Below are positions 1 through 57,679 of a DNA stretch of 57,679 nucleotides, in pieces. The DNA is taken from positions 1-57,679 of the forward strand of contig JACMLM010000072.1 in assembly GCA_014379595.1 (NCBI GenBank), in the 5' to 3' direction. Below the pieces are notes generated by a model. It was not told the origin of the DNA and ran no database searches. It saw nothing but the letters and a program-made list of their open reading frames with translations. Each line of letters starts with the position of its first letter. The stretch's first letter is position 1. Origin of the DNA: Anaerolineales bacterium (GTDB lineage Bacteria; Chloroflexota; Anaerolineae; Anaerolineales; Villigracilaceae). A program made the translations under genes and the position numbers.

Positions 1-111
1 ATAGAGTCTGCTTGAAAACTGTTTCATGCGTTACACAGGGATACATCCTGCGGATCGTGTGGCAAATTGTTTTTGGGTGGGTTCTTTCATTTTTAATCCC
101 CGGAGGTGTGA

Positions 112-495
112 GTGAACGCGACTTTGAAATTGGGAGAGCACTTTATTTTTGATCTCTCCGACTGCAATCGTGAGATTTTGATGGATGGCGAGCGAGCTTA
201 TTCGCTGTTTGCGCAAGCTGTACGTGACAGCGGCTTGACGGTTGTGGATGAGGGCTTTTACAAGTTTAGCCCGCATGGCTTTACCTGTTTCTTGCTTCTC
301 GCAGAGTCGCATGCAAGTTTGCATGCATGGCCCGAACATGGTTACTGTGCCATTGACCTTTTTACCTGTGCGATTGGCAAGGATATGATGCCTTTGCTGA
401 TGCGTATCAAACAGGCTTTTGGTGCAGATGATTTTTCGCTTCGCAAATTAGACCGCGAAGCTTCGGTTGAAACGCATATGCCTATAGCTGTATAG
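112..495 (+). CDS. speD: S-adenosylmethionine decarboxylase proenzyme (SpeD, class 1B)
   Basis: Pyruvoyl-dependent AdoMet decarboxylase that makes decarboxylated AdoMet, the aminopropyl donor for SpeE next door. The 127-residue length is normal for the short bacterial proenzyme. The self-cleavage site is the Glu65-Ser66 pair in the LAESH motif, where Ser66 becomes the pyruvoyl group. His71 and Cys86 (in FTC) sit 5 and 20 residues after it, the spacing of the catalytic His and Cys known from the Thermotoga enzyme. The GTG start is chosen because a strong GGAGG lies 5 bases upstream (102-106). Eight bases separate it from speE, so the two are probably co-transcribed. A 29-codon frame (26-115) ends in a GTGA overlap with this start. 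Confidence 0.95.
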   Translation: MNATLKLGEHFIFDLSDCNREILMDGERAYSLFAQAVRDSGLTVVDEGFYKFSPHGFTCFLLLAESHASLHAWPEHGYCAIDLFTCAIGKDMMPLLMRIKQAFGADDFSLRKLDREASVETHMPIAV

Positions 496-503
496 GAATC
501 CAA

Positions 504-1334
504 ATGAGTATCTGGTTTACCGAAGAGTTACATCCTTATTATCGTAAAGGAATTCGTATAAAAAAAGTTCTTGCAGATGAACAGACTCAGTTTCAACATT
601 TGCAATTTGTTGAAACTGAGTTTTTTGGCAACGCGATGATTCTCGATGGAATCATCCAGCTGACTGAGCGTGACAATATGGGCTATCACGAAATGATCGT
701 GCATGTGCCCATGCTTGCAGTGGGTCAGCCCAAACGAGTCTTGATCGTTGGCGGTGGTGACGGCGGATCATTGCAGCAGGTTTTGCGATATCCCTCGGTC
801 GAAGAAGTGGTGGTTTGCGAATTAGATCAGCGTGTTGTGGATTTATCCCGCGAACATTTCAACGCCTCCTTTGGCGACCCGTGGACTGATCCTCGTGCCA
901 AGCTGCTCGTGCGCGACGCTTTTGGTTTTCTCGAAGAAAACCCGGGCCAGTTTGATGTGATCATCTCTGACACAACAGATCCCATCGGCATGGCTGAAAG
1001 ATTGTTCTCTGATGAGTTTTATAAATTAGTAGTGCGGGCATTGGCTCCAAATGGAGCTGCAGCCACACAATGCGAACAGCCTTTCTTCGATACCGAACTG
1101 ATCAAACAGATTTATACAACAGCCAAATCGTTGATGAAAAACCCTGCATATTACTATGCCAACATTCCCACGTATCCAGGCGGCGGAATTGGTTTTATGT
1201 ACGTCTCCAATACGCCGTGGGAAAATGGATTAAAGACACCGTATCCGCCCGGGGTGAATAACTATATTAATCCCGAAATCCACAAGGCAGCATTTGCCTT
1301 ACCAGAGTTTTTTAGAAAGGAACTATATAAGTGA
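504..1334 (+). CDS. speE: Spermidine synthase (polyamine aminopropyltransferase)
   Basis: Transfers the aminopropyl group of decarboxylated AdoMet to putrescine or a related amine. The 276-residue protein has the short N-terminal beta domain followed by a Rossmann-like methyltransferase fold. The nucleotide-binding motif GGGDGG is at residues 83-88. The acidic ELD at about 106-108 should bind the cofactor, and the catalytic SDTTDP motif is at 155-160 (Asp156, Asp159). It lies directly after speD and overlaps the next gene by four bases (GTGA), so the three form a translationally coupled polyamine unit. The exact polyamine product cannot be read from the sequence. Confidence 0.95.
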   Translation: MSIWFTEELHPYYRKGIRIKKVLADEQTQFQHLQFVETEFFGNAMILDGIIQLTERDNMGYHEMIVHVPMLAVGQPKRVLIVGGGDGGSLQQVLRYPSVEEVVVCELDQRVVDLSREHFNASFGDPWTDPRAKLLVRDAFGFLEENPGQFDVIISDTTDPIGMAERLFSDEFYKLVVRALAPNGAAATQCEQPFFDTELIKQIYTTAKSLMKNPAYYYANIPTYPGGGIGFMYVSNTPWENGLKTPYPPGVNNYINPEIHKAAFALPEFFRKELYK

Positions 1335-1711
1335 ACAAAACTAATTTTGAGCAAGATGTAAAAACAGAAACCGAGACAGAATATTGGGGAGTCTCATCAT
1401 CAATCGATTTGTACGAATGTGATCTGGCTCTTATGCAAGATGCAGACGCAATTCGCGAGTTTGTGAAAATTCTGTGTGACCGCATCAAGATGCGCCGCTA
1501 TGGAGAGACTCAAGTTGTCTTCTTCGGCGATGAGCCGAGAGTCCAAGGATTTAGTATGACACAACTGATCGAGACGTCGTTGATCTCTGCTCACTTTGCA
1601 GATGCCAGCCGTGCTATTTATCTGGACGTGTTTAGCTGTGCACCTTACGACCCTGAAGATGCGGCAATGTTCCTGAAACTTGTATCTGAAAATATAAGGC
1701 GTACTATGTAA
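1331..1711 (+). CDS. Divergent SpeD homologue, pyruvoyl-dependent decarboxylase of uncertain substrate
   Basis: A second 126-residue member of the AdoMet decarboxylase fold, starting with GTG inside the stop of speE. Aligning by spacing, Ser83, His88 and Cys103 keep the 5- and 20-residue offsets of the catalytic Ser, His and Cys. The residue before the cleavage Ser is Thr82 instead of Glu, and Leu84 replaces the His that normally follows. It should therefore still form a pyruvoyl enzyme, but its pocket differs from the canonical SpeD upstream. Some SpeD homologues are known to have become pyruvoyl-dependent arginine or ornithine decarboxylases, which would supply the amine acceptor for SpeE. 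That role is inferred from the paralogue pair and operon, not shown. Confidence 0.75.
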   Translation: MNKTNFEQDVKTETETEYWGVSSSIDLYECDLALMQDADAIREFVKILCDRIKMRRYGETQVVFFGDEPRVQGFSMTQLIETSLISAHFADASRAIYLDVFSCAPYDPEDAAMFLKLVSENIRRTM

Positions 1712-1759
1712 TTGTGGATAAGTGGGAAATTGCCCATGTAGTTGAGGAAGGAGCAAAAT

Positions 1760-4639
1760 ATGAAATCCAAATACAAGAAGATGCTTTCGCAGGCTGTTTC
1801 TGTTCTGCTATTGATTTCTTTATTTCTGCCTGCCAGTGTGTTTCCGGTCTATGCCGCGCCGGGCGATCTTACTCGCGTCTCGGTCGATTCGACCGGGGTG
1901 GAAGCTAACGGCAATTCTCGTCACAGCCAAATTTCAGGTGATGGCCGTTTTGTAGTCTTTGATTCTTTTGCCACAAATCTGCCGGGGGAAACGGGTGGTC
2001 TTTTTCTGAAAGACATCCAGACAAGCGCAATAATTCGTGTTGGCGTTGATGGTGAGGACGCGTCTATCTCTAATGATGGACGCTTTATCGCCTTTGAGTC
2101 TTTTGCAAGCAACGAAGTCAGCGGCGATACGAATGGCGTTAGTGATGTTTTCGTATATGACCGCCAAAGCGGAGTGACTACCCGCGTCTCGGTAGATTCG
2201 AGTGGTGCCCAATCAAACGCCAAGAGCGTCAACCCAGTCATCTCAGGTGACGGGCGTTTTGTAGCTTTTGAATCAGATGCCACTAATCTGGTCGCCAATG
2301 ATACAAATGGCGTCACCGATATTTATGTACGTGACAATCAGGCGGGAATAACAGAACGCATCTCTCTCACTAGTGATGGTGCAGGAGCAAATGCGATTTC
2401 ATTCAATGCATCCATTTCAGGAGATGGGAGTGTTGTAGTTTTTTCTTCAAATGCAACAAATCTGGATGGCAACGATACCAATAACAAGACAGATATTTTT
2501 TCGCGAACCCGCTCGAATGGACAGACACTTCGCGTCTCAGTTAACTCGAGTGGAATCGGAGCAGATCAGGGTGCTACGGATGCTTCCATCTCAGCTGATG
2601 GTCGTTATGTGTCATTCTCATCCGTTTCGGAGAACCTGCTGAGCCAGGTAGGTCTCGGATTTGAACATGCTTTTGTACGTGATCGTCAGACTGGCATTAC
2701 CACGCTTGTATCAGCTTACTCTGACGGGAGTCAAATGATAGGGGATTCTTTTGGATCTTTTGTTTCAGCAGATGGGCGTTATGTTGCATTTGAATTCGAC
2801 GAACGCGGCGATGGGTTGCCCTGGGTCGATGTCACGATCCATGATCGTCAGACTGGCGTAACCAAAGCAGCACCTAACGGTCATTCGAACTCAGCTTTTG
2901 ACCCTTCTCTTTCAGCAGATGGGCGCTACTTGGCTTATTGGACTGATGCTCCACTTGTAGCTGGCGATACGAATGCAACGAACGACATCTTCTTATATGA
3001 GGTCGCATTTACGGTTGACCTCGCCCCAAGCGTTGTTTCAGTTCAAGCAACATGCGGAACTACATGTTCTCCAGCTGCACCTGTGATACCTTTCAGTGTA
3101 ACTTTCTCTGAAGCTGTAACCGGAGTCACTGTTGATGATTTTGCTTTGAGCGTCACTGGTGGTATTTCTGGCGCGGCTGTAATTGATGTAACTGGTTCAG
3201 GAAATGCATATACCGTTAATGTTAATACAGGTACAGGTGATGGTACTCTGCGTTTGGATGTCATTGATAACGATAGTATTCAGGATGCCACTCTCCATGT
3301 GTTGGGCGCAATAGGAGCAGGCAATGGCAATTTCAATACAGGTCAAGTGCTCAATGTTGATAAAAGTCAACCAGCAGTCATTAATATTTTACGCGCTGAC
3401 CCAGACCTGACTTCTGCAAACAGTGTTCATTTCACTGTCAATTTTTCAGAACAAGTAAATGGAGTGGATGTAAGTGACTTTACGATTTCCACAATTGGCA
3501 GTATTTCGGGTGCTACTGTCGCAGAGGTAATTGGTTCGGGAACAGCCTACTCCGTTACTGTAAATACAGGTACAGGTGATGGTGCTTTACATGTTGATCT
3601 GATTGATAACGACAGCATCACGGATACTGCTGCAAATCCTTTAGGAGGAGCAGGTGCAGGAAATGGGAACTTTACTTCGGGCGAATCATATACCGTTGAC
3701 AAAAACTCGCCTGTAGTTGTTAGCAGCCTGCGCGCGGATGCGAATCCAACGGCGGCCACAACTGTCCGTTTTACTGTGACTTTTTCCGAAGCTGTAAGAG
3801 GCGTAGATGTCAGTGATTTTATAGCAACTGCTAGCGGTATTTCTGGCGCGAGTGTAACAGAAATAAGCCGTGCAGATAATATTTATACAATTACTGTTAA
3901 TACAGGTACCGGCAATGGTACGATCAGATTGGATGTAATTGACGATGATAGTATCCTGGATTCAGCAAATCACCCTCTTGGAGGGGTTGGCGCTGGAAAT
4001 GGTGCCTTTGCCATAGGCGAAGTATATACGATCAATAAAGTTGTCATCACTCCTGTCTCTGTAGATTTTAGGTCTACTGGAGCAAGTGATGGCTGGATAC
4101 TTGAGTCAAGTGAGAACAGCAACATAGGCGGTGAGAAGAATTCCGCTGCACCTGTCTTCAAGCTTGGTGATGATGCAAAGGATCGCCAGTTCCGTTCAGT
4201 TTTACATTTCCCAACATATTACCTGCCCGACAATGCTGTAGTGACGCAAGTCATCCTAATGATCAAAAAACAGGACGTGGTTGGCACTGATCCATTTACC
4301 ACTCATCAGAATATCTCTGTTGATATTCGCAAGGGTTATTTTAGTAACTTTAGCTTCCTCAGTTTTGGATCTTTGCAACTGACAGATTTTCAAGCACCTG
4401 CTGATGTGTATTCAGTAGGTACGATTCAGAATAACCCTGTCAGTGGGTGGTATTGGACTACATTAGATAGCAGAGCTTTTGCTAACATCAACCTAACCGA
4501 TATAACGCAACTCCGCCTTGCTTTCCAACTGGATGACAACGACGATCTCGGTGAGGATCATATCAGGTTCTTTAGTGGCAATTATCCAGAGCAAAGAGAC
4601 CGTCCGCATTTACTAATAGAATATTACGTGCCGAAATAA
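1760..4639 (+). CDS. Large secreted protein: beta-propeller repeats, three Ig-like domains, C-terminal DNRLRE-type domain
   Basis: A 959-residue exported protein. The ATG at 1760 is chosen over an in-frame TTG at 1742 because AAGGAG lies just upstream and the protein then begins with a clear Sec signal peptide (Lys-rich start, hydrophobic core about 11-30, cleavage after VYA near 32). Residues about 40-420 carry repeated units of the type ISGDGRFVAFES, typical of TolB/PD40 propellers. Three Ig-like repeats of about 110 residues follow (about 425-760), each containing NTGTGDG and a (D/N)DSI motif. The last about 190 residues resemble the DNRLRE domain of surface proteins. No catalytic residues are evident. 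A cell-surface binding or structural role is plausible but unproven. Confidence 0.85.
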   Translation: MKSKYKKMLSQAVSVLLLISLFLPASVFPVYAAPGDLTRVSVDSTGVEANGNSRHSQISGDGRFVVFDSFATNLPGETGGLFLKDIQTSAIIRVGVDGEDASISNDGRFIAFESFASNEVSGDTNGVSDVFVYDRQSGVTTRVSVDSSGAQSNAKSVNPVISGDGRFVAFESDATNLVANDTNGVTDIYVRDNQAGITERISLTSDGAGANAISFNASISGDGSVVVFSSNATNLDGNDTNNKTDIFSRTRSNGQTLRVSVNSSGIGADQGATDASISADGRYVSFSSVSENLLSQVGLGFEHAFVRDRQTGITTLVSAYSDGSQMIGDSFGSFVSADGRYVAFEFDERGDGLPWVDVTIHDRQTGVTKAAPNGHSNSAFDPSLSADGRYLAYWTDAPLVAGDTNATNDIFLYEVAFTVDLAPSVVSVQATCGTTCSPAAPVIPFSVTFSEAVTGVTVDDFALSVTGGISGAAVIDVTGSGNAYTVNVNTGTGDGTLRLDVIDNDSIQDATLHVLGAIGAGNGNFNTGQVLNVDKSQPAVINILRADPDLTSANSVHFTVNFSEQVNGVDVSDFTISTIGSISGATVAEVIGSGTAYSVTVNTGTGDGALHVDLIDNDSITDTAANPLGGAGAGNGNFTSGESYTVDKNSPVVVSSLRADANPTAATTVRFTVTFSEAVRGVDVSDFIATASGISGASVTEISRADNIYTITVNTGTGNGTIRLDVIDDDSILDSANHPLGGVGAGNGAFAIGEVYTINKVVITPVSVDFRSTGASDGWILESSENSNIGGEKNSAAPVFKLGDDAKDRQFRSVLHFPTYYLPDNAVVTQVILMIKKQDVVGTDPFTTHQNISVDIRKGYFSNFSFLSFGSLQLTDFQAPADVYSVGTIQNNPVSGWYWTTLDSRAFANINLTDITQLRLAFQLDDNDDLGEDHIRFFSGNYPEQRDRPHLLIEYYVPK

Positions 4640-4696
4640 ATGTCTCAAGATTTCATGGCTTAAGATAAATTAAAGAGTTACTAAGGTAATTAAAGC

Positions 4697-4727
4697 GATG
4701 TCTCCAAGTTCTAAACTTGGAGACATC
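4697..4727 (+). terminator. Intrinsic terminator-like hairpin after the secreted protein gene
   Basis: A perfect 14-bp stem (4697-4710 with 4714-4727) closes a three-base loop. It is followed by only a short T-rich stretch, so termination efficiency is uncertain. It sits 57 bases after the stop codon. Confidence 0.65.
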
Positions 4728-4819
4728 TTCTATGTAAATCATGTGTTCGTCATATATAAATCAGACAAATAACTGATAACATCGCCATATTATTTAATGG
4801 TTGCTTCAAAGGAGAAATA

Positions 4820-5776
4820 ATGGAACCAATTAAGGGTTTGCATCATGTGACGGCTGTGGCGCGCGACCCGCAGCGGAATGTTGATTTTTATCGGAATGTG
4901 CTAGGGCAAAGACTAGTCAAGAGAACAGTCAATTTTGATTCGCCGGACACTTATCATTTTTATTTTGCTGATGAAACTGGGACGCCCGGAAGCGTATTAA
5001 CCTTTTTTGCCTGGCCGAGCATGAAACGCGGTGTACATGGAAACGGCGAAACGAATGCAGTGGCATACAATGTTCCAACAGGTTCGTTTGGATTCTGGCA
5101 GGAACACCTCAAGCAAAATGGCATTACACCTGACGCTATCGAAAAACGATTTGATCAGGATGTATTATCGTTCAGTGACCCCGACGGGATGCGTGTAGAA
5201 TTGATTGCGTCTGCTTCCAAACCAATTGCTCAATTTTGGGAAGAGGGTCCTATTCCAGAGGAATATGCATTGAGCGGCTTTCATAGCGTCACTTTGTGGT
5301 TGGACGAAGTAAAGCCAACAGCTGATTTACTTATCAATCAGATGGGCTATCAGGCTACAGGTCAGGAGGGGAGTCGTCATCGCTTCATTGGCGATGCAAA
5401 CACAATGGGAAATATTGTTGATATTGTCCATCGTCCTGGCAAAATGCAGGCTGGCTTTGGCGCAGGGTCAATTCATCATATTGCATTCCGCGTGCCAAAT
5501 GATGAAAAGCAACTGGGATATCGATCTCTTCTTAGCGAGGCAGGTTTTCAAGTCACACCTGTGATGGATCGTAGTTATTTCCATTCTATTTATTTTCGCG
5601 AACGCGGTGACGTTTTATTTGAGATCGCAACCGATACCCCGGGTTTCTTAATTGACGAACCTGCAGATTCATTAGGTGAAGCTCTCAAATTGCCCGAATG
5701 GCTGGAAAAAAATCGTAAGCAGATCGAGCAAAGTATTGCGCCACTTACTTTGAATGCAATTGAAAAAGTGAAATAA
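4820..5776 (+). CDS. Ring-cleaving dioxygenase-like VOC protein (MhqE/MhqO family)
   Basis: A 318-residue vicinal-oxygen-chelate metalloprotein with two glyoxalase-type modules (about 4-135 and 150-285). The N-terminal LHHVTAVA and the later FHSVTLW, IHHIAFRV and FEIATD strands carry the expected His and Glu metal ligands. In Bacillus, relatives belong to the MhqR-controlled genes for quinone and diamide stress. The next gene, four bases downstream, encodes a carboxylesterase like MhqD, the same pairing as mhqE-mhqD. The role in hydroquinone or electrophile detoxification is inferred from family and neighbourhood. The start has GGAG 5 bases upstream. Confidence 0.85.
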   Translation: MEPIKGLHHVTAVARDPQRNVDFYRNVLGQRLVKRTVNFDSPDTYHFYFADETGTPGSVLTFFAWPSMKRGVHGNGETNAVAYNVPTGSFGFWQEHLKQNGITPDAIEKRFDQDVLSFSDPDGMRVELIASASKPIAQFWEEGPIPEEYALSGFHSVTLWLDEVKPTADLLINQMGYQATGQEGSRHRFIGDANTMGNIVDIVHRPGKMQAGFGAGSIHHIAFRVPNDEKQLGYRSLLSEAGFQVTPVMDRSYFHSIYFRERGDVLFEIATDTPGFLIDEPADSLGEALKLPEWLEKNRKQIEQSIAPLTLNAIEKVK

Positions 5777-5779
5777 CTC

Positions 5780-6409
5780 ATGTCACACATAGATCAACCT
5801 GTATATTCGGCAGGCGTTAATTTAAAGGATGCCTCGGCTGTGATGATTCTGCTGCATGGCAGGGGTGCCACTGCTGATGATATTCTTTCGCTATCAACAC
5901 ATTTTGATTACCCCGGGCTTGCTTATCTGGCTCCTCAGGCAGAAGGCTACACCTGGTATCCCAATCGATTTATTTTTCCAGTTGAACAAAATGAGCCATA
6001 TCTTTCTGCCGCATTGACGAAGATCGATGAGATCGTTAAACAGGTGGATGGAAATGGAATTCCTGCTAATAAAATATTCATTGGTGGCTTTTCTCAAGGA
6101 GCCTGCCTTGCGAGTGAATATGTGATTCGCAACCCGCGCCGTTATGGGGGGCTACTTGTTTTTAGTGGTGGCTATATTGGTCCGTTGAACGTCCAACGCC
6201 AACCAAGTGGTGACTTGACTGGAATGCCAGTTTTCATTGGATGCTCGGATGTTGACCCGCATATTCCGCTTCAACGTGTTCAAGAGACATCTGCTTTGCT
6301 CAAGGCTATGGGTGCAGATGTTACTGAAAAAATATATCCGCAAATGGGACATACCATTGTTGATGATGAAATCGAATCGGCTAGAAAAATCATTAATAAA
6401 AGCTTATAA
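5780..6409 (+). CDS. Phospholipase/carboxylesterase-type alpha/beta hydrolase (MhqD-like)
   Basis: A 209-residue serine hydrolase. The oxyanion-hole segment LLHGRG is at 25-30. The nucleophile elbow GFSQG is at 103-107 with Ser105, the acid is Asp159 (GCSDVDP) and the base is His191 (MGHTI), in the order of the canonical triad. Its length matches the small carboxylesterase family. It follows the VOC dioxygenase by three bases and is almost certainly in the same transcript. By analogy to mhqED it may hydrolyse products of quinone or aromatic stress chemistry, but the substrate is not predictable here. Confidence 0.88.
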   Translation: MSHIDQPVYSAGVNLKDASAVMILLHGRGATADDILSLSTHFDYPGLAYLAPQAEGYTWYPNRFIFPVEQNEPYLSAALTKIDEIVKQVDGNGIPANKIFIGGFSQGACLASEYVIRNPRRYGGLLVFSGGYIGPLNVQRQPSGDLTGMPVFIGCSDVDPHIPLQRVQETSALLKAMGADVTEKIYPQMGHTIVDDEIESARKIINKSL

Positions 6410-6558
6410 AAAATTCCAAGTTCATTTAACAATATTTTGTGTCTATCAGCTATTTACATTTAATAAAGACTTTGATACAAACCTCATAGGAAGATAAATA
6501 AAGAAGATTTGGATGAAGAAGCCCGTTTGAGATAAATTTTTCAAATAGAGGAGATATC

Positions 6559-8793
6559 GTGAAAAAAATGGATAAAACAGGAACACCAGCATCTAATTCA
6601 AGTGATGAAATTGCTAAACGAGTTGATGCTCTTTTGAATCAAATGAGTCTTGCAGAGAAGGTTGGTCAGCTTGCGCAGGTTGGTGGCGCAGATTGGAATC
6701 AAGGACCCAAACCGGAAGAAATTATTCGCGAGAGAGGGGTCGGTTCAGTTCTCTGGCTCAACGATACAAAGAGATTCAATGCATTACAAAAGATAGCAAT
6801 GGAAGAAAGCCCATCCAAGATTCCTGTGTTATTTGCATTGGATGTGATTCACGGTTATAAGACGGTCTTCCCTGTGCCACTCGCGATGGCATCTTCATGG
6901 GATCCGTCTGTAGCTGAACAAGCTCAGACCATCGCTGCTAAAGAATCTCGTGCCGCTGGTTTACACTGGACATTTGGTCCAATGCTCGATATTGCGCGAG
7001 ACGCTCGTTGGGGTCGTATTGTGGAAGGTGCAGGTGAAGATCCCTATCTAGGTTCTGCAATGGCGGCTGCACAGGTTCGTGGTTTTCAAGGAGCAGATTT
7101 ATCAGATCCGGAGCGAGTGTTGGCTTGTGCAAAGCACTTTGCTGGTTATGGCGCTGCAGACGGCGGACGTGATTACGATCCTGTTTACTTGCCAGAAACT
7201 CAATTGCGAAATGTATATTTCCCGCCTTTTCAGGCTGCAATAAAAGCAGGCGTGAGCACATTTATGAGTGCTTACATGGATTTGAACAATGTTCCTGCCA
7301 ATGGCAATCGTTGGTTGTTGCATGATATCTTACGCGAAGAATGGGGCTTTGATGGTTTTGTAATAAGCGATGCATTTGGGGTGTTAAATTTAGTTACGCA
7401 AGGTCATGCTAAAGATAAGAGCGACGCGGCTTTTCGTTCATTGAATGCTGGACTGAATATGGATATGGCATCGAATTCCTATTTAGATAGTTTGGAAGCA
7501 TTGGTGAATAATAATTCTATTTCAATAGAGCAGATTGACGAAATGGTAAAACCGATTTTGACCATCAAAATGAAAATGGGTCTGTTTGAGAATCCCTATG
7601 TGGATGAAACATTGTTGGAAAAGGTAATTGCTTTACCAGAACATAAGCAAGCTGCACGCCGAGCGGCACAACGCTCAATGGTATTGTTACGTAACGAAGG
7701 TAGTTTGCTTCCGCTTTCAAAAGAATTGAAGAATGTCGCTGTGATTGGTCCGTTAGCAGACTCGATGGAATCAACCGAAGGATCATGGATGGTCTTTGGG
7801 CATAAACCAGATGCAGTAACTGTTTTACAGGGTATTCGCAATAAATTATCCGATGCAAAGATTACTTATGCACCCGGCCCAGATATTCGCCGAGATATTC
7901 CCCATCCCTTTGGTGAATTCGATGCGACTGCTAAGAAGCCGCGTCAAACACCAGAAGATGCGGATGCCGCTTTCCAAGCTGCTGTAGAAACAGCCCAAAA
8001 TGCAGATTTGATCATTGCGGTAATGGGTGAAAGCCAGGATATGGCTGGGGAATTCGCATCACGCGCATCCCTCGATTTGCCCGGACGTCAAGAAGAATTG
8101 CTCAAAGCTGTTAGTGCTTTGGGTAAGCCGATTGTGTTGGTATTGTTGAATGGGCGACCACTGAGTATTAACTGGGCAGCGGAGCATGTGCCTGCGATAC
8201 TTGAAGCTTGGGAGCCAGGTTCAGAAGGTGGTAATGCTGTGGCAGATATTCTCTTTGGCGATGTGAACCCGGGCGGCAAACTGCCAGTATGTTTTCCTCG
8301 GAACGGCAACCATGCACCGTTGTACTATTCTCGTGTATTGACTCATTTGCCTGAAGATAGACCTAATTACCTCTCCCGCTATTGGGATGGACCAACTACA
8401 CCTTTGTATCCGTTTGGCTTTGGGTTGAGCTATACCACTTTCTCGATCACCAATCTTAAACTTTCAAGTGGACAAGTCAAAGTAGGGCAATCTGTTACTG
8501 TGAATGTGGATGTGACCAACACGGGCAAAGTTGCAGGAGATGAAGTGGTTCAGCTTTACATTCATCAAAAATGGGGAAGTGACTCGCGCCCTATGCGTGA
8601 ATTGAAAGGCTTCGAACGCATCACTCTTCAACCGAATGAGACAAAGAAAGTGACCTTCCAGCTTGGCCCTGACGAACTAGGTTACTGGAGTACGAATGCT
8701 GATAAGTGGATTCAAGATGCAGCACCTTTTGATATTTGGGTTGGTGCTGACTCGCTAGCAACCCTTCACGCGGATTTAGAAGTATTTGGATAA
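6559..8793 (+). CDS. bglX: Glycoside hydrolase family 3 beta-glucosidase (BglX-like)
   Basis: A 744-residue GH3 enzyme that removes terminal beta-glucosyl (or beta-xylosyl) residues from oligosaccharides. The order is GH3 N-terminal barrel (about 20-335) with the KHFAGYG motif and the nucleophile Asp271 in VISDAFG, then the GH3 C-terminal domain (about 385-600) with the ASRxxLDLPGRQ segment, then a fibronectin-III-like module (about 665-735). Start GTG is supported by AGAGGAG immediately upstream. No signal peptide is visible, unlike periplasmic E. coli BglX, so it probably acts on imported oligosaccharides. It is monocistronic and ends at a strong terminator. Confidence 0.93.
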   Translation: MKKMDKTGTPASNSSDEIAKRVDALLNQMSLAEKVGQLAQVGGADWNQGPKPEEIIRERGVGSVLWLNDTKRFNALQKIAMEESPSKIPVLFALDVIHGYKTVFPVPLAMASSWDPSVAEQAQTIAAKESRAAGLHWTFGPMLDIARDARWGRIVEGAGEDPYLGSAMAAAQVRGFQGADLSDPERVLACAKHFAGYGAADGGRDYDPVYLPETQLRNVYFPPFQAAIKAGVSTFMSAYMDLNNVPANGNRWLLHDILREEWGFDGFVISDAFGVLNLVTQGHAKDKSDAAFRSLNAGLNMDMASNSYLDSLEALVNNNSISIEQIDEMVKPILTIKMKMGLFENPYVDETLLEKVIALPEHKQAARRAAQRSMVLLRNEGSLLPLSKELKNVAVIGPLADSMESTEGSWMVFGHKPDAVTVLQGIRNKLSDAKITYAPGPDIRRDIPHPFGEFDATAKKPRQTPEDADAAFQAAVETAQNADLIIAVMGESQDMAGEFASRASLDLPGRQEELLKAVSALGKPIVLVLLNGRPLSINWAAEHVPAILEAWEPGSEGGNAVADILFGDVNPGGKLPVCFPRNGNHAPLYYSRVLTHLPEDRPNYLSRYWDGPTTPLYPFGFGLSYTTFSITNLKLSSGQVKVGQSVTVNVDVTNTGKVAGDEVVQLYIHQKWGSDSRPMRELKGFERITLQPNETKKVTFQLGPDELGYWSTNADKWIQDAAPFDIWVGADSLATLHADLEVFG

Positions 8794-8822
8794 ATCTGGG
8801 TATTGCTCGTAGATTAAATAAC

Positions 8823-8854
8823 AAACTTCCGAAGTCATTTGACTTCGGAAGTTT
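8823..8854 (+). terminator. Rho-independent terminator after the GH3 gene
   Basis: A 14-bp perfect stem (8823-8836 with 8841-8854) has a four-base loop and is followed by ACTTTTT. It is placed 30 bases after the stop codon. Confidence 0.85.
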
Positions 8855-8927
8855 ACTTTTTACACCAACATTTTCATAGAATCAAATTGATTTGATTCGC
8901 GATATACTCGATACTACAAATCAAAAA

Positions 8928-9251
8928 ATGAAAACCGCAAAACAGAATATTATTGTAGTATTTTTGGCAAGTATCTGTATAATGCTATTTTTTGTACTTT
9001 TATTTTCAGAGCGAAGAGATGATAATAATTTATCACTCAGATATACATCAACACCTCTACCTTTGATTGATATTTTCACTCCTTGTGAGATTGTTAAGGT
9101 AAATGTATTGAAAGGTGATACGCTCGATAACATTGCCGTAAATTACGGGATTTCAAAAGAAATTATCGTCCAATATAACAAACTTGAAACTAATGAATTG
9201 TCGAATGGAATGATAGTCTTGATACCTTTGTGTTCTGAATTATCAAAGTAA
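8928..9251 (+). CDS. Small membrane-anchored LysM protein
   Basis: A 107-residue protein with one N-terminal transmembrane segment (about 7-27, IIVVFLASICIMLFFVLLF) and a single LysM domain (about 60-105, with VLKGDTLDNIAVNYGI). LysM modules bind peptidoglycan-type glycans, so it is probably displayed outside the membrane. Neither the ATG at 8928 nor an in-frame TTG at 8892 has a good ribosome-binding site. The ATG is preferred because it directly precedes the membrane segment. The region is more AT-rich than its neighbours. Function beyond wall binding is unknown. Confidence 0.7.
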   Translation: MKTAKQNIIVVFLASICIMLFFVLLFSERRDDNNLSLRYTSTPLPLIDIFTPCEIVKVNVLKGDTLDNIAVNYGISKEIIVQYNKLETNELSNGMIVLIPLCSELSK

Positions 9252-9270
9252 AAATTTTCTGGACAGATAA

Positions 9271-9300
9271 AAAAACTGCGACGAATTCGTCGCAGTTTTT
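9271..9300. terminator. Bidirectional terminator between the LysM gene and pdhC
   Basis: A 30-base palindrome with an A-tract on one side and a T-tract on the other (13-bp stem around an AATT centre). It can end transcription of the + strand LysM gene and of the - strand pdh operon, whose last stop codon is 7 bases away. Confidence 0.9.
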
Positions 9301-9306
9301 TTATTA

Positions 9307-10629
9307 TTACACTAACATTCTGACAGGATTTTCCAGAAACTCTGCCAGCTTTTGCATGAATTGTGCGGCTTCGGCTCCGTCGCTGACGCGATGGTCTACT
9401 GAAATAGTAGCTTTCATTCTCCAGCCCGGCTTGATCTGACCGTTATCTACAACAGGAACTTCTCTTGCAGAAGAGATTGCCAAAATCGCAGCTTCTGGCG
9501 GATTGATAATGGCAATGAAATCTTCAACATCATACATTCCTAAATTGGATGTAGAGAATGTTGAGCCATCTACATCATCAGGCTTGACCTTGCCCTCGCG
9601 GGCGCGACCAGCCATGGCTTTAACCTCGCTTGAAATTTGTCGCAGATGCTTTTGATCAGTGTCTTTGACGACGACAGTCATCAAGCCGCCAGGGACAGTG
9701 ACTGCCACGGCAACGTTGACATGTCCATATTGAATAACCTCAGTGCCTTTGATTGTTGCATTCAAATTGGGGAATTGACGTAAAGATAAAGCCACGCCTT
9801 TGAGAATAAAATCATTGACCGATACTTTTTCGTTATCAGGCAAATACGCATTGACCTGCTTGCGCATGTCCATCAGCGCGTCCATTTTGAATTCGTGAGT
9901 CACATAGAAATGTGGAATGGTTGTCTTGGATTCAACAAGTCTGCGGCCAATGGCTTGACGGAGTTTGGTTGTTTGAATGACTTTGTCTTCGACGGACAAT
10001 GGACTGTAGACTGTGGACGATGGAGCGGTCTGTGGTCTACTGTCTCCGGTCGTTAAAGCAGCTTCCACATCTTTGCGGACAACGCGTCCACCGGGGCCGG
10101 TGCCTTGTACATTAGATAAATCCACTTGATTATCTTTTGCAACTTTCTTTGCGAGGGGAGATGCCTTTACTTGACCATTACCACCAGAGGAGGTTTCAGG
10201 TGTAGCAGATGTTTGCGAAACAGGAGCAGGCTTTTCTTGAGTCTGAGGCGCAGATTTTTCATCCACTTTTACTTCTGTTTTAGCTTCAGTCTTGGGTGCG
10301 CTGTCTGCTGGCTTGGCATCATCCCCCTTTGCTTCGGCTTTAGTTTCAGTCTTAGGTGCGCTGTCTGCTGGCTTGGCATCCACTTTTTCACCTGCTGCAC
10401 CAACAACTGCAATCGGAGCATTGACAGGAACCATTGTGCCTTGTTCAACCATGTGCTGTAAAACAACGCCGCTTGCAGAAGATTCAACTTCTACGGTGGC
10501 TTTATCAGTTTCAATTTCAGCGAGCACGTCGCCTTTGTTGATATTCTCGCCAACTTGTTTCACCCAGCGGACGAGCAAACCCTCAGCCATATCAAAGCCG
10601 AGTTTGGGCATGGAAATTGTTTCAGCCAT
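9307..10629 (-). CDS. pdhC: Pyruvate dehydrogenase E2, dihydrolipoamide acetyltransferase
   Basis: Acetyltransferase core of the 2-oxoacid dehydrogenase complex that passes the acetyl group from lipoate to CoA. The 440 residues run as follows: lipoyl domain (1-80, lipoyl Lys43 in ETDKATVE), an Ala/Pro/Lys-rich linker (about 82-150), the E3/E1-binding domain (about 154-190, GTGPGGRVVRKDV) and the catalytic domain with the C-terminal DHRVSDG motif (His413, Asp417). The linker contains two near-identical copies of KPADSAPKTE 20 codons apart, from a 60-base duplication. The start overlaps the stop of the E1beta gene (TAATG). No lpd (E3) gene is present nearby. Confidence 0.94.
   Translation of the reverse strand: MAETISMPKLGFDMAEGLLVRWVKQVGENINKGDVLAEIETDKATVEVESSASGVVLQHMVEQGTMVPVNAPIAVVGAAGEKVDAKPADSAPKTETKAEAKGDDAKPADSAPKTEAKTEVKVDEKSAPQTQEKPAPVSQTSATPETSSGGNGQVKASPLAKKVAKDNQVDLSNVQGTGPGGRVVRKDVEAALTTGDSRPQTAPSSTVYSPLSVEDKVIQTTKLRQAIGRRLVESKTTIPHFYVTHEFKMDALMDMRKQVNAYLPDNEKVSVNDFILKGVALSLRQFPNLNATIKGTEVIQYGHVNVAVAVTVPGGLMTVVVKDTDQKHLRQISSEVKAMAGRAREGKVKPDDVDGSTFSTSNLGMYDVEDFIAIINPPEAAILAISSAREVPVVDNGQIKPGWRMKATISVDHRVSDGAEAAQFMQKLAEFLENPVRMLV
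10286..10380. repeat. 60-bp tandem duplication in the E2 linker
   Basis: The segment 10286-10320 recurs at 10346-10380 with one mismatch, a 60-base period. It expands the flexible Lys/Ala/Pro linker between the lipoyl and E3-binding domains by 20 codons without changing frame. Confidence 0.85.
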
Positions 10630-11603
10630 TATTTCAAAACCTCCTTTACAGCCGCGACGATATCAGCTACTTGCGGAAGTGCAGCTTGTTCGAGGGTACG
10701 ATTATATGGAAGTGGAACTTCTTTTTGCGCCACGCGGATAATGGGTGCATCAACATAATCAAATGCTTCTTCATAAATGCGGCTTACGATTTCACTGCCA
10801 ACGCCGTAAGACTTCCAGCCTTCTTCAACGACCACGGCGCGATTTGTTTTCTTAAATGATTCTATAACGGGTTCCATATCCAGCGGACGAAGTGTACGAA
10901 GATCGACAACTTCAACTTCGATTCCTTCTTTGGATAAATCCTCTGCAGCTTTCATCGAAAGCTCAAGACCTTTGCAATACGTGACGATGGTAACGTCTTT
11001 GCCTTCACGTTGTACTTTGGATTTTCCAATTGGGATGGTGAAATCACCTTCAGGCACTTCACCGCGGACTTGATACATGGTTGCATGTTCGAGGAAAAGC
11101 ACCGGATCATTCGACCTGATAGCTGATTTTAAAAGACCCTTGGCATCTTCCGGCGTCCCAGGCGACACAACCTTCAACCCAGGGAAATGTGCAAAGATTG
11201 CATCGGGAGTTTGTGAATGTGTTGCACCAAGCTGACGCCCACCGCCGCCGACTGCACGAATGACCAACGGCAGAGTGAACTGCCCGCCAAACATATAATG
11301 AAGTTTGGGTGCTTGATTAACAATGTAATCCATTGCGGAGAAACCAAAATTGATGGTCATCAATTCTGCAACGGGGCGTTGACCAACCATCGCTGCACCA
11401 ATTGCGCCGCCAATGATCGCATTTTCTGCGATAGGCGTATCTTTGATACGCGCCGCGCCGTATTTATCATAAAAGCCTTTGGTCACGGCATATGCGCCGC
11501 CCCAAACACCGACCTCTTCACCCATGATAAACACTTTGGGATCACGGTCCATTTCTTCCATAAGTGCTTGCGAGATTGCCTCGCGGATTGTAATTTTAGG
11601 CAT
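10629..11603 (-). CDS. pdhB: Pyruvate (2-oxoacid) dehydrogenase E1 beta subunit
   Basis: The beta chain of the thiamine-diphosphate-dependent E1 heterotetramer. At 324 residues it has the usual length, beginning with the typical ITIREAISQAL segment, then GEEVGVWGG near 28-36 and the DTPIAENAIIGGAIGAA region (about 55-71) that helps form the cofactor site. A C-terminal transketolase-like domain carries RTLRPLD. It lies between pdhA (19-base gap) and pdhC (one-base overlap). Pyruvate is the likely substrate, but branched-chain or acetoin dehydrogenase complexes look similar and cannot be excluded from sequence alone. Confidence 0.93.
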   Translation of the reverse strand: MPKITIREAISQALMEEMDRDPKVFIMGEEVGVWGGAYAVTKGFYDKYGAARIKDTPIAENAIIGGAIGAAMVGQRPVAELMTINFGFSAMDYIVNQAPKLHYMFGGQFTLPLVIRAVGGGGRQLGATHSQTPDAIFAHFPGLKVVSPGTPEDAKGLLKSAIRSNDPVLFLEHATMYQVRGEVPEGDFTIPIGKSKVQREGKDVTIVTYCKGLELSMKAAEDLSKEGIEVEVVDLRTLRPLDMEPVIESFKKTNRAVVVEEGWKSYGVGSEIVSRIYEEAFDYVDAPIIRVAQKEVPLPYNRTLEQAALPQVADIVAAVKEVLK

Positions 11604-11622
11604 AAGTTATTTCCAGCTCTCT

Positions 11623-12585
11623 TTATTCGGTATCCGCATAAATATTCTTAAATAAATCTTCCATCGCAGGCTCAGGAGAAGCCTCGGCAAATTCAACAGC
11701 CTTGACGATTTCCTCTTCTGCCTGTGTATCAATTTCATCAAGCGCTTTTGCAGTTGCAGTCTTCTTCTCGATCAACTGTTTGCGGAAAATACCAATCGGG
11801 TCGCTCTCTTCCCACTTCTTCACTTCTTCTTGCTTGCGATATCTTTCAGGGTCGCCCATCGAATGTCCACGGAAGCGATAGGTTGTGATTTCAAGCAAAT
11901 AAGGCTGGGAATTTTTGCGAACATAATCCAGCGCTTCTTTCGCGGCATCATAAACTTTCATTACATCCATGCCATCCACGCGGGAATTCTTCATGCCATA
12001 AGCTTCAGCTTTCAGATGGATCTCTGAAATCGCAGAAGCGCGTTCGACAGTCGTGCCCATGCCATATTGATTGTTCTCACAAACCCACAACACACGCAAG
12101 CCCCAGGTTTTGGCAATATTCAATGCCTCATGGAAATAGCCAATATTTGTGGCGCCTTCTCCAAACATGCAAATGGTTATATTGTCATTGCCCGCATACT
12201 GGTCACCAATTGCGAATCCTGAAGCAATGGGAAGGTGGCCGCCCACAATAGCATGTCCGCCCCACATATTCTTGGACGTATCTGCCATGTGCATGGATCC
12301 GCCTTTACCTTTGGACATGCCCGTTGACTTGCCAAGCAATTCCGCCATAATTTCATTGGCAGGTATGCCGCAATTCAATGCCACACCATGATCACGATAA
12401 GCGGTGATCACACGGTCACGCGGCTCACGTGCGGCGATCAAACCTGTGCTAACGGCTTCCTGCCCAATATACAGGTGCATGAAGCCGCCGATCTTGCCCT
12501 GCTGATACAGTTCCGCGCCTCGTTCTTCCAGCCTGCGGATCAGCACCATCTGATGATACAGATCAATTTGTTGTTCTTTCTTCAT
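11623..12585 (-). CDS. pdhA: Pyruvate (2-oxoacid) dehydrogenase E1 alpha subunit
   Basis: Thiamine-diphosphate-binding alpha chain of E1, about 320 residues. The cofactor/Mg site is the GEGATNIGYFHEA segment followed by ENNQYGMGT, so Glu replaces the Asp of the usual GDG. The regulatory-loop-like region YRFRGHSMGDPERYR is conserved. The ATG at 12585 is preferred over an in-frame GTG ten codons upstream because family members begin near KKEQ and a GGAG lies about 11 bases before it. It is first in the leftward operon pdhA-pdhB-pdhC, preceded by an extended -10 promoter and a palindrome at 12656-12680. Confidence 0.93.
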   Translation of the reverse strand: MKKEQQIDLYHQMVLIRRLEERGAELYQQGKIGGFMHLYIGQEAVSTGLIAAREPRDRVITAYRDHGVALNCGIPANEIMAELLGKSTGMSKGKGGSMHMADTSKNMWGGHAIVGGHLPIASGFAIGDQYAGNDNITICMFGEGATNIGYFHEALNIAKTWGLRVLWVCENNQYGMGTTVERASAISEIHLKAEAYGMKNSRVDGMDVMKVYDAAKEALDYVRKNSQPYLLEITTYRFRGHSMGDPERYRKQEEVKKWEESDPIGIFRKQLIEKKTATAKALDEIDTQAEEEIVKAVEFAEASPEPAMEDLFKNIYADTE

Positions 12586-12655
12586 TATATGGAGACTCCG
12601 ATAATATAGTTGCACGCCCTAAGGCGAAGCATAATTAATTTTTACTCTTGGAAAA

Positions 12656-12680
12656 TAACACCAAAAACCTATTGGTGTTA
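12656..12680. promoter_or_regulatory. Palindrome in the pdhA leader, candidate operator
   Basis: A perfect 9-bp inverted repeat (TAACACCAA at 12656-12664, TTGGTGTTA at 12672-12680) is separated by 7 bases. It lies just downstream of the predicted pdhA start site. It could bind a dimeric regulator or form an RNA hairpin. There is no T-tract, so it is not a typical terminator. Confidence 0.5.
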
Positions 12681-12703
12681 AGAATTCCTTGATCGAATCG
12701 GAG

Positions 12704-12712
12704 ATTATATCA
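12704..12712 (-). promoter_or_regulatory. Extended -10 promoter for the pdh operon
   Basis: On the minus strand the sequence reads TGATATAAT, a TATAAT box with the TGn extension. The best -35 candidate (TTGAAA) is 20 bases upstream, so the extended -10 probably carries recognition. The expected start site is near 12697. Confidence 0.6.
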
Positions 12713-12768
12713 GAGAAAAATGTTCATATTTTCAACCATGGGATTTTTAAAATAGTTATATAAAAACA

Positions 12769-12796
12769 TTGACTCTATATTCATCTATGCTATAAA
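12769..12796 (+). promoter_or_regulatory. Promoter of the small membrane protein gene
   Basis: TTGACT (12769-12774), a 16-base spacer and TATAAA (12791-12796). The predicted start near 12803 falls inside an 11-bp inverted repeat at 12795-12823. Confidence 0.65.
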
Positions 12797-12823
12797 TATA
12801 TTGATTCGCCAGATCAATATATT
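12795..12823. promoter_or_regulatory. Inverted repeat over the transcription start, candidate operator
   Basis: AATATATTGAT and its exact complement ATCAATATATT flank a 7-base centre. The position, overlapping the -10 end and predicted +1, is that of a repressor site. The proteins in this window do not include an obvious dedicated regulator. Confidence 0.5.
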
Positions 12824-12845
12824 ATTAATATCAAGGAGAATGATC

Positions 12846-13016
12846 ATGAAACTTACCCCGCCCAAGGAAATTACTTTCGGAATTGCAGTCGTATTAGGTT
12901 TGCTCGGTTTATTCAGCTTTCTCGGTGTTTTTACTCTACTCCCCATCGAAGCCTTTTGGCTTTTATTCATCGGCTTTGCTTTATTAGTAGTTGCCCTTTT
13001 GGTCAAGGGTCTCTAA
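12846..13016 (+). CDS. Small two-helix membrane protein
   Basis: A 56-residue hydrophobic protein with a short polar start (KLTPPKE) and two transmembrane helices separated by a turn near Pro. The ATG at 12846 is chosen because AAGGAG (12833-12838) is 7 bases upstream; an ATG six bases earlier would be too close. It is monocistronic, with its own promoter and a strong terminator. No known family is recognised. The presence of a promoter, ribosome site, palindrome and terminator argues that it is real. Confidence 0.75.
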   Translation: MKLTPPKEITFGIAVVLGLLGLFSFLGVFTLLPIEAFWLLFIGFALLVVALLVKGL

Positions 13017-13039
13017 GAATTATTCACTGGCGAATTAAC

Positions 13040-13066
13040 AACTCCCCGCGGCCGACGCGGGGAGTT
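13040..13066 (+). terminator. Rho-independent terminator after the small membrane protein gene
   Basis: A GC-rich 11-bp stem (13040-13050 with 13056-13066) has a five-base loop, followed by CCTTTT. Confidence 0.85.
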
Positions 13067-13101
13067 CCTTTTAAGATGAAATCTTAAGATAAAATAAAAA
13101 T

Positions 13102-14238
13102 ATGAATTGGCTTACTGGTGGACCCCAAGGGGAAGCAAAAAAGCTCATCGCTCAACTTGCAGATTCCAGTAAGCGTGACGTCGTTGCACAAAGTCTGATC
13201 AAGATGGGAGATGAAGCTGTGCCATTGTTGATCGATGCGCTTCAGACTCAAGACTTGAACTTGCTTCTGTACTACCAACAGATTCTTGCCCGAATCCCAT
13301 CTGCAACTCCCGCACTAACAAAAGCTCTTTCTACAGCACATCCACTTATCCGTGGACGTATAGCAGAAGTATTTGCTATTAACAAAGATAAATCTGCCAT
13401 TCCAGCTTTGCTTGAGGCGTTGAACGGTGAGTACTTTACTGTTCGTTCACGCGCCGCACTGGCGTTAGGAAATATCGGTGATGAGCGTGTCATTCCTGAT
13501 CTTTTACCTCTATTAAAAGATAAAGAAGTTGAAGTCCGTATTGCCGCATGTACTGCACTTGGTAAATTTAATGATCCTTCTACATTTGACGATATTACGA
13601 ATGTATTACTCGATGACACGATGATCGAAGTCCGTCAATCTGCGGCACGCGCATTAGGCGATACAAAACATCCAGCTGCGATCCCACTTTTGATGGAAGC
13701 GCTGCGCGATTCATTTTGGTGGTTTGAGCGTGAACAATCTGCAAAAGAATTATTAACTGCCATTGAAAAAATGGGAGTTGGAGTTGTTGAACCATTGATC
13801 GAAGCACTTGGTGACAAGGAAGGAACAGTCCGCAAATTTGCTGCGACTGTTTTAGGAAATCTAGGCGACATCCGCGCTATAGAAGAGCTAGGTATGACAC
13901 TTTATGATCTGCATCATGAAGTCAGCCGAGCAGCAGCAGATGCGTTAACAAAGTTTGGCTCAAGATCAGTAGATATACTGCTCGAAGCGCTAAGTCATCC
14001 AGAAGCAGGAATTCGTGAATGTGCGATCAATGCGTTGGGAAAAATTCAAGATGTGCGCGTGGCTCCCGCGTTAATTGAAATGCTTCATGATCCTGAAAGA
14101 ATTGTCAAAAAACAAGCCATGCAGTCGCTTGGTGAATTGCGTGATCAACGTGCATTACCAGTATTACAGGAAATTGCATCCAACCGAGCAGACAGGGAAT
14201 TATCTGCATTTGCAAAACAGGTGATTAAGAATATGTAG
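13102..14238 (+). CDS. HEAT-repeat protein (PBS-lyase-type repeats)
   Basis: A 378-residue all-helical repeat protein. About ten units of 30-32 residues are visible, with recurring motifs such as VRSRAALALGNIGDERVIPDLLPLL, AVRxxAAxALGxL and DPERIVKKQA. Such scaffolds mediate protein-protein contacts or accompany phycobilin-lyase-like activities; no catalytic residues are recognisable. A TAAAAT box at 13090-13095 lies six bases before the ATG and no Shine-Dalgarno sequence is present, suggesting a leaderless mRNA. It is followed closely by a membrane protein gene that does have a ribosome site. Confidence 0.88.
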   Translation: MNWLTGGPQGEAKKLIAQLADSSKRDVVAQSLIKMGDEAVPLLIDALQTQDLNLLLYYQQILARIPSATPALTKALSTAHPLIRGRIAEVFAINKDKSAIPALLEALNGEYFTVRSRAALALGNIGDERVIPDLLPLLKDKEVEVRIAACTALGKFNDPSTFDDITNVLLDDTMIEVRQSAARALGDTKHPAAIPLLMEALRDSFWWFEREQSAKELLTAIEKMGVGVVEPLIEALGDKEGTVRKFAATVLGNLGDIRAIEELGMTLYDLHHEVSRAAADALTKFGSRSVDILLEALSHPEAGIRECAINALGKIQDVRVAPALIEMLHDPERIVKKQAMQSLGELRDQRALPVLQEIASNRADRELSAFAKQVIKNM

Positions 14239-14252
14239 TTAAGGAGTTGATC

Positions 14253-14948
14253 ATGAGTCGTATTCACTCCCTTTTAGCTGTTCAATCTTTGGTAGCAATT
14301 CTGGTTTCTATTAATCGCCTTGGTACTTGGACTTTAGGTTATGTACTGCCGAATGAATTTCTCCGCTGGGTGGATCTTAATAACATGCTTGTTCTGCCAT
14401 TGATCAGCCTCGTGGCATTTTATCTCCTCAAGAAAACAATTGAATATGACTCGCCTGCTCGCGATAGCCGTGCACATCTCGCGATCAACCTTACTTTTAT
14501 CATTGGCATTTATCTGCTTGCAGCTGGATATGGTGATCATGAAGTGACAAATTACCTTCATCATAGATTTTGTCTTGAAGATTCTTCAAGTGATCTATGC
14601 CGCATCGTAATCTTTAACGACGATGAGTTTTCACATTGGATATTTTTTGCAGGTTTTATTATGATGAACGCGGCTTTGCTGTTTTTGCAAAACTTATTTC
14701 CATATAGAAGCGAATTATCCAAAACAGATATTGGTTTTCTTATTTTCAACTCCATCTTTCTCGGGGCAGGGATTTTTGCAAATCTCGGTTTTGAAGAAAT
14801 AGGCTTAGATTTATATGTAATTGTCTTGCTTTCAGTTCTTTCAGTTTATTTTCTATATAAACGAGGAAAGCAGCCATTGTTCATTTATTACACTGCAGCG
14901 AATTTGCTTGGTTTGGTTGGCAGCTTGATCGCGCAAGCGTTCAGGTAA
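14253..14948 (+). CDS. Polytopic membrane protein of unknown function
   Basis: A 231-residue protein with about six or seven hydrophobic segments, a Leu/Ile/Phe-rich composition and one acidic/His/Cys-rich extracytoplasmic-looking loop (about 95-125, containing GDHEVTNYLHHRFC). The ATG at 14253 has AAGGAG six bases upstream (14241-14246) and is preferred to a TTG at 14247 lying in the ribosome site. It lies 14 bases after the HEAT-repeat gene and probably shares its transcript. I recognise no family. Confidence 0.75.
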   Translation: MSRIHSLLAVQSLVAILVSINRLGTWTLGYVLPNEFLRWVDLNNMLVLPLISLVAFYLLKKTIEYDSPARDSRAHLAINLTFIIGIYLLAAGYGDHEVTNYLHHRFCLEDSSSDLCRIVIFNDDEFSHWIFFAGFIMMNAALLFLQNLFPYRSELSKTDIGFLIFNSIFLGAGIFANLGFEEIGLDLYVIVLLSVLSVYFLYKRGKQPLFIYYTAANLLGLVGSLIAQAFR

Positions 14949-14949
14949 T

Positions 14950-15867
14950 TTATATTCCAAGCAGTTTTGAAATGGCTGGTGCAATTCCTGTAAGATCATG
15001 AATGTCTTTTTTGAATTCACTTCTTATATTTTTATCCCCAAATAATAAGAACGGCACAGGTGCAGCTGTATGTTTACGGGTGGATAGATCTTCCATGTTG
15101 CCGTGATCAGATGTAAGCAGAATGAGACCCTCTTCATTCTGCCAGGTTTCAAGTAAGCCTTTTAACACACTGTCGAATACTTCCAGCTGACTGATTGCTG
15201 ATTCCATATCTTGTTTGTGGCCCGCATAATCGCTGGCCCAATATTCAAAGAATGAAAAATCATATTGCTTTGCTAGTTCTGCGAGTTTAATCCCCGCTGT
15301 GTGAGCGTCAAATAACGGCGCGTTGGGAAAGCCAAGAAAACTATGCCAGCCTTCGCCAGTGAAATCTGCGGAGAGGGCGTGGCCTTCGTAATAATCTTTA
15401 TCTGTGAAAAGCGGAGGGCCAGCATTTGTAAGTGCGAGGGGGATGGCAGAGTATAAGCGCTTGCCTGAATCAATTCCATCGAAATATCGCGGGGGATAGG
15501 CATTAAGCAGTGCAGTTTTTTTATTTGCTTTAATTGTCTTTGAAAAAATAGTTCTTTCATCAAGATAGTGAGCAACTTCGGGGTTTGGTTTCGGACCGTA
15601 GTGATATCCCAATTCTGCGGGGATGTTGATTCCTGTCAACAAAACAGATTGCCCCGTTGCAGATTGAGGTAAACCTTTGACTCCAAGGTTTGCATCTACT
15701 GCGAGCAGTGAAACAAGCTCGCCTTCAAATGGGGCAGTATTATAGATAAGAGTCTGCCCGCCTAACAAAGATTCTAAATAAGGCATCTTCGCGCGTGCGA
15801 ATGGATTCTTTTCAGGGTCGTTTTCTCCCAGTCCGATGCCGTCAAGGAAGAGAAAGAGAATCTTCAT
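14950..15867 (-). CDS. Alkaline-phosphatase-superfamily metalloenzyme (phosphoglycerate mutase-like)
   Basis: A 305-residue member of the metalloenzyme superfamily that includes cofactor-independent phosphoglycerate mutase and phosphopentomutase. The N-terminal metal/nucleophile strand FLFLDGIGLG contains Asp9. The C-terminal metal-ligand segments are LLTSDHGNMEDLS and KHTAAPVPFLLFG. A central stretch ASDYAGHKQDME gives further His/Asp ligands. It is shorter than true iPGM and lacks its full insertion domain, so the substrate is uncertain; a phosphatase or sulfatase-like activity is possible. Its stop lies two bases from the convergent membrane protein gene. Confidence 0.8.
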   Translation of the reverse strand: MKILFLFLDGIGLGENDPEKNPFARAKMPYLESLLGGQTLIYNTAPFEGELVSLLAVDANLGVKGLPQSATGQSVLLTGINIPAELGYHYGPKPNPEVAHYLDERTIFSKTIKANKKTALLNAYPPRYFDGIDSGKRLYSAIPLALTNAGPPLFTDKDYYEGHALSADFTGEGWHSFLGFPNAPLFDAHTAGIKLAELAKQYDFSFFEYWASDYAGHKQDMESAISQLEVFDSVLKGLLETWQNEEGLILLTSDHGNMEDLSTRKHTAAPVPFLLFGDKNIRSEFKKDIHDLTGIAPAISKLLGI

Positions 15868-15952
15868 ATGGATGATTGAAAATGTGTGGGTTAAAAGAAT
15901 GCTGATCGAGACTTGAGTAGGTTTCAGTTTAGGAATGAGGCGGGGTTTTTGC

Positions 15953-15981
15953 TTGTCAATTCAATTAAGTTCTTTTACAAT
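15953..15981 (+). promoter_or_regulatory. Promoter of the EF-G-like gene
   Basis: TTGTCA (15953-15958), a 17-base spacer and TACAAT (15976-15981). The start is expected near 15988, giving a leader of about 75 bases. The rest of the 15868-16061 gap shows only a weak GCCCA/TGGGC hairpin. Confidence 0.6.
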
Positions 15982-16061
15982 CACGCAACCAGCCCACGGG
16001 CTTTGCTTGGGCAGGATAAAGAACTGCTTTACATCCTACAACTTAAGGAAGGGCTTTTTCA

Positions 16062-18143
16062 ATGAAAGAGTATACCACCGAGTTTCTTCGCAACATTGCG
16101 CTGGTTTCGCATGGCGGCGCGGGGAAGACAATGTTGGCGGAGGCGTTCCTACATGCAACGAAGGCAATAACCAGGCAGGGGAAGATTGATGATGGAACGA
16201 CGGCTTCAGATTATGATGATGAGGAACACCGTCGTAGGATTTCGATTTATTCAAGTGTAATTCCCATTGAGCACCGTGATCATAAAATAAATATTATTGA
16301 TGCGCCAGGCTACACTGATTTTGTGGGCGAGACCATTTCTGCCCTGAGTGTTGCTGATGGCGCGATTATTTTAATAGATGCAGTGGGGGGCATAGAAGTT
16401 GGAACAGAACTTGCGTGGCGATACGCAGATGAATTTAACCTTCCACGTTTTTTTGTTATTAATAAAATGGATCGCGACAATGCAAATTTTGAAGATGCAT
16501 ATCTTGCGATTGAAGCCTTTGTCAAAGCCCATGGAAAGCGCGCGATCAAAGTTCACTTGCCGATCGGTGAGAAGGCTGGGTTCAAAGGTGTGGTGGATAT
16601 CATCGGTATGAAAGCTTATATGGGAGATGGCAATACAACTGCAGAGATTCCAGTGGATTTACAAGAAGCGGCGGAAAAAGCCCACTTTGCGCTTGTAGAA
16701 GCGGCGGCTGAAGGGGAAGACGAATTGATGGAAAAATATTTGGAGAACGGTTCTCTCTCAGACGAAGAAATGGTACGCGGACTTGAAGATGTAGTCTACG
16801 CTGGAGAATTCGTCCCCGTGTTCTGTTCAGCTGGTGGACATGAAGTGGGTGCGATAGCATTGCTCAATGACATCATTGACCTTATGCCTTCGCCATTAAA
16901 TGCTCCCAAGCGCGTTGCACAAGGTAAGAACGGGGAAGAGGAATTGAAACCTTCTGATGCTCAACCGTTGGCTGCCTATGTTTGGAAGACATCGGCTGAT
17001 CCGTTTGTGGGGAAGATGACATACTTCCGCGTTTTCTCTGGCTCTCTTCAAGCAGATGGGCATGTATGGAATCAAAAGAAAAATGCAGATGAACGTGTCT
17101 CTGGTTTGCATTTTCAACGCGGCAAAGAAGCAATCTCAGCAAAGATTATTCATGCAGGGGATATTGCAGTTGTTTCCAAATTAACTGTAACTTCAACGGG
17201 CGATACGTTATGTGATAAAGGTCATCCGCTCACAATTGAAAAGCCAAAATTCCCTGCTGCTTTATATAGAGTAGCGGTTACTCCAAAGACACAAGCTGAC
17301 GCCGCGAAGATTTCGCCAACCCTCACGCGTTTGTGTGAAGAAGATATGACCCTCATCTGGGTGAATGATCACATTACACACGAAACCATTTTGCAAGGTA
17401 TGGGCGATCAGCACATTGATGTGGCTTTGCACCGAGCTCAAAACAAATTCCAGGTGGGGCTTGCCACACATGAACCGCGCATCCCATATCGTGAAGGGAT
17501 CACGCGCAAAGCCAGTGGACAATATCGTCACAAAAAACAAAGCGGCGGCTCAGGTCAATTTGGTGAGGTGCATTTGCGGATCGAGCCACTGCCATCTGCT
17601 GATTTTGAATTTGCAGATGAACTGGTTGGTATGAATTTGTCCAAGTCTTATTTGCCTCCCATTGAAAAAGGTATTAAGGCCACCATGGAACGCGGTGCCT
17701 TTGCAGGCTACCCAATGAGCAATGTAAAAGTCATTGTCTATGATGGTAAGGAACATGAAGTAGATTCCAAGCCTCTCGCTTTTGAAATTGCAGGGCGCGA
17801 AGCCTTCAAGCTTGCTGTGCATGATGCAGGTCCTGTGTTGTTTGAGCCGATCATGAATGTCCGTGTTACGGTCCCAGATACAAATATGGGCGATGTAATG
17901 AGTGATCTCAATACCCGCCGAGGCCGCGTGCAAGGCACAGACTCAGATCGTGGCAATACTGTTATCGTGGCGCATGTGCCCATGTCTGAGATGACCCGCT
18001 ACACCACGCAGCTTCGCTCCATTACAGGTGGGCGTGGTTACTTCGCAATGGAATTTGACCACTACGATACAGTTCCCACTCATGTTGCCAGCACGATCAT
18101 TGACGCTCATAAAAAGGAAATGGAAGCAAAGAAGGAAGAGTAA
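16062..18143 (+). CDS. fusA2: Elongation factor G-like GTPase (EF-G2 type)
   Basis: A 693-residue translational GTPase paralogous to the canonical EF-G at the right end of the window. G1 is SHGGAGKT near residues 15-22 (canonical EF-G has AHIDAGKT), G3 is DAPGYTDF and G4 is NKMD. Switch I reads DYDDEEHRRRISI where the canonical factor has [16 protein letters not shown] domains II-V follow, including the C-terminal GGRGYFAMEFDHYD region. This pattern matches the EF-G-2 group, found alongside true EF-G in many bacteria and thought to act in stress or slow growth. AAGGAAGG precedes the ATG. It is monocistronic with its own promoter and terminator. Confidence 0.9.
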   Translation: MKEYTTEFLRNIALVSHGGAGKTMLAEAFLHATKAITRQGKIDDGTTASDYDDEEHRRRISIYSSVIPIEHRDHKINIIDAPGYTDFVGETISALSVADGAIILIDAVGGIEVGTELAWRYADEFNLPRFFVINKMDRDNANFEDAYLAIEAFVKAHGKRAIKVHLPIGEKAGFKGVVDIIGMKAYMGDGNTTAEIPVDLQEAAEKAHFALVEAAAEGEDELMEKYLENGSLSDEEMVRGLEDVVYAGEFVPVFCSAGGHEVGAIALLNDIIDLMPSPLNAPKRVAQGKNGEEELKPSDAQPLAAYVWKTSADPFVGKMTYFRVFSGSLQADGHVWNQKKNADERVSGLHFQRGKEAISAKIIHAGDIAVVSKLTVTSTGDTLCDKGHPLTIEKPKFPAALYRVAVTPKTQADAAKISPTLTRLCEEDMTLIWVNDHITHETILQGMGDQHIDVALHRAQNKFQVGLATHEPRIPYREGITRKASGQYRHKKQSGGSGQFGEVHLRIEPLPSADFEFADELVGMNLSKSYLPPIEKGIKATMERGAFAGYPMSNVKVIVYDGKEHEVDSKPLAFEIAGREAFKLAVHDAGPVLFEPIMNVRVTVPDTNMGDVMSDLNTRRGRVQGTDSDRGNTVIVAHVPMSEMTRYTTQLRSITGGRGYFAMEFDHYDTVPTHVASTIIDAHKKEMEAKKEE

Positions 18144-18148
18144 TGCAT

Positions 18149-18197
18149 GTCATTGCGAGGAGGATGCTTTTCCCGACGAAGCAATCTCCAATTATGA
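18149..18197. repeat. Partial palindromic intergenic repeat (CATTGCGAGGAGG family), copy 1
   Basis: The stretch GTCATTGCGAGGAGG with CCCGACGAAGCAATC shares both blocks and their spacing with the full palindrome at 23194-23278. The right half is replaced here by an unrelated small hairpin. It lies just after the EF-G-like stop codon. Confidence 0.7.
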
Positions 18198-18220
18198 ATG
18201 CATAATTCGTAAACAGTAAA

Positions 18221-18255
18221 AGGTCCCGAAGTTGAAAAACTTCGGGACCTTTTTT
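18221..18255. terminator. Terminator between the EF-G-like gene and the convergent lipoprotein gene
   Basis: A 13-bp stem (18221-18233 with 18238-18250) with loop GAAA is followed by TTTTTT and preceded by A-residues. It can serve the + strand gene and probably the convergent gene, whose stop is 8 bases away. Confidence 0.85.
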
Positions 18256-18257
18256 AT

Positions 18258-18833
18258 TTATGGCGAAGCAGCCTGGTGAATAATACGTGACCCTAATTGG
18301 TTCCCATTGATCTTTCCGCGTGAAAAATCAAGCACATCATTCCAGGGAATCGTAATTACGCCATTGGGTTTCATGCGGTCAAAAGCTAACATTTCGAATG
18401 TATGTACAGTAGCAGGGATTTGACCTGCGACTCGTTCGATCATTTTGTCATCGGCTGAAATTGCCTTCATGAGTTTCACAAAAGTAGATTCAGCCGTACA
18501 GCTGTCTGAATAGACCCATTCACAATCTACATGGATACTAATGACAGTCGCCTCTTTTGTAAACCCATTTAGAAGGACTCGCGCATCGATCACGATGAAT
18601 TTTGCATCCACTGTTTCCAAAAGTGGATCTGTGCCAACCATGGCGCTATTTAACACCTCTACGATCTTTGATGTATTTGGCTCTGGGGTTGGGGTAAGGG
18701 TGGAGGGAACGGGAGTCCAGGCAGTTGCTGTGAGAGAACCGATAACGGCCGCCTGAACCTGTGGATCGGAAATATCTGTTGCACATGCGATCATAAGAAT
18801 TAAGGGCATAAATAACGATATACGTTTCAACAT
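18258..18833 (-). CDS. Putative lipoprotein of unknown function
   Basis: A 191-residue protein with a short Lys/Arg start, a hydrophobic stretch and a lipobox-like ending MIAC, so the mature protein should begin at Cys17 and be lipid-anchored. A Thr/Pro-rich linker (about 35-55, TPTPEPNT) follows, then a compact domain with two further Cys residues (about 104-113) that might form a disulfide. No family is recognised. The Lgt and two LspA enzymes that would process such a protein are encoded elsewhere in this window. Confidence 0.75.
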   Translation of the reverse strand: MLKRISLFMPLILMIACATDISDPQVQAAVIGSLTATAWTPVPSTLTPTPEPNTSKIVEVLNSAMVGTDPLLETVDAKFIVIDARVLLNGFTKEATVISIHVDCEWVYSDSCTAESTFVKLMKAISADDKMIERVAGQIPATVHTFEMLAFDRMKPNGVITIPWNDVLDFSRGKINGNQLGSRIIHQAASP

Positions 18834-19051
18834 AAATCCTCCATTTTTTTAAGTTGTACTTCATTCACAATTTGCCAGTCAATGATATTTGCCATACGAA
18901 CCCCATGCGTTTACTAAACGGTCCTCTCATAAATCAATATACATTAATATGTAGAGATTTAGTTTTTGTATTGCAGGCTTATTTAATATTTTTTGTATAT
19001 TTATAGTAACTTTATACAGCAATTTTCAGAGAATTGCAGATAATTTAATCA

Positions 19052-19079
19052 TTGACAAATCAAGTAAGATACGTAAAAT
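19052..19079 (+). promoter_or_regulatory. Promoter of the cysM leader and operon
   Basis: Consensus TTGACA (19052-19057), a 16-base spacer and TAAAAT (19074-19079). The start is expected at about 19085-19087, only a few bases before the ATG of an 18-codon leader frame. The AT-rich stretch from 18834 to 19051 shows no gene or other recognisable site. Confidence 0.75.
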
Positions 19080-19090
19080 AACTGACATCT

Positions 19091-19147
19091 ATGATGAAAA
19101 CCATGAAATCCTTTAACTATTGTTTGTGTCTTTCGCGGGGCTCGTAG
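19091..19147 (+). CDS. Candidate cysteine leader peptide upstream of cysM
   Basis: An 18-codon reading frame, MMKTMKSFNYCLCLSRGS, with two Cys codons (19121-19123, 19127-19129) six codons before the TAG stop. The predicted transcript starts only 4-6 bases before the ATG, so translation would be nearly leaderless. Cys is rare in proteins, and Cys-Leu-Cys in so short a frame directly ahead of a cysteine-biosynthesis operon suggests a sensing role. The stop codon is followed at once by a GC-rich fold (19135-19200) and a weak terminator hairpin (19219-19236). Cysteine-responsive leaderless leader frames are known in mycobacteria. Whether this one is translated is untested. Confidence 0.5.
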   Translation: MMKTMKSFNYCLCLSRGS

Positions 19148-19200
19148 CCGCCGCCTGAGATACCTCGCAGTCAACACTCAGACGGTTGGACGACCCCCGC
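19135..19200 (+). ncRNA. Structured leader RNA of the cysM operon
   Basis: An outer stem GCGGGG (19135-19140) with CCCCGC (19195-19200) encloses a stem CCGCCTGAG (19151-19159) with CTCAGACGG (19177-19185) that has one mismatch. A segment inside it (19149-19154) can instead pair with the 5' arm of the downstream hairpin (19219-19224). It does not match TPP, SAM, cobalamin or T-box consensus sequences that I know. I interpret it as the switching part of an attenuator. Confidence 0.5.
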
Positions 19201-19218
19201 TTGCAAGTTTTGCATAGT

Positions 19219-19246
19219 GTGGCGTTTGTTCGCCGTCTTTTTGTTT
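19219..19246 (+). terminator. Candidate attenuator hairpin before cysM
   Basis: A short stem GTGGCG (19219-19224) with CGCCGT (19231-19236), containing two G-U pairs, is followed by CTTTTTGTTT. It lies 30 bases before the cysM start, inside the predicted transcript, so it would stop transcription before the operon unless prevented. The stem is weak, so confidence is limited. Confidence 0.45.
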
Positions 19247-19275
19247 ACCTGTTGATTGCTTTATTGAAGGATTTT

Positions 19276-20220
19276 ATGGCTGTACTGGAAATGACCGACT
19301 CGAATATTATTCCCTTGGATGGGATCGCATCGCACGTAGGCAACACACCCTTAATTCCGCTTCATCGCGTGACCTTGGGCCTGTCTCCTCGTGTAAAAGT
19401 ATTTTTCAAGGCTGAATGGTTTAACCCGGGCGGCTCGGTCAAAGACCGCCCTGCGTTGAATATTATTAAAACTGCGCTCGCAAACGGTGACTTGTCTAAT
19501 GGTAAACGGTTGCTTGACTCGACCTCCGGCAATATGGGAATTTCTTATGCCACATTTGGTGCTGCTTTCGGAATCCCCGTCACCTTTGCAATTCCCGGAA
19601 GTGCCAGCACTGAGAGATTGACCCTTCTGCGTGCGCTGGGTGCTGAGTTCATCATCACAGATCCATCTGAAGGCTCAGATGGTGCGATCATGGTGGCGCG
19701 TCAGTTGGCAGCGGAAAAACCTGACCTGTATTGGTATGCAAATCAATATAACAATCCTGCGAATTGGCAGGCGCATTATTTATCTACTGGGCCGGAGATT
19801 CTCGCGCAAACAAAGGGCCAGGTGACTCATTACATTGCCGGGCTGGGTACATCAGGCACGTTGATGGGCACAGGAAAGTATCTGCGCGAGAAATTGCCTA
19901 ATGTGAAGATTCTATCTTTTCAGCCTGACGCATCCTTTCATGGACTCGAAGGCCTCAAACACATGCCTACCGCAATCAAGCCGGAGATTTATGATGAGTC
20001 ATTTGCTGGCGAACCTCTTCCAGTTAAGACAGAAGCGGCGCACGAGATGACGTTGCGTCTCGCGAGAGAAGAAGGCCTCTTCGTTGGAATATCATCCGCT
20101 GCGGCAGCAGTTGCAGCATTACAGGTCGCGAGTCAATTGGATGAGGGAGTGGTAGTGACAGTCTTCCCTGATGCTGGCTATAAATATTTGAGCGACAAAG
20201 CTTTGTGGGAGGGGAAGTAA
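19276..20220 (+). CDS. cysM: Cysteine synthase of the sulfur-carrier (CysM/CysO) type
   Basis: A 314-residue PLP-dependent beta-replacement enzyme. The cofactor Lys is Lys56 in GGSVKDR. The substrate loop reads TSGNMGIS instead of the usual TSGNTG, and the phosphate-binding loop is GLGTSGTLMGTG. The ATG at 19276 has GAAGG five bases upstream; an in-frame TTG at 19186 would start inside the leader RNA. Clustering with a JAMM protease, a MoaD-like carrier and MoeZ is the arrangement of mycobacterial cysM-cysO-mec. There CysM adds O-phosphoserine to the thiocarboxylated carrier, so the same route is inferred here. A separate CBS-domain enzyme lies at 26233. Confidence 0.88.
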   Translation: MAVLEMTDSNIIPLDGIASHVGNTPLIPLHRVTLGLSPRVKVFFKAEWFNPGGSVKDRPALNIIKTALANGDLSNGKRLLDSTSGNMGISYATFGAAFGIPVTFAIPGSASTERLTLLRALGAEFIITDPSEGSDGAIMVARQLAAEKPDLYWYANQYNNPANWQAHYLSTGPEILAQTKGQVTHYIAGLGTSGTLMGTGKYLREKLPNVKILSFQPDASFHGLEGLKHMPTAIKPEIYDESFAGEPLPVKTEAAHEMTLRLAREEGLFVGISSAAAAVAALQVASQLDEGVVVTVFPDAGYKYLSDKALWEGK

Positions 20221-20630
20221 TGCTGGCACTTTCAAGTGAAGTAATTAAGCAGATCAATGCTCATGTTGAGGCAGCCTACCCAGAAGAGGGAGCGGGTTTT
20301 TTGATCGGTGTGGAAGGTGAAGTGAAAGAGATATTATCTTTGCCAAATGCGCGTGAAGATGAAGCACGCCATAATCGTTTTTTGATCACACCCGAAGATT
20401 ATCTCAAAGCTGAATTAAAAGCAGACAGCCTTGGGCTGAGTCTGATCGGTGTTTTTCATTCTCATCCTGATTGCCCGAATGTTCCATCTGAGTATGATCG
20501 TGAATGGGCGCAACCTTTTTTCTCTTACATCATTACGCGCGTGGATGAGGGCAAGGCAGTCAATAGCCGATCTTGGAGATTAGTTGAAGATCGTTCGAAA
20601 TATGAAGAAGAAGAAATAAAAATTTCATAA
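20220..20630 (+). CDS. mec: Mec-type JAMM metalloprotease (CysO-cysteine hydrolase)
   Basis: A 136-residue JAB1/MPN/Mov34 zinc peptidase. The motif is complete: Glu in PEEGAGF (about 22), then HSHP with Ser and Asp in the spacing HxHPx6Sx2D (FHSHPDCPNVPSEYD, about 84-98). In the CysO pathway this enzyme cleaves newly formed cysteine from the carrier's C-terminal Gly. The start ATG overlaps the cysM stop (TAATG), indicating translational coupling, with GGGAGGGG upstream as ribosome site. A downstream palindromic repeat separates it from the next gene of the cluster. Confidence 0.9.
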   Translation: MLALSSEVIKQINAHVEAAYPEEGAGFLIGVEGEVKEILSLPNAREDEARHNRFLITPEDYLKAELKADSLGLSLIGVFHSHPDCPNVPSEYDREWAQPFFSYIITRVDEGKAVNSRSWRLVEDRSKYEEEEIKIS

Positions 20631-20631
20631 A

Positions 20632-20691
20632 ACTCTGGAGTCCGACAGCTTGCTGTCGAATTCGCAGGAGCAAGCTCCTGCACTCCAGAGT
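20632..20691. repeat. Cloverleaf-like palindromic repeat, intergenic copy
   Basis: A 60-base element: outer arms ACTCTGGAGT (20632-20641) and ACTCCAGAGT (20682-20691) enclose two perfect hairpins (20643-20658 and 20664-20681). Both hairpins have AGC/GCT around the loop. A copy with the same architecture lies inside alr at 29292-29347. The folded shape resembles REP or BIME elements. Confidence 0.85.
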
Positions 20692-20707
20692 AAAACAGGA
20701 TACTAAT

Positions 20708-21208
20708 ATGACATCACAAACCTTACAAAAAGTAGATCATTCTATTTTAAAAACAAATCAATATTTTATTATCGGAATAAGTATATTGGCGTTCGTTTTA
20801 GATCAGCCAATTCTCGCGGCATTTGTTGCACTCGTCATGGGGATCGGTGCTGTTTTGAAAACTCCAGGCTTCGGCATTATCTATAAATCCATTCTCAAGC
20901 CGCGTGGATGGATGAAGCCTGACGTAGTAGACGATAACCCTGAGCCGCATCGTTTTTCACAGATTGTGGGTTTTGTATTTTTGACAGCAGGTTCAATCGC
21001 GCTATTTCTCGGTTCATCTGTTTTAGGCTGGACTCTTGTTTGGATCGTGATCGCGCTTGCTTCACTAAATGCTTTCGGCGGCTTTTGCGTTGGCTGCGCC
21101 GTCTATTATTGGCTGGCACGTTTGAATGTGCCGGGTTTTGGAAAACAGCCGCCTGCGGGAATTTTCCCTGGTATGAAACCGAAAGCGAATGCGGAGGCAA
21201 GAGCATGA
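20708..21208 (+). CDS. DUF4395-family membrane protein
   Basis: A 166-residue protein with four hydrophobic segments in two hairpins (about 20-55 and 83-130) and a conserved-looking GGFCVGCAVYYW motif (about 120-131) whose Cys pair (CxxC) lies at a membrane boundary. The family is often found beside thioredoxins and in sulfur-metabolism clusters. Here the next gene, overlapping by four bases, encodes a membrane-anchored thioredoxin-like protein. A role in membrane thiol or sulfur-redox chemistry is inferred from the CxxC and neighbours; the biochemical function is not established. Confidence 0.82.
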   Translation: MTSQTLQKVDHSILKTNQYFIIGISILAFVLDQPILAAFVALVMGIGAVLKTPGFGIIYKSILKPRGWMKPDVVDDNPEPHRFSQIVGFVFLTAGSIALFLGSSVLGWTLVWIVIALASLNAFGGFCVGCAVYYWLARLNVPGFGKQPPAGIFPGMKPKANAEARA

Positions 21209-21612
21209 CCTCTGATATTCTATTGCGTTCAGCGTTTGCAATTGGTATTATTGCTTTAGGACTTGGTGCATATTGGTTGTTGAACCAGCATCTATTAGTG
21301 CGCGCAAAAAATAATCTATCCGCTTTGTTTAATACCATGCCGAATAAACCTGTGATCGTATATTTCACCACACCGGATTGCGTGCCGTGCAAAACTGTTC
21401 AACGTCCGGCGCTTGACCGTGTTTCCACTTTATTTGGTGAAAAATTACAAGTTGTTGAAATTGACGCCACCGAACGCCCCGACCTTGCGAAGACCTGGGG
21501 TGTGATGAGCGTGCCAACAACATTTTTACTGGATGCACGAGGGGAGGCGCGGTACGTCAATAATGGTGTGGCTCGGGTAGAGAAGTTGATGGAACAGATA
21601 CAGACGTTATAA
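21205..21612 (+). CDS. Membrane-anchored thioredoxin-like protein
   Basis: A 135-residue protein with an N-terminal hydrophobic anchor (about 6-24) and a thioredoxin fold carrying the redox motif DCVPCK (CxxC, about 65-68) and the cis-Pro segment SVPTTF. It starts in an ATGA overlap with the DUF4395 gene, so the two are co-translated. Within the cluster it could deliver electrons to, or reduce persulfides from, the MoeZ rhodanese/CysO system; this is an inference from position. Confidence 0.87.
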   Translation: MTSDILLRSAFAIGIIALGLGAYWLLNQHLLVRAKNNLSALFNTMPNKPVIVYFTTPDCVPCKTVQRPALDRVSTLFGEKLQVVEIDATERPDLAKTWGVMSVPTTFLLDARGEARYVNNGVARVEKLMEQIQTL

Positions 21613-21615
21613 AAT

Positions 21616-21735
21616 CTTCACCACAAAGTACACAAAGGTCACGACACTTGCGCCGCACGCCAGTGCAGGTGAGGAAAACCTTTATGCTGTTTTCCCTTGG
21701 TGTGCTTCGTGCCCTTCGTGTTTAAGTTCTTTAAA
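21616..21735. repeat. Intergenic CACCACAAAG-type dispersed repeat
   Basis: The gap between the thioredoxin and cysO begins with CACCACAAAGTACACAAAGG and ends with CTTCGTGCCCTTCGTGTTTA, an imperfect inverted pair of about 20 bases around an unrelated centre. Sequences of this style (ACCACAAAG...CTTTGTGGT) recur as non-coding dispersed repeats in many genomes. No reading frame or promoter is evident in it. Confidence 0.6.
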
Positions 21736-21756
21736 TAAAATTTTAGGAGACTCTAC

Positions 21757-22029
21757 ATGCCAGTTTTAAGAATTCCAACCCCGTTGCGTGCTTATACCAA
21801 CGGACAAAGTGATGTGACCGTCAGCGGTTCAAACATCTCAGAAGCGCTTGCAGATTTAACGACTCAATATCCCACGATCAAGCCGCACTTGTTCAATGAT
21901 GGCGGGGAATTACGTCCATTTGTTAATTTATTTGTTGGCGAACATAACATCAAAGACCTGCAAGGGGTGGACACACCCATCAAGGATGGCGAAAAGCTTA
22001 TGTTGATTCCATCCATTGCGGGAGGTTAA
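21757..22029 (+). CDS. cysO: Sulfur-carrier protein, MoaD/ThiS-like CysO
   Basis: A 90-residue ubiquitin-fold sulfur carrier ending in Ala-Gly-Gly, the C-terminus that is adenylated and thiocarboxylated by a ThiF/MoeB enzyme. Typical features are the LRPFVNLFVG strand (about 54-63) and IKDGEKLMLIPSIAGG tail. TAGGAGA gives a good ribosome site before the ATG. It is followed after one base by moeZ; the gga ggt codons of its Gly-Gly form the GGAGGT ribosome site of moeZ. Cysteine biosynthesis is favoured over molybdopterin because cysM and mec are in the cluster and no moaE or moaA is present. Confidence 0.92.
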   Translation: MPVLRIPTPLRAYTNGQSDVTVSGSNISEALADLTTQYPTIKPHLFNDGGELRPFVNLFVGEHNIKDLQGVDTPIKDGEKLMLIPSIAGG

Positions 22030-22030
22030 C

Positions 22031-23182
22031 ATGCTGCCTGAACTTTCTCGTGACGAAATATTAAGATATTCGCGCCATCTATTGATCCCCGAGGTGGGAC
22101 TCGATGGTCAACGCAAACTCAAAAATTCATCCGCACTTATTGTTGGCACTGGCGGACTTGGTTCTCCTGTTTCCTTGTATCTTGCTGCGGCAGGTGTAGG
22201 GCGTATTGGTCTGGTGGACTATGATGTTGTTGATTCATCTAATTTACAACGTCAGATCATTCACGGTACATCTACCATTGGAAAATTAAAAGTTGAAAGC
22301 GCGAAAGCGAAACTTTTGGATTTGAATCCTGATATACAAGTGGATATATACAACGAACCATACACTTCTGAAAATGCCCTGCGCATTGCTAAAGATTATG
22401 ACATTATCCTTGACGGAACAGATAATTTCCCAACTCGATATTTAACCAACGACGTAGCTGTCTTTCTTGGCAAGCCGAATGTGTATGCTTCTATTTTCCG
22501 TTTTGATGGACAGGTAAGCGTTTTTTATGCCAAAGAAGGTCCATGCTATCGCTGTCTTTTCCCTGAGCCACCGCCGCCTGGACTTGTCCCTTCTTGTGCG
22601 GAGGGTGGTGTGCTTGGTGTGTTGCCCGGTACGATTGGAACATTGCAAGCCACTGAAGCATTGAAAGTTTTACTCGGCATCGGCGATCCGTTGATCGGCA
22701 AATTGCTTTTATACAATGCACTCGATATGACCTTTGACTTTGTGAAGTTAAAGAAGAATCCAAATTGCCGTGTGTGCGGACCGAATGCCGATATTAAAGA
22801 ATTAATTGATTACGAAGAATTCTGCGGTGTTCCCAGCCATGACCACGAAGATGATTCTGCTGTTTCAAGTGTAGATATCACTGCGGTAGAACTTTCAGAA
22901 CGTGTGAAAACAAATCACCTTATGTTGTTAGATGTACGTGAACCGCACGAACTAAAAATTTCTTCCATGCCGAATGCTGTGAATATTCCACTCGGTCAAC
23001 TTGCAGGTCGTTTATCTGAATTAGATAGCGCGGACGATATGGTTGTCTTATGCAAAAGTGGCAGCCGATCCATGCGTGCGCTGGAGTTGCTCACCAGTGC
23101 TGGATTTAAGAAAGTAAAGAACCTCAAAGGCGGCATCAACGCCTGGGCGAGAGAAGTAGATACAGAACTGCCAATTTATTAA
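22031..23182 (+). CDS. moeZ: MoeZ-type adenylyltransferase/sulfurtransferase (ThiF domain plus rhodanese)
   Basis: A 383-residue fusion that activates CysO and loads sulfur on it. The ThiF/MoeB half (1-265) shows the nucleotide-binding GTGGLGSP motif (about 40-47), a DGTDNFPTRY segment and two CxxC zinc pairs (CYRC and CRVC). The rhodanese half (about 285-383) has the active-site Cys in VLCKSGSRS. The ATG at 22031 follows GGAGGT by four bases, better than the upstream in-frame start inside cysO. In Mycobacterium, MoeZ plays exactly this role for CysO. It is last in the compact cysO-moeZ pair. Confidence 0.92.
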   Translation: MLPELSRDEILRYSRHLLIPEVGLDGQRKLKNSSALIVGTGGLGSPVSLYLAAAGVGRIGLVDYDVVDSSNLQRQIIHGTSTIGKLKVESAKAKLLDLNPDIQVDIYNEPYTSENALRIAKDYDIILDGTDNFPTRYLTNDVAVFLGKPNVYASIFRFDGQVSVFYAKEGPCYRCLFPEPPPPGLVPSCAEGGVLGVLPGTIGTLQATEALKVLLGIGDPLIGKLLLYNALDMTFDFVKLKKNPNCRVCGPNADIKELIDYEEFCGVPSHDHEDDSAVSSVDITAVELSERVKTNHLMLLDVREPHELKISSMPNAVNIPLGQLAGRLSELDSADDMVVLCKSGSRSMRALELLTSAGFKKVKNLKGGINAWAREVDTELPIY

Positions 23183-23193
23183 ATCAAATATTC

Positions 23194-23278
23194 CGTCATT
23201 GCGAGGAGGGCCTTAGCCCGACGAAGCAATCCCCAATCGTGTCGGAGATTGCTTCGCCCTATCGGGCTCGCAATGACG
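23194..23278. repeat. Long palindromic intergenic repeat (CATTGCGAGGAGG family), full copy
   Basis: An 85-base element with 12-base outer arms CGTCATTGCGAG (23194-23205) and CTCGCAATGACG (23267-23278), plus an inner pair around GAAGCAATC and GATTGCTTC. It fills the gap between moeZ and the flavoprotein gene. A partial copy follows the EF-G-like gene at 18149. Confidence 0.85.
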
Positions 23279-23292
23279 AATAGAGGTGTTCA

Positions 23293-24429
23293 ATGAAACG
23301 AGTCTTAATTCTTGGCGGCGGATTTGGCGGGATTGCAACGGCTCATCGCCTTAAACAAAAACTTGGGAGTGATGTAGAAGTGATCCTTGTAGATCGCCGT
23401 CCATATTTCATGGTGGGATTCCGCAAGAGTTGGGCGCTGATCGGCGAGTCGACTCTTGAAGCGGGGCAAAAGCCCATTGGAAGCTTAAGCAAGATCGGAG
23501 TCGATGTGAGGCGGGCGAATGTTGATGCGATTCTTCCAGAGGAGAAGTCTGTTGTTGTTGATGGCGAAAAAATCCACGCGGATGCAATCGTCATCGCGTT
23601 GGGTGCAGAATTAATTCCAAATGCTGTCACTGGATTCAAAGAACATGCTTTCAATGTGTATGACCCTGCTGATATTCCGCGTGCACAAAAAGCGATCAGT
23701 GAATTTAAAGGTGGGCGGGTAGTGATCGGAATTTTTGGTGCGCCATATAAATGTTCACCTGCACCGTATGAAATGTCTTTGTTGTTGAATGAAAAATTCA
23801 AATCGCGCGGCGTGAAAGCAAGTGTTGAAATATTTAGTCCACAGCCGATGTCGTTGCCGATCTTAGGTCAGGCAAGCTGTGACACGATTGAAAGCAGACT
23901 CGAAGGAAATGGGATTAAGTTTTATCCGAATCATAAAGCTGCATCCATTGAAGCGGGCGAAGTAGTGTTTGAGAATAAACGAATTGGCTATGATCTTTTG
24001 CTGGGGGTGCCGCCGCACAAACCGCCTTTGGTTGTGCGCGAAAGCGGATTGGTAGGAGAATCAGGCTGGGTGGATATCAATGCACGCACAACGGAGACAT
24101 TATTTGAAGGCGTGTATGCCATTGGTGATGTGACGCAGATCATGCTGACGAATAAAAAGCCTTTGCCTAAAGCTGGCTTATTCGCTGAGTTGATGGGCGA
24201 AACGGCTGCAGAAAGAATCGCGGACTCATTTAATGGGCAACACTCTACAGCAACTTTTTCAGGAGAGGGCGGCTGTTATTTGGAAGTAGGCGGTGGAGAA
24301 GCGATGATGGTGGAAGGAAGTTTCCTTGCTGAACCTGAGCCGCTTGTAAATTTGACTGAACCATCTAAACAATATTTGGAAGAGAAACGAAAATTTGAGA
24401 CAGAACGTTTGGAAAAGTGGTTTGGATAA
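23293..24429 (+). CDS. Sulfide:quinone oxidoreductase-like FAD/NAD(P) flavoprotein
   Basis: A 378-residue two-dinucleotide-fold flavoprotein. The FAD motif GGGFGGIATA is at about 7-16. The ATG-like strand VIALGAELIP is near 96-105, and YAIGDVTQI (about 275-283) binds the FAD ribityl part. FGAPYKCSPAPYEMS (about 153-167) carries the conserved Cys seen in SQR and flavocytochrome c sulfide dehydrogenase. Members oxidise sulfide or transfer electrons to quinone. Following the CysO cluster, it may handle sulfide or persulfide, but a type-II NADH dehydrogenase-like role is not excluded. GAGGTG precedes the ATG. Confidence 0.82.
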   Translation: MKRVLILGGGFGGIATAHRLKQKLGSDVEVILVDRRPYFMVGFRKSWALIGESTLEAGQKPIGSLSKIGVDVRRANVDAILPEEKSVVVDGEKIHADAIVIALGAELIPNAVTGFKEHAFNVYDPADIPRAQKAISEFKGGRVVIGIFGAPYKCSPAPYEMSLLLNEKFKSRGVKASVEIFSPQPMSLPILGQASCDTIESRLEGNGIKFYPNHKAASIEAGEVVFENKRIGYDLLLGVPPHKPPLVVRESGLVGESGWVDINARTTETLFEGVYAIGDVTQIMLTNKKPLPKAGLFAELMGETAAERIADSFNGQHSTATFSGEGGCYLEVGGGEAMMVEGSFLAEPEPLVNLTEPSKQYLEEKRKFETERLEKWFG

Positions 24430-24457
24430 TTGAAGAAAGATGAAAGAAGAAAGATAG

Positions 24458-24487
24458 CTCCCGTCGAAGATTTCGGCGGGAGTTTTT
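24458..24487 (+). terminator. Rho-independent terminator after the cysteine cluster
   Basis: An 11-bp stem (24458-24468 with 24472-24482, one G-U pair) with a three-base loop is followed by TTTTTATT. Confidence 0.88.
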
Positions 24488-24530
24488 ATTATCCTTTCAG
24501 TTATAATCCACTCATTGGGATATTCTTATA

Positions 24531-26144
24531 ATGACTCGACCTCTTCGCGTTTTCCTCTGTCATGCTTCGCAAGACAAACTAGTTGTGCACGAGTTATTCA
24601 CTGCGCTCAAAACTGAAGGCTGGATCGATCCGTGGCTGGACAAAGCAAAAATCCTTCCGGGAAAAGATTGGCGGGCGGTCATTGAAAAAGCCGTAGAAGA
24701 TGCGGATGTAGTGATTGTTTGCCTTTCAAATCAATCAGTAAGTAAAGAAGGATTTGTTCAGAGGGAAATCAAATATGCATACGATGTTGCCTTGGAGAAA
24801 CCTGAAGAAACTATTTTCCTAATTCCCTTGCGCTTGGATGACTGTGCTGTGCCAAGAGGACTTCGTTCTTTTCACTGGGTGAATTATTTTGGATTTGAAA
24901 AGGAAGAGTCTTATTTTGACTTGCTGAAAGCATTAAAAGAACGTTATGAACAGATATTATCTTTGGAAGAAGAGGAATTGAAGCGCAAGCAGCTTGACCA
25001 ACAAGAAAAAGAAGAGAAAGCTCGCAAACTTGCCGCTGAACTATATGAACGTGAAAAAATAGCAAGGGAGGAAAACGAAAAAGAAGAACGCGAGAAGAAT
25101 GAGAAAATTTCACGTGAGAAACAGGAGCGTGAGGCGAAGAAAAAGGAAGCACAGCATTTAAAGCGAAAAAAACAGCGGGAATTTGTTGGCCGAATTTTGA
25201 ACTCATTTTCATTAAATTCCCGCCGGCTCGGCATTGGTGGAATTATTTTTATTGGATTGATCTTTCTTTTATTTGGCAGAAATTATCTATTTACAAATTT
25301 ATTTGATTGGTCAAACGCGTCTTTGACTGGCACTTCCCAGCCACAAGTCTCTACTTCAACTGAATCTGTAACATCTACTCAATTCCAAACGATTAATCCC
25401 ATTTCAACTACTTTTACACTCATTCCTGGAATTGATTCTATTGCGACTGGTGAAGATGAAATGATTTTGATTTATATCCCGGCTGGTGAATTTACTATAG
25501 GTAGCCAAAGCAGTAGCCAACCAGATGAACAGCCAATGTATACTCTTTATTTAAATGCTTTCTGGATTGACCAAACTGAAATAACTAATAGACTGTATAA
25601 AAAATGTGTAGATGCAGATGTATGTAGCCCTCCAATTCTAAAAAAATCATTTATCCAGAAGTTATATTATGGTATTTCGCAGTTTGATGATTATCCTGTA
25701 ATTTATGTGAATTGGAATATGGCAACTGCTTATTGTGCTTGGGTGGGTCGTAGATTGCCCACTGAAGCTGAATGGGAAAAAGCTGCGCGTGGTGAAGATG
25801 CACTTATTTACCCATGGGGAAATGAGCCACCCAAAAAAGGCAGGTTGAATTACAACAAAATTTATCATGATACAACTGAAGTTGGCAATTTTGCTGGTGG
25901 AAACAGTATATATGGTGTGTTCGATATGGCTGGTAACGTCTCGGAATGGGTCAGCAGTTTGTATCAACCTTATCCTTATTATGCTAATGACGGACGTGAG
26001 AATTTGAGTTCTTTAGACGACCGAGTAGTGCGTGGCGGCTCATGGGATAGTAGCGATGACTTTGTAAGAGTTTCCAATCGTGAGCGATTTGATCCTACGC
26101 TTAATAATGTTTACACAGGTTTTCGTTGTGCCCGCTCAGAATAA
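24531..26144 (+). CDS. TIR - coiled coil - TM - SUMF1/FGE-like fusion protein
   Basis: A 537-residue fusion. The TIR domain (1-130) has VFLCHASQDK at the start and Glu79 in VQREIKYAY, the position of the catalytic Glu of TIR NADases. A Glu/Lys/Arg-rich coiled coil (about 140-215) and one transmembrane helix (about 232-252) follow. After a Ser/Thr linker comes a formylglycine-generating-enzyme-like C-lectin fold (about 310-537) with GEFTIGS, RLPTEAEWEKAARG, FDMAGNVSEW and VVRGGSWD. The paired catalytic Cys of true FGE are absent, so this part is probably a ligand-binding module. The layout suggests an outside sensor coupled to an inside TIR effector. Confidence 0.85.
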   Translation: MTRPLRVFLCHASQDKLVVHELFTALKTEGWIDPWLDKAKILPGKDWRAVIEKAVEDADVVIVCLSNQSVSKEGFVQREIKYAYDVALEKPEETIFLIPLRLDDCAVPRGLRSFHWVNYFGFEKEESYFDLLKALKERYEQILSLEEEELKRKQLDQQEKEEKARKLAAELYEREKIAREENEKEEREKNEKISREKQEREAKKKEAQHLKRKKQREFVGRILNSFSLNSRRLGIGGIIFIGLIFLLFGRNYLFTNLFDWSNASLTGTSQPQVSTSTESVTSTQFQTINPISTTFTLIPGIDSIATGEDEMILIYIPAGEFTIGSQSSSQPDEQPMYTLYLNAFWIDQTEITNRLYKKCVDADVCSPPILKKSFIQKLYYGISQFDDYPVIYVNWNMATAYCAWVGRRLPTEAEWEKAARGEDALIYPWGNEPPKKGRLNYNKIYHDTTEVGNFAGGNSIYGVFDMAGNVSEWVSSLYQPYPYYANDGRENLSSLDDRVVRGGSWDSSDDFVRVSNRERFDPTLNNVYTGFRCARSE

Positions 26145-26232
26145 TTCTGGACACTTATTTCTGGTTTATGTGCTAGTTGCTAATCTCCTATCTTCTACTG
26201 CGGTAAAATTACCTCCATAACAAGGAGAGCGA

Positions 26233-27645
26233 ATGCTTGAATTAAACGAATCCAAAGAAAGAAGAGTTTTCAACAATGTGCTTGGGGCAATGGGGAATAC
26301 ACCACTTGTAAGGCTGGAAAGAATAGGGCGCGACTTGCCAGTTCCACTATATGCAAAACTTGAATTTATGAATCCCGGGGGCTCGGTCAAAGATCGGGTG
26401 GGGGCGTATATTGTTGAGCAAGCCGAGAAGAGGGGAGAAATCAAGCCAGGCGGAACGATTGTCGAAGCAACTTCAGGGAATACAGGTGTCGGGCTTGCCA
26501 TTGCTGCGGCATTAAAAGGCTACAAGACTATCTTCGTCATGCCCGATAAGATGAGCAATGAAAAGATCTTATTGCTGCGTGCCTATGGTGCAAAAGTGGT
26601 CATCACTCCCACCGCCGTTGGACCTGACGATCCGCGTTCATATTATGAAGTCGCAAAGAAATTTGCGCGTGAAACTCCAAATGCAATTTTAGCAAATCAG
26701 TATCACAATCCCGATAATCCGAAAACGCATGAGATCAGTACTGGGCCTGAATTGTGGGACCAGACCGAAGGAAAGCTGACTGATGTCATCATTGGAATTG
26801 GTACCGGCGGAACGATCTCCGGTGTGGGTCGTTATCTTAAATCCAAGAATCCAAATATTCAAATCGTGGGCGTGGATATTGAAGGCTCGATTCTCACCGA
26901 GATTTGGCAAAACAAAGGAAAGATTCCCCCAGGCGCGTACCCCAAAACTTATAAAGTGGAAGGCATCGGCGAAGATTTCTTGCCGTCCGCAATGGATATT
27001 ACAGTTGTAGATGCAATTGAACGCGCGGGAGATCGCGAGTCATTTTTGTGGGCGCGTCAATTGGTAAGGCAGGAGGGAATCTTCGCAGGCGGTTCCTCTG
27101 GCTCTGCGATTGCAGGCGCGATCAAGTATTGTCGCAAACTCCCTGCGGGACGCATCCCCGTGGTTATCCTTCCTGATTCAGGTTCGCGTTATCTTTCCAA
27201 ATTCTATGATGATAAGTGGATGCGTGAATTTGGCTTCCTTTCGATGGAATTCGGTGAAACGTCACTGGGTGACCTGTTGCTTGCCAAGCCCAATAAGATG
27301 CTGCAAACTGCTGCAGTAGGCGACTCGATCCGCAAAGTGGTATCAGTGATGCATCAGAATGCAGTATCGCAAATGCCAGTTGTCGGCGCAGATGGAACGC
27401 TCGTCGGTCTTATCGAAGAAGTGGACCTGCTCAATCACATGCTTGAGAAACATGAACATAATAATGATGAAAAAATAGATGCACTTGTCCAAAATGCGGG
27501 CGCAGTGTTCGCGCCGGAGACTCCGCTCGAAGATGCCATGCCTTCGTTGACACAAGGTTATGCATTGATCGTGGTTGAAAATAGCAAGCCGATAGGTATC
27601 CTTACAAAGATCGATGTGTTAGATTATGTGGCAGGCAAGATTTAA
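26233..27645 (+). CDS. cbs: Cystathionine beta-synthase-type PLP enzyme with CBS domains
   Basis: A 470-residue enzyme: PLP-dependent synthase domain (about 10-330) with Lys53 in GGSVKDR, TSGNTGVG substrate loop and GTGGTISGVG phosphate loop, followed by two CBS modules (about 340-470, VSVMHQNAVSQMPVV and LTQGYALIVVE). This is the architecture of bacterial cystathionine beta-synthases, which condense serine or acetylserine with homocysteine. Cysteine synthases with CBS tails also exist. With the CysO pathway a few genes away, the cell may have two cysteine routes. AAGGAGAG lies before the ATG. It is monocistronic with a terminator. Confidence 0.88.
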   Translation: MLELNESKERRVFNNVLGAMGNTPLVRLERIGRDLPVPLYAKLEFMNPGGSVKDRVGAYIVEQAEKRGEIKPGGTIVEATSGNTGVGLAIAAALKGYKTIFVMPDKMSNEKILLLRAYGAKVVITPTAVGPDDPRSYYEVAKKFARETPNAILANQYHNPDNPKTHEISTGPELWDQTEGKLTDVIIGIGTGGTISGVGRYLKSKNPNIQIVGVDIEGSILTEIWQNKGKIPPGAYPKTYKVEGIGEDFLPSAMDITVVDAIERAGDRESFLWARQLVRQEGIFAGGSSGSAIAGAIKYCRKLPAGRIPVVILPDSGSRYLSKFYDDKWMREFGFLSMEFGETSLGDLLLAKPNKMLQTAAVGDSIRKVVSVMHQNAVSQMPVVGADGTLVGLIEEVDLLNHMLEKHEHNNDEKIDALVQNAGAVFAPETPLEDAMPSLTQGYALIVVENSKPIGILTKIDVLDYVAGKI

Positions 27646-27669
27646 AAGAAGAGAACAGAGATTAGTTTA

Positions 27670-27704
27670 AAGTCCCTGAATAATTTAGTTCGGGGACTTT
27701 TTGT
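27670..27704 (+). terminator. Rho-independent terminator after cbs
   Basis: An 11-bp stem (27670-27680 with 27689-27699, one G-U pair) with an eight-base loop is followed by a T-run. Confidence 0.8.
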
Positions 27705-27813
27705 TTTATTTTCCTGGGTAACCTCTCACAGACGTATCTTAGAACAAATATTCGGGTTATAATTTTTATAACAGAGCGGCGTGGGCCGGTCAATTTATAA
27801 AATGGAGGCTGAA

Positions 27814-28233
27814 ATGGATTTTAGTTCTATCAATGGGTTCGCTGTTATTGCATGTGTTTTGGCAAGCATGATTATTGGAAGCGTGTGGTTTGGTCCTAAA
27901 GGTTTTTACCCAGCTTGGCAGAAGGCGCTCGGGCAAATTGATAAGAATGACCCCAATGATCAGAATATGGGTCCTGTGGTCAGAATATTTGCCTTTGTCA
28001 TCATCGCATCTCTCGTGCAGGCTATATTCATGGCTATGGTAGTGAATGCCATGGGCAGCACCACACTCGTCTCCGGTGCGCTGACAGGCTTTCTGTTATG
28101 GCTTGGCTTTATCGCCCCAGCAAGTTTGACAAACAAGCTGTTCGCAGACCGCGTCCAGGCCTGGTACTATGAGGTTGGTAACCATCTTGTTACTTTTGTT
28201 GTCATGGGCGCAATTTTGGGTGCATGGCAGTAA
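27814..28233 (+). CDS. DUF1761-family membrane protein
   Basis: A 139-residue protein with four transmembrane helices and the family hallmarks SMIIGSVWFGPKGFYPAWQ near the start and LTGFLLWLGFIAPASLTNKLFAD in the third helix. The ATG at 27814 is chosen because TGGAGG lies five bases before it; a GTG at 27781 would add 11 residues without a ribosome site. A TATAAT box at 27758-27763 fits a short leader. The function of this family is unknown. Confidence 0.85.
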   Translation: MDFSSINGFAVIACVLASMIIGSVWFGPKGFYPAWQKALGQIDKNDPNDQNMGPVVRIFAFVIIASLVQAIFMAMVVNAMGSTTLVSGALTGFLLWLGFIAPASLTNKLFADRVQAWYYEVGNHLVTFVVMGAILGAWQ

Positions 28234-28242
28234 GAGAAAATT

Positions 28243-28264
28243 GGAGTGCGGACTTTAGTCCGCA
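28243..28264. repeat. Short hairpin repeat GGAGTGCGGAC-type
   Basis: GGAG followed by a perfect 7-bp hairpin (28247-28253 with 28258-28264). The GGAGTGCGGAC...GTCCGC style resembles the outer and inner blocks of the cloverleaf repeat and may be a degenerate half copy. Confidence 0.5.
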
Positions 28265-28291
28265 ATAATATAACGTTTTTTACAGGTAAAA

Positions 28292-28326
28292 TAAGTGGAC
28301 GGCCTTAAGCCGTTCACTTATTTTTT
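28292..28326 (+). terminator. Rho-independent terminator after the DUF1761 gene
   Basis: A 12-bp stem (28292-28303 with 28309-28320, one G-U pair) with a five-base loop is followed by TTTTTT. Confidence 0.88.
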
Positions 28327-28337
28327 AAAGGATAAAC

Positions 28338-28784
28338 ATGATCCGCCCATATCGTGAAGAAGATTTTGAAGCCGTTACACAGTTCTGGTTTGATGCAATG
28401 GAAGTTGCCATGCCCGGCCTTGCCGAGCGCTTAGGCCACGACCTCGCTGGTGCCCGCGAATATTTCAAGAATGTTGTCTCGGTTGAAAATCAATTATGGG
28501 TATACGAGGTGGATACTATACCAGTGGCGTACCTTGGGCTTCAAGAACAATTTGTTGATCGTTTGTATGTGAACCCTGCATATCATCGGCGCGGCATTGG
28601 TCAGGCATTGCTTGATTATGCGCGCACATTATCACCACATCATCTCTGGCTGTATACGCATCGTGCAAATACAAATGCACGTTCCTTTTATGAAAAGAAT
28701 GATTTCGTTGCTGAAAAATTTGGAGTCAGCCCTGCGCCTGAATCTGAACCCGATGTGGAATATCACTGGCGGGCAAAACATTAA
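28338..28784 (+). CDS. GNAT-family N-acetyltransferase
   Basis: A 148-residue single GNAT domain. It opens with IRPYREEDFEAV, typical of the family. The acetyl-CoA pyrophosphate loop is RRGIGQALL (about 83-91), preceded by the strand VDRLYVNPAYH, and the C-terminal motif NTNARSFYEKNDFV is classical. The substrate is not predictable. It ends 12 bases before alr; the order acetyltransferase-alanine racemase is compatible with co-transcription but gives no firm hint of substrate. Confidence 0.88.
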   Translation: MIRPYREEDFEAVTQFWFDAMEVAMPGLAERLGHDLAGAREYFKNVVSVENQLWVYEVDTIPVAYLGLQEQFVDRLYVNPAYHRRGIGQALLDYARTLSPHHLWLYTHRANTNARSFYEKNDFVAEKFGVSPAPESEPDVEYHWRAKH

Positions 28785-28796
28785 CATAAATAAATT

Positions 28797-29945
28797 ATGC
28801 GCCCCACATATCTTGAAGTCAATTTATCTCAACTAAAACAAAACCTCGAAAACATTCGCAAACACGTTTCACCCGCGAAAGTATTGGTTGTTTTAAAAGC
28901 CAATGCCTATGGTCACGGTGTAGATGGTGTTGCGCCATTCATCGCGCCATTTGCAGATTACATCGGCGTAGCAATTGTTGAAGAAGCCATTCATCTTCGC
29001 AAGCTGGGAATTACGACTCCGATATTGGTGATGGGTGGGACTCTGCCCGAGCAGCTGCCTGATTTTTTTGAATATGACTTAACCCTCGCCGCTTCTTCTG
29101 CTGACCTGTTAACTGCTGCGGAACAATTGGCTGAGTCAACCCGTAAGCCACTCAAAGTGCATCTGAAGATTGATACTGGCATGGAGAGGATTGGAGTCCA
29201 CGAATACGAGGCTGAAGCATTTATCGAAAAGTCTCTAGCGTGTAGCCATTTAGACATAGAAGGTATATTTACACATTTTGCTAATTCAGAAACTCTGGAG
29301 TCAATCGACTTGCCGATTGCGGATAGCTTGCTGTCCGACTCCATAGTAAAACCATCTCTTCAACTTGAACGCTTTGAAGAAGTCTTATCAATATATGAAA
29401 AACGCAGTGAACCAACGCCGCGAATTAGGCATACAGCAAATTCTGGAGCAACCCTATTACTACCAGAAAGCTATTACGATATGGTGCGGCCCGGTGTTTT
29501 ATTTTATGGTGTTTATCCAGCACGTGATGTTGAAAAGATCATCGATGTTAAACCCGCGCTTACATGGAAGTCCAAAGTTGTATATAGCAAAGTAACATTG
29601 CCCGGGCGGGCAGTCAGCTATGGGTCGTTGTGGCAGGCCGAGGCGCAGACAAGAATCGTCACTGTCCCGTGCGGCTATGCCGATGGATATTTCCGCCGTA
29701 TGACAAATCAACCACGGGTCCTTATCAATGGGAAAAAATATCCGCAAGTGGGGAGAATCTGCATGGATCAATTCATGGTCAATGTTGGAGATGATGATGT
29801 GAAGGTGGGTGACGAGGCTGTTTTGTTTGGCAATGGAATTACTGCTGAAGATCTTGCAGATTGGGCTGGCACGAATGAATATGAAGTGATGACAAACATC
29901 AGTGCGCGCGTGCCAAGAGTATATGTTGAGGGTGCGATACAATAA
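28797..29945 (+). CDS. alr: Alanine racemase with an in-frame repeat insertion
   Basis: A 382-residue PLP enzyme interconverting L- and D-alanine for peptidoglycan. The cofactor Lys is in VVLKANAYGHG (about Lys34). TGMERIGV, ANSGATLLLP and RPGVLFYGVYP are barrel motifs, and CMDQFMVNVGD belongs to the C-terminal beta domain that completes the active site. After THFANSE the protein carries an extra stretch, ETLESIDLPIADSLLSDS, encoded by a palindromic repeat (29292-29347) related to the intergenic copy at 20632. The insert follows the HFA motif and precedes QLERFEEVL, so it probably forms a surface loop and is tolerated. Confidence 0.92.
   Translation: MRPTYLEVNLSQLKQNLENIRKHVSPAKVLVVLKANAYGHGVDGVAPFIAPFADYIGVAIVEEAIHLRKLGITTPILVMGGTLPEQLPDFFEYDLTLAASSADLLTAAEQLAESTRKPLKVHLKIDTGMERIGVHEYEAEAFIEKSLACSHLDIEGIFTHFANSETLESIDLPIADSLLSDSIVKPSLQLERFEEVLSIYEKRSEPTPRIRHTANSGATLLLPESYYDMVRPGVLFYGVYPARDVEKIIDVKPALTWKSKVVYSKVTLPGRAVSYGSLWQAEAQTRIVTVPCGYADGYFRRMTNQPRVLINGKKYPQVGRICMDQFMVNVGDDDVKVGDEAVLFGNGITAEDLADWAGTNEYEVMTNISARVPRVYVEGAIQ
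29292..29347. repeat. Cloverleaf-like palindromic repeat inside alr
   Basis: Outer arms ACTCTGGAGTC (29292-29302) and GACTCCATAGT (29337-29347, one mismatch) enclose two inner hairpins (29303-29318 and 29320-29337). Order, loop style and length match the element at 20632-20691, and both are preceded by A residues and followed by AAAAC. Here it is fully translated within alr. Confidence 0.8.
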
Positions 29946-29972
29946 GAGAATAGTTTGAAGCTGAGGTGTAAT

Positions 29973-30518
29973 TTGAATCGTGTTGTAAAAGAATATGTTA
30001 ATTTGTTTAGTGTGGCGGGCACTGTCATTGCTCTGGATCAATGGACTAAATGGCTTGTGCGCGAGAATATTGAATTTGGCACGCAATGGCTTCCTGAATC
30101 TTTAACTTGGTTGATGCCTTATGCGCGTTTTGTGAATTGGCATAATAGCGGCGCGGCTTTTGGCATGTTCCAAAATGGAAACATGGTTTTTACCATATTG
30201 GCTTTCATTGTCATCAGTGCGATTATTTATTACTATCCCCATGTTGAAAAGGAAGATTGGACTTTAAAACTTGCCATGGGTTTACAGCTTGGCGGCGCCG
30301 CTGGAAATTTAATTGATCGTTTGCTGGCAGGGAAAGTGACCGATTTTATTTCTATTTCGGTATTTCCAGTTTTCAATATTGCCGATGCTTCAATTTCGAT
30401 TGGTGTAGTTGTCCTTTTGCTTGGGGTATGGGTCAAAGAGAAACAGGAAAAAGAACGTGCTGCAATGGAAGTAAAGCCGCAGGCTGAGTCCGTGCAGACT
30501 GTAGGAGAAGGCAAGTAA
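29973..30518 (+). CDS. lspA: Lipoprotein signal peptidase, first tandem copy
   Basis: An aspartic membrane peptidase that removes the signal peptide of prolipoproteins. The 181-residue protein has four transmembrane helices and both catalytic Asp motifs, GNLIDRL and FNIADASI, plus NSGAAFGMF. A TTG at 29973 is taken as start since GAGGTG lies four bases before it; an earlier in-frame TTG at 29955 has no ribosome site. It has a charged C-terminal tail of about 25 residues. A closely similar copy follows after two bases. Confidence 0.92.
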   Translation: MNRVVKEYVNLFSVAGTVIALDQWTKWLVRENIEFGTQWLPESLTWLMPYARFVNWHNSGAAFGMFQNGNMVFTILAFIVISAIIYYYPHVEKEDWTLKLAMGLQLGGAAGNLIDRLLAGKVTDFISISVFPVFNIADASISIGVVVLLLGVWVKEKQEKERAAMEVKPQAESVQTVGEGK

Positions 30519-30520
30519 AA

Positions 30521-31048
30521 ATGAATACTTTTTTTAAGAAATATTTTTCTTTGTTCTTGACTGTGGGATTCGTGGTTCTCCTCGATCAATGGACAAAATG
30601 GCTTGTGCGTTCAAATATTCCATTGAATGGTTCCTGGCTGCCCGATTCATTGACCTGGCTTGAACCCTATGCGCGTGTTGTTTTTATTTATAACAAAGGC
30701 GCGGCCTTCGGTATGTTCCAGAATGGGAACATCATTTTTACAGTGATCGCTTTTTTAGTGCTCGGCGGAATTTTGTATCTTTACAACCAGATCAATCCGA
30801 CCGATTGGATTTTGCGTCTCGCATCCGCTTTGTATTTGGCTGGTGTGCTTGGCAATCTGATCGACCGATTGATGTTTGGTCAGGTAACTGATTTTATTTC
30901 TATAGGTACATTTTACATTTTCAACGTGGCAGATGCGAGTATTAATATCGGTGTTGTGCTTTTATTGATCGGATATTGGCGAAATGAAAGAAATAAACCT
31001 AGTTCAACTACAGATGAAATGCTTTCATCCAATGGGGGGATTTCATGA
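30521..31048 (+). CDS. lspA: Lipoprotein signal peptidase, second tandem copy
   Basis: A 175-residue paralogue of the preceding gene. Shared blocks include LDQWTKWLVR, NKGAAFGMFQNGN, GNLIDRL and FNVADASIN, so both catalytic Asp residues are kept and the enzyme should be active. The two copies differ mainly in loops and in the second pair of helices. The gene overlaps rluD by four bases (ATGA), the common lspA-rluD order, so this is probably the ancestral locus position and the upstream copy the duplicate. Whether they differ in substrate preference is unknown. Confidence 0.92.
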   Translation: MNTFFKKYFSLFLTVGFVVLLDQWTKWLVRSNIPLNGSWLPDSLTWLEPYARVVFIYNKGAAFGMFQNGNIIFTVIAFLVLGGILYLYNQINPTDWILRLASALYLAGVLGNLIDRLMFGQVTDFISIGTFYIFNVADASINIGVVLLLIGYWRNERNKPSSTTDEMLSSNGGIS

Positions 31049-31965
31049 GCGACCGAATTGAGAAATTTCGTTATTCAGGTGAGCAGGCAGAACGCCTTGA
31101 TAAATTTCTGGTCACATGCCTGCCTGAGTTTTCACGTGCCCGCTTGCAAGGGTTGATCGATGATGGTTTTGTTTTGATAAATAATATTCCTGCAAAGAAA
31201 TCTGGCCAGGCGCTTGAATCAGGTGCCGAGGTGGAAGTTCGCGTACCGCCCCCAGTACCAAGTGGTTTGGTGGGTGAGAATATTCCTCTCAACATTGTTT
31301 TTGAAAATGACGAACTGATCGTTGTAAATAAACCTGCTGGCATGGTAGTTCACCCTGCTGCTGGACATGATTCGGGTACGCTGGTACATGCTGTTTTGGG
31401 CTATGACCCTGATATGGAAGGTATCGGCGGTGAAGAACGCCCGGGCCTTGTACATCGCCTTGATAAAGAGACATCAGGTTTGATATTGCTTGCTAAGAAT
31501 GAACGCGCTCATCGCTGGTTGCAGGATCAATTCCGTTTGCGAACTGTTGAGAAAACTTATATTGCACTGGTGGATGGAAAACCGCCTACACCTACGGGAC
31601 GAGTGGAAGCGTCAATTGGGCGCGACCCAAGCCATAGAAAGAAGATGGCGATTGTCACTGCGGGCAAAGGACGAGAAGCAGTCAGCGAATATAAAACGCT
31701 TGAGTCTTTCAAAGAACATACGCTTTTGGAGTTCCATCCATTAACTGGACGCACACATCAAATTAGATTGCATTGCCAGTTTTTGGGCTGTCCAATTGTT
31801 GGGGATTCGATTTATGGAAAGAAAAGTGTAACGGTTGATATCAATCGTCATTTTTTACATGCGGCGAAACTTAAGATTGTTTTGCCCAACGAAAAGGAAG
31901 CTCGTATTTTTGAAGCTGAATTGCCTGATGAACTGAAGAAAGTATTGGAAGAAGTTAATCGTTAA
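31045..31965 (+). CDS. rluD: RluD-type 23S rRNA pseudouridine synthase
   Basis: A 306-residue RluA-family enzyme. An S4 RNA-binding domain (about 14-75, RLDKFLVTCLPEFSRARLQGLI) precedes the catalytic domain with Asp140 in HRLDKETSGL. The later motifs LTGRTHQIRLHC and HFLHAAKL are typical. It isomerises uridines in large-subunit rRNA; the family assignment does not fix the exact target positions. It begins within the stop of lspA and is followed by a hairpin. Confidence 0.92.
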   Translation: MSDRIEKFRYSGEQAERLDKFLVTCLPEFSRARLQGLIDDGFVLINNIPAKKSGQALESGAEVEVRVPPPVPSGLVGENIPLNIVFENDELIVVNKPAGMVVHPAAGHDSGTLVHAVLGYDPDMEGIGGEERPGLVHRLDKETSGLILLAKNERAHRWLQDQFRLRTVEKTYIALVDGKPPTPTGRVEASIGRDPSHRKKMAIVTAGKGREAVSEYKTLESFKEHTLLEFHPLTGRTHQIRLHCQFLGCPIVGDSIYGKKSVTVDINRHFLHAAKLKIVLPNEKEARIFEAELPDELKKVLEEVNR

Positions 31966-31970
31966 ATTTG

Positions 31971-31999
31971 TTCTCTCAGAGGTCTAGCCACTGAGAGAA
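31971..31999 (+). terminator. Probable terminator after rluD
   Basis: A 9-bp stem TTCTCTCAG/CTGAGAGAA with an 11-base loop is followed by ATTATTTT. The T-tract is interrupted, so strength is uncertain. Confidence 0.5.
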
Positions 32000-32019
32000 A
32001 TTATTTTAAGGAGATAAAA

Positions 32020-33060
32020 ATGGAATATATAGACCTTCGCTCAGATACCGTTACCAAACCTACGCCTGAAATGCGCGAAGCAATGGCAGAGGCTGAAGTT
32101 GGTGATGATGTTTATATGGATGACCCTACCGTAAATAAATTACAAGAACAAGCAGCTACTATGCTTGGCAAGGAAGATTCGCTTTTTGTTCCTTCGGGCA
32201 CGATGGGAAATTTGCTTGCACTTCTCGTTCATTGCCAGCGCGGAGATGAGGTGATCGTTGGGGATAAATCTCACATTTATATGAATGAAGCAGGTGGAAT
32301 GTCTGCATTGGGTGGGATTCATCCGCACCCGATCAAAAATCAAGCTGACGGAACTCTTGCGTTAGATGACATTCTCGCTTCCATTCAGACTGAGGATGTG
32401 CATCACACTATCACACGACTCATCTGCCTTGAGAATACTCAAAATGTATGCGGCGGTGTTCCGCTTTCTGTGGAATACACTCAACAGGTTGGAAAGATCG
32501 TAAGAGAAAATAATTTACTTTTTCATATTGATGGAGCACGTATTTTCAATGCCGCAGCCGCGCTTAATGTTTCAGTGAAAGAATTGGTTCAGCCAGCTGA
32601 CTCTGTGATGTTTTGTTTAAGCAAAGGGTTGGGTGCGCCTGTCGGTTCCATGTTGCTTGGCACGCATAAGTTTATCAATCGCGCGCGCCATCTTCGCAAG
32701 ATGTTGGGGGGAGGAATGCGTCAGGCGGGTGTGTTGGCTGCGGCAGGGCTGATCTCGTTGGAGAAGATGTCCACGCGGCTTGGGCAGGATCATGACCGGG
32801 CGAAGAAACTGTTCGATGGGTTGAAGCAGGTTCAGGGATTACATTTAGATGCGACCGAAGGTTCATCCACAAATATGGTTTACTTCAATCTTAAGGATGA
32901 CGTCAAATTAAGTGTAGATGAAATTATCAGTGAGATGAAGAAGCGCGGTGTGTTGGTCGATTGGGCAGGACCGCGGCGCTTTCGTTTGGTGACTCATTAT
33001 TGGGTGGATGATGCAGGTGTGGAAAAAACGGTGAAAGCATTTGGCGAAGTATTGAGCTAA
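32020..33060 (+). CDS. ltaE: Low-specificity L-threonine aldolase
   Basis: A 346-residue PLP enzyme cleaving L-threonine or allo-threonine to glycine and acetaldehyde. The family opening [18 protein letters not shown] is at residues 5-22. [12 protein letters not shown] holds the Asp that contacts the pyridine nitrogen, and the cofactor Lys is Lys202 in [22 protein letters not shown] follows, as in the family. AAGGAGA precedes the ATG. Its stop overlaps the convergent GGDEF gene by a few bases (33057-33060), with no room for a terminator. Confidence 0.93.
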
Positions 33061-34619
33061 TTAATTTCTTTTGTTTCATCCCAAAACGCGGTTGCGGGTT
33101 CAATTTGATTCCGTCCGCGTTTTTTTGCCGTATAGAGGCGTTTGTCAGCGATATCAATTAATTTTATGATCTTATCTGTCTCAGATGGAAACATCGCTAT
33201 CCCCATGCTCATGGTTGGAACAGGAATCGTAATGTGACTGGTATTGCGAACTTTGAGGGATGCCATTGTTGCACAAATACGTTCGGCAACTTGCATGGCT
33301 TGCGGCCCAGTTGTGTTTGGAAGAGAGACTACGAATTCTTCGCCGCCCCAGCGGCCAACCGCATCCGTATTTTTGATGTGGCTTCGAATAATGTCACATA
33401 GGCTGACGAGTATTTCATCCCCGGTAAGATGACCAAAGGTGTCGTTGTATTGTTTGAAGTGATCAATGTCGAGCATAATGAGGCTTAGTGTTTGATTTTG
33501 TGCAAGGCATATTTCAGCCTGTTCGCCCAGGGCTTTAATAAAGTATCCGTGATTGTAAACATGTGTGAGGCTGTCAAGCCGCGCCTGTTGTTCGACCAAA
33601 GCATGTTGGTAGGTGTTATCCAAAGCAAGTGCGGCACGTTGGGCAATGGTAGATAGTAATTCCATATCGCTACGGTGAAACGCATTTGGACGATAAGACG
33701 AGATCGACATAACTCCATCTACATGAACACCGCGCATTGGAACACCCATCCATGAGAGCGATGTTTTTTGCTTTCCGATCACGACCATTTCAACATCATC
33801 CAGCTCAACATTTTGCCGCAGATCGGGCAGGAAGAGTTCCTGTTGATTTGTAATGACCCAGTTTGCCAGTGTACCTTTTCTTTTCACTTTTATATTTTCA
33901 TAAAATTCCCCATCATCATAAAATAATTCAAGATGTATATCTTCTTCATCTGCAATTCCAATGTAATAGGCATCTGCCTCGAGTGCATTCTGAAACGCAG
34001 CATTGAGCAGGGAAAAGACCTGGTTTGTGTTCAGCGTGGAGACGATCTGTTTGCTAAGTTCATTGATGATTTCCAGCCTGTTGATTTGTTCCCTTGCTAC
34101 TTTTTTTAGTTGTTGAATAGTTTCAATCGCCATAAATGATGCGATGACAAGCCCGATATGGGTCATCCACTGAGGGTTAGAGACTTGGTCTTGTAAGCGA
34201 GTTATAAAATGAATAGTAGCGGCGCTGAACACAAGGAAATAGGATGGTCCGCGTGTGGATATTATGGAAGTAGACATGGCTGCAATAATGAGGAGCGTAT
34301 AAAGCAGGTGATCAATTTCCATGGGAATAAGAAATGATATTCCACCCAGCGCGATCCCCAAAATAATAGAGTTTATCCATGTGAAACGTGACTTGTTCAA
34401 TGAGGTTGTAAAGAAAAAATAATAAAACGCCAGATACAGACACCCAAGAATCCAATAAAGGATGATGGCGATTTTGTAAATTGGATTTAGTGGAGGAAAG
34501 TAAATAAGAACAGTGGCAATGGATGCAGATAATATAAAGATGCCCGCTATGATGGAAGGCAGGATCGATACCAGGTTTTCCTGAGGTTTAAATCCTTGAT
34601 GCTTCTCTTGTTTTTGCAT
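33057..34619 (-). CDS. Membrane GAF-GGDEF diguanylate cyclase
   Basis: A 520-residue protein with about six N-terminal transmembrane helices (18-165), a GAF domain (about 195-335) and a GGDEF domain (about 350-510). The active site is RWGGEEF (GGEEF 425-429) and the metal/GTP motif is [15 protein letters not shown]. The position of the inhibitory RxxD site reads Lys-Asn-Thr-Asp (416-419), so the canonical Arg of product inhibition is missing. It should make c-di-GMP at the membrane in response to a ligand of the GAF or membrane part. It follows the HD-GYP gene after two bases, giving a synthase-hydrolase pair. Confidence 0.92.
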
Positions 34620-34621
34620 TT

Positions 34622-37600
34622 TTATTCTGATATCAATAATTGCGTTTGATTTTCGGTGACAAGTTTATCAAATACACTTACGATCTGTGGGTCAAACAAA
34701 ATTCCAGCCTGCTCGCGTAAATATTCAACGGCCTCAAGCGTTGATATTTTTTGTCTATATGGACGTTTACTGGTTAATGCATCAAAGGCATCTATGATCG
34801 AGAACATCCGCGCGAGAATGGGAATCTCCTCGCCGCCCAGCCCGCCAGGATATCCTGTTCCATTCCATCTTTCCTGATGATGACGGATGAGTGGAATGGT
34901 ATCTTGTAGAAACGGAATCCCTGCCACGATTTTTGCGCCAATGTCCGGGTGTAATTTCATGATCTTCCACTCTTCCTCGCTCAACGGCCCAGGTTTGTGT
35001 AAGATCGAATCGCTGATACCGATCTTGCCAATATCATGCAGTAATGATCCGCGCTCCAATACTTTTAGTTGTTGATACGAGAAGCCAAGTGCCTCGCCTA
35101 ATTTTGCAGCCATATGACTTACACGCAGACTATGTCCCTCTGTTTCACGGTCACGAGCATCCAAAGCAGACATGAGTGCTGCAAGAGTTTGATCGTAGGT
35201 AGTCTCAAGCATGTCATATGCAGCTTTAATTTCTTTAGCTTGGCGACGGGACTCTACTAATAAGAGCGAGCGTTCCAGCGCAATTGCAGCCTGGTTAACA
35301 AGTGCTTGCAGATCATTAGGGGTGGCTGTGGGTTTGTGCTCATGCTCTTCGGGAACATCCATCCATACTGCGCCGTATTTTTGGATGGGGGTTTGAATCG
35401 GTAAACAGGTACGGATGATCGATTGTCCCTGCGAAAAATAAATAAGTTGACCTGATGCCATTGCATCTTTAATAAGCTCCATTGGATGTTTGGAGCCGCT
35501 ATGTATTCCCGTGGAATCGATCTCTACTTCTGTGGTGATATTTCCCTCTGCATCCAGTAACACAATGCCTGTGGTTGTACTCTTTGCAAGCTTATGAGCT
35601 GTCTGGGCTATATCTGAGGCGGCATCTTCCAAATTTTCAGCTTGAATGATCTGATTGCTCAAGCGATAAAGCAGGGAAGTGATGCGCAGAGAAGCTCTTA
35701 ATTCTTGCTGAAGCCATGTGCTTTCAAATGCCCCTGCTGTTTGAATGGAAAGAAGTTCGGCCAGAGATTCATCATTTTCAGTGAAAAAAACTTCATGCTG
35801 TTTACCGAATGCGAAGATCGCCCCAATGTTCATGCGGTGCCAGCGGATTGGAATAATTAGCATGCTCCGCAGCCCGGGGTGATCTATTATTAAATGTGAA
35901 GTGGTTCCATACTTTCTTACATCTCGTACACGAAAGGGTTGAACAGCTTGAAATGCCATTTGATTCATATCTTCAGATGAGATGGAGTTTTCCAATGACT
36001 CTAGTAAACGAGGGCCGTCGCCTGAAGATGCGCTTTGGGTAAAATTCCTTTCCTGTCCCAATTGAATGTGTACATAGGTGAACCTGGCTTGCAGAATTTC
36101 CCTGGCAATCGTAGCAACTTCGCGGGCTGTTGATTCAGGTTCCACCATGGATGAAAGCTGACTTCCTGCCTGAACGAGATTCATCAAACGCTGATGATAA
36201 CCAGACCGTTCCCAGGAACGGGTAAGTTCTGCGGCTACTGCTTCTGCCAATCCGATATCAATACTGCTGAAACCGCTAAAATTTTCATTGCTAAGTACGA
36301 TGGCCCCATTTGCATGTCCATTAAATATCAAAGGAATGACGATGGCAGAGAGATTGTTTTCGTTTTCAAAACGAATGTAATCTGTATCACGATTAATATC
36401 GTTAATAACCTGTGTTTTTCTCTGACGCACAGCACGGCCAATAACTCCATCTGAAATATTCTGACGATATCCTGTAGGGATCAAATTGGTTTGCTGTCCT
36501 GCCGCCGCAAGCAGCATGAACTCCTGACGATCTGGTTCATGGAGATAAATAAGTGCAAGTGTACAATTTAGCGCACGTTCAAGTGTATTCACGGCTAGTT
36601 GGGCCGCCACAGGTTGATCCAATTGATTCTCAAGCTGCTGGCTTAACTCCATGAGCAGATTAAGCTGTGCGTTGCGTTTCTTTTCGTTTATTACTTGACG
36701 CGCCAGTGCTTTGACCTGATCTGCCTGTGCTGTCATACGAATTCGTGAGCTTTCGCGAGAAAGTAAGAAAGGTTTGATATAACGTGCGAGGCGATCGTTC
36801 CATGTGATCAGTTGATCGTCTGCTATTTGATCGTCTTCTTGATCTTCTTCCTCGGTTTTTGTTAGCTCATCCATTAATCCGTTGATCGTCATAATGATGG
36901 TTGATACTTGGTAATACGCCACAATGGATATTAGAAGAAAGAATAAGAAAGCCGCTTCACGTGCTGTCACTAGCAACTTGATTTCGGGATCAAGTGAATT
37001 ATCTATCACTATCAGCAGAGAGCTTAGGAATATCAATAAAGTCAATTCCAGTGTGCTTGCTATCACAACGACCCTATGACCAAGAATATCGTCTTTCGGC
37101 AGGCTCAGTCTGTTCCATGGAAGAATGTCACTTACTAAAATCATTCCAGCCAGCAAAGCAGGTCCGATCAAGTTTGCGGCAGATGCAGTAGGGATAAAAA
37201 TAATACACCATACCAACCACGGAAGAGCCTGAAAGCGTGAAAGAAATTTATTGTATTTTGAAGATGGAAAAATAATCGCAAGCGCACCCAGAAATCCAGC
37301 CCCTAAGAATCCGATTATCAAAGGAGTCTTATATGAGGTGAAATCGATTTGCGCGTATTGGTTACTTGATGCGGTTAGTAATAACCCACTTGAAATGCTG
37401 ATTATGACAAAGGTCACTTTTAGGATATTGATATTTTTCAGACGTTTATTGAGGGGAGTGACCAGAATTAACTGCGCCATGCCAATCAAGAAAAAAATAC
37501 TGGCTTCTACAAAGCACCCTGCTTGAATGTAAACCCAGGTAAAAATAAAAAAGACTATGGCTGAAATACCCTGTAGAAACGAGGTGTGTTTTTCAGTGGC

Positions 37601-37810
37601 CCTTAATACAAGTACGATCTGGAGCCAAAGAGCAATCGCATAAGATACTATGCCCAGCAGCACAAATCCCCAATTCAATTGGGCGGCCGCTAATATATTC
37701 AAGTGAGAGGGAATTAGCAGCAGGCTTAATCCTGTAAGACCAAATATTCCCGCCGAAAGCGCATTTAAATCATTTTTGGATGAATTCTTCATTGAGTTCG
37801 AGGATAGCAT
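34622..37810 (-). CDS. Membrane multi-GAF HD-GYP c-di-GMP phosphodiesterase
   Basis: A protein of about 1062 residues with roughly ten N-terminal transmembrane helices (up to about 320), a coiled region, three GAF-type domains (about 375-850) and a C-terminal HD-GYP domain. The latter shows LHDIGKIGI, LHPDIGAKI, RHHQERWNGTGYPGGL and DAFDALTSKRPYR, all needed for metal binding and c-di-GMP hydrolysis. The ATG at 37810 is favoured: a minus-strand TAAAAT (37820-37825) lies nine bases before it with TTGACC further up, so the mRNA may be leaderless. Together with the downstream cyclase it forms a sensory module setting c-di-GMP level. Confidence 0.9.
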   Translation of the reverse strand: MLSSNSMKNSSKNDLNALSAGIFGLTGLSLLLIPSHLNILAAAQLNWGFVLLGIVSYAIALWLQIVLVLRATEKHTSFLQGISAIVFFIFTWVYIQAGCFVEASIFFLIGMAQLILVTPLNKRLKNINILKVTFVIISISSGLLLTASSNQYAQIDFTSYKTPLIIGFLGAGFLGALAIIFPSSKYNKFLSRFQALPWLVWCIIFIPTASAANLIGPALLAGMILVSDILPWNRLSLPKDDILGHRVVVIASTLELTLLIFLSSLLIVIDNSLDPEIKLLVTAREAAFLFFLLISIVAYYQVSTIIMTINGLMDELTKTEEEDQEDDQIADDQLITWNDRLARYIKPFLLSRESSRIRMTAQADQVKALARQVINEKKRNAQLNLLMELSQQLENQLDQPVAAQLAVNTLERALNCTLALIYLHEPDRQEFMLLAAAGQQTNLIPTGYRQNISDGVIGRAVRQRKTQVINDINRDTDYIRFENENNLSAIVIPLIFNGHANGAIVLSNENFSGFSSIDIGLAEAVAAELTRSWERSGYHQRLMNLVQAGSQLSSMVEPESTAREVATIAREILQARFTYVHIQLGQERNFTQSASSGDGPRLLESLENSISSEDMNQMAFQAVQPFRVRDVRKYGTTSHLIIDHPGLRSMLIIPIRWHRMNIGAIFAFGKQHEVFFTENDESLAELLSIQTAGAFESTWLQQELRASLRITSLLYRLSNQIIQAENLEDAASDIAQTAHKLAKSTTTGIVLLDAEGNITTEVEIDSTGIHSGSKHPMELIKDAMASGQLIYFSQGQSIIRTCLPIQTPIQKYGAVWMDVPEEHEHKPTATPNDLQALVNQAAIALERSLLLVESRRQAKEIKAAYDMLETTYDQTLAALMSALDARDRETEGHSLRVSHMAAKLGEALGFSYQQLKVLERGSLLHDIGKIGISDSILHKPGPLSEEEWKIMKLHPDIGAKIVAGIPFLQDTIPLIRHHQERWNGTGYPGGLGGEEIPILARMFSIIDAFDALTSKRPYRQKISTLEAVEYLREQAGILFDPQIVSVFDKLVTENQTQLLISE

Positions 37811-37856
37811 AAGAAGCAAATTTTATCTACCTCTTGAAAGGGTCAATTATGATTTC

Positions 37857-37865
37857 TGATATAAT
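37857..37865 (+). promoter_or_regulatory. Extended -10 promoter for the phosphorylase operon
   Basis: TGATATAAT combines TATAAT (37860-37865) with the TGn extension. A TTGAAA 20 bases upstream is a poor -35. It is divergent from the HD-GYP promoter in the same 103-base gap. Confidence 0.6.
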
Positions 37866-37913
37866 CGCCATTCACATTAGGATTTTATAAAATTGATCAT
37901 ACAGGTCTGACAA

Positions 37914-38750
37914 ATGCAGAATTATATTACTCTTGCTCAAATCGATGCAGCCGCCCAAGCGATAAAACAAAGAATACTTATTCAGCCAATTGTGGGAATC
38001 ATCCTCGGCTCCGGGCTTAACGATCTGGCTGATTCTGTTCAAAATGCAGTTCATATCCCTTATAGTGACCTGCCCAACTTTCCCGTTTCAACTGTCCAGG
38101 GCCATGTGGGACGTTTTGTGATCGGTGAGTTGGAAGGCAAGCCTGTATTGGTCATGCAGGGGCGTATCCATTATTACGAAGGCTACACCATGGATCAGAT
38201 TACTCTACCCGTGCGTGTGATGCAGCGAATGGGTATTCCAAGCATGATCGTTACCAATGCAGCTGGGGGAGTACATCCCGATTTTCAGCCCGGTGATGTG
38301 ATGCTTATTACCGATCAATTAAACCTGATGGGTATGTCTGGTTTGAATCCTCTCATGGGACCGAACTTAGATGAAATTGGCCCACGCTTCCCAGATATGA
38401 GCCAGCCTTATGATCGTACTTATTGTGATCTTGCTCGTAAAATTGCAAAAGAAAAAGGCATTACCTTACGCGAAGGTGTATATGCTGGTTTGAGCGGCCC
38501 ATCTTTTGAATCCCCTGCTGACTTACGTTTTTTGCGCCTCGCAGGTACGGATGCAGTGGGTATGTCTACAGTGCCAGAAGTGATTATCGCACGCCACGGC
38601 AATATGCGAGTGCTTGGGCTTTCAGGGATTAGCAACAAAGCGAACCTGGATGGTTCCACAATCACAACCCATGAAGAAGTCATGGAAGCCGGCAAAGTAA
38701 TTACACCTAAAATCGAAAAGATTATTCGTGGTGTATTGCACGGTTTATAA
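37914..38750 (+). CDS. punA: Purine nucleoside phosphorylase (PNP-I, inosine/guanosine type)
   Basis: A 278-residue trimeric-type phosphorylase splitting purine nucleosides with phosphate to base and ribose-1-phosphate. Family motifs are GSGLNDLAD (phosphate-binding loop, about 31-39), QGRIHYYEGY (82-91), VTNAAGGV (about 112-119), YAGLSGPSFESPAD (about 190-203) and GMSTVPEV (about 216-223). The Asn/Glu pattern fits the 6-oxopurine (human-like) class. It is the first gene of a + strand run with small gaps: a membrane protein gene follows after 13 bases. Confidence 0.92.
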   Translation: MQNYITLAQIDAAAQAIKQRILIQPIVGIILGSGLNDLADSVQNAVHIPYSDLPNFPVSTVQGHVGRFVIGELEGKPVLVMQGRIHYYEGYTMDQITLPVRVMQRMGIPSMIVTNAAGGVHPDFQPGDVMLITDQLNLMGMSGLNPLMGPNLDEIGPRFPDMSQPYDRTYCDLARKIAKEKGITLREGVYAGLSGPSFESPADLRFLRLAGTDAVGMSTVPEVIIARHGNMRVLGLSGISNKANLDGSTITTHEEVMEAGKVITPKIEKIIRGVLHGL

Positions 38751-38763
38751 ATAAAACTCACAC

Positions 38764-39444
38764 ATGGCAGAAATTTATAAATTCCTCGCCTCTTATGAGG
38801 TGCTGATCTATATCCTGCTGGCAATTGGCGGTATGTTTTCTTTTCGCTGGTTATGGCGTTCATGGCGTGAATGGCAAACCGCCGTTTATAGTTTGGAACG
38901 TCAGTTTTCATCACGTCGTTTGGGGCAGGCCGGCACGATCTCACTATTGATCACCATATTGTTTTGTGTGGAAGTTTTCATGGCATCCTTTATTATTCCT
39001 GGTCTTCCTGCAGATGTCTTCCTTACAACCCCAACACTGGATTTAATCTCAACGCCCACAGGCACACTATCCCCGGAGATGATGACTCAATTTGCGAATT
39101 TACCTTTGCAAACATCAGTTGCAAGTGTGACGGGATGTACTCCTAATCAGATCATTATTACTTCGCCTGCGCCGGGTGCTGAAGTACAAGGTACAGTTGA
39201 ATTGATTGGCACGGTTAACATCTCGAATTTTGGATTCTATAAATATGAGGTGGCACCTCTGGGAAGCGATACCTGGGCAACCATCTCTGCCGGGCGTGAG
39301 ATCAAAATTAATGCCACACTTGGCTCATGGATCACCACAGCTCTAACCCCCGGAGATTATCAATTGCGCCTTGTTGTCACCGATAATCAAGGACTGGCAT
39401 TGCCCGCTTGTGTTGTGCCTATTCGTGTTGTGCCTGTACAATAA
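38764..39444 (+). CDS. Two-helix membrane protein with an extracytoplasmic Ig-like domain
   Basis: A 226-residue protein with two transmembrane helices (about 12-30 and 58-82) and a C-terminal domain (about 125-226) that looks like a bacterial Ig-type sandwich: ITSPAPGAEVQGTVELIGTV, YKYEVAPLGSDTW and LTPGDYQLRLVVTDNQG are strand-rich, with two Cys that could pair (about 123 and 219). Such domains occur on exported surface and cell-wall proteins of this phylum. No enzymatic motif is seen. It lies between the phosphorylase and a GNAT gene; the function is unknown. Confidence 0.78.
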   Translation: MAEIYKFLASYEVLIYILLAIGGMFSFRWLWRSWREWQTAVYSLERQFSSRRLGQAGTISLLITILFCVEVFMASFIIPGLPADVFLTTPTLDLISTPTGTLSPEMMTQFANLPLQTSVASVTGCTPNQIIITSPAPGAEVQGTVELIGTVNISNFGFYKYEVAPLGSDTWATISAGREIKINATLGSWITTALTPGDYQLRLVVTDNQGLALPACVVPIRVVPVQ

Positions 39445-39472
39445 AAATAAAAAATATAAGTCTGGAAAATTC

Positions 39473-40012
39473 ATGCCTGAAATTCAACTTCGACCTACTG
39501 TTGCAACCGACCTTCCCCGCTTGATGAACTTTGATCATTCCATTACCAGTGAATCTGTTTGGCAATTGGAATTGCGTCGTGATAACGGACAGGTGACAGC
39601 CGCATTCCGCGAGGTACGGTTGCCTCGTTCTGTTTCGCTTACATATCCCCACAATCCTTTTGCGTTGGCTGATGATTGGAAGAGAAAATCCATGATGTAT
39701 ACAGCCTATATCGGACAAGATTCTGCTGGATATATCAGTCTGCTTGAGCGTGGCACAGAATCAGTCGTGTGGGTGACTGATCTCGTGGTGAATGTGGCCG
39801 ATCGCCGTTTGGGCGTGGCCGCTGCTATGTTGGCGGCTGCGCAAGATTGGGCAGCAGAGAGATCGCATCGTCGACTTATATTGGAGATGCAGTCAAAAAA
39901 CCTTCCGGGCATCCGCCTTGCACAAAAATTTGGGTATGAGTTCAGCGGGTATAATGACCATTACTACATTAATCAAGATGTGGCTTTGTTTTTTTCCAAA
40001 ACTATAAAATAA
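39473..40012 (+). CDS. GNAT-family N-acetyltransferase
   Basis: A 179-residue GNAT protein. It opens with IQLRPTVATDLPRLM, has the strand VWVTDLVVNVADRRLGVAAAMLAAA (acetyl-CoA loop with an atypical RRLGVAAAM, about 105-113) and ends with NLPGIRLAQKFGYEFSGYNDHYY, typical of the C-terminal half. The ATG at 39473 is preferred because upstream in-frame codons overlap the preceding gene and would add a non-homologous stretch. The substrate is unknown. No strong ribosome site is visible. Confidence 0.82.
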   Translation: MPEIQLRPTVATDLPRLMNFDHSITSESVWQLELRRDNGQVTAAFREVRLPRSVSLTYPHNPFALADDWKRKSMMYTAYIGQDSAGYISLLERGTESVVWVTDLVVNVADRRLGVAAAMLAAAQDWAAERSHRRLILEMQSKNLPGIRLAQKFGYEFSGYNDHYYINQDVALFFSKTIK

Positions 40013-40063
40013 GGATGGCGGCATTAGCTGCTTTATTGTGAGACTTTTCTTGGATGGGTTTGC

Positions 40064-41974
40064 ATGATTAACGGTTGGCCGGAAACACTGCTGGGGGGAA
40101 TACAAACACTCAACCAGATCCTGACGGCAGGAATTGCCATTCAGGCATTTTCGTTATTTCTATATGCGCTTTCATTTAATTTGCGGGATAGAGTGGCGCG
40201 TTCGTTTGCGATCATTTTGCTTTGTGTCGTTGTTGTTTTCACCTCTGAAGCTTTGCAAGACAATACGATCACAAGAGTAACTACTGATATTTTGTTGCGT
40301 TTACAGTGGTTTGGGATTGTATATCTCCCGGCAGCCTACTTACATTTATCTGATGCCCTGCTTGTAACAGCTGGCAAACCCTCGCGCGGACGTAGAAGAA
40401 TAGCTGTACGCGGTATGTATGTCATCTCAACGTTTTTTATCGCGTTACTCGCCTCTGGATATTTGCTTGGCCCGCTCGTTCCAGATGGGAAGCCTGCTCC
40501 ATATTTACTGCGCACGATGTGGACCGAAGTCTTTACTTTGTTTTACGTTATAGCAATGATATGGGCCGGCACAAATTTTATCCGTGCCTATCGCCTCATG
40601 TTGACGAGGTCTGGCCGCCGTCGCATGTTGTATCTCATGGCAGGTGCAACAGCTCCTGCGCTTGGTTCTTATCCATATCTATTATTCGGTTATGAATTTG
40701 CATCACAGCATCCATATTTGTTTTGGAGCGTAGCCACCACGATCAATATCTTGGTCGGCGCATTGGTAATTGTGATGGCGTATGCTGTTGCCTTCTTTGG
40801 TGTTTCATGGCCAGACCGTGTGATCAAAAGCCGTTTGGTCAAATGGATCATGCGCGGACCCGTGACGGCATCCGCTGCGCTTGCTATGATGGTCGTCGTT
40901 CGGCGCGGTGGGGAATTTCTTGGCTCGCCTTATAACGCATTCGTTCCGTTTGTTGTAGTTGTGACAGTTTTACTGCTTGAACATGCCATTACCTTTGCTG
41001 CGCCGCTCTGGGAACGCTGGTTATTTTTTGGAAGCGACCGCAGCGAATTAAAACTTCTTCAAAATATTGAAGAACGTTTACTTACACAAAGCGACTTGCA
41101 GCAATTTCTTGAGGCCGTGCTTGCAGCAGTACGTGACCATTTACAATCCCCATCTGCTTTTGTGGCCGCATTAGATGATGAAACTTTATCTCCTATCGTA
41201 GTAGTAGGCAATCGTAGTATGTTGGATCAGGAAAGTTTGACAGAAGCATTGGAACAGGTCAATGGAGATACGCGGCGCGAGTTCCAATGGGGAAACTTCT
41301 GGGTGTTGCCATTACATCATCGCAAACGCGCAGACATGGATCAAGATGAATTGCCTCCATTGCTAGGCTTGCTTGGCGTAGCAAGACGCGATAAGCAAGT
41401 GATGGAACACGACCAGCGTGATGCTTTATGGCTGCTTGCAGACCGGGCCGCGCTTGCGCTTGAAGATCGTCAATTACAGCAGCGTGTATTCCGTTCACTG
41501 GAGGACCTTCAACCACAAGTGGAATTGATCCAACGGATGCGTGCCGCTGGGCGTTATGATACACGGGTCAGTTTGTTGACTGAACCTCTTCTACAAGAGG
41601 CAGACCTTGCGGATTGGGTGAAAGATGCACTTACTCATTATTGGGGCGGCCCGAAACTTACGAACAATCCATTGATCAAACTTCAAGTGGTGCGTGAGCT
41701 TGCTGAAAAAGATGATGGTAATTCAGCGAATGCGCTTCGCTCTCTATTGCGTAAAGCAGTAGATCAAGTAAAACCAGGCGGCGACCGAAAATTCACAACA
41801 GAATGGATACTCTTTAACATTCTCGAAATGAAATTTATTGAAGGGCGTAAAGTGCGCGATGTCGCATCACGCCTCGCCATGTCTGAAGCGGATCTTTATC
41901 GAAAACAACGTGTTGCAGTCGAAGCGGTTGCAAAAGCGATCCTTGAAATGGAAGTAAATCTTCAGGACCAATAA
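40064..41974 (+). CDS. 7TM-type membrane sensor with GAF-like domain
   Basis: A 636-residue membrane protein. The first about 310 residues form eight or so transmembrane helices resembling the N-terminal 7TM region of some histidine kinases. A GAF-like domain (about 330-465) follows, ending in LWLLADRAALALEDRQLQQRV, then a helical C-terminal region (about 470-636) with a possible HTH-like segment VRDVASRLAMSEADLYRKQRVAVEAVA. No kinase, GGDEF or HD domain is present, so output is unclear; DNA or partner binding by the C-terminus is possible. It precedes ftsK by three bases and is probably co-expressed with it. Confidence 0.75.
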   Translation: MINGWPETLLGGIQTLNQILTAGIAIQAFSLFLYALSFNLRDRVARSFAIILLCVVVVFTSEALQDNTITRVTTDILLRLQWFGIVYLPAAYLHLSDALLVTAGKPSRGRRRIAVRGMYVISTFFIALLASGYLLGPLVPDGKPAPYLLRTMWTEVFTLFYVIAMIWAGTNFIRAYRLMLTRSGRRRMLYLMAGATAPALGSYPYLLFGYEFASQHPYLFWSVATTINILVGALVIVMAYAVAFFGVSWPDRVIKSRLVKWIMRGPVTASAALAMMVVVRRGGEFLGSPYNAFVPFVVVVTVLLLEHAITFAAPLWERWLFFGSDRSELKLLQNIEERLLTQSDLQQFLEAVLAAVRDHLQSPSAFVAALDDETLSPIVVVGNRSMLDQESLTEALEQVNGDTRREFQWGNFWVLPLHHRKRADMDQDELPPLLGLLGVARRDKQVMEHDQRDALWLLADRAALALEDRQLQQRVFRSLEDLQPQVELIQRMRAAGRYDTRVSLLTEPLLQEADLADWVKDALTHYWGGPKLTNNPLIKLQVVRELAEKDDGNSANALRSLLRKAVDQVKPGGDRKFTTEWILFNILEMKFIEGRKVRDVASRLAMSEADLYRKQRVAVEAVAKAILEMEVNLQDQ

Positions 41975-41977
41975 TAT

Positions 41978-44185
41978 ATGCCTGAATCTCCTCGTACTCG
42001 CAAAAAACAATATTCGCAAGTTGAGCCTCAAAATGATTGGCTTGAAAGGCTCACGCGCCTAAATTTACATTTTGGTCGATTTCTGCGTGACTCTATCGGC
42101 GTAATTCTGATCGCGTTTGCAGTGATGGCTTTGCTTGCGGTATGGAGCATTACCGAAGGCTTGCTTCTCACGCCGTTCGCCAACATCCTTAAACTTTGGT
42201 TTGGTTGGGGCAGTTTTCTTGTGTTGTTCGGAATAGGATATCTTGGATATTCTCTTTTGCGACGCGACGGAAGTGACATCCGTTGGGGACAGATCATTGC
42301 CCTCGAACTCGCTTCTCTCTTAACCTTAGGCCTGCTCGCTGTTTTCGGAGGCAATAACCTCATCCGAGCAGAAGACGGTTGGGATGGGGGCCGCCTCGGT
42401 TGGGGAATGGTCACATTGGCATGGCAGGCAATGGGTGCGATTTTAGGCACGCTTGTCATTTTGATTCTGTGGGCATTAGCAGTAATGACTGGCCTCAACT
42501 TATGGACAAGATTGGAAGCATGGTTATTGCATATTGCTGGCGAAGCTCCAACCGTGACTCTATCTACACCCGTCCCATCAAAAACAGAAAAGAAAAGTGA
42601 ACAACCCGGTAAAACAGGCGCGCCCACTTCGCGAAAGAAGGCGCAACCTCTGCCTGTGGAATTCCGCACATCTTTAAAAGCTGAAGATAAAAAAGATGAA
42701 AAGACTAAAGCACCGCCGCGTGGTGAAGATCTTCCGCCGCTGCAAATCTTATTGGCTGAATCAGCTGTCCGCGCGGATGACCGAACGATAAATCAAACTG
42801 CGGGTCTTATCATGAAAACCCTCGCTGAATTTGGCATCCCTGCCACAGTGATTGGCTATCGCGTTGGCCCGGCAGTGACACAGTTTGCTGTACAGCCTGG
42901 TTTTCTCAAAAAACCAGGCTCAGATGAAGAGGATGCACAACAAATGAAAGTGCGTGTTGCGCAGATCGCTTCTTTGGAAAAAGATATCGCGCTTGCATTA
43001 TCTGCCCAGCGTTTGCGTATCGAAGCGCCTGTACCCGGCAAACCTTATGTGGGTATTGAAGTGCCTAACACTCATAGTTCGGTTGTTCGATTGAAGACAC
43101 TGCTTGAATCAGACGCCTTTTACAAATCGGGTGCGCCGCTAAACATTGCCATTGGACGTGATGTTTCAGGCCACCCTCTAATTGCAGATCTGGCCCGTAT
43201 GCCGCATTTGCTGATCGCGGGTGCCACAGGTTCCGGTAAATCAGTTTGTATTACATCGATTGCTGCGTGTCTTGCAATGAACAATACACCCGAAGATCTT
43301 AGAATGGTAATGATCGATTCCAAGATGGTGGAATTGATCCGCTTTAATGGATTGCCTCATCTATATGGAAAAGTGGAAACTAATCTTGAGCGTATTCTTG
43401 GTGTTCTGCGTTGGGTGGTTGTTGAAATGGAACATCGTTATCGCTTGCTTGAAAGCGCTCATGCTCGTGATCTGAGTGCTTATAATCGTAAGGTCACTCG
43501 TAAAGCTGACGGGGTAGCATTGCCTCGTATTGTGGTCTTGATCGATGAATTGGCAGACTTGATGATGTCTGCTCCAGATGTAACCGAGCATAACCTTGTA
43601 CGCCTTGCTCAAATGGCGCGTGCCACGGGTATTCATCTTGTTGTTGCCACACAGCGTCCGTCTACAGATGTGGTGACAGGTCTTATCAAAGCCAACTTCC
43701 CTGCACGTTTGGCTTTTGCTGTTGCCTCTGGTATTGATAGTCGCGTTATTTTGGATTACACCGGCGCCGAAACTTTGCTTGGACGCGGTGACATGCTCTT
43801 CCTCAATCCTGAAGTGGGCAACCCTGTCCGTGCTCAAGGCGTAATGATCACAGATATGGAAATAGAACGTATTATTTCTCACTGGCAGAAGAACAGCGAT
43901 CTTCCAGTAGATGATGTTCCACCATGGGAAAAATTGTTACAGGAACCTGGCGAGGGCGAAGATGACGGTTTGATCGAACAGGCCATCTCCATTGTGAGAA
44001 CAAGTCAGCGTGCATCTGCTTCATTATTACAGCGCCGTCTGCGAGTTGGTTATCCGCGTGCCGCGCGTCTGCTTGACCAGCTTGAAGAAATGGGAATCGT
44101 AGGACCCTCTCAAGGCGGCGGCAAAGAGCGCGAAGTGCTTGTTAGTGAAGATGATCTCACTGATGAAGAAAAATCTGACAGATAA
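41978..44185 (+). CDS. ftsK: FtsK/SpoIIIE DNA translocase
   Basis: A 735-residue septal DNA pump. Four N-terminal transmembrane helices (about 35-180) anchor it, a charged linker (200-245) follows, then the alpha-beta motor domain with Walker A GATGSGKS (about 414-421) and Walker B VVLIDELADL (about 517-526). ATQRPSTDVVTGLIKANFPAR is the family signature. The C-terminal winged-helix gamma domain (about 660-730, LLQRRLRVGYPRAARLLDQLEEMGIVGP) reads orienting sequences. It moves chromosome ends through the closing septum. It is co-directional with the sensor upstream and the phosphatidyltransferase downstream. Confidence 0.95.
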   Translation: MPESPRTRKKQYSQVEPQNDWLERLTRLNLHFGRFLRDSIGVILIAFAVMALLAVWSITEGLLLTPFANILKLWFGWGSFLVLFGIGYLGYSLLRRDGSDIRWGQIIALELASLLTLGLLAVFGGNNLIRAEDGWDGGRLGWGMVTLAWQAMGAILGTLVILILWALAVMTGLNLWTRLEAWLLHIAGEAPTVTLSTPVPSKTEKKSEQPGKTGAPTSRKKAQPLPVEFRTSLKAEDKKDEKTKAPPRGEDLPPLQILLAESAVRADDRTINQTAGLIMKTLAEFGIPATVIGYRVGPAVTQFAVQPGFLKKPGSDEEDAQQMKVRVAQIASLEKDIALALSAQRLRIEAPVPGKPYVGIEVPNTHSSVVRLKTLLESDAFYKSGAPLNIAIGRDVSGHPLIADLARMPHLLIAGATGSGKSVCITSIAACLAMNNTPEDLRMVMIDSKMVELIRFNGLPHLYGKVETNLERILGVLRWVVVEMEHRYRLLESAHARDLSAYNRKVTRKADGVALPRIVVLIDELADLMMSAPDVTEHNLVRLAQMARATGIHLVVATQRPSTDVVTGLIKANFPARLAFAVASGIDSRVILDYTGAETLLGRGDMLFLNPEVGNPVRAQGVMITDMEIERIISHWQKNSDLPVDDVPPWEKLLQEPGEGEDDGLIEQAISIVRTSQRASASLLQRRLRVGYPRAARLLDQLEEMGIVGPSQGGGKEREVLVSEDDLTDEEKSDR

Positions 44186-44231
44186 ATTTAAAATTTCAAA
44201 GCTTGTATTGATCATATAGAGGATTTCATTC

Positions 44232-44876
44232 GTGACCCAGCCCATCAATTCAAAGCCTACTTTTACTGATAGATTGCGTTTGATCTTCAAAGGTATTTTA
44301 GATCCGATTGGCACCTTTCTGAATCGCATTGGGTTAACGCCGAATGCCATCACGTTGTTGGGTTTGGTTGGCACAAGCATTGGTGCCTATATTATTTCAC
44401 AAGGCAAAATGACAACGGGCGGAATTGTTCTTTTACTTTCTGTCCTTGTAGATGCATTGGATGGCACAATGGCCCGCCTGCGCGGCGAATCCAGTGACTT
44501 TGGCGCATTCGTTGATTCGGTTAGTGATCGATATGCCGAGTTCATTACCTTCGGCGGACTTTTATATTATTTTCTTTCACAGGAACATTATGCTGGCGCA
44601 ACTATCACCTTCATTGCTACAGCTGGCTCAGTGCTTGTTTCTTATGTAAAGGCGCGCGCAGAGGGATTAGGCTTTACAGCCAAAGTGGGTATTCTTACAC
44701 GTGTTGAACGTTACCTTGTTTTAATTCCTTTACTTGTATTCAATCAACCATTGATCGCAGTTTCTTTGATTGCTATTCTGGGGAATATCACAGCCTTTCA
44801 ACGTATACTCCATGTCCGCGTGCAGGGGCATGAACGTATGCGAAAAGACGCCGAAAACAAAATGTATTTACACTAA
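44232..44876 (+). CDS. CDP-alcohol phosphatidyltransferase (PgsA-like)
   Basis: A 214-residue integral membrane enzyme with about six helices. The complete active-site signature DGx2ARx8Gx3Dx3D is visible as DGTMARLRGESSDFGAFVDSVSD (about 75-97). It couples a CDP-diacylglycerol to an alcohol such as glycerol-3-phosphate or inositol-phosphate; the acceptor is not determined by this motif. Start GTG has GAGGA ten bases upstream. Lgt follows after four bases, so phospholipid synthesis and its use for lipoprotein acylation are linked in one transcript. Confidence 0.9.
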   Translation: MTQPINSKPTFTDRLRLIFKGILDPIGTFLNRIGLTPNAITLLGLVGTSIGAYIISQGKMTTGGIVLLLSVLVDALDGTMARLRGESSDFGAFVDSVSDRYAEFITFGGLLYYFLSQEHYAGATITFIATAGSVLVSYVKARAEGLGFTAKVGILTRVERYLVLIPLLVFNQPLIAVSLIAILGNITAFQRILHVRVQGHERMRKDAENKMYLH

Positions 44877-44880
44877 CTTC

Positions 44881-45678
44881 ATGGATGGACTTTCGCTTGG
44901 CCCGTTGTTCTTGCGTTGGAATGGTCTCCTAATTGCCCTCGGTATTTCATTAGGCGCATTGCTTGCAATGCGCGAGGCGAAACGCAGTGATCATGACCCG
45001 GAAGTTGTCTATTATCTTTTTTTACCGTTGACGATTTGGGGGACAATTGGTGCACGCCTTTGGCATATTCTCACTCCGCCTCTTTCTTCCGTTGAGCTTG
45101 GTCTGACAACCCAGTATTATCTCTCCCATCCACTGGATTCGCTGGCGCTCTGGATCGGTGGTTTTGGAATCCCCGGCGCATTCATCGGCGGAGTATTGGC
45201 TTTACTATTTTTCGCATTTAAGAACGAATTGAGCTTTTGGAAATTAGCCGATATCCTTGCGCCCGGCCTTGCTCTTGCTCAAGCGATTGGCCGCTTGGGA
45301 AATTACTTTAATCAAGAACTGTATGGCTTGCCCACAACTTTGCCATGGAAAATATTCATCGAACCTGCTTATCGGTTGATCGGTTATGAGACAGTTGAGT
45401 ACTATCATCCATTGTTTGCTTATGAAGTGATCCTGAACTTTGTGAATATATTCTTCTTGTTTTGGCTCGCTCGTCGTTTTGCAGAGAGACTTAAAGTTGG
45501 TGATCTATTTCTCGTTTATCTTGGCTTTTATTCTGTTGTTCGTTTATTGCTTGAATTCCTGCGACTCGATATTGCACTCGTAAACGGAATTAATATCAAT
45601 CAGGTATTTTTTGCGATCACATTTGCCTGTATGGGGGTTGGTTTATATCTGAAGCATAGGGCCGTACAGGAACTGTAA
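44881..45678 (+). CDS. lgt: Prolipoprotein diacylglyceryl transferase
   Basis: Transfers diacylglyceryl from phosphatidylglycerol to the lipobox Cys of prolipoproteins. The 265-residue protein has seven membrane helices and the Lgt signature GRLGNYFNQELYG (about 139-151), with the essential Arg and Asn. The start ATG lies only four bases after the preceding stop and lacks its own ribosome site, implying coupling. Longer in-frame starts would run into the upstream gene. The window also encodes two LspA copies and at least two lipoproteins, the next step and substrates of this pathway. Confidence 0.93.
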   Translation: MDGLSLGPLFLRWNGLLIALGISLGALLAMREAKRSDHDPEVVYYLFLPLTIWGTIGARLWHILTPPLSSVELGLTTQYYLSHPLDSLALWIGGFGIPGAFIGGVLALLFFAFKNELSFWKLADILAPGLALAQAIGRLGNYFNQELYGLPTTLPWKIFIEPAYRLIGYETVEYYHPLFAYEVILNFVNIFFLFWLARRFAERLKVGDLFLVYLGFYSVVRLLLEFLRLDIALVNGININQVFFAITFACMGVGLYLKHRAVQEL

Positions 45679-45733
45679 GGTCTCTGTGAAGACAAATATG
45701 CATAGTGGGGAATAAAATGGATGTAAGGTTACG

Positions 45734-45799
45734 ATGGCTTGTCTTGTCGTTTACCTAACTTACTTTCCCTCATTAGTAGATTATAAGGAACTTAAATGA
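45734..45799 (+). CDS. Candidate small ORF coupled to the ABC transporter
   Basis: A 21-codon frame starting MACLVVYLTY, with TAAGG five bases before its ATG and a TAAAAT box at 45713-45718. Its TGA overlaps the ATG of the ABC ATPase gene (ATGA), which suggests translational coupling rather than a product with its own function. It could also be chance. Confidence 0.3.
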   Translation: MACLVVYLTYFPSLVDYKELK

Positions 45800-46731
45800 T
45801 AGAAACTCACGATCTGAGTAAGCAGTTTCATGATTTTATGGCTGTAGACGGTGTTGACCTTTCTGTAGAGTCTGGTCAGATATTGGCCTTATTGGGGCAG
45901 AATGGCGCTGGCAAAACTACCACTGTCCGCATGTTGACTGCATTGTTAAATCCAACAAGAGGCTGGGCACGTGTGGCTGGTTATGATGTGGTCAAGAATG
46001 GCCATGACGTTCGTGCTTCTGTCGGTGTGTTGACCGAACAGCATGGCTTATACATGCGCATGACAGCCATTGAGTATTTGGATTTTTTTGGACAGATATA
46101 TAGCCTTTCAACAACTACACGTAAATCGCGCAGTGACCATTTGCTTCAATACTTTGGACTTACCGAGGCCGCACATCGCAGGATCGGCGAATATTCAAAA
46201 GGGATGCGTCAAAAACTAGCTTTAGCTCGCGCCATGATGCACGACCCCGGTGTACTTTTACTTGACGAGCCCACTTCAGCCATGGACCCTGAGTCTGCGC
46301 GGCTGGTGCGAGATGAGATTGCACGTTTAAAATCTTCCAAGCGCACAATCGTCATATGTTCGCACAATCTCACCGAAGTGGAAGCATTGGCAGATAAGAT
46401 CGCCATCATTTATCGTGGACGTATTTTGTTGCAAGGCACTTTGGATGAACTAAAGCAAAAGGTGCTTGGGACACCAGAATATGAAATTAAATTTTCTGAT
46501 GCGTGGGATTCAAGTGGGTTGGAATTGCCAAACGATGTAGATATGCTCTCTCGGACGGCGACCAGTTTGAAGGTGCGTGTGAAGCGGCCGCAGGAATCTA
46601 ATCCACAAATTTTGAAGGTGTTGTCTGAAAAGTCTGCATCTGTGATGGCATTTCAAGAAGAGCCGCGTTCACTTGAGCAGGTGTATCTAAAAGTAATGGC
46701 GGATGCAAAAGGACTTGAGAATGTTCAATAA
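45796..46731 (+). CDS. ABC transporter ATP-binding protein (NatA-like)
   Basis: A 311-residue ATPase of the ABC-2 exporter class. Walker A is GQNGAGKTT (about 34-42), the signature is YSKGMRQKLALARAM (about 134-148, SKGMRQ in place of LSGGQ), Walker B is VLLLDEPTSAMD (about 154-165) and the H-loop is ICSHNLTEVE. A C-terminal region of about 90 residues follows, as in NatA and Yhi-type exporters. It overlaps the permease gene by 11 bases. The substrate could be Na+, drugs, lipids or a protein; the sequence does not decide. Confidence 0.92.
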   Translation: MIETHDLSKQFHDFMAVDGVDLSVESGQILALLGQNGAGKTTTVRMLTALLNPTRGWARVAGYDVVKNGHDVRASVGVLTEQHGLYMRMTAIEYLDFFGQIYSLSTTTRKSRSDHLLQYFGLTEAAHRRIGEYSKGMRQKLALARAMMHDPGVLLLDEPTSAMDPESARLVRDEIARLKSSKRTIVICSHNLTEVEALADKIAIIYRGRILLQGTLDELKQKVLGTPEYEIKFSDAWDSSGLELPNDVDMLSRTATSLKVRVKRPQESNPQILKVLSEKSASVMAFQEEPRSLEQVYLKVMADAKGLENVQ

Positions 46732-48151
46732 ACTAAAACCTGTTTGGCTTGTAGCGGCGCGTGAATTGCGCGATCAGTTCCGTGATTGGCGCGTGCTGAT
46801 GCCGATGATCATTCTTATATTTTGTTTTCCGATTCTGATGAATGAGTTTGCGAAACAAACTGTGGATTTTTTGAATCAATACAATGCGAATTTGATTCAG
46901 GAACGGCTCGTGCCGTTCTCGATCATGATCATTGGATTTTTTCCAATTACGATTTCGCTGGTAGTTGCACTTGAGTCGTTTGTTGGTGAAAAGGAACGCG
47001 GCACGATAGAACCTATGTTAAGCGCCCCGCTTGATAATTGGCAGCTATATTTTGGAAAGCTGTTGGTGGGTGTGATCACGCCTTTAGTTGCAAGCTATCT
47101 TTCCATTGGGTTCTATCTTCTAATGATCATACGGCAGGACCTGGTGATGCCATCTCCCAGCGTTATGTTGCAATTGATGTTGTTGACTACTGCACATGCC
47201 ACATTAATGGTCAGTGCAGCGATTGTAATCTCGGTACAGTCCACTTCAGTAAAAGCTGCGAATTTGCTGGCGTCTTTCATTGTTGTGCCTGTTGCCATTT
47301 TGATGCAAGGCGAAGCAGTATTATTGTTCTGGGGAAACGAATTGGTGCTGTGGATGGCTATTGCAGGCGTAATGATCATCTCTTTGTTGTTGATCCGTGT
47401 GGGAATTGCCCACTTCCAGCGTGAGTATTTACTGGGACGTGAGATCGATGTAATTAATCTGCGTTGGATCTTGCGTACGTTTTCAAAAAACTTATTAGGC
47501 GGCGCACGTTCGTTAGTAGATTGGTATCGAAATGTTTTAGGAAATGCATTAAGACGTATTGCGCCTGCCATTCTTTTTGTGATCTTGATCGCAGGTGTGA
47601 GCTTGTGGATGGGCTATGACTGGATTATGGATAATGTGCCACAAGCGATCGCTTCCGCTTCCCCCGAAGCTCTTGAAAGACTTGAAGAGAACGTGGGTGA
47701 AATGCCAAATCTCACAAACTCAGATGAGCATCTCAATGCTCCGTTTCTGTTCTTGAATAACACGCGTGCGATTGCTACTATTTTTGTGGCAGGCTTGGTT
47801 TCGTTCAGTGTATTGGGAATTATGCTTTACATGGTGAACATCGGCTTGATAGGTGGTTTGTTTGCTATATTTGAATTATTGGGCAGAGATCCCTGGCCGC
47901 TGTTTGCATATGGTGTTGCGCCGCACGGTATCTTTGAAATCCCTGCTCTTATGATTGGAAGCGCGGTTGTGCTTTATATAGGTGTTGCCATCGTCACACC
48001 GCAAACAGGAAAATCTATGGGCGAGGTGATCCTTGAACTGCTCGCAGATTGGACAAAAGTATTTATAGGTCTCGTTATCCCATTGCTGGCAATCGCTGCG
48101 TTGATCGAAGCATATATCACTCCTAATCTTTTAGCGAGCGTCTTAAAGTAA
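46721..48151 (+). CDS. ABC-2-type transporter permease
   Basis: A 476-residue membrane permease. It begins with an elbow-helix region typical of NatB/YhaP (VWLVAARELRDQFRDWRVL), has one hydrophobic segment, then the SFVGEKERGTIEPMLSAP motif that contacts the ATPase, followed by at least six more helices. A central loop (about 295-345) may be extracytoplasmic. The ATG at 46721 is preferred to one at 46703, though both overlap the ATPase gene. It forms a two-gene exporter with it and ends at a hairpin terminator. Confidence 0.9.
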   Translation: MFNKLKPVWLVAARELRDQFRDWRVLMPMIILIFCFPILMNEFAKQTVDFLNQYNANLIQERLVPFSIMIIGFFPITISLVVALESFVGEKERGTIEPMLSAPLDNWQLYFGKLLVGVITPLVASYLSIGFYLLMIIRQDLVMPSPSVMLQLMLLTTAHATLMVSAAIVISVQSTSVKAANLLASFIVVPVAILMQGEAVLLFWGNELVLWMAIAGVMIISLLLIRVGIAHFQREYLLGREIDVINLRWILRTFSKNLLGGARSLVDWYRNVLGNALRRIAPAILFVILIAGVSLWMGYDWIMDNVPQAIASASPEALERLEENVGEMPNLTNSDEHLNAPFLFLNNTRAIATIFVAGLVSFSVLGIMLYMVNIGLIGGLFAIFELLGRDPWPLFAYGVAPHGIFEIPALMIGSAVVLYIGVAIVTPQTGKSMGEVILELLADWTKVFIGLVIPLLAIAALIEAYITPNLLASVLK

Positions 48152-48161
48152 ATGAATCAAA

Positions 48162-48192
48162 ACATCCTGCGAGATCATAACTCGCAGGATGT
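48162..48192. terminator. Terminator between the ABC exporter and the HNH gene
   Basis: A 12-bp perfect stem (48162-48173 with 48181-48192) and a seven-base loop, followed by AACTTTA. It lies between convergent genes and may serve both. Confidence 0.7.
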
Positions 48193-48205
48193 AACTTTAT
48201 CAATA

Positions 48206-48709
48206 TTACCAGCCTGAAATATAAGGCTCCCACTCGCCGTTATCTGTCAGGTGCCGCCCAAAGATATATGCCGCGTTTGCAGGGGGTTCCTTTGGAATGT
48301 GCATGAGGTGCATGTGTGCTTCATCTACTTTACGGCCGCCCTTGCGATGATTACAGGTTGAACAGGCTGCTACCAGATTCGTCCAAGTATGCTGCCCACC
48401 CATATGACGTGGAATGACATGATCCACCGTCAATGCTCCATCACGTTTGCCGCAATACTGACAGGTATAATTGTCACGTCTGAACACTTCGCGGCGCGTT
48501 AATTTGACGTGTGGTCGTGGTCGATGAACTTGAGATTCAAGTCTGATGATCGAAGGGCGCGGAAGCAGCTGCGAAATTGTGCGAATGTGTCCACGTCCAT
48601 TAACGATCATACCGGCTTTACCTGCAAGGATCAGGCCAACCGCGCGTCGTGTTGAGCATACATGGATCGGCTCAAAATTAGCATTGAGTACGAGAACTGG
48701 TTCTAACAT
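48206..48709 (-). CDS. HNH endonuclease
   Basis: A 167-residue HNH nuclease of the McrA-like small family. The start (ATG at 48709, TAAGG before it) gives the family's usual opening MLEPVLVLNANFEPIHVC; longer frames upstream do not match. The core has CQYCGK, the HNH residues in LTVDHVIPRHMGGQHTWTNLVAACSTCNHRKG and two CxxC pairs for zinc. These stand-alone proteins are common in many bacteria and need not be mobile or restriction genes; nothing here points to a phage or an inserted element. Confidence 0.88.
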   Translation of the reverse strand: MLEPVLVLNANFEPIHVCSTRRAVGLILAGKAGMIVNGRGHIRTISQLLPRPSIIRLESQVHRPRPHVKLTRREVFRRDNYTCQYCGKRDGALTVDHVIPRHMGGQHTWTNLVAACSTCNHRKGGRKVDEAHMHLMHIPKEPPANAAYIFGRHLTDNGEWEPYISGW

Positions 48710-48936
48710 AAAAGCCTTACAACCTGCATGATTATACATCCAGTTAATTGAATTCGTGATTTCGCAAAAGTGCTGAATATTACAGAAGCATTTGAAATGA
48801 AGATGCTTATTGTTGGCGGCTCTGGCAGATTCGTAAGACCCAAAAGGCTGGCCGAGTCTGGGTATCAGTTCCAGTTTACAGGTTCGCATGAAGCGTTTAT
48901 TGATCTATTTAGTTAATGTATAAGGAGAAATATCCT

Positions 48937-49608
48937 ATGAAAAAATTAGTTTTAATACTAGCGGTTTTCCTAGCCGCATGTGCTCCAGCAGTTGAACAAC
49001 CGTCTGTTGTTTTGCCGATCCTTGCAACAGCTACTGCGTATATTGATCCATCCTACCCCAATGCACAAGTTGAATTGGCGGCGCCGAATCAAACTGCAAG
49101 CGGAATCGAAGTTCGCATGGAGCGGGCCTCGGTTGAAGGAAAAAATGTGAATGCCGATGTTTGCTTTACATTGCCTGACCCATCTGATTGGGGCATCTCA
49201 TCTGCAAGCTTGAATTATGCTGGAACAGTTTTACAGGAATATGGCACAACTCTTGTGAGTGTGCAGGAGCCATCAAATGGTGTAAATGGTTTAAGGTGCG
49301 ACACGTTAACATTTGTTGTACCGCCTGATGCAGACCTTACGAATGCAACCATTATCATCGATGCCATTGCTGCAACTCCACGTCAAGATGAGTATTGCTC
49401 TGTTTATATGCCCAAGATACAACAAGCCATGCTTGAACGCGGCATTGGGATTGTGTTGGAGTGTGTGGATGTAAATGGTCAAGTGACGATGCAGCTCATG
49501 AGCATACCGCCAGAAATGACTCAGCAGCAAGCTGAAGAAATTGTTTACAGCCCTGAGTTTTATTCTGTACAAGGTCCGTGGACTTTTTCATTCAATTTGG
49601 CACAATAA
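48937..49608 (+). CDS. Putative lipoprotein of unknown function
   Basis: A 223-residue lipoprotein: Lys-Lys start, hydrophobic h-region and a classical lipobox LAAC (Cys16), giving a lipidated mature protein. A mature domain (about 40-223) is mostly beta, with four Cys residues (including CFTLPDP and EYCSVY) that could pair. The ATG at 48937 has AAGGAGA eight bases upstream. No family is recognised. Its last codons contain the -35 box of the tyrS leader promoter. Confidence 0.82.
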   Translation: MKKLVLILAVFLAACAPAVEQPSVVLPILATATAYIDPSYPNAQVELAAPNQTASGIEVRMERASVEGKNVNADVCFTLPDPSDWGISSASLNYAGTVLQEYGTTLVSVQEPSNGVNGLRCDTLTFVVPPDADLTNATIIIDAIAATPRQDEYCSVYMPKIQQAMLERGIGIVLECVDVNGQVTMQLMSIPPEMTQQQAEEIVYSPEFYSVQGPWTFSFNLAQ

Positions 49609-49625
49609 AACTCTTGTTGTATAAT
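49597..49625 (+). promoter_or_regulatory. Promoter of the tyrS leader
   Basis: TTGGCA (49597-49602), a 17-base spacer and perfect TATAAT (49620-49625). The predicted start at about 49632 coincides with the ATG of the leader frame. Confidence 0.8.
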
Positions 49626-49631
49626 AGCCCA

Positions 49632-49682
49632 ATGTTTGGCATAAGCTTTTCAAAAAAATATTATTATTACACCTATCCATAA
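49632..49682 (+). CDS. Tyrosine leader peptide of tyrS (candidate attenuator peptide)
   Basis: A 16-codon frame, MFGISFSKKYYYYTYP, with five Tyr codons: four consecutive (49659-49670) and one two codons later (49674-49676). The ATG lies six bases after TATAAT, so the mRNA should be leaderless. Its TAA is followed after six bases by the 5' arm of an antiterminator. Such a Tyr run directly before tyrosyl-tRNA synthetase, with promoter and terminator on either side, is the classical layout of ribosome-mediated attenuation. Confidence 0.8.
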   Translation: MFGISFSKKYYYYTYP

Positions 49683-49688
49683 AGCCTT

Positions 49689-49725
49689 TGCGATGGTGTG
49701 CTATAAACGCGTCCTCATCATCGCG
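49689..49725 (+). ncRNA. Antiterminator structure of the tyrS leader
   Basis: Bases 49689-49698 can pair with 49716-49725 (10 bp with two G-U pairs). The 5' arm begins seven bases after the leader-peptide stop, so a ribosome at that stop would cover it, while one stalled at the Tyr codons would leave most of it free. The pairing encloses the 5' arm of the terminator and uses its loop, so the two folds should exclude each other. Confidence 0.6.
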
Positions 49726-49738
49726 GGCGCGTTTTTGT
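49705..49738 (+). terminator. Attenuator terminator upstream of tyrS
   Basis: A 10-bp stem (49705-49714 with 49725-49734, one G-U pair) with a ten-base loop, followed by TTTGTTTG, lies 50 bases before tyrS but after its only good promoter. It therefore has to be bypassed for tyrS to be transcribed. Confidence 0.75.
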
Positions 49739-49787
49739 TTGCCAATTTGTAGTGTGATTATTATGCTGCACATATCTCGGAGGAAGA

Positions 49788-50999
49788 ATGAATATCGAAG
49801 AACAAGTTGAATTATTGATGCAAGGCACGGAATACGGTGATGATGAACTTAAGAAGTCAATGACCAATGAATTGCGTGAACGTTTGGTCATTGCGCAAAA
49901 AGAGAATAGACCACTTCAAGTATATTGCGGCTATGACCCTACATCCACTGATTTGCATCTTGGCCACACGATCACCATGCGTAAACTTCGTCAATTTCAG
50001 GATTTAGGACACGAAGTCACTTTTCTCATTGGCAGCTACACGGCATTGGTGGGTGATCCTTCGGATAAAAACAAAGCGCGTCCTATCCTGACCGAGGAGA
50101 AGGTCGCCGAAAATGCATTGACCTACACCGAGCAGGCGTATCGCGTACTCGATCCTAATAAGACGAAGATCCGCTCTAACGGTGAGTGGCTTTCCGAACT
50201 TTCACTTATAGATTTAATTCGGCTTGGTCAAAACTTCACGGTTCAACAATTTCTAGCTCGCGATAACTTTTCTAATCGCTTGGATAGAGGTGAACCAATT
50301 TATTTGCATGAGACTTTTTATGCATTGATGCAAGGCTATGACGCCGTTGCAATGAAAACAGATGTGCAGATCGGCGGCTCTGACCAGCTATTCAATATCA
50401 TCGTCGCTGGGCGTAAACTACAGGAAGCGCTGGGCCAACGACCTTTGGTTGGAATTATTACTGCTATTTTGCCCGGCACTGATGGTGTGCAGAGAATGTC
50501 CAAGTCCACAGGCAATATTGTTCCAATCAACACCGGTGCGAATGACATGTTTGGTAAGTTAATGTCCGTACCTGATATGGCAATGAGTTTATATATGCGC
50601 CTTGTCACACGTTGGAGTCCGCAGGAGATTGATAAGGTCGAAAAAGATTTGGCGGCAGGCACATTGCATCCGCGTGATGCAAAGATGAAAATGGCAAGTG
50701 AGATCACAAGTATCTTCTATGGTGATGCGGAAGCAAAATCTGCTCAAGAGAATTTCATCAAGACTTTTCAACAAAAAGAGATTCCTGATGAAATGCCTGA
50801 ATATGAATTGCAATCTGGTCAAACAATTGTAGATGTAATTCTTGCATCGAATCTTGCAGAGAGTAAAAGCAAGGCACGGTCTTTAATTGATCAAAAAGGT
50901 GTACGGCTGGATGGGGAAGTGCTTGAGCGTGGTGACGCTCCATTTCCGCGTCCCGGAGTTTTACAAGTAGGGAAGCGTCGCTTCTTAAGAGTTAAGTAA
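49788..50999 (+). CDS. tyrS: Tyrosyl-tRNA synthetase
   Basis: A class I aminoacyl-tRNA synthetase of 403 residues. The N-terminal catalytic domain has the HIGH-type motif HLGHT (about 57-61) and the KMSKS-type motif QRMSKS near 237-242. A helical anticodon domain follows, then a C-terminal S4 domain (about 340-403, AESKSKARSLIDQKGVRLDGE). The QIGGSDQLFNI block near 195-205 is a Tyr/Trp synthetase signature. The ATG has GGAGGAAG upstream. It is preceded by a Tyr-rich leader frame and a terminator, and followed by a bidirectional terminator. Confidence 0.95.
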   Translation: MNIEEQVELLMQGTEYGDDELKKSMTNELRERLVIAQKENRPLQVYCGYDPTSTDLHLGHTITMRKLRQFQDLGHEVTFLIGSYTALVGDPSDKNKARPILTEEKVAENALTYTEQAYRVLDPNKTKIRSNGEWLSELSLIDLIRLGQNFTVQQFLARDNFSNRLDRGEPIYLHETFYALMQGYDAVAMKTDVQIGGSDQLFNIIVAGRKLQEALGQRPLVGIITAILPGTDGVQRMSKSTGNIVPINTGANDMFGKLMSVPDMAMSLYMRLVTRWSPQEIDKVEKDLAAGTLHPRDAKMKMASEITSIFYGDAEAKSAQENFIKTFQQKEIPDEMPEYELQSGQTIVDVILASNLAESKSKARSLIDQKGVRLDGEVLERGDAPFPRPGVLQVGKRRFLRVK

Positions 51000-51025
51000 T
51001 CTTTACTTTGTATAAAATTAAAATA

Positions 51026-51055
51026 AAAAACGAGACTTTTTACAGTCTCGTTTTT
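51026..51055. terminator. Bidirectional terminator between tyrS and the tRNA cluster
   Basis: A 12-bp stem (51026-51037 with 51044-51055) with A-tract and T-tract ends and a six-base loop. It sits 26 bases after the tyrS stop and 6 bases from the end of tRNA-Cys on the other strand. Confidence 0.9.
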
Positions 51056-51060
51056 AGTAG

Positions 51061-51131
<71 letters not shown>

Positions 51132-51194
51132 ATGTAAACAATGAAGGACTGCAAACTGGATGTATTTCATCAATCTGCAATCCTTTGTTTGTTG

Positions 51195-51266
51195 AGCGGG
51201 CGATGGGATTCGAACCCACGACCTTCTCCTTGGCAAGGAGACGTACTACCACTGTACTACGCCCGC
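51195..51266 (-). tRNA. tRNA-Gly (GCC)
   Basis: A 72-nt cloverleaf: acceptor GCGGGCG/CGCCCGC, anticodon GCC in TGCCAAG, T-arm GTGGGTTCGAATCCCAT. It is second in the tRNA cluster. Confidence 0.95.
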
Positions 51267-51296
51267 ATTTTCTTGGCATATTATTTTTGCCGAGAG

Positions 51297-51369
51297 TGCC
51301 GAGACCCAGGATCGAACTGGGGACACCGCGATTTTCAGTCGCGTGCTCTACCAACTGAGCTATCTCGGC
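51297..51369 (-). tRNA. tRNA-Phe (GAA)
   Basis: A 73-nt cloverleaf: acceptor GCCGAGA/TCTCGGC with discriminator A, D-arm GCTCAGTTGGTAGAGC, anticodon GAA in CTGAAAA, T-arm CCCAGTTCGATCCTGGG. It is first in the cluster, 27 bases after the predicted -10 box. Confidence 0.95.
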
Positions 51370-51395
51370 ATGTATTCTTTTGTTAAGCGTCCGTG

Positions 51396-51424
51396 ATTTT
51401 ACACGCAGTTATATGTATTGTCAA
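51396..51424 (-). promoter_or_regulatory. Promoter of the tRNA cluster
   Basis: On the minus strand TTGACA (51419-51424), a 17-base spacer and TAAAAT (51396-51401) form a near-perfect sigma-70-type promoter directed at tRNA-Phe. Confidence 0.8.
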
Positions 51425-51473
51425 GAAAAGCATCGAGCAATCGATTAAGAAGCGCTTTTTATTATTCTGCTTC

Positions 51474-51502
51474 TTGACTTTTGGTGTTCATTTCGATATA
51501 AT
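51474..51502 (+). promoter_or_regulatory. Promoter of rpoB
   Basis: TTGACT (51474-51479), a 17-base spacer and TATAAT (51497-51502). The start is expected near 51509, giving a leader of about 64 bases with no strong hairpin. It indicates that rpoB is transcribed from here and not from an upstream ribosomal-protein operon. Confidence 0.8.
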
Positions 51503-51572
51503 GTTGGGTCGCTGTCCAAGTGGGCGGTTAATGTTGTGATCGATCATCCAAAATAAAAGTCAGGAGAGAAGA

Positions 51573-54500
51573 ATGGCATCTTCTTTGCCCCAAAAAACAT
51601 ACGCACGTATCCCAGTAAAGTTAGATCTTCCGAATTTAATTGAAGTACAACTTGATTCATTTGAAAGACTCAAGAAGGAGGGTTTAGGCGATCTCTTCCA
51701 TGAGATCTCGCCCATTGAGTCTTATAACAAAGGAATGAAATTATTCTTCCCAAGTCGTGGTCCTGAGTCTCAACAGTGGGGGCTTAAATATTGGTTTGGA
51801 GAACCCAAGCATACAATTGAAGAGTGTGTGGAGCGCGATCTCACATATTCTAGTCCATTATATGTTTCAGTTCTTCTCGCCGGCCCTGATGTTCCAGAAC
51901 CCATTAAGCAGGATATCTTCCTCGGTGACTTTCCTGAGATGACCGACAAGGGTACTTTCATTGTAAATGGTACCGAACGTGTCGTCGTCTCTCAATTGAT
52001 CCGTTCCCCTGGTGTTTATTTTGAAGCACCAGCAGATCGGGCCACTGGCCGTCCGCTGGCAATGGCAAAGTTAATCCCCGATCGCGGTGCATGGATGGAG
52101 TTCGAGACTCGTAAGTCGGACTACATCATCTTAAAGTTTAATCGTAAGCGCACTGTTCCTATTACAGTTTTCCTGCGTGCACTTGCTGCAGTCAGTGATG
52201 GGCTTAAAGATTCACCCATCAAGCAAGGTTCAGACGAAGAAATATTATCCATTTTGAAAGATGTGGATAATAACCCTGAGCGTTTGTTTATGGCTTCTAC
52301 TATTAAGCAAGAGCCAGATTGGGATCTGTCCCATCACACAATTGCTGAAGCAGCATTGATCGAATTCTTCAAGAAGATGCGCCCCGGTGACCCTGCTACA
52401 CTTGACAACGCGCGCCAGTTTCTTGAAGAGCAGTTATTCGACGTGAGACATTACGATCTCGAGCGTGTGGGTCGTTATAAACTTAATCAGAAACTCGATC
52501 TAAATATTCCCATTCCACACCGCACTGTTTCTAAGAGTGACGTGATCCGATTGATCCGCCGCATGATCCAGATCAATAATGGTGCAGAACGGCCTGATGA
52601 TATTGACCACCTCGGGAACCGCCGCGTTAAGACGGTGGGTGAGTTGATCCAGAATAAATTACGTATTGGTCTGCGTCGGATGGAACGCGTCATCAAAGAG
52701 CGTATGTCCATTCGTGACCAGGAACAACTTTCTCCTGTTACATTGGTCAACATTCGTCCGGTTGTAGCTGCATTACGTGAATTTTTTGGTTCATCACAAC
52801 TTTCACAGTTTATGGATCAGACTAACCCGTTGGCTGAGTTACGTCACAAACGCACGCTTTCAGCGCTAGGCCCTGGCGGTCTTCGCCGTGAACGTGCTGG
52901 CTTTGATGTGCGCGATGTCCATCACTCACATTATGGTCGTATCTGTCCCATCGAAACACCCGAAGGTCCAAACATCGGTCTCATTGGTCGTTTGGCTTCC
53001 TTTGCTCGTGTGAATGAATATGGTTTTATCGAAACACCTTATCGTAGGGTGTACAAGTCGCTTCCTGCAGATGATGAACGCTTGGAAGGTCTCACATTAC
53101 GTGAGGATATTTATGACCCCAAGAGCGAGGAATTGCTCTTCAAATCTGGGAGCACCATAGATGCCAAAGCCTTGAAAAAGGTCGCAAAAATTGGCAGCGA
53201 TGTAAGTATTGTTCCATTTGTATCTGAAGAGATAGTTTATCTTTCTGCGGATGCAGAAGATAAGTACACTATCGCTCAGGCAAATGCTCAGTTAACCGGT
53301 AATAAAGAATTCTCTCGCGAGCGTATTTCATGCCGATATCATTCCGGCTTTATGTTCTCAGGTTCGGAAACCATTGACTATATGGATGTTGCTCCTCATC
53401 AAGTCGTTGGTATCAGTGCTGCGTTGATCCCATTCCTTGAGCATGATGATGCGAACCGCGCTTTAATGGGTTCGAACATGATGGCTCAAGCTGTTCCATT
53501 GGTACGCCCTGAAATTCCGCTTGTATCTACTGGGATGGAAGGTCATGCCGCGCTTGACTCTGGTCAGGTTGTTGTTGCTGAAGTAGATGGTGAAGTTATT
53601 TCGGTAACTGGATCCAGCATAACGGTCAAAGAAAAGAGAAGCGGAAACCGCGTTTATCAACTCCGCAAATATCAGCGTTCCAATCAAAGTACTTGTATTG
53701 ACCAGCGTCCGTCTGTTGTCAAAGGACAGGTGATCAAGGCAGGCGATATCATCGCTGACTCTTCATCTACTGACAGCGGCAAGCTCGCGCTTGGTCAAAA
53801 TGTGGTTGTAGCCTTCCTTTCATGGGAGGGTGGTAACTTTGAGGATGCCATTCTGCTCTCTGAACGTCTCGTTCAAGAGGACCGTTTCACATCAGTACAT
53901 ATTGAAAAACATGAAGTGGAAGCTCGCGACACGAAGCTTGGTCCTGAAGAAATTACTCGCGACATTCCTAATGTCGGTGATGACGCGATCAAAGACCTCG
54001 ATGAGAACGGTATCATTCGTATTGGTGCTGAAGTCGGCCCGAATGATATTCTTGTTGGCAAGATTACGCCAAAAGGTGAAAAAGAACTTACACCTGAAGA
54101 GCGTTTGTTGCGTGCCATCTTTGGTGAAAAATCTCGTGATGTAAAAGATACTTCGTTGCGTATGCCTCATGGTGAACGTGGCAAAGTTGTTGATGTAAAA
54201 GTATTTACCCGTGAAGATAATTCCGATCTTTCCGCGGGTGTAGATATGATGGTGCGTGTCTCTGTTGCTCAACGCCGCAAGATCACTGCAGGCGATAAGA
54301 TGGCAGGCCGTCATGGTAATAAGGGTGTGGTTTCCAAGGTTGTTCCAGTAGAAGATATGCCATATCTTGAAGATGGTACGCCCGTTGATCTCATCTTGAA
54401 TCCGTTGGGCGTACCTGGTCGTATGAATATTGGACAGGTCTTGGAAGTTCATCTTGGCTGGGCAGCGAAGCGCATGGGCTTCCGCGCAGTTACTCCTGTG

Positions 54501-55472
54501 TTTGATGGTGCAAGCGAAGAGCAGATCGAAGCTGAACTCGCACGCGCATGGATCATGGATCAAGCATGGAAAGAAGCTGCTGAACGTGCATGGGAATGGC
54601 TCAAAGAACAAGAATACGATGCAAACTCGATTCAAGATGATGATGAAGTTCGACGTTTATATCTTGAGCATTGGTTGAACAAACGTAAATATGATGTCTA
54701 TAGCTTGAACGATGCAGACTATGCGCGTCATGCGACGGCCAAAGAATGGTTGCGCGAAAAAGGATATGCCAACCCTGAAGAGATTCTGCTTGATGACCGC
54801 GATGTAGCGAATCCTGATCCCGAAGTAGATGATATGACTGTGAAAGCATGTCTGCGTTTATGGATGGAAGTCAATGGGATTACACGCCGCGTTGCTGAAG
54901 ATAAAGTCCTTGATACTGCTCAGGAATTGGCGAAAGAAAAAGGGATTCCATTGCCAACTCTTGGAAAACAAACTTTGCGCGATGGCAAGACGGGTATTCC
55001 TTACGACCAGCCTGTAACAGTTGGTGTAATGACAATCCTTAAATTACATCATCTTGTGGAAGATAAAGTTCATGCCCGCTCCACTGGCCCATATAGCTTG
55101 GTTACGCAACAGCCTCTTGGCGGTAAAGCACAGTTTGGTGGTCAGCGCTTTGGTGAAATGGAAGTGTGGGCACTGGAAGCATATGGTGCAGCACATACTC
55201 TTCAAGAAATGCTCACGGTTAAGTCAGATGATGTTCAAGGTCGCGTCAATACATATGAAGCGATCGTGAAGGGTGAGCCGATTGAAGAACCAAGCATCCC
55301 TGCATCTTTCCGAGTTCTTGTAAAGGAACTACAGTCATTAGGACTTGGAGTGGAAGCTATTAATGAAAGCGGCGATGTAGTCAAGTTCGGTAAGGATGAA
55401 GAGAAGACGCATCCGCCAAAACACGACACAGGTCTATTGAGTCTCGGAGAGAATCAATCACGAAAGAAGTAG
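51573..55472 (+). CDS. rpoB: RNA polymerase beta subunit
   Basis: A 1299-residue catalytic subunit, complete at both ends. The rifampicin region reads [26 protein letters not shown], so the positions equal to E. coli Asp516, His526 and Ser531 are the sensitive wild type. [12 protein letters not shown] and the C-terminal [23 protein letters not shown] block are intact. Between VFDGA (about residue 980) and [11 protein letters not shown] (about 1130) there are about 150 residues where other bacteria have about 20; this insertion is charged, helical and Trp-rich. It differs in site from E. coli SI2. GGAGAGAAG precedes the ATG. rpoC does not follow. Confidence 0.97.
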
Positions 55473-55481
55473 GATTTCCTA

Positions 55482-55510
55482 TTGACTTGGTAGATATGGC
55501 ATGATAAACT
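55482..55510 (+). promoter_or_regulatory. Promoter ahead of rpsL
   Basis: TTGACT (55482-55487), a 17-base spacer and TAAACT (55505-55510). It would start the rpsL-rpsG-fusA transcript near 55517, with a leader of about 150 bases. Confidence 0.6.
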
Positions 55511-55575
55511 AATCAGCCGTTGCCCAGAAAGCAAGAGTGGCTGCATTGCCCCCACTCGACTCAATTGGTAACTAC

Positions 55576-55614
55576 AAATGAGGCCATCAGGAATTGTTGT
55601 TGATGGTCTCATTT
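55576..55614 (+). promoter_or_regulatory. Long hairpin in the rpsL leader
   Basis: A 14-bp stem (55576-55589 with 55601-55614, one G-U pair) with an eleven-base loop. It lacks a clean T-tract (TCTTGCG follows). It may be a terminator of rpoB transcription or an autoregulatory structure for the ribosomal-protein operon. Confidence 0.55.
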
Positions 55615-55665
55615 CTTGCGAATATTGAAATGATATCTTGAAAGAATTTGTAATCGGAGGCGAAT

Positions 55666-56082
55666 GTGCCGACAGTAAATCAAATGGTCCGCAGGGGCCG
55701 CAAAAATAATAAGACAAAAAGCAAGGCTCCGGCTCTGCAGTTCACATTGAACAGCTTTAAGCAGCGCCGCGTACGACAGGATAAAGGCGCGCCGCAAAAG
55801 CGCGGTGTGTGTACTGTCGTTCGTACGATGACTCCAAAGAAGCCAAATTCAGCGTTGCGCAAGATCGCGCGTGTGCGTTTGACAAATGGTATTGAAGTCA
55901 CCGCTTATATCCCCGGCGAAGGTCATCAATTACAGGAACACTCTGTAGTATTGGTCCGTGGTGGCCGTGTAAAAGATTTGCCAGGCGTGCGTTATCACAT
56001 TGTGCGCGGCTCTCTCGATACAACCGGTGTAGCCAATCGTAAGCAGGGCCGTTCAAAATACGGCGCGAAGCGTCCCAAGTAA
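55666..56082 (+). CDS. rpsL: 30S ribosomal protein S12
   Basis: Decoding-centre protein S12, 138 residues. The conserved [17 protein letters not shown] block carries the streptomycin-site Lys, and [16 protein letters not shown] is near the C-terminus. Start GTG has CGGAGG five bases upstream; an out-of-frame ATG two bases earlier is not used. The first residues [12 protein letters not shown] are typical. It heads rpsL-rpsG-fusA, the classical str operon order. Confidence 0.96.
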
Positions 56083-56104
56083 TTTATAGATGGAGTAGTA
56101 AAGC

Positions 56105-56572
56105 ATGCGTAGAGCAAAACCTGAGAAACGGGAAGTCCTTCCCGATATCCGTTTTAATAGCATCAATTTGCAAACCCTGGTACAGCATGTGCTTAAGAGT
56201 GGCAAGAAAAGCACCGCTGTTCGTTTGATCTATGGTGCCATGGACTTGATCAAAGAGCGTACTGAGAAGAATCCAATCGATGTCTTTGATGGTGCACTTA
56301 AAAATGTTGGCCCTGCAATGGAAGTTCGTCCACGTCGTGTGGGTGGAGCAACCTATCAGGTGCCGATGGAAGTATCTACTGATAGACGTACTACCTTGGC
56401 GATTCGCTGGATTCTTTCGGCTGCTAATGATCGTTCCGGAAAGTCATTTTCGGACAAGCTCGCTTCTGAATTGATCGATGCCTCCAATGAGACTGGCTCA
56501 GCCATTCGTAAACGTGACGAAACACATAAGATGGCAGAAGCAAATCGTGCTTTCTCCCATTATCGTATTTAG
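56105..56572 (+). CDS. rpsG: 30S ribosomal protein S7
   Basis: Primary 16S rRNA-binding protein of the small-subunit head, 155 residues. Motifs are MRRAKPEKREVLPDIRF at the start, NVGPAMEVRPRRVGGATYQVP in the middle and KRDETHKMAEANRAFSHYR at the end. It lies 22 bases after rpsL and 36 before fusA. In E. coli, S7 is the translational repressor of this operon; whether that holds here cannot be seen. Confidence 0.96.
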   Translation: MRRAKPEKREVLPDIRFNSINLQTLVQHVLKSGKKSTAVRLIYGAMDLIKERTEKNPIDVFDGALKNVGPAMEVRPRRVGGATYQVPMEVSTDRRTTLAIRWILSAANDRSGKSFSDKLASELIDASNETGSAIRKRDETHKMAEANRAFSHYRI

Positions 56573-56608
56573 TTTTGATAATAACCTTATTAAGGAAGAG
56601 TAGTTAGT

Positions 56609-57679
56609 ATGGCACGCGTGCATCCGCTCGAAAAATACCGAAATATAGGCATTATTGCCCACATTGACGCCGGGAAAACAACGACTACCGAGCGTATCAT
56701 GTTCTATACCGGCATGACTCACCGTATTGGTTCTGTAGATGATGGTACTACAGTAACTGATTGGATGGTTCAGGAACGAGAACGTGGTATCACTATTGTT
56801 TCGGCGGCTGTTTCAGCAGAGTGGAAGGGCTATCAAGTTAATATTATTGATACTCCTGGTCATATTGACTTCACAGCTGAAGTACAACGTTCCTTGCGGG
56901 TATTAGATGGCGGTGTTGTGGTATTCGATGCTGTCCAGGGTGTGGAACCACAATCTGAAACTGTATGGCGTCAGGCAGATCGTTATGGCGTGCCGCGCAT
57001 TTGTTTTGTTAATAAGATGGATCGCGTTGGCGCTTCTTTTGAACGAACCATTGAAACAATCATTGATCGTTTGGGTGCTAATCCAATTCCAATGCAAATC
57101 CCTATCGGTTTTGAAGGTGGCTTCAAAGGCGTAGTCGACCTTCTTACAATGAAGGCAGTTATTTGGGAAGATGATTTGGGTAAAGATCCGCATATTGTTG
57201 AAATCCCAGAAGATTTGAAAGAACAAGCTCAGGAATATCGCTCAAAAATGGTGGAAAAGATCGCTGAGCTTGATGATGAACTGACAATGAAATTCCTTGA
57301 GGCTCAGGAAATCAGTATAGAAGAACTCAAACTTGCTCTTCGCAAGGGTGTGCTTGCAAACAAAACTGCCCCTGTATTTTGTGGATCCTCTTTAAAAAAT
57401 AAAGGTGTACAAGTACTGCTTGATGCGGTGATTGATTACCTTCCTTCCCCAGCAGATAAGCCAATCATTACAGTATCTGAACCGGGTAGTCCGGAAACTA
57501 CTTTCGATGTTGCAGCGCAGGATGATGCTCCTTTGGGCGCATTGGTATTCAAGATCGTAACTGATCCTTACGTGGGTCGCCTTGCTTATGTTCGCGTTTA
57601 CTCAGGTGTTCTGAGCCAGGGGCAAACAGTACAGAATACGACCAAAAAAGGAAAAAAAGAACGTATTGGGCGTTTGATC
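56609..57679 (+). CDS. fusA: Elongation factor G, N-terminal part (cut by window end)
   Basis: The first 357 codons of canonical EF-G, the translocation GTPase. G1 is AHIDAGKTT (about 17-25), switch [15 protein letters not shown]3 DTPGHIDF and G4 NKMD; domain II begins near residue 300. TAAGGAAGAG lies upstream. The rest lies beyond the window. Compared with the EF-G-like gene at 16062 it has the standard GTPase motifs, so this is the housekeeping factor. Confidence 0.96.

Follow-up and report, generated by a model that had tools for sequence, protein, structure and literature searches.

The window analyzed here is a 57,679-nt contig of an Anaerolineales bacterium in which tyrS follows a promoter, a short Tyr-rich ORF and a series of overlapping RNA helices. 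Farther upstream lie a lipoprotein-like ORF on the same strand, for which an NCBIfam search returned no match, and an HNH endonuclease-like ORF on the opposite strand. The lipoprotein-like ORF overlaps the leader promoter, whose -35 box falls within its last codons; a comparable overlap occurs in many relatives of the same genus. The features of the locus are as follows.

48206-48889, minus strand: HNH endonuclease-like ORF, with a weak likeness to part of IscB that falls below the cut-off
48916-49608, plus strand, as the leader: lipoprotein-like ORF 5' of the leader, ending 23 nt before the leader ATG
49597-49625, plus strand: promoter, -35 TTGGCA (49597-49602) and -10 TATAAT (49620-49625) with a 17-nt spacer
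49632-49682, plus strand: leader ORF, MFGISFSKKYYYYTYP and stop, 16 codons, probably leaderless, its ATG 6 nt 3' of TATAAT
49659-49670 and 49674-49676, plus strand: the five Tyr codons of the leader ORF, four of them consecutive
49668-49677, plus strand: arm 1 (protector), overlapping the last Tyr codons, assigned from predicted folds and comparison
49689-49700, plus strand: arm 2, partner of arm 1 (as 49692-49700) or of arm 3 (as 49689-49698)
49716-49725, plus strand: arm 3, the terminator loop and antiterminator partner of arm 2
49705-49740, plus strand: predicted intrinsic terminator, AAACGCGTCC-loop-GGGCGCGTTT (hairpin 49705-49734) with a T-tract, -15.6 kcal/mol
49779-49784, plus strand: Shine-Dalgarno-like GGAGGA of tyrS, read in the sequence
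49788-50999, plus strand: tyrS, tyrosine--tRNA ligase, 403 aa (TIGR00234, 356.9 bits against a cut-off of 113.8)

The TTGGCA-N17-TATAAT promoter proposed by a first-pass annotation is confirmed in letters and coordinates. With 11 of 12 matches, it ranks first among the four promoter-like sites listed for 49400-49850, a region for which shuffles gave an expected mean of 1.2. A second promoter-like sequence, TTGGCA-N17-TATTAT (49636-49664, 10/12), lies inside the leader ORF, its -10 hexamer made of Tyr codons, and was set aside. The A of the leader ATG is the seventh base after TATAAT and thus the expected +1; as the first-pass annotation had held, it opens a 16-codon frame with five Tyr codons, four in succession. 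Across all six frames of the whole window (3025 start-to-stop frames of 8-40 codons, nested starts counted), the leader stop is the sole stop position with a frame containing YYYY or at least five Tyr.

Downstream of that stop, the 10-bp antiterminator described earlier, in which TGCGATGGTG (49689-49698) pairs with CATCATCGCG (49716-49725), and the overlapping terminator with its T-tract before tyrS can both be read directly. The terminator was missed by the terminator scanner because the latter limits loops to 8 nt and the loop here has about 10. A third helix absent from the first-pass annotation, the protector hairpin, joins the end of the leader ORF to arm 2, and the minimum free energy fold of the locus contains this hairpin and the terminator together. 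Taken as a single sequence, the locus folds in a mildly unusual manner (z -1.30), with 20 of 200 shuffles folding as well. The case for regulation at this locus is built mainly on comparison rather than on single-sequence folding.

For this comparison, tyrS was sought in 61 genomes of relatives and 296 genomes of the class. The window TyrS pairs in a tree with that of a MAG titled Anaerolinea sp. (support 82), and the pair is nested in a 20-row TyrS clade that includes a MAG titled Candidatus Villigracilaceae. The same-genus set comprised 39 different genomes including the window's own, of which 37 had the tyrS start in view. The first-pass annotation had proposed comparing the regions upstream of tyrS and had named relatives devoid of the Tyr run or the hairpins as evidence against an attenuator. 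Within the genus, both are kept, and the leader element is present in 36 of the 37 genomes (33 in loci L002-L034, plus G010, G025 and G228 (L132)). The exception is G165 (L136), which lacks the leader; its genome is small (2.7 Mb), and a TATAAT lies near tyrS in place of the leader.

The 33 leaders of L002-L034 are 14-17 codons long, one of them with a GTG start, and every one contains 2-5 Tyr, with a longest run of 2-5 that ends 2-5 codons before the stop. Both Tyr codons are used (70 TAT, 37 TAC), and Tyr is the commonest residue in an enlarged set of 46 leaders (150 of 711). A covariance model (R1) built from 46 sequences, most same-genus leaders among them and hence not independent of the genomes searched, matched exactly once in each of 35 same-genus genomes, out of 37 such genomes among the 61 searched; the remaining two are those that yielded no tyrS. 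Every listed match directly precedes tyrS, as does a weak extra match (E 0.004) in G049, from another family. The R1 search used stricter filters, under which weak copies elsewhere could escape.

In the alignment of 46 sequences, 95.1% of antiterminator cells and 90.5% of protector cells are paired, and sliding the arms by 1-3 columns lowers these values to at most 60.5% and 60.9%, respectively. Covariation of the hairpins, also proposed as a check by the first-pass annotation, proved to be divided: compensatory change occurs in the protector and the antiterminator, but none occurs in the terminator, which at 99.3% paired cells is nearly invariant and too conserved to provide such support. The protector core TACACC/GGTGTG changes from CG to UA in nine sequences and the antiterminator from GC to AU in nine. 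Arm-2 column 68, mostly G, is A in nine sequences, and both of its partners are T in the same nine; the change may represent a single event. Cells changed on both sides number 9 against 2.7 expected in the antiterminator and 11 against 4.1 in the protector, above all 500 shuffles, and the counts of pairs or pair types with change on both sides in these two helices are not above shuffles. In g23, another genus of the family (L073, L074, L105, L140), all three arms differ together, reading by eye approximately TTCCC / GCGAGGGAA / CCCTCGC.

Duplex energies were also compared with shuffles for 79 loci, L039 and L041 being among those left out. In 26 of the 33 genus loci and in 23 of the 46 others, the antiterminator duplex is stronger than 95% of arm-2 shuffles; those passing with different sequences include L043, L069, L070, L076, L086 and L087, and examples of failure are L034, L036, L040, L045, L071, L096, L168 and L169. 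For the protector duplex, the same level is reached less often, in 15 of the 33 genus loci and 12 of the 46 others. Beyond the family, the evidence for the helices weakens. Read from sequence and comparison, then, the window and its genus present a conserved promoter spacing, a short ORF with a Tyr run, an association with tyrS, and predicted protector, antiterminator and terminator helices that are mutually exclusive and of which two covary.

The leader ORF is probably translated leaderless. TATAAT precedes the start codon by 6 nt in 32 of the 33 genus loci and by 7 nt in one; the best -35-like hexamer sits at a 17-nt spacer in 32 of the 33, and a -35-like hexamer with four or five of six matches, at any spacer, is found in 29. 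Between TATAAT and the leader ATG of the window, there is no SD-like sequence. The window's genome contains 93 TATAAT-N6-ATG sites versus 28 for the reversed pattern. Thirty of these sites were read: one is the tyrS leader, and a frame of at least 80 codons is opened at 21 of the 29 others. A start codon at the expected +1 therefore seems usual in this organism, which makes a leaderless tyrS leader likely rather than proven.

Folding predictions bear on how such a leader could act. In the window, RNA left free from 49683, as with a ribosome on the fourth Tyr codon, is predicted to fold to the antiterminator (-19.4 kcal/mol), and RNA free from 49695, as with a ribosome at the stop, to the terminator (-15.6 kcal/mol). 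Equilibrium and nascent-RNA folding were scored for 82 loci. In the equilibrium folds, the terminator generally prevails irrespective of ribosome position: a last-Tyr stall lowers its probability by more than 0.5 in just 4 of the 33 genus loci and 5 of the 49 others. In nascent RNA modelled to end before most of the terminator 3' arm, shifting the ribosome from the last Tyr to the stop costs the antiterminator at least three expected pairs in all 33 genus loci and in 34 of the 49 others. This loss is partly built in, because arm 2 is covered when the ribosome sits at the stop. The antiterminator of the stalled state beats arm-2 shuffles (p ≤0.05) in 19 of 33 genus loci and 12 of 49 others. Since the terminator usually wins at equilibrium regardless of the ribosome, the mechanism would have to be kinetic in most species. 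Classical attenuators are generally held to act kinetically.

The reading we favor, at a probability of roughly 0.86, is that a leaderless mini-ORF and the helices behind it form a ribosome-mediated transcription attenuator by which tyrS expression follows the supply of Tyr-tRNA; the value was lowered slightly because the protector test is weak in single loci. RNA polymerase would start at the A of the leader ATG, with ribosomes entering the leaderless 16-codon ORF close behind. Under ample Tyr-tRNA, a ribosome reaching the stop codon would cover the 5' half of arm 2, arm 3 would remain free as the terminator loop, and transcription would end before tyrS. Under scarcity, the ribosome would stall on the Tyr run, cover arm 1 and free arm 2, which could then pair with arm 3 before the terminator 3' arm exists, so that no terminator would form and tyrS would be transcribed. 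Without translation, arm 2 would be held by arm 1, and the terminator would form. From the features described above, we infer leaderless translation, stalling, termination in vivo, a kinetic switch and a response to tyrosine.

A variant of this reading keeps the attenuator and differs in the start: the leader would be read from a longer transcript, SD-less or by reinitiation from the upstream gene. In its favor, the same-strand upstream ORF stops 23 nt short of the leader ATG, and the Tyr run of 13 loci in other groups lies within the upstream gene itself. Against it, all 33 genus loci have TATAAT 6 or 7 nt upstream of the start codon, and the window has no SD-like sequence between the two. 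We consider a longer transcript unlikely, and its odds overlap with those of the favored reading. That the short ORF is incidental to an ordinary terminator and a constitutive tyrS promoter is harder to reconcile with a best promoter upstream of the terminator, with Tyr runs that recur in other families with different sequences, and with protector and antiterminator arms that vary together. On its side are the full gene (48916-49608) that the locus follows, an equilibrium folding that prefers the terminator in most loci whatever the ribosome does, and a 9-of-12 promoter-like site at 49739-49767. TATAAT is absent between the terminator and tyrS in all 33 genus loci, for which reason this site was rejected as a downstream tyrS promoter; an incidental ORF is very improbable.

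The leader might instead act on translation or by reinitiation, with ribosomes reloading on tyrS, and leader genes have been proposed to raise translation in this way (PMC4833913, in the passage concerned). Against such coupling, the distance from the T-tract to tyrS varies from 24 to 198 nt in the 33 genus loci, tyrS has an SD-like site of its own, and a terminator with a T-tract intervenes; we give it slightly less credence still. Finally, a T-box or other tRNA- or ligand-binding riboswitch would make a Tyr codon the specifier, with nothing translated. T-boxes are common in these genomes, with RF00230 matches in 61 of 61 searched and above the cut-off in 50. The window's genome (G000) has six; the four read precede other aaRS genes, namely pheS, valS, thrS and serS (L215-L218 on contigs C57, C38, C41 and C50), and the matches before thrS and serS score 89.4 and 85.3 bits, below the gathering cut-off of 93. 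Moreover, B. subtilis tyrS uses a T-box (PMC2494555, in its account of that gene). At the tyrS locus of the window, however, neither a T-box nor any other cis-regulatory Rfam match appears at gathering score or up to E = 1, the Rfam amino-acid leader families give no match, and the Rfam listing holds only tRNAs and chance-like, below-cut-off matches to other families. The riboswitch was rejected on this Rfam result; a further argument against it is that several Tyr codons share one frame bounded by a start and a stop and that both TAT and TAC are used, and its chances are slight in the extreme. With T-boxes at other aaRS genes and a leader at tyrS, two kinds of tRNA-charging sensor seem to coexist.

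Tyr-rich leaders before tyrS extend beyond the genus. A set of 167 distinct tyrS upstream regions was used out of 190, L002-L034 contributing 33 and other phyla 23. A terminator-like site is present in 92, and in 56 such a site follows a stop whose 12 preceding codons include at least three Tyr. The corresponding counts are 30 for Leu and 21 for Ser, frequent residues that also score because any stop codon in any frame is accepted; at four or more residues, Tyr gives 15 and Leu 7. Genus L002-L034 dominates the 167-region Tyr count. In the 111 regions outside this genus and the other phyla, 59 have a terminator-like site, and the counts are Tyr 26, Ser 17 and Leu 17, or Tyr 6 and Ala 5 at four or more. 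Leaders with terminators invisible to the scanner are missed by this count; L167, L171, L175, L190 and L203 were read by eye. None of the 23 loci of other phyla (L109-L131) has two or more Tyr, and only one has a terminator-like site. By eye, 20 tyrS upstream regions of other Chloroflexota classes, from a phylum search of 151 genomes, show no clear leader, with a possible one in L230 (..QYIYLWRARGWGAIS and stop).

Within the class, four further leader designs were distinguished, several of them by eye. In the first, leaderless-type mini-ORFs carry other sequences, for example MVCNTIFFQYTYYPHR and MIDIKRYYYLFI, each followed by a stop. The second has YSYxGG(D/G)(Y/F)AP near the leader end and a terminator (L149, L153, L181, L197, L268); this YSY..GG..AP type occurs in Caldilineales-like and other families, with L150 also listed. 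Leaders of the third end in YIYxSGL or alike, and in nine of ten the predicted fold has a long hairpin whose 5' arm consists of these final codons (L167, L168, L169, L172, L190, L260, L263, L266 and L267; not L262). L266 and L267 have no clear terminator, and leaders of this design often then show a separate GACCCAC..GTGGGTC hairpin. The fourth places Tyr early in the leader, with the common end ARxAxATGGFTxS (L171, L264). Many loci lack any of these designs, among them several records named Anaerolineaceae (Pelolinea, Thermanaerothrix). A hand-picked subset of 74 TyrS proteins, with leader labels assigned by the analyst, gives a tree on which the leader types require at least 13 changes. The TyrS of L087, a record titled Chloroflexus sp., falls among Anaerolineae in this tree, and the record is probably a mislabelled MAG.

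A distinct arrangement places the Tyr run in the C-terminus of the full gene directly upstream of tyrS. It was found in 13 loci, with the tails RRYYARE, YYYARE, TYYARS, RYYGR, SYSYYARK, RNYSRP, RYYTRP, VYYARA (twice), GYYYSRL, FYYERQ, FYYYSKI and GYSYARD; 12 of the 13 have at least two Tyr. In L035, L036, L039, L041, L045, L046, L069, L070, L076, L081, L089, L090 and L206-L212, a gene for a bPH_6-like membrane protein upstream of tyrS has a Tyr-containing tail with a terminator-like hairpin immediately after it. The product has about 170 aa; of 10 members scanned, 7 match bPH_6 (best E 1.3e-5; the match of the member shown falls under Pfam's cut-off). Eight of the 61 relatives have a bPH_6-like gene, and seven of these genes adjoin tyrS, all seven combining a Tyr tail with a terminator-like hairpin (the hairpins of L208 and L211 were judged by eye). 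The eighth (G055, L213), the sole control unlinked to tyrS, lies away from it, ends ..TPLNSSS and has no Tyr tail. Only one further bPH_6-like gene was found among the 296 class genomes, in G238, where it adjoins tyrS without a terminator and runs on past its Tyr pair. In L086, a tail with one Tyr is followed by a separate leaderless-type YYY mini-ORF, an arrangement consistent with the sensor having passed from tail to mini-ORF or the reverse. YYxR may also be a protein motif instead of a sensor.

Among the tail loci, the antiterminator beats shuffles in six of nine scored and the protector in none of the nine, and a ribosome at the stop removes at least three antiterminator pairs from the nascent RNA in just 5 of 11. 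Owing to these protector and antiterminator results, the estimate for a broader proposal was lowered, and we give it even odds: Tyr-sensing attenuation of tyrS would be widespread in Anaerolineae and rebuilt several times with unrelated RNA sequences, and in part of the class the C-terminal Tyr tail of the complete and unrelated bPH_6-like gene would serve as the sensor, with dedicated leaderless mini-ORFs replacing tails or replaced by them. If so, the last codons of a functional coding sequence would also serve the gene that follows as its leader peptide. Should the tail design prove real, it would offer a concrete way for leader peptides to emerge from ordinary genes or to be lost into them.

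E. coli attenuators combine a leader ORF containing a run of the regulating codon with protector, antiterminator and terminator helices. The tyrS leader resembles those of E. coli trp, his, pheA and pheST in its codon-run ORF and three helices, pheST being also an aaRS gene. It departs from them in concerning Tyr and tyrS, in a start codon probably located at +1 without an SD sequence, in belonging to another phylum, in using arm 3 as the terminator loop and in matching no Rfam leader family here. Attenuation of trp, pheA and pheST is named in the relevant passages of PMC11802643, and that of his in those of PMC9413887. The statement in the first-pass annotation that aaRS attenuation is known for pheST stands but is incomplete, as classical attenuators are also predicted, in the pertinent section of PMC1262725, for Streptomyces trpS and leuS, aaRS genes outside Proteobacteria that differ in the amino acid. 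The same section describes the tyrosine operons of its Actinobacteria as showing no conserved RNA structure. The C. glutamicum AroR leader (Phe-Tyr-Phe) before aroF likewise contains Tyr; unlike the tyrS leader, it belongs to a biosynthetic operon and, in the account given by PMC11802643, answers Phe limitation and not Tyr availability. As described in part of PMC5784534, the C. diphtheriae ilvB leader is also a short regulatory ORF with its start codon at the transcript 5' end, differing in its amino acids (Ile/Val) and phylum (Actinobacteria). The mycobacterial polycysteine ORFs, as cited in PMC9031893, share a start at the transcript 5' end and differ in sensing Cys, in phylum (Actinobacteria) and in being described as regulating downstream translation.

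The broad 2010 survey PMC2965389, in the passages at issue, limits demonstrated leader-peptide systems, to its authors' knowledge, to Proteobacteria and Actinobacteria, the atypical ermC aside, and adds Firmicutes to the phyla that have them. In the open-licence PMC literature, covered partly among the matches listed and with subscription papers mostly outside, neither a Tyr-specific leader on tyrS nor leader-peptide attenuation in Chloroflexota was found; a gene-tail sensor was not met there either, this design not being among the names searched. The first-pass view of a Tyr leader on tyrS as unusual is upheld to this extent, but its leaderless character has precedents (PMC5784534 and PMC9031893, in the parts noted above). 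The mechanism itself belongs to a known kind that includes aaRS genes, and leaderless leaders have been described before.

T-boxes bind tRNA directly and have no translated leader, in which they differ from the tyrS leader described here. Textbook pairing assigns a leader peptide to pheST and a T-box to tyrS. A single genome with T-boxes before pheS, valS, thrS and serS and a putatively translated leader before tyrS would be the reverse of this pairing, and tyrS as the exception among aaRS genes is a question open to comparison. With the Firmicutes tyrS T-box, as presented in part of PMC2494555, the leader would share the same gene, a Tyr-tRNA charging signal and control by transcription read-through.
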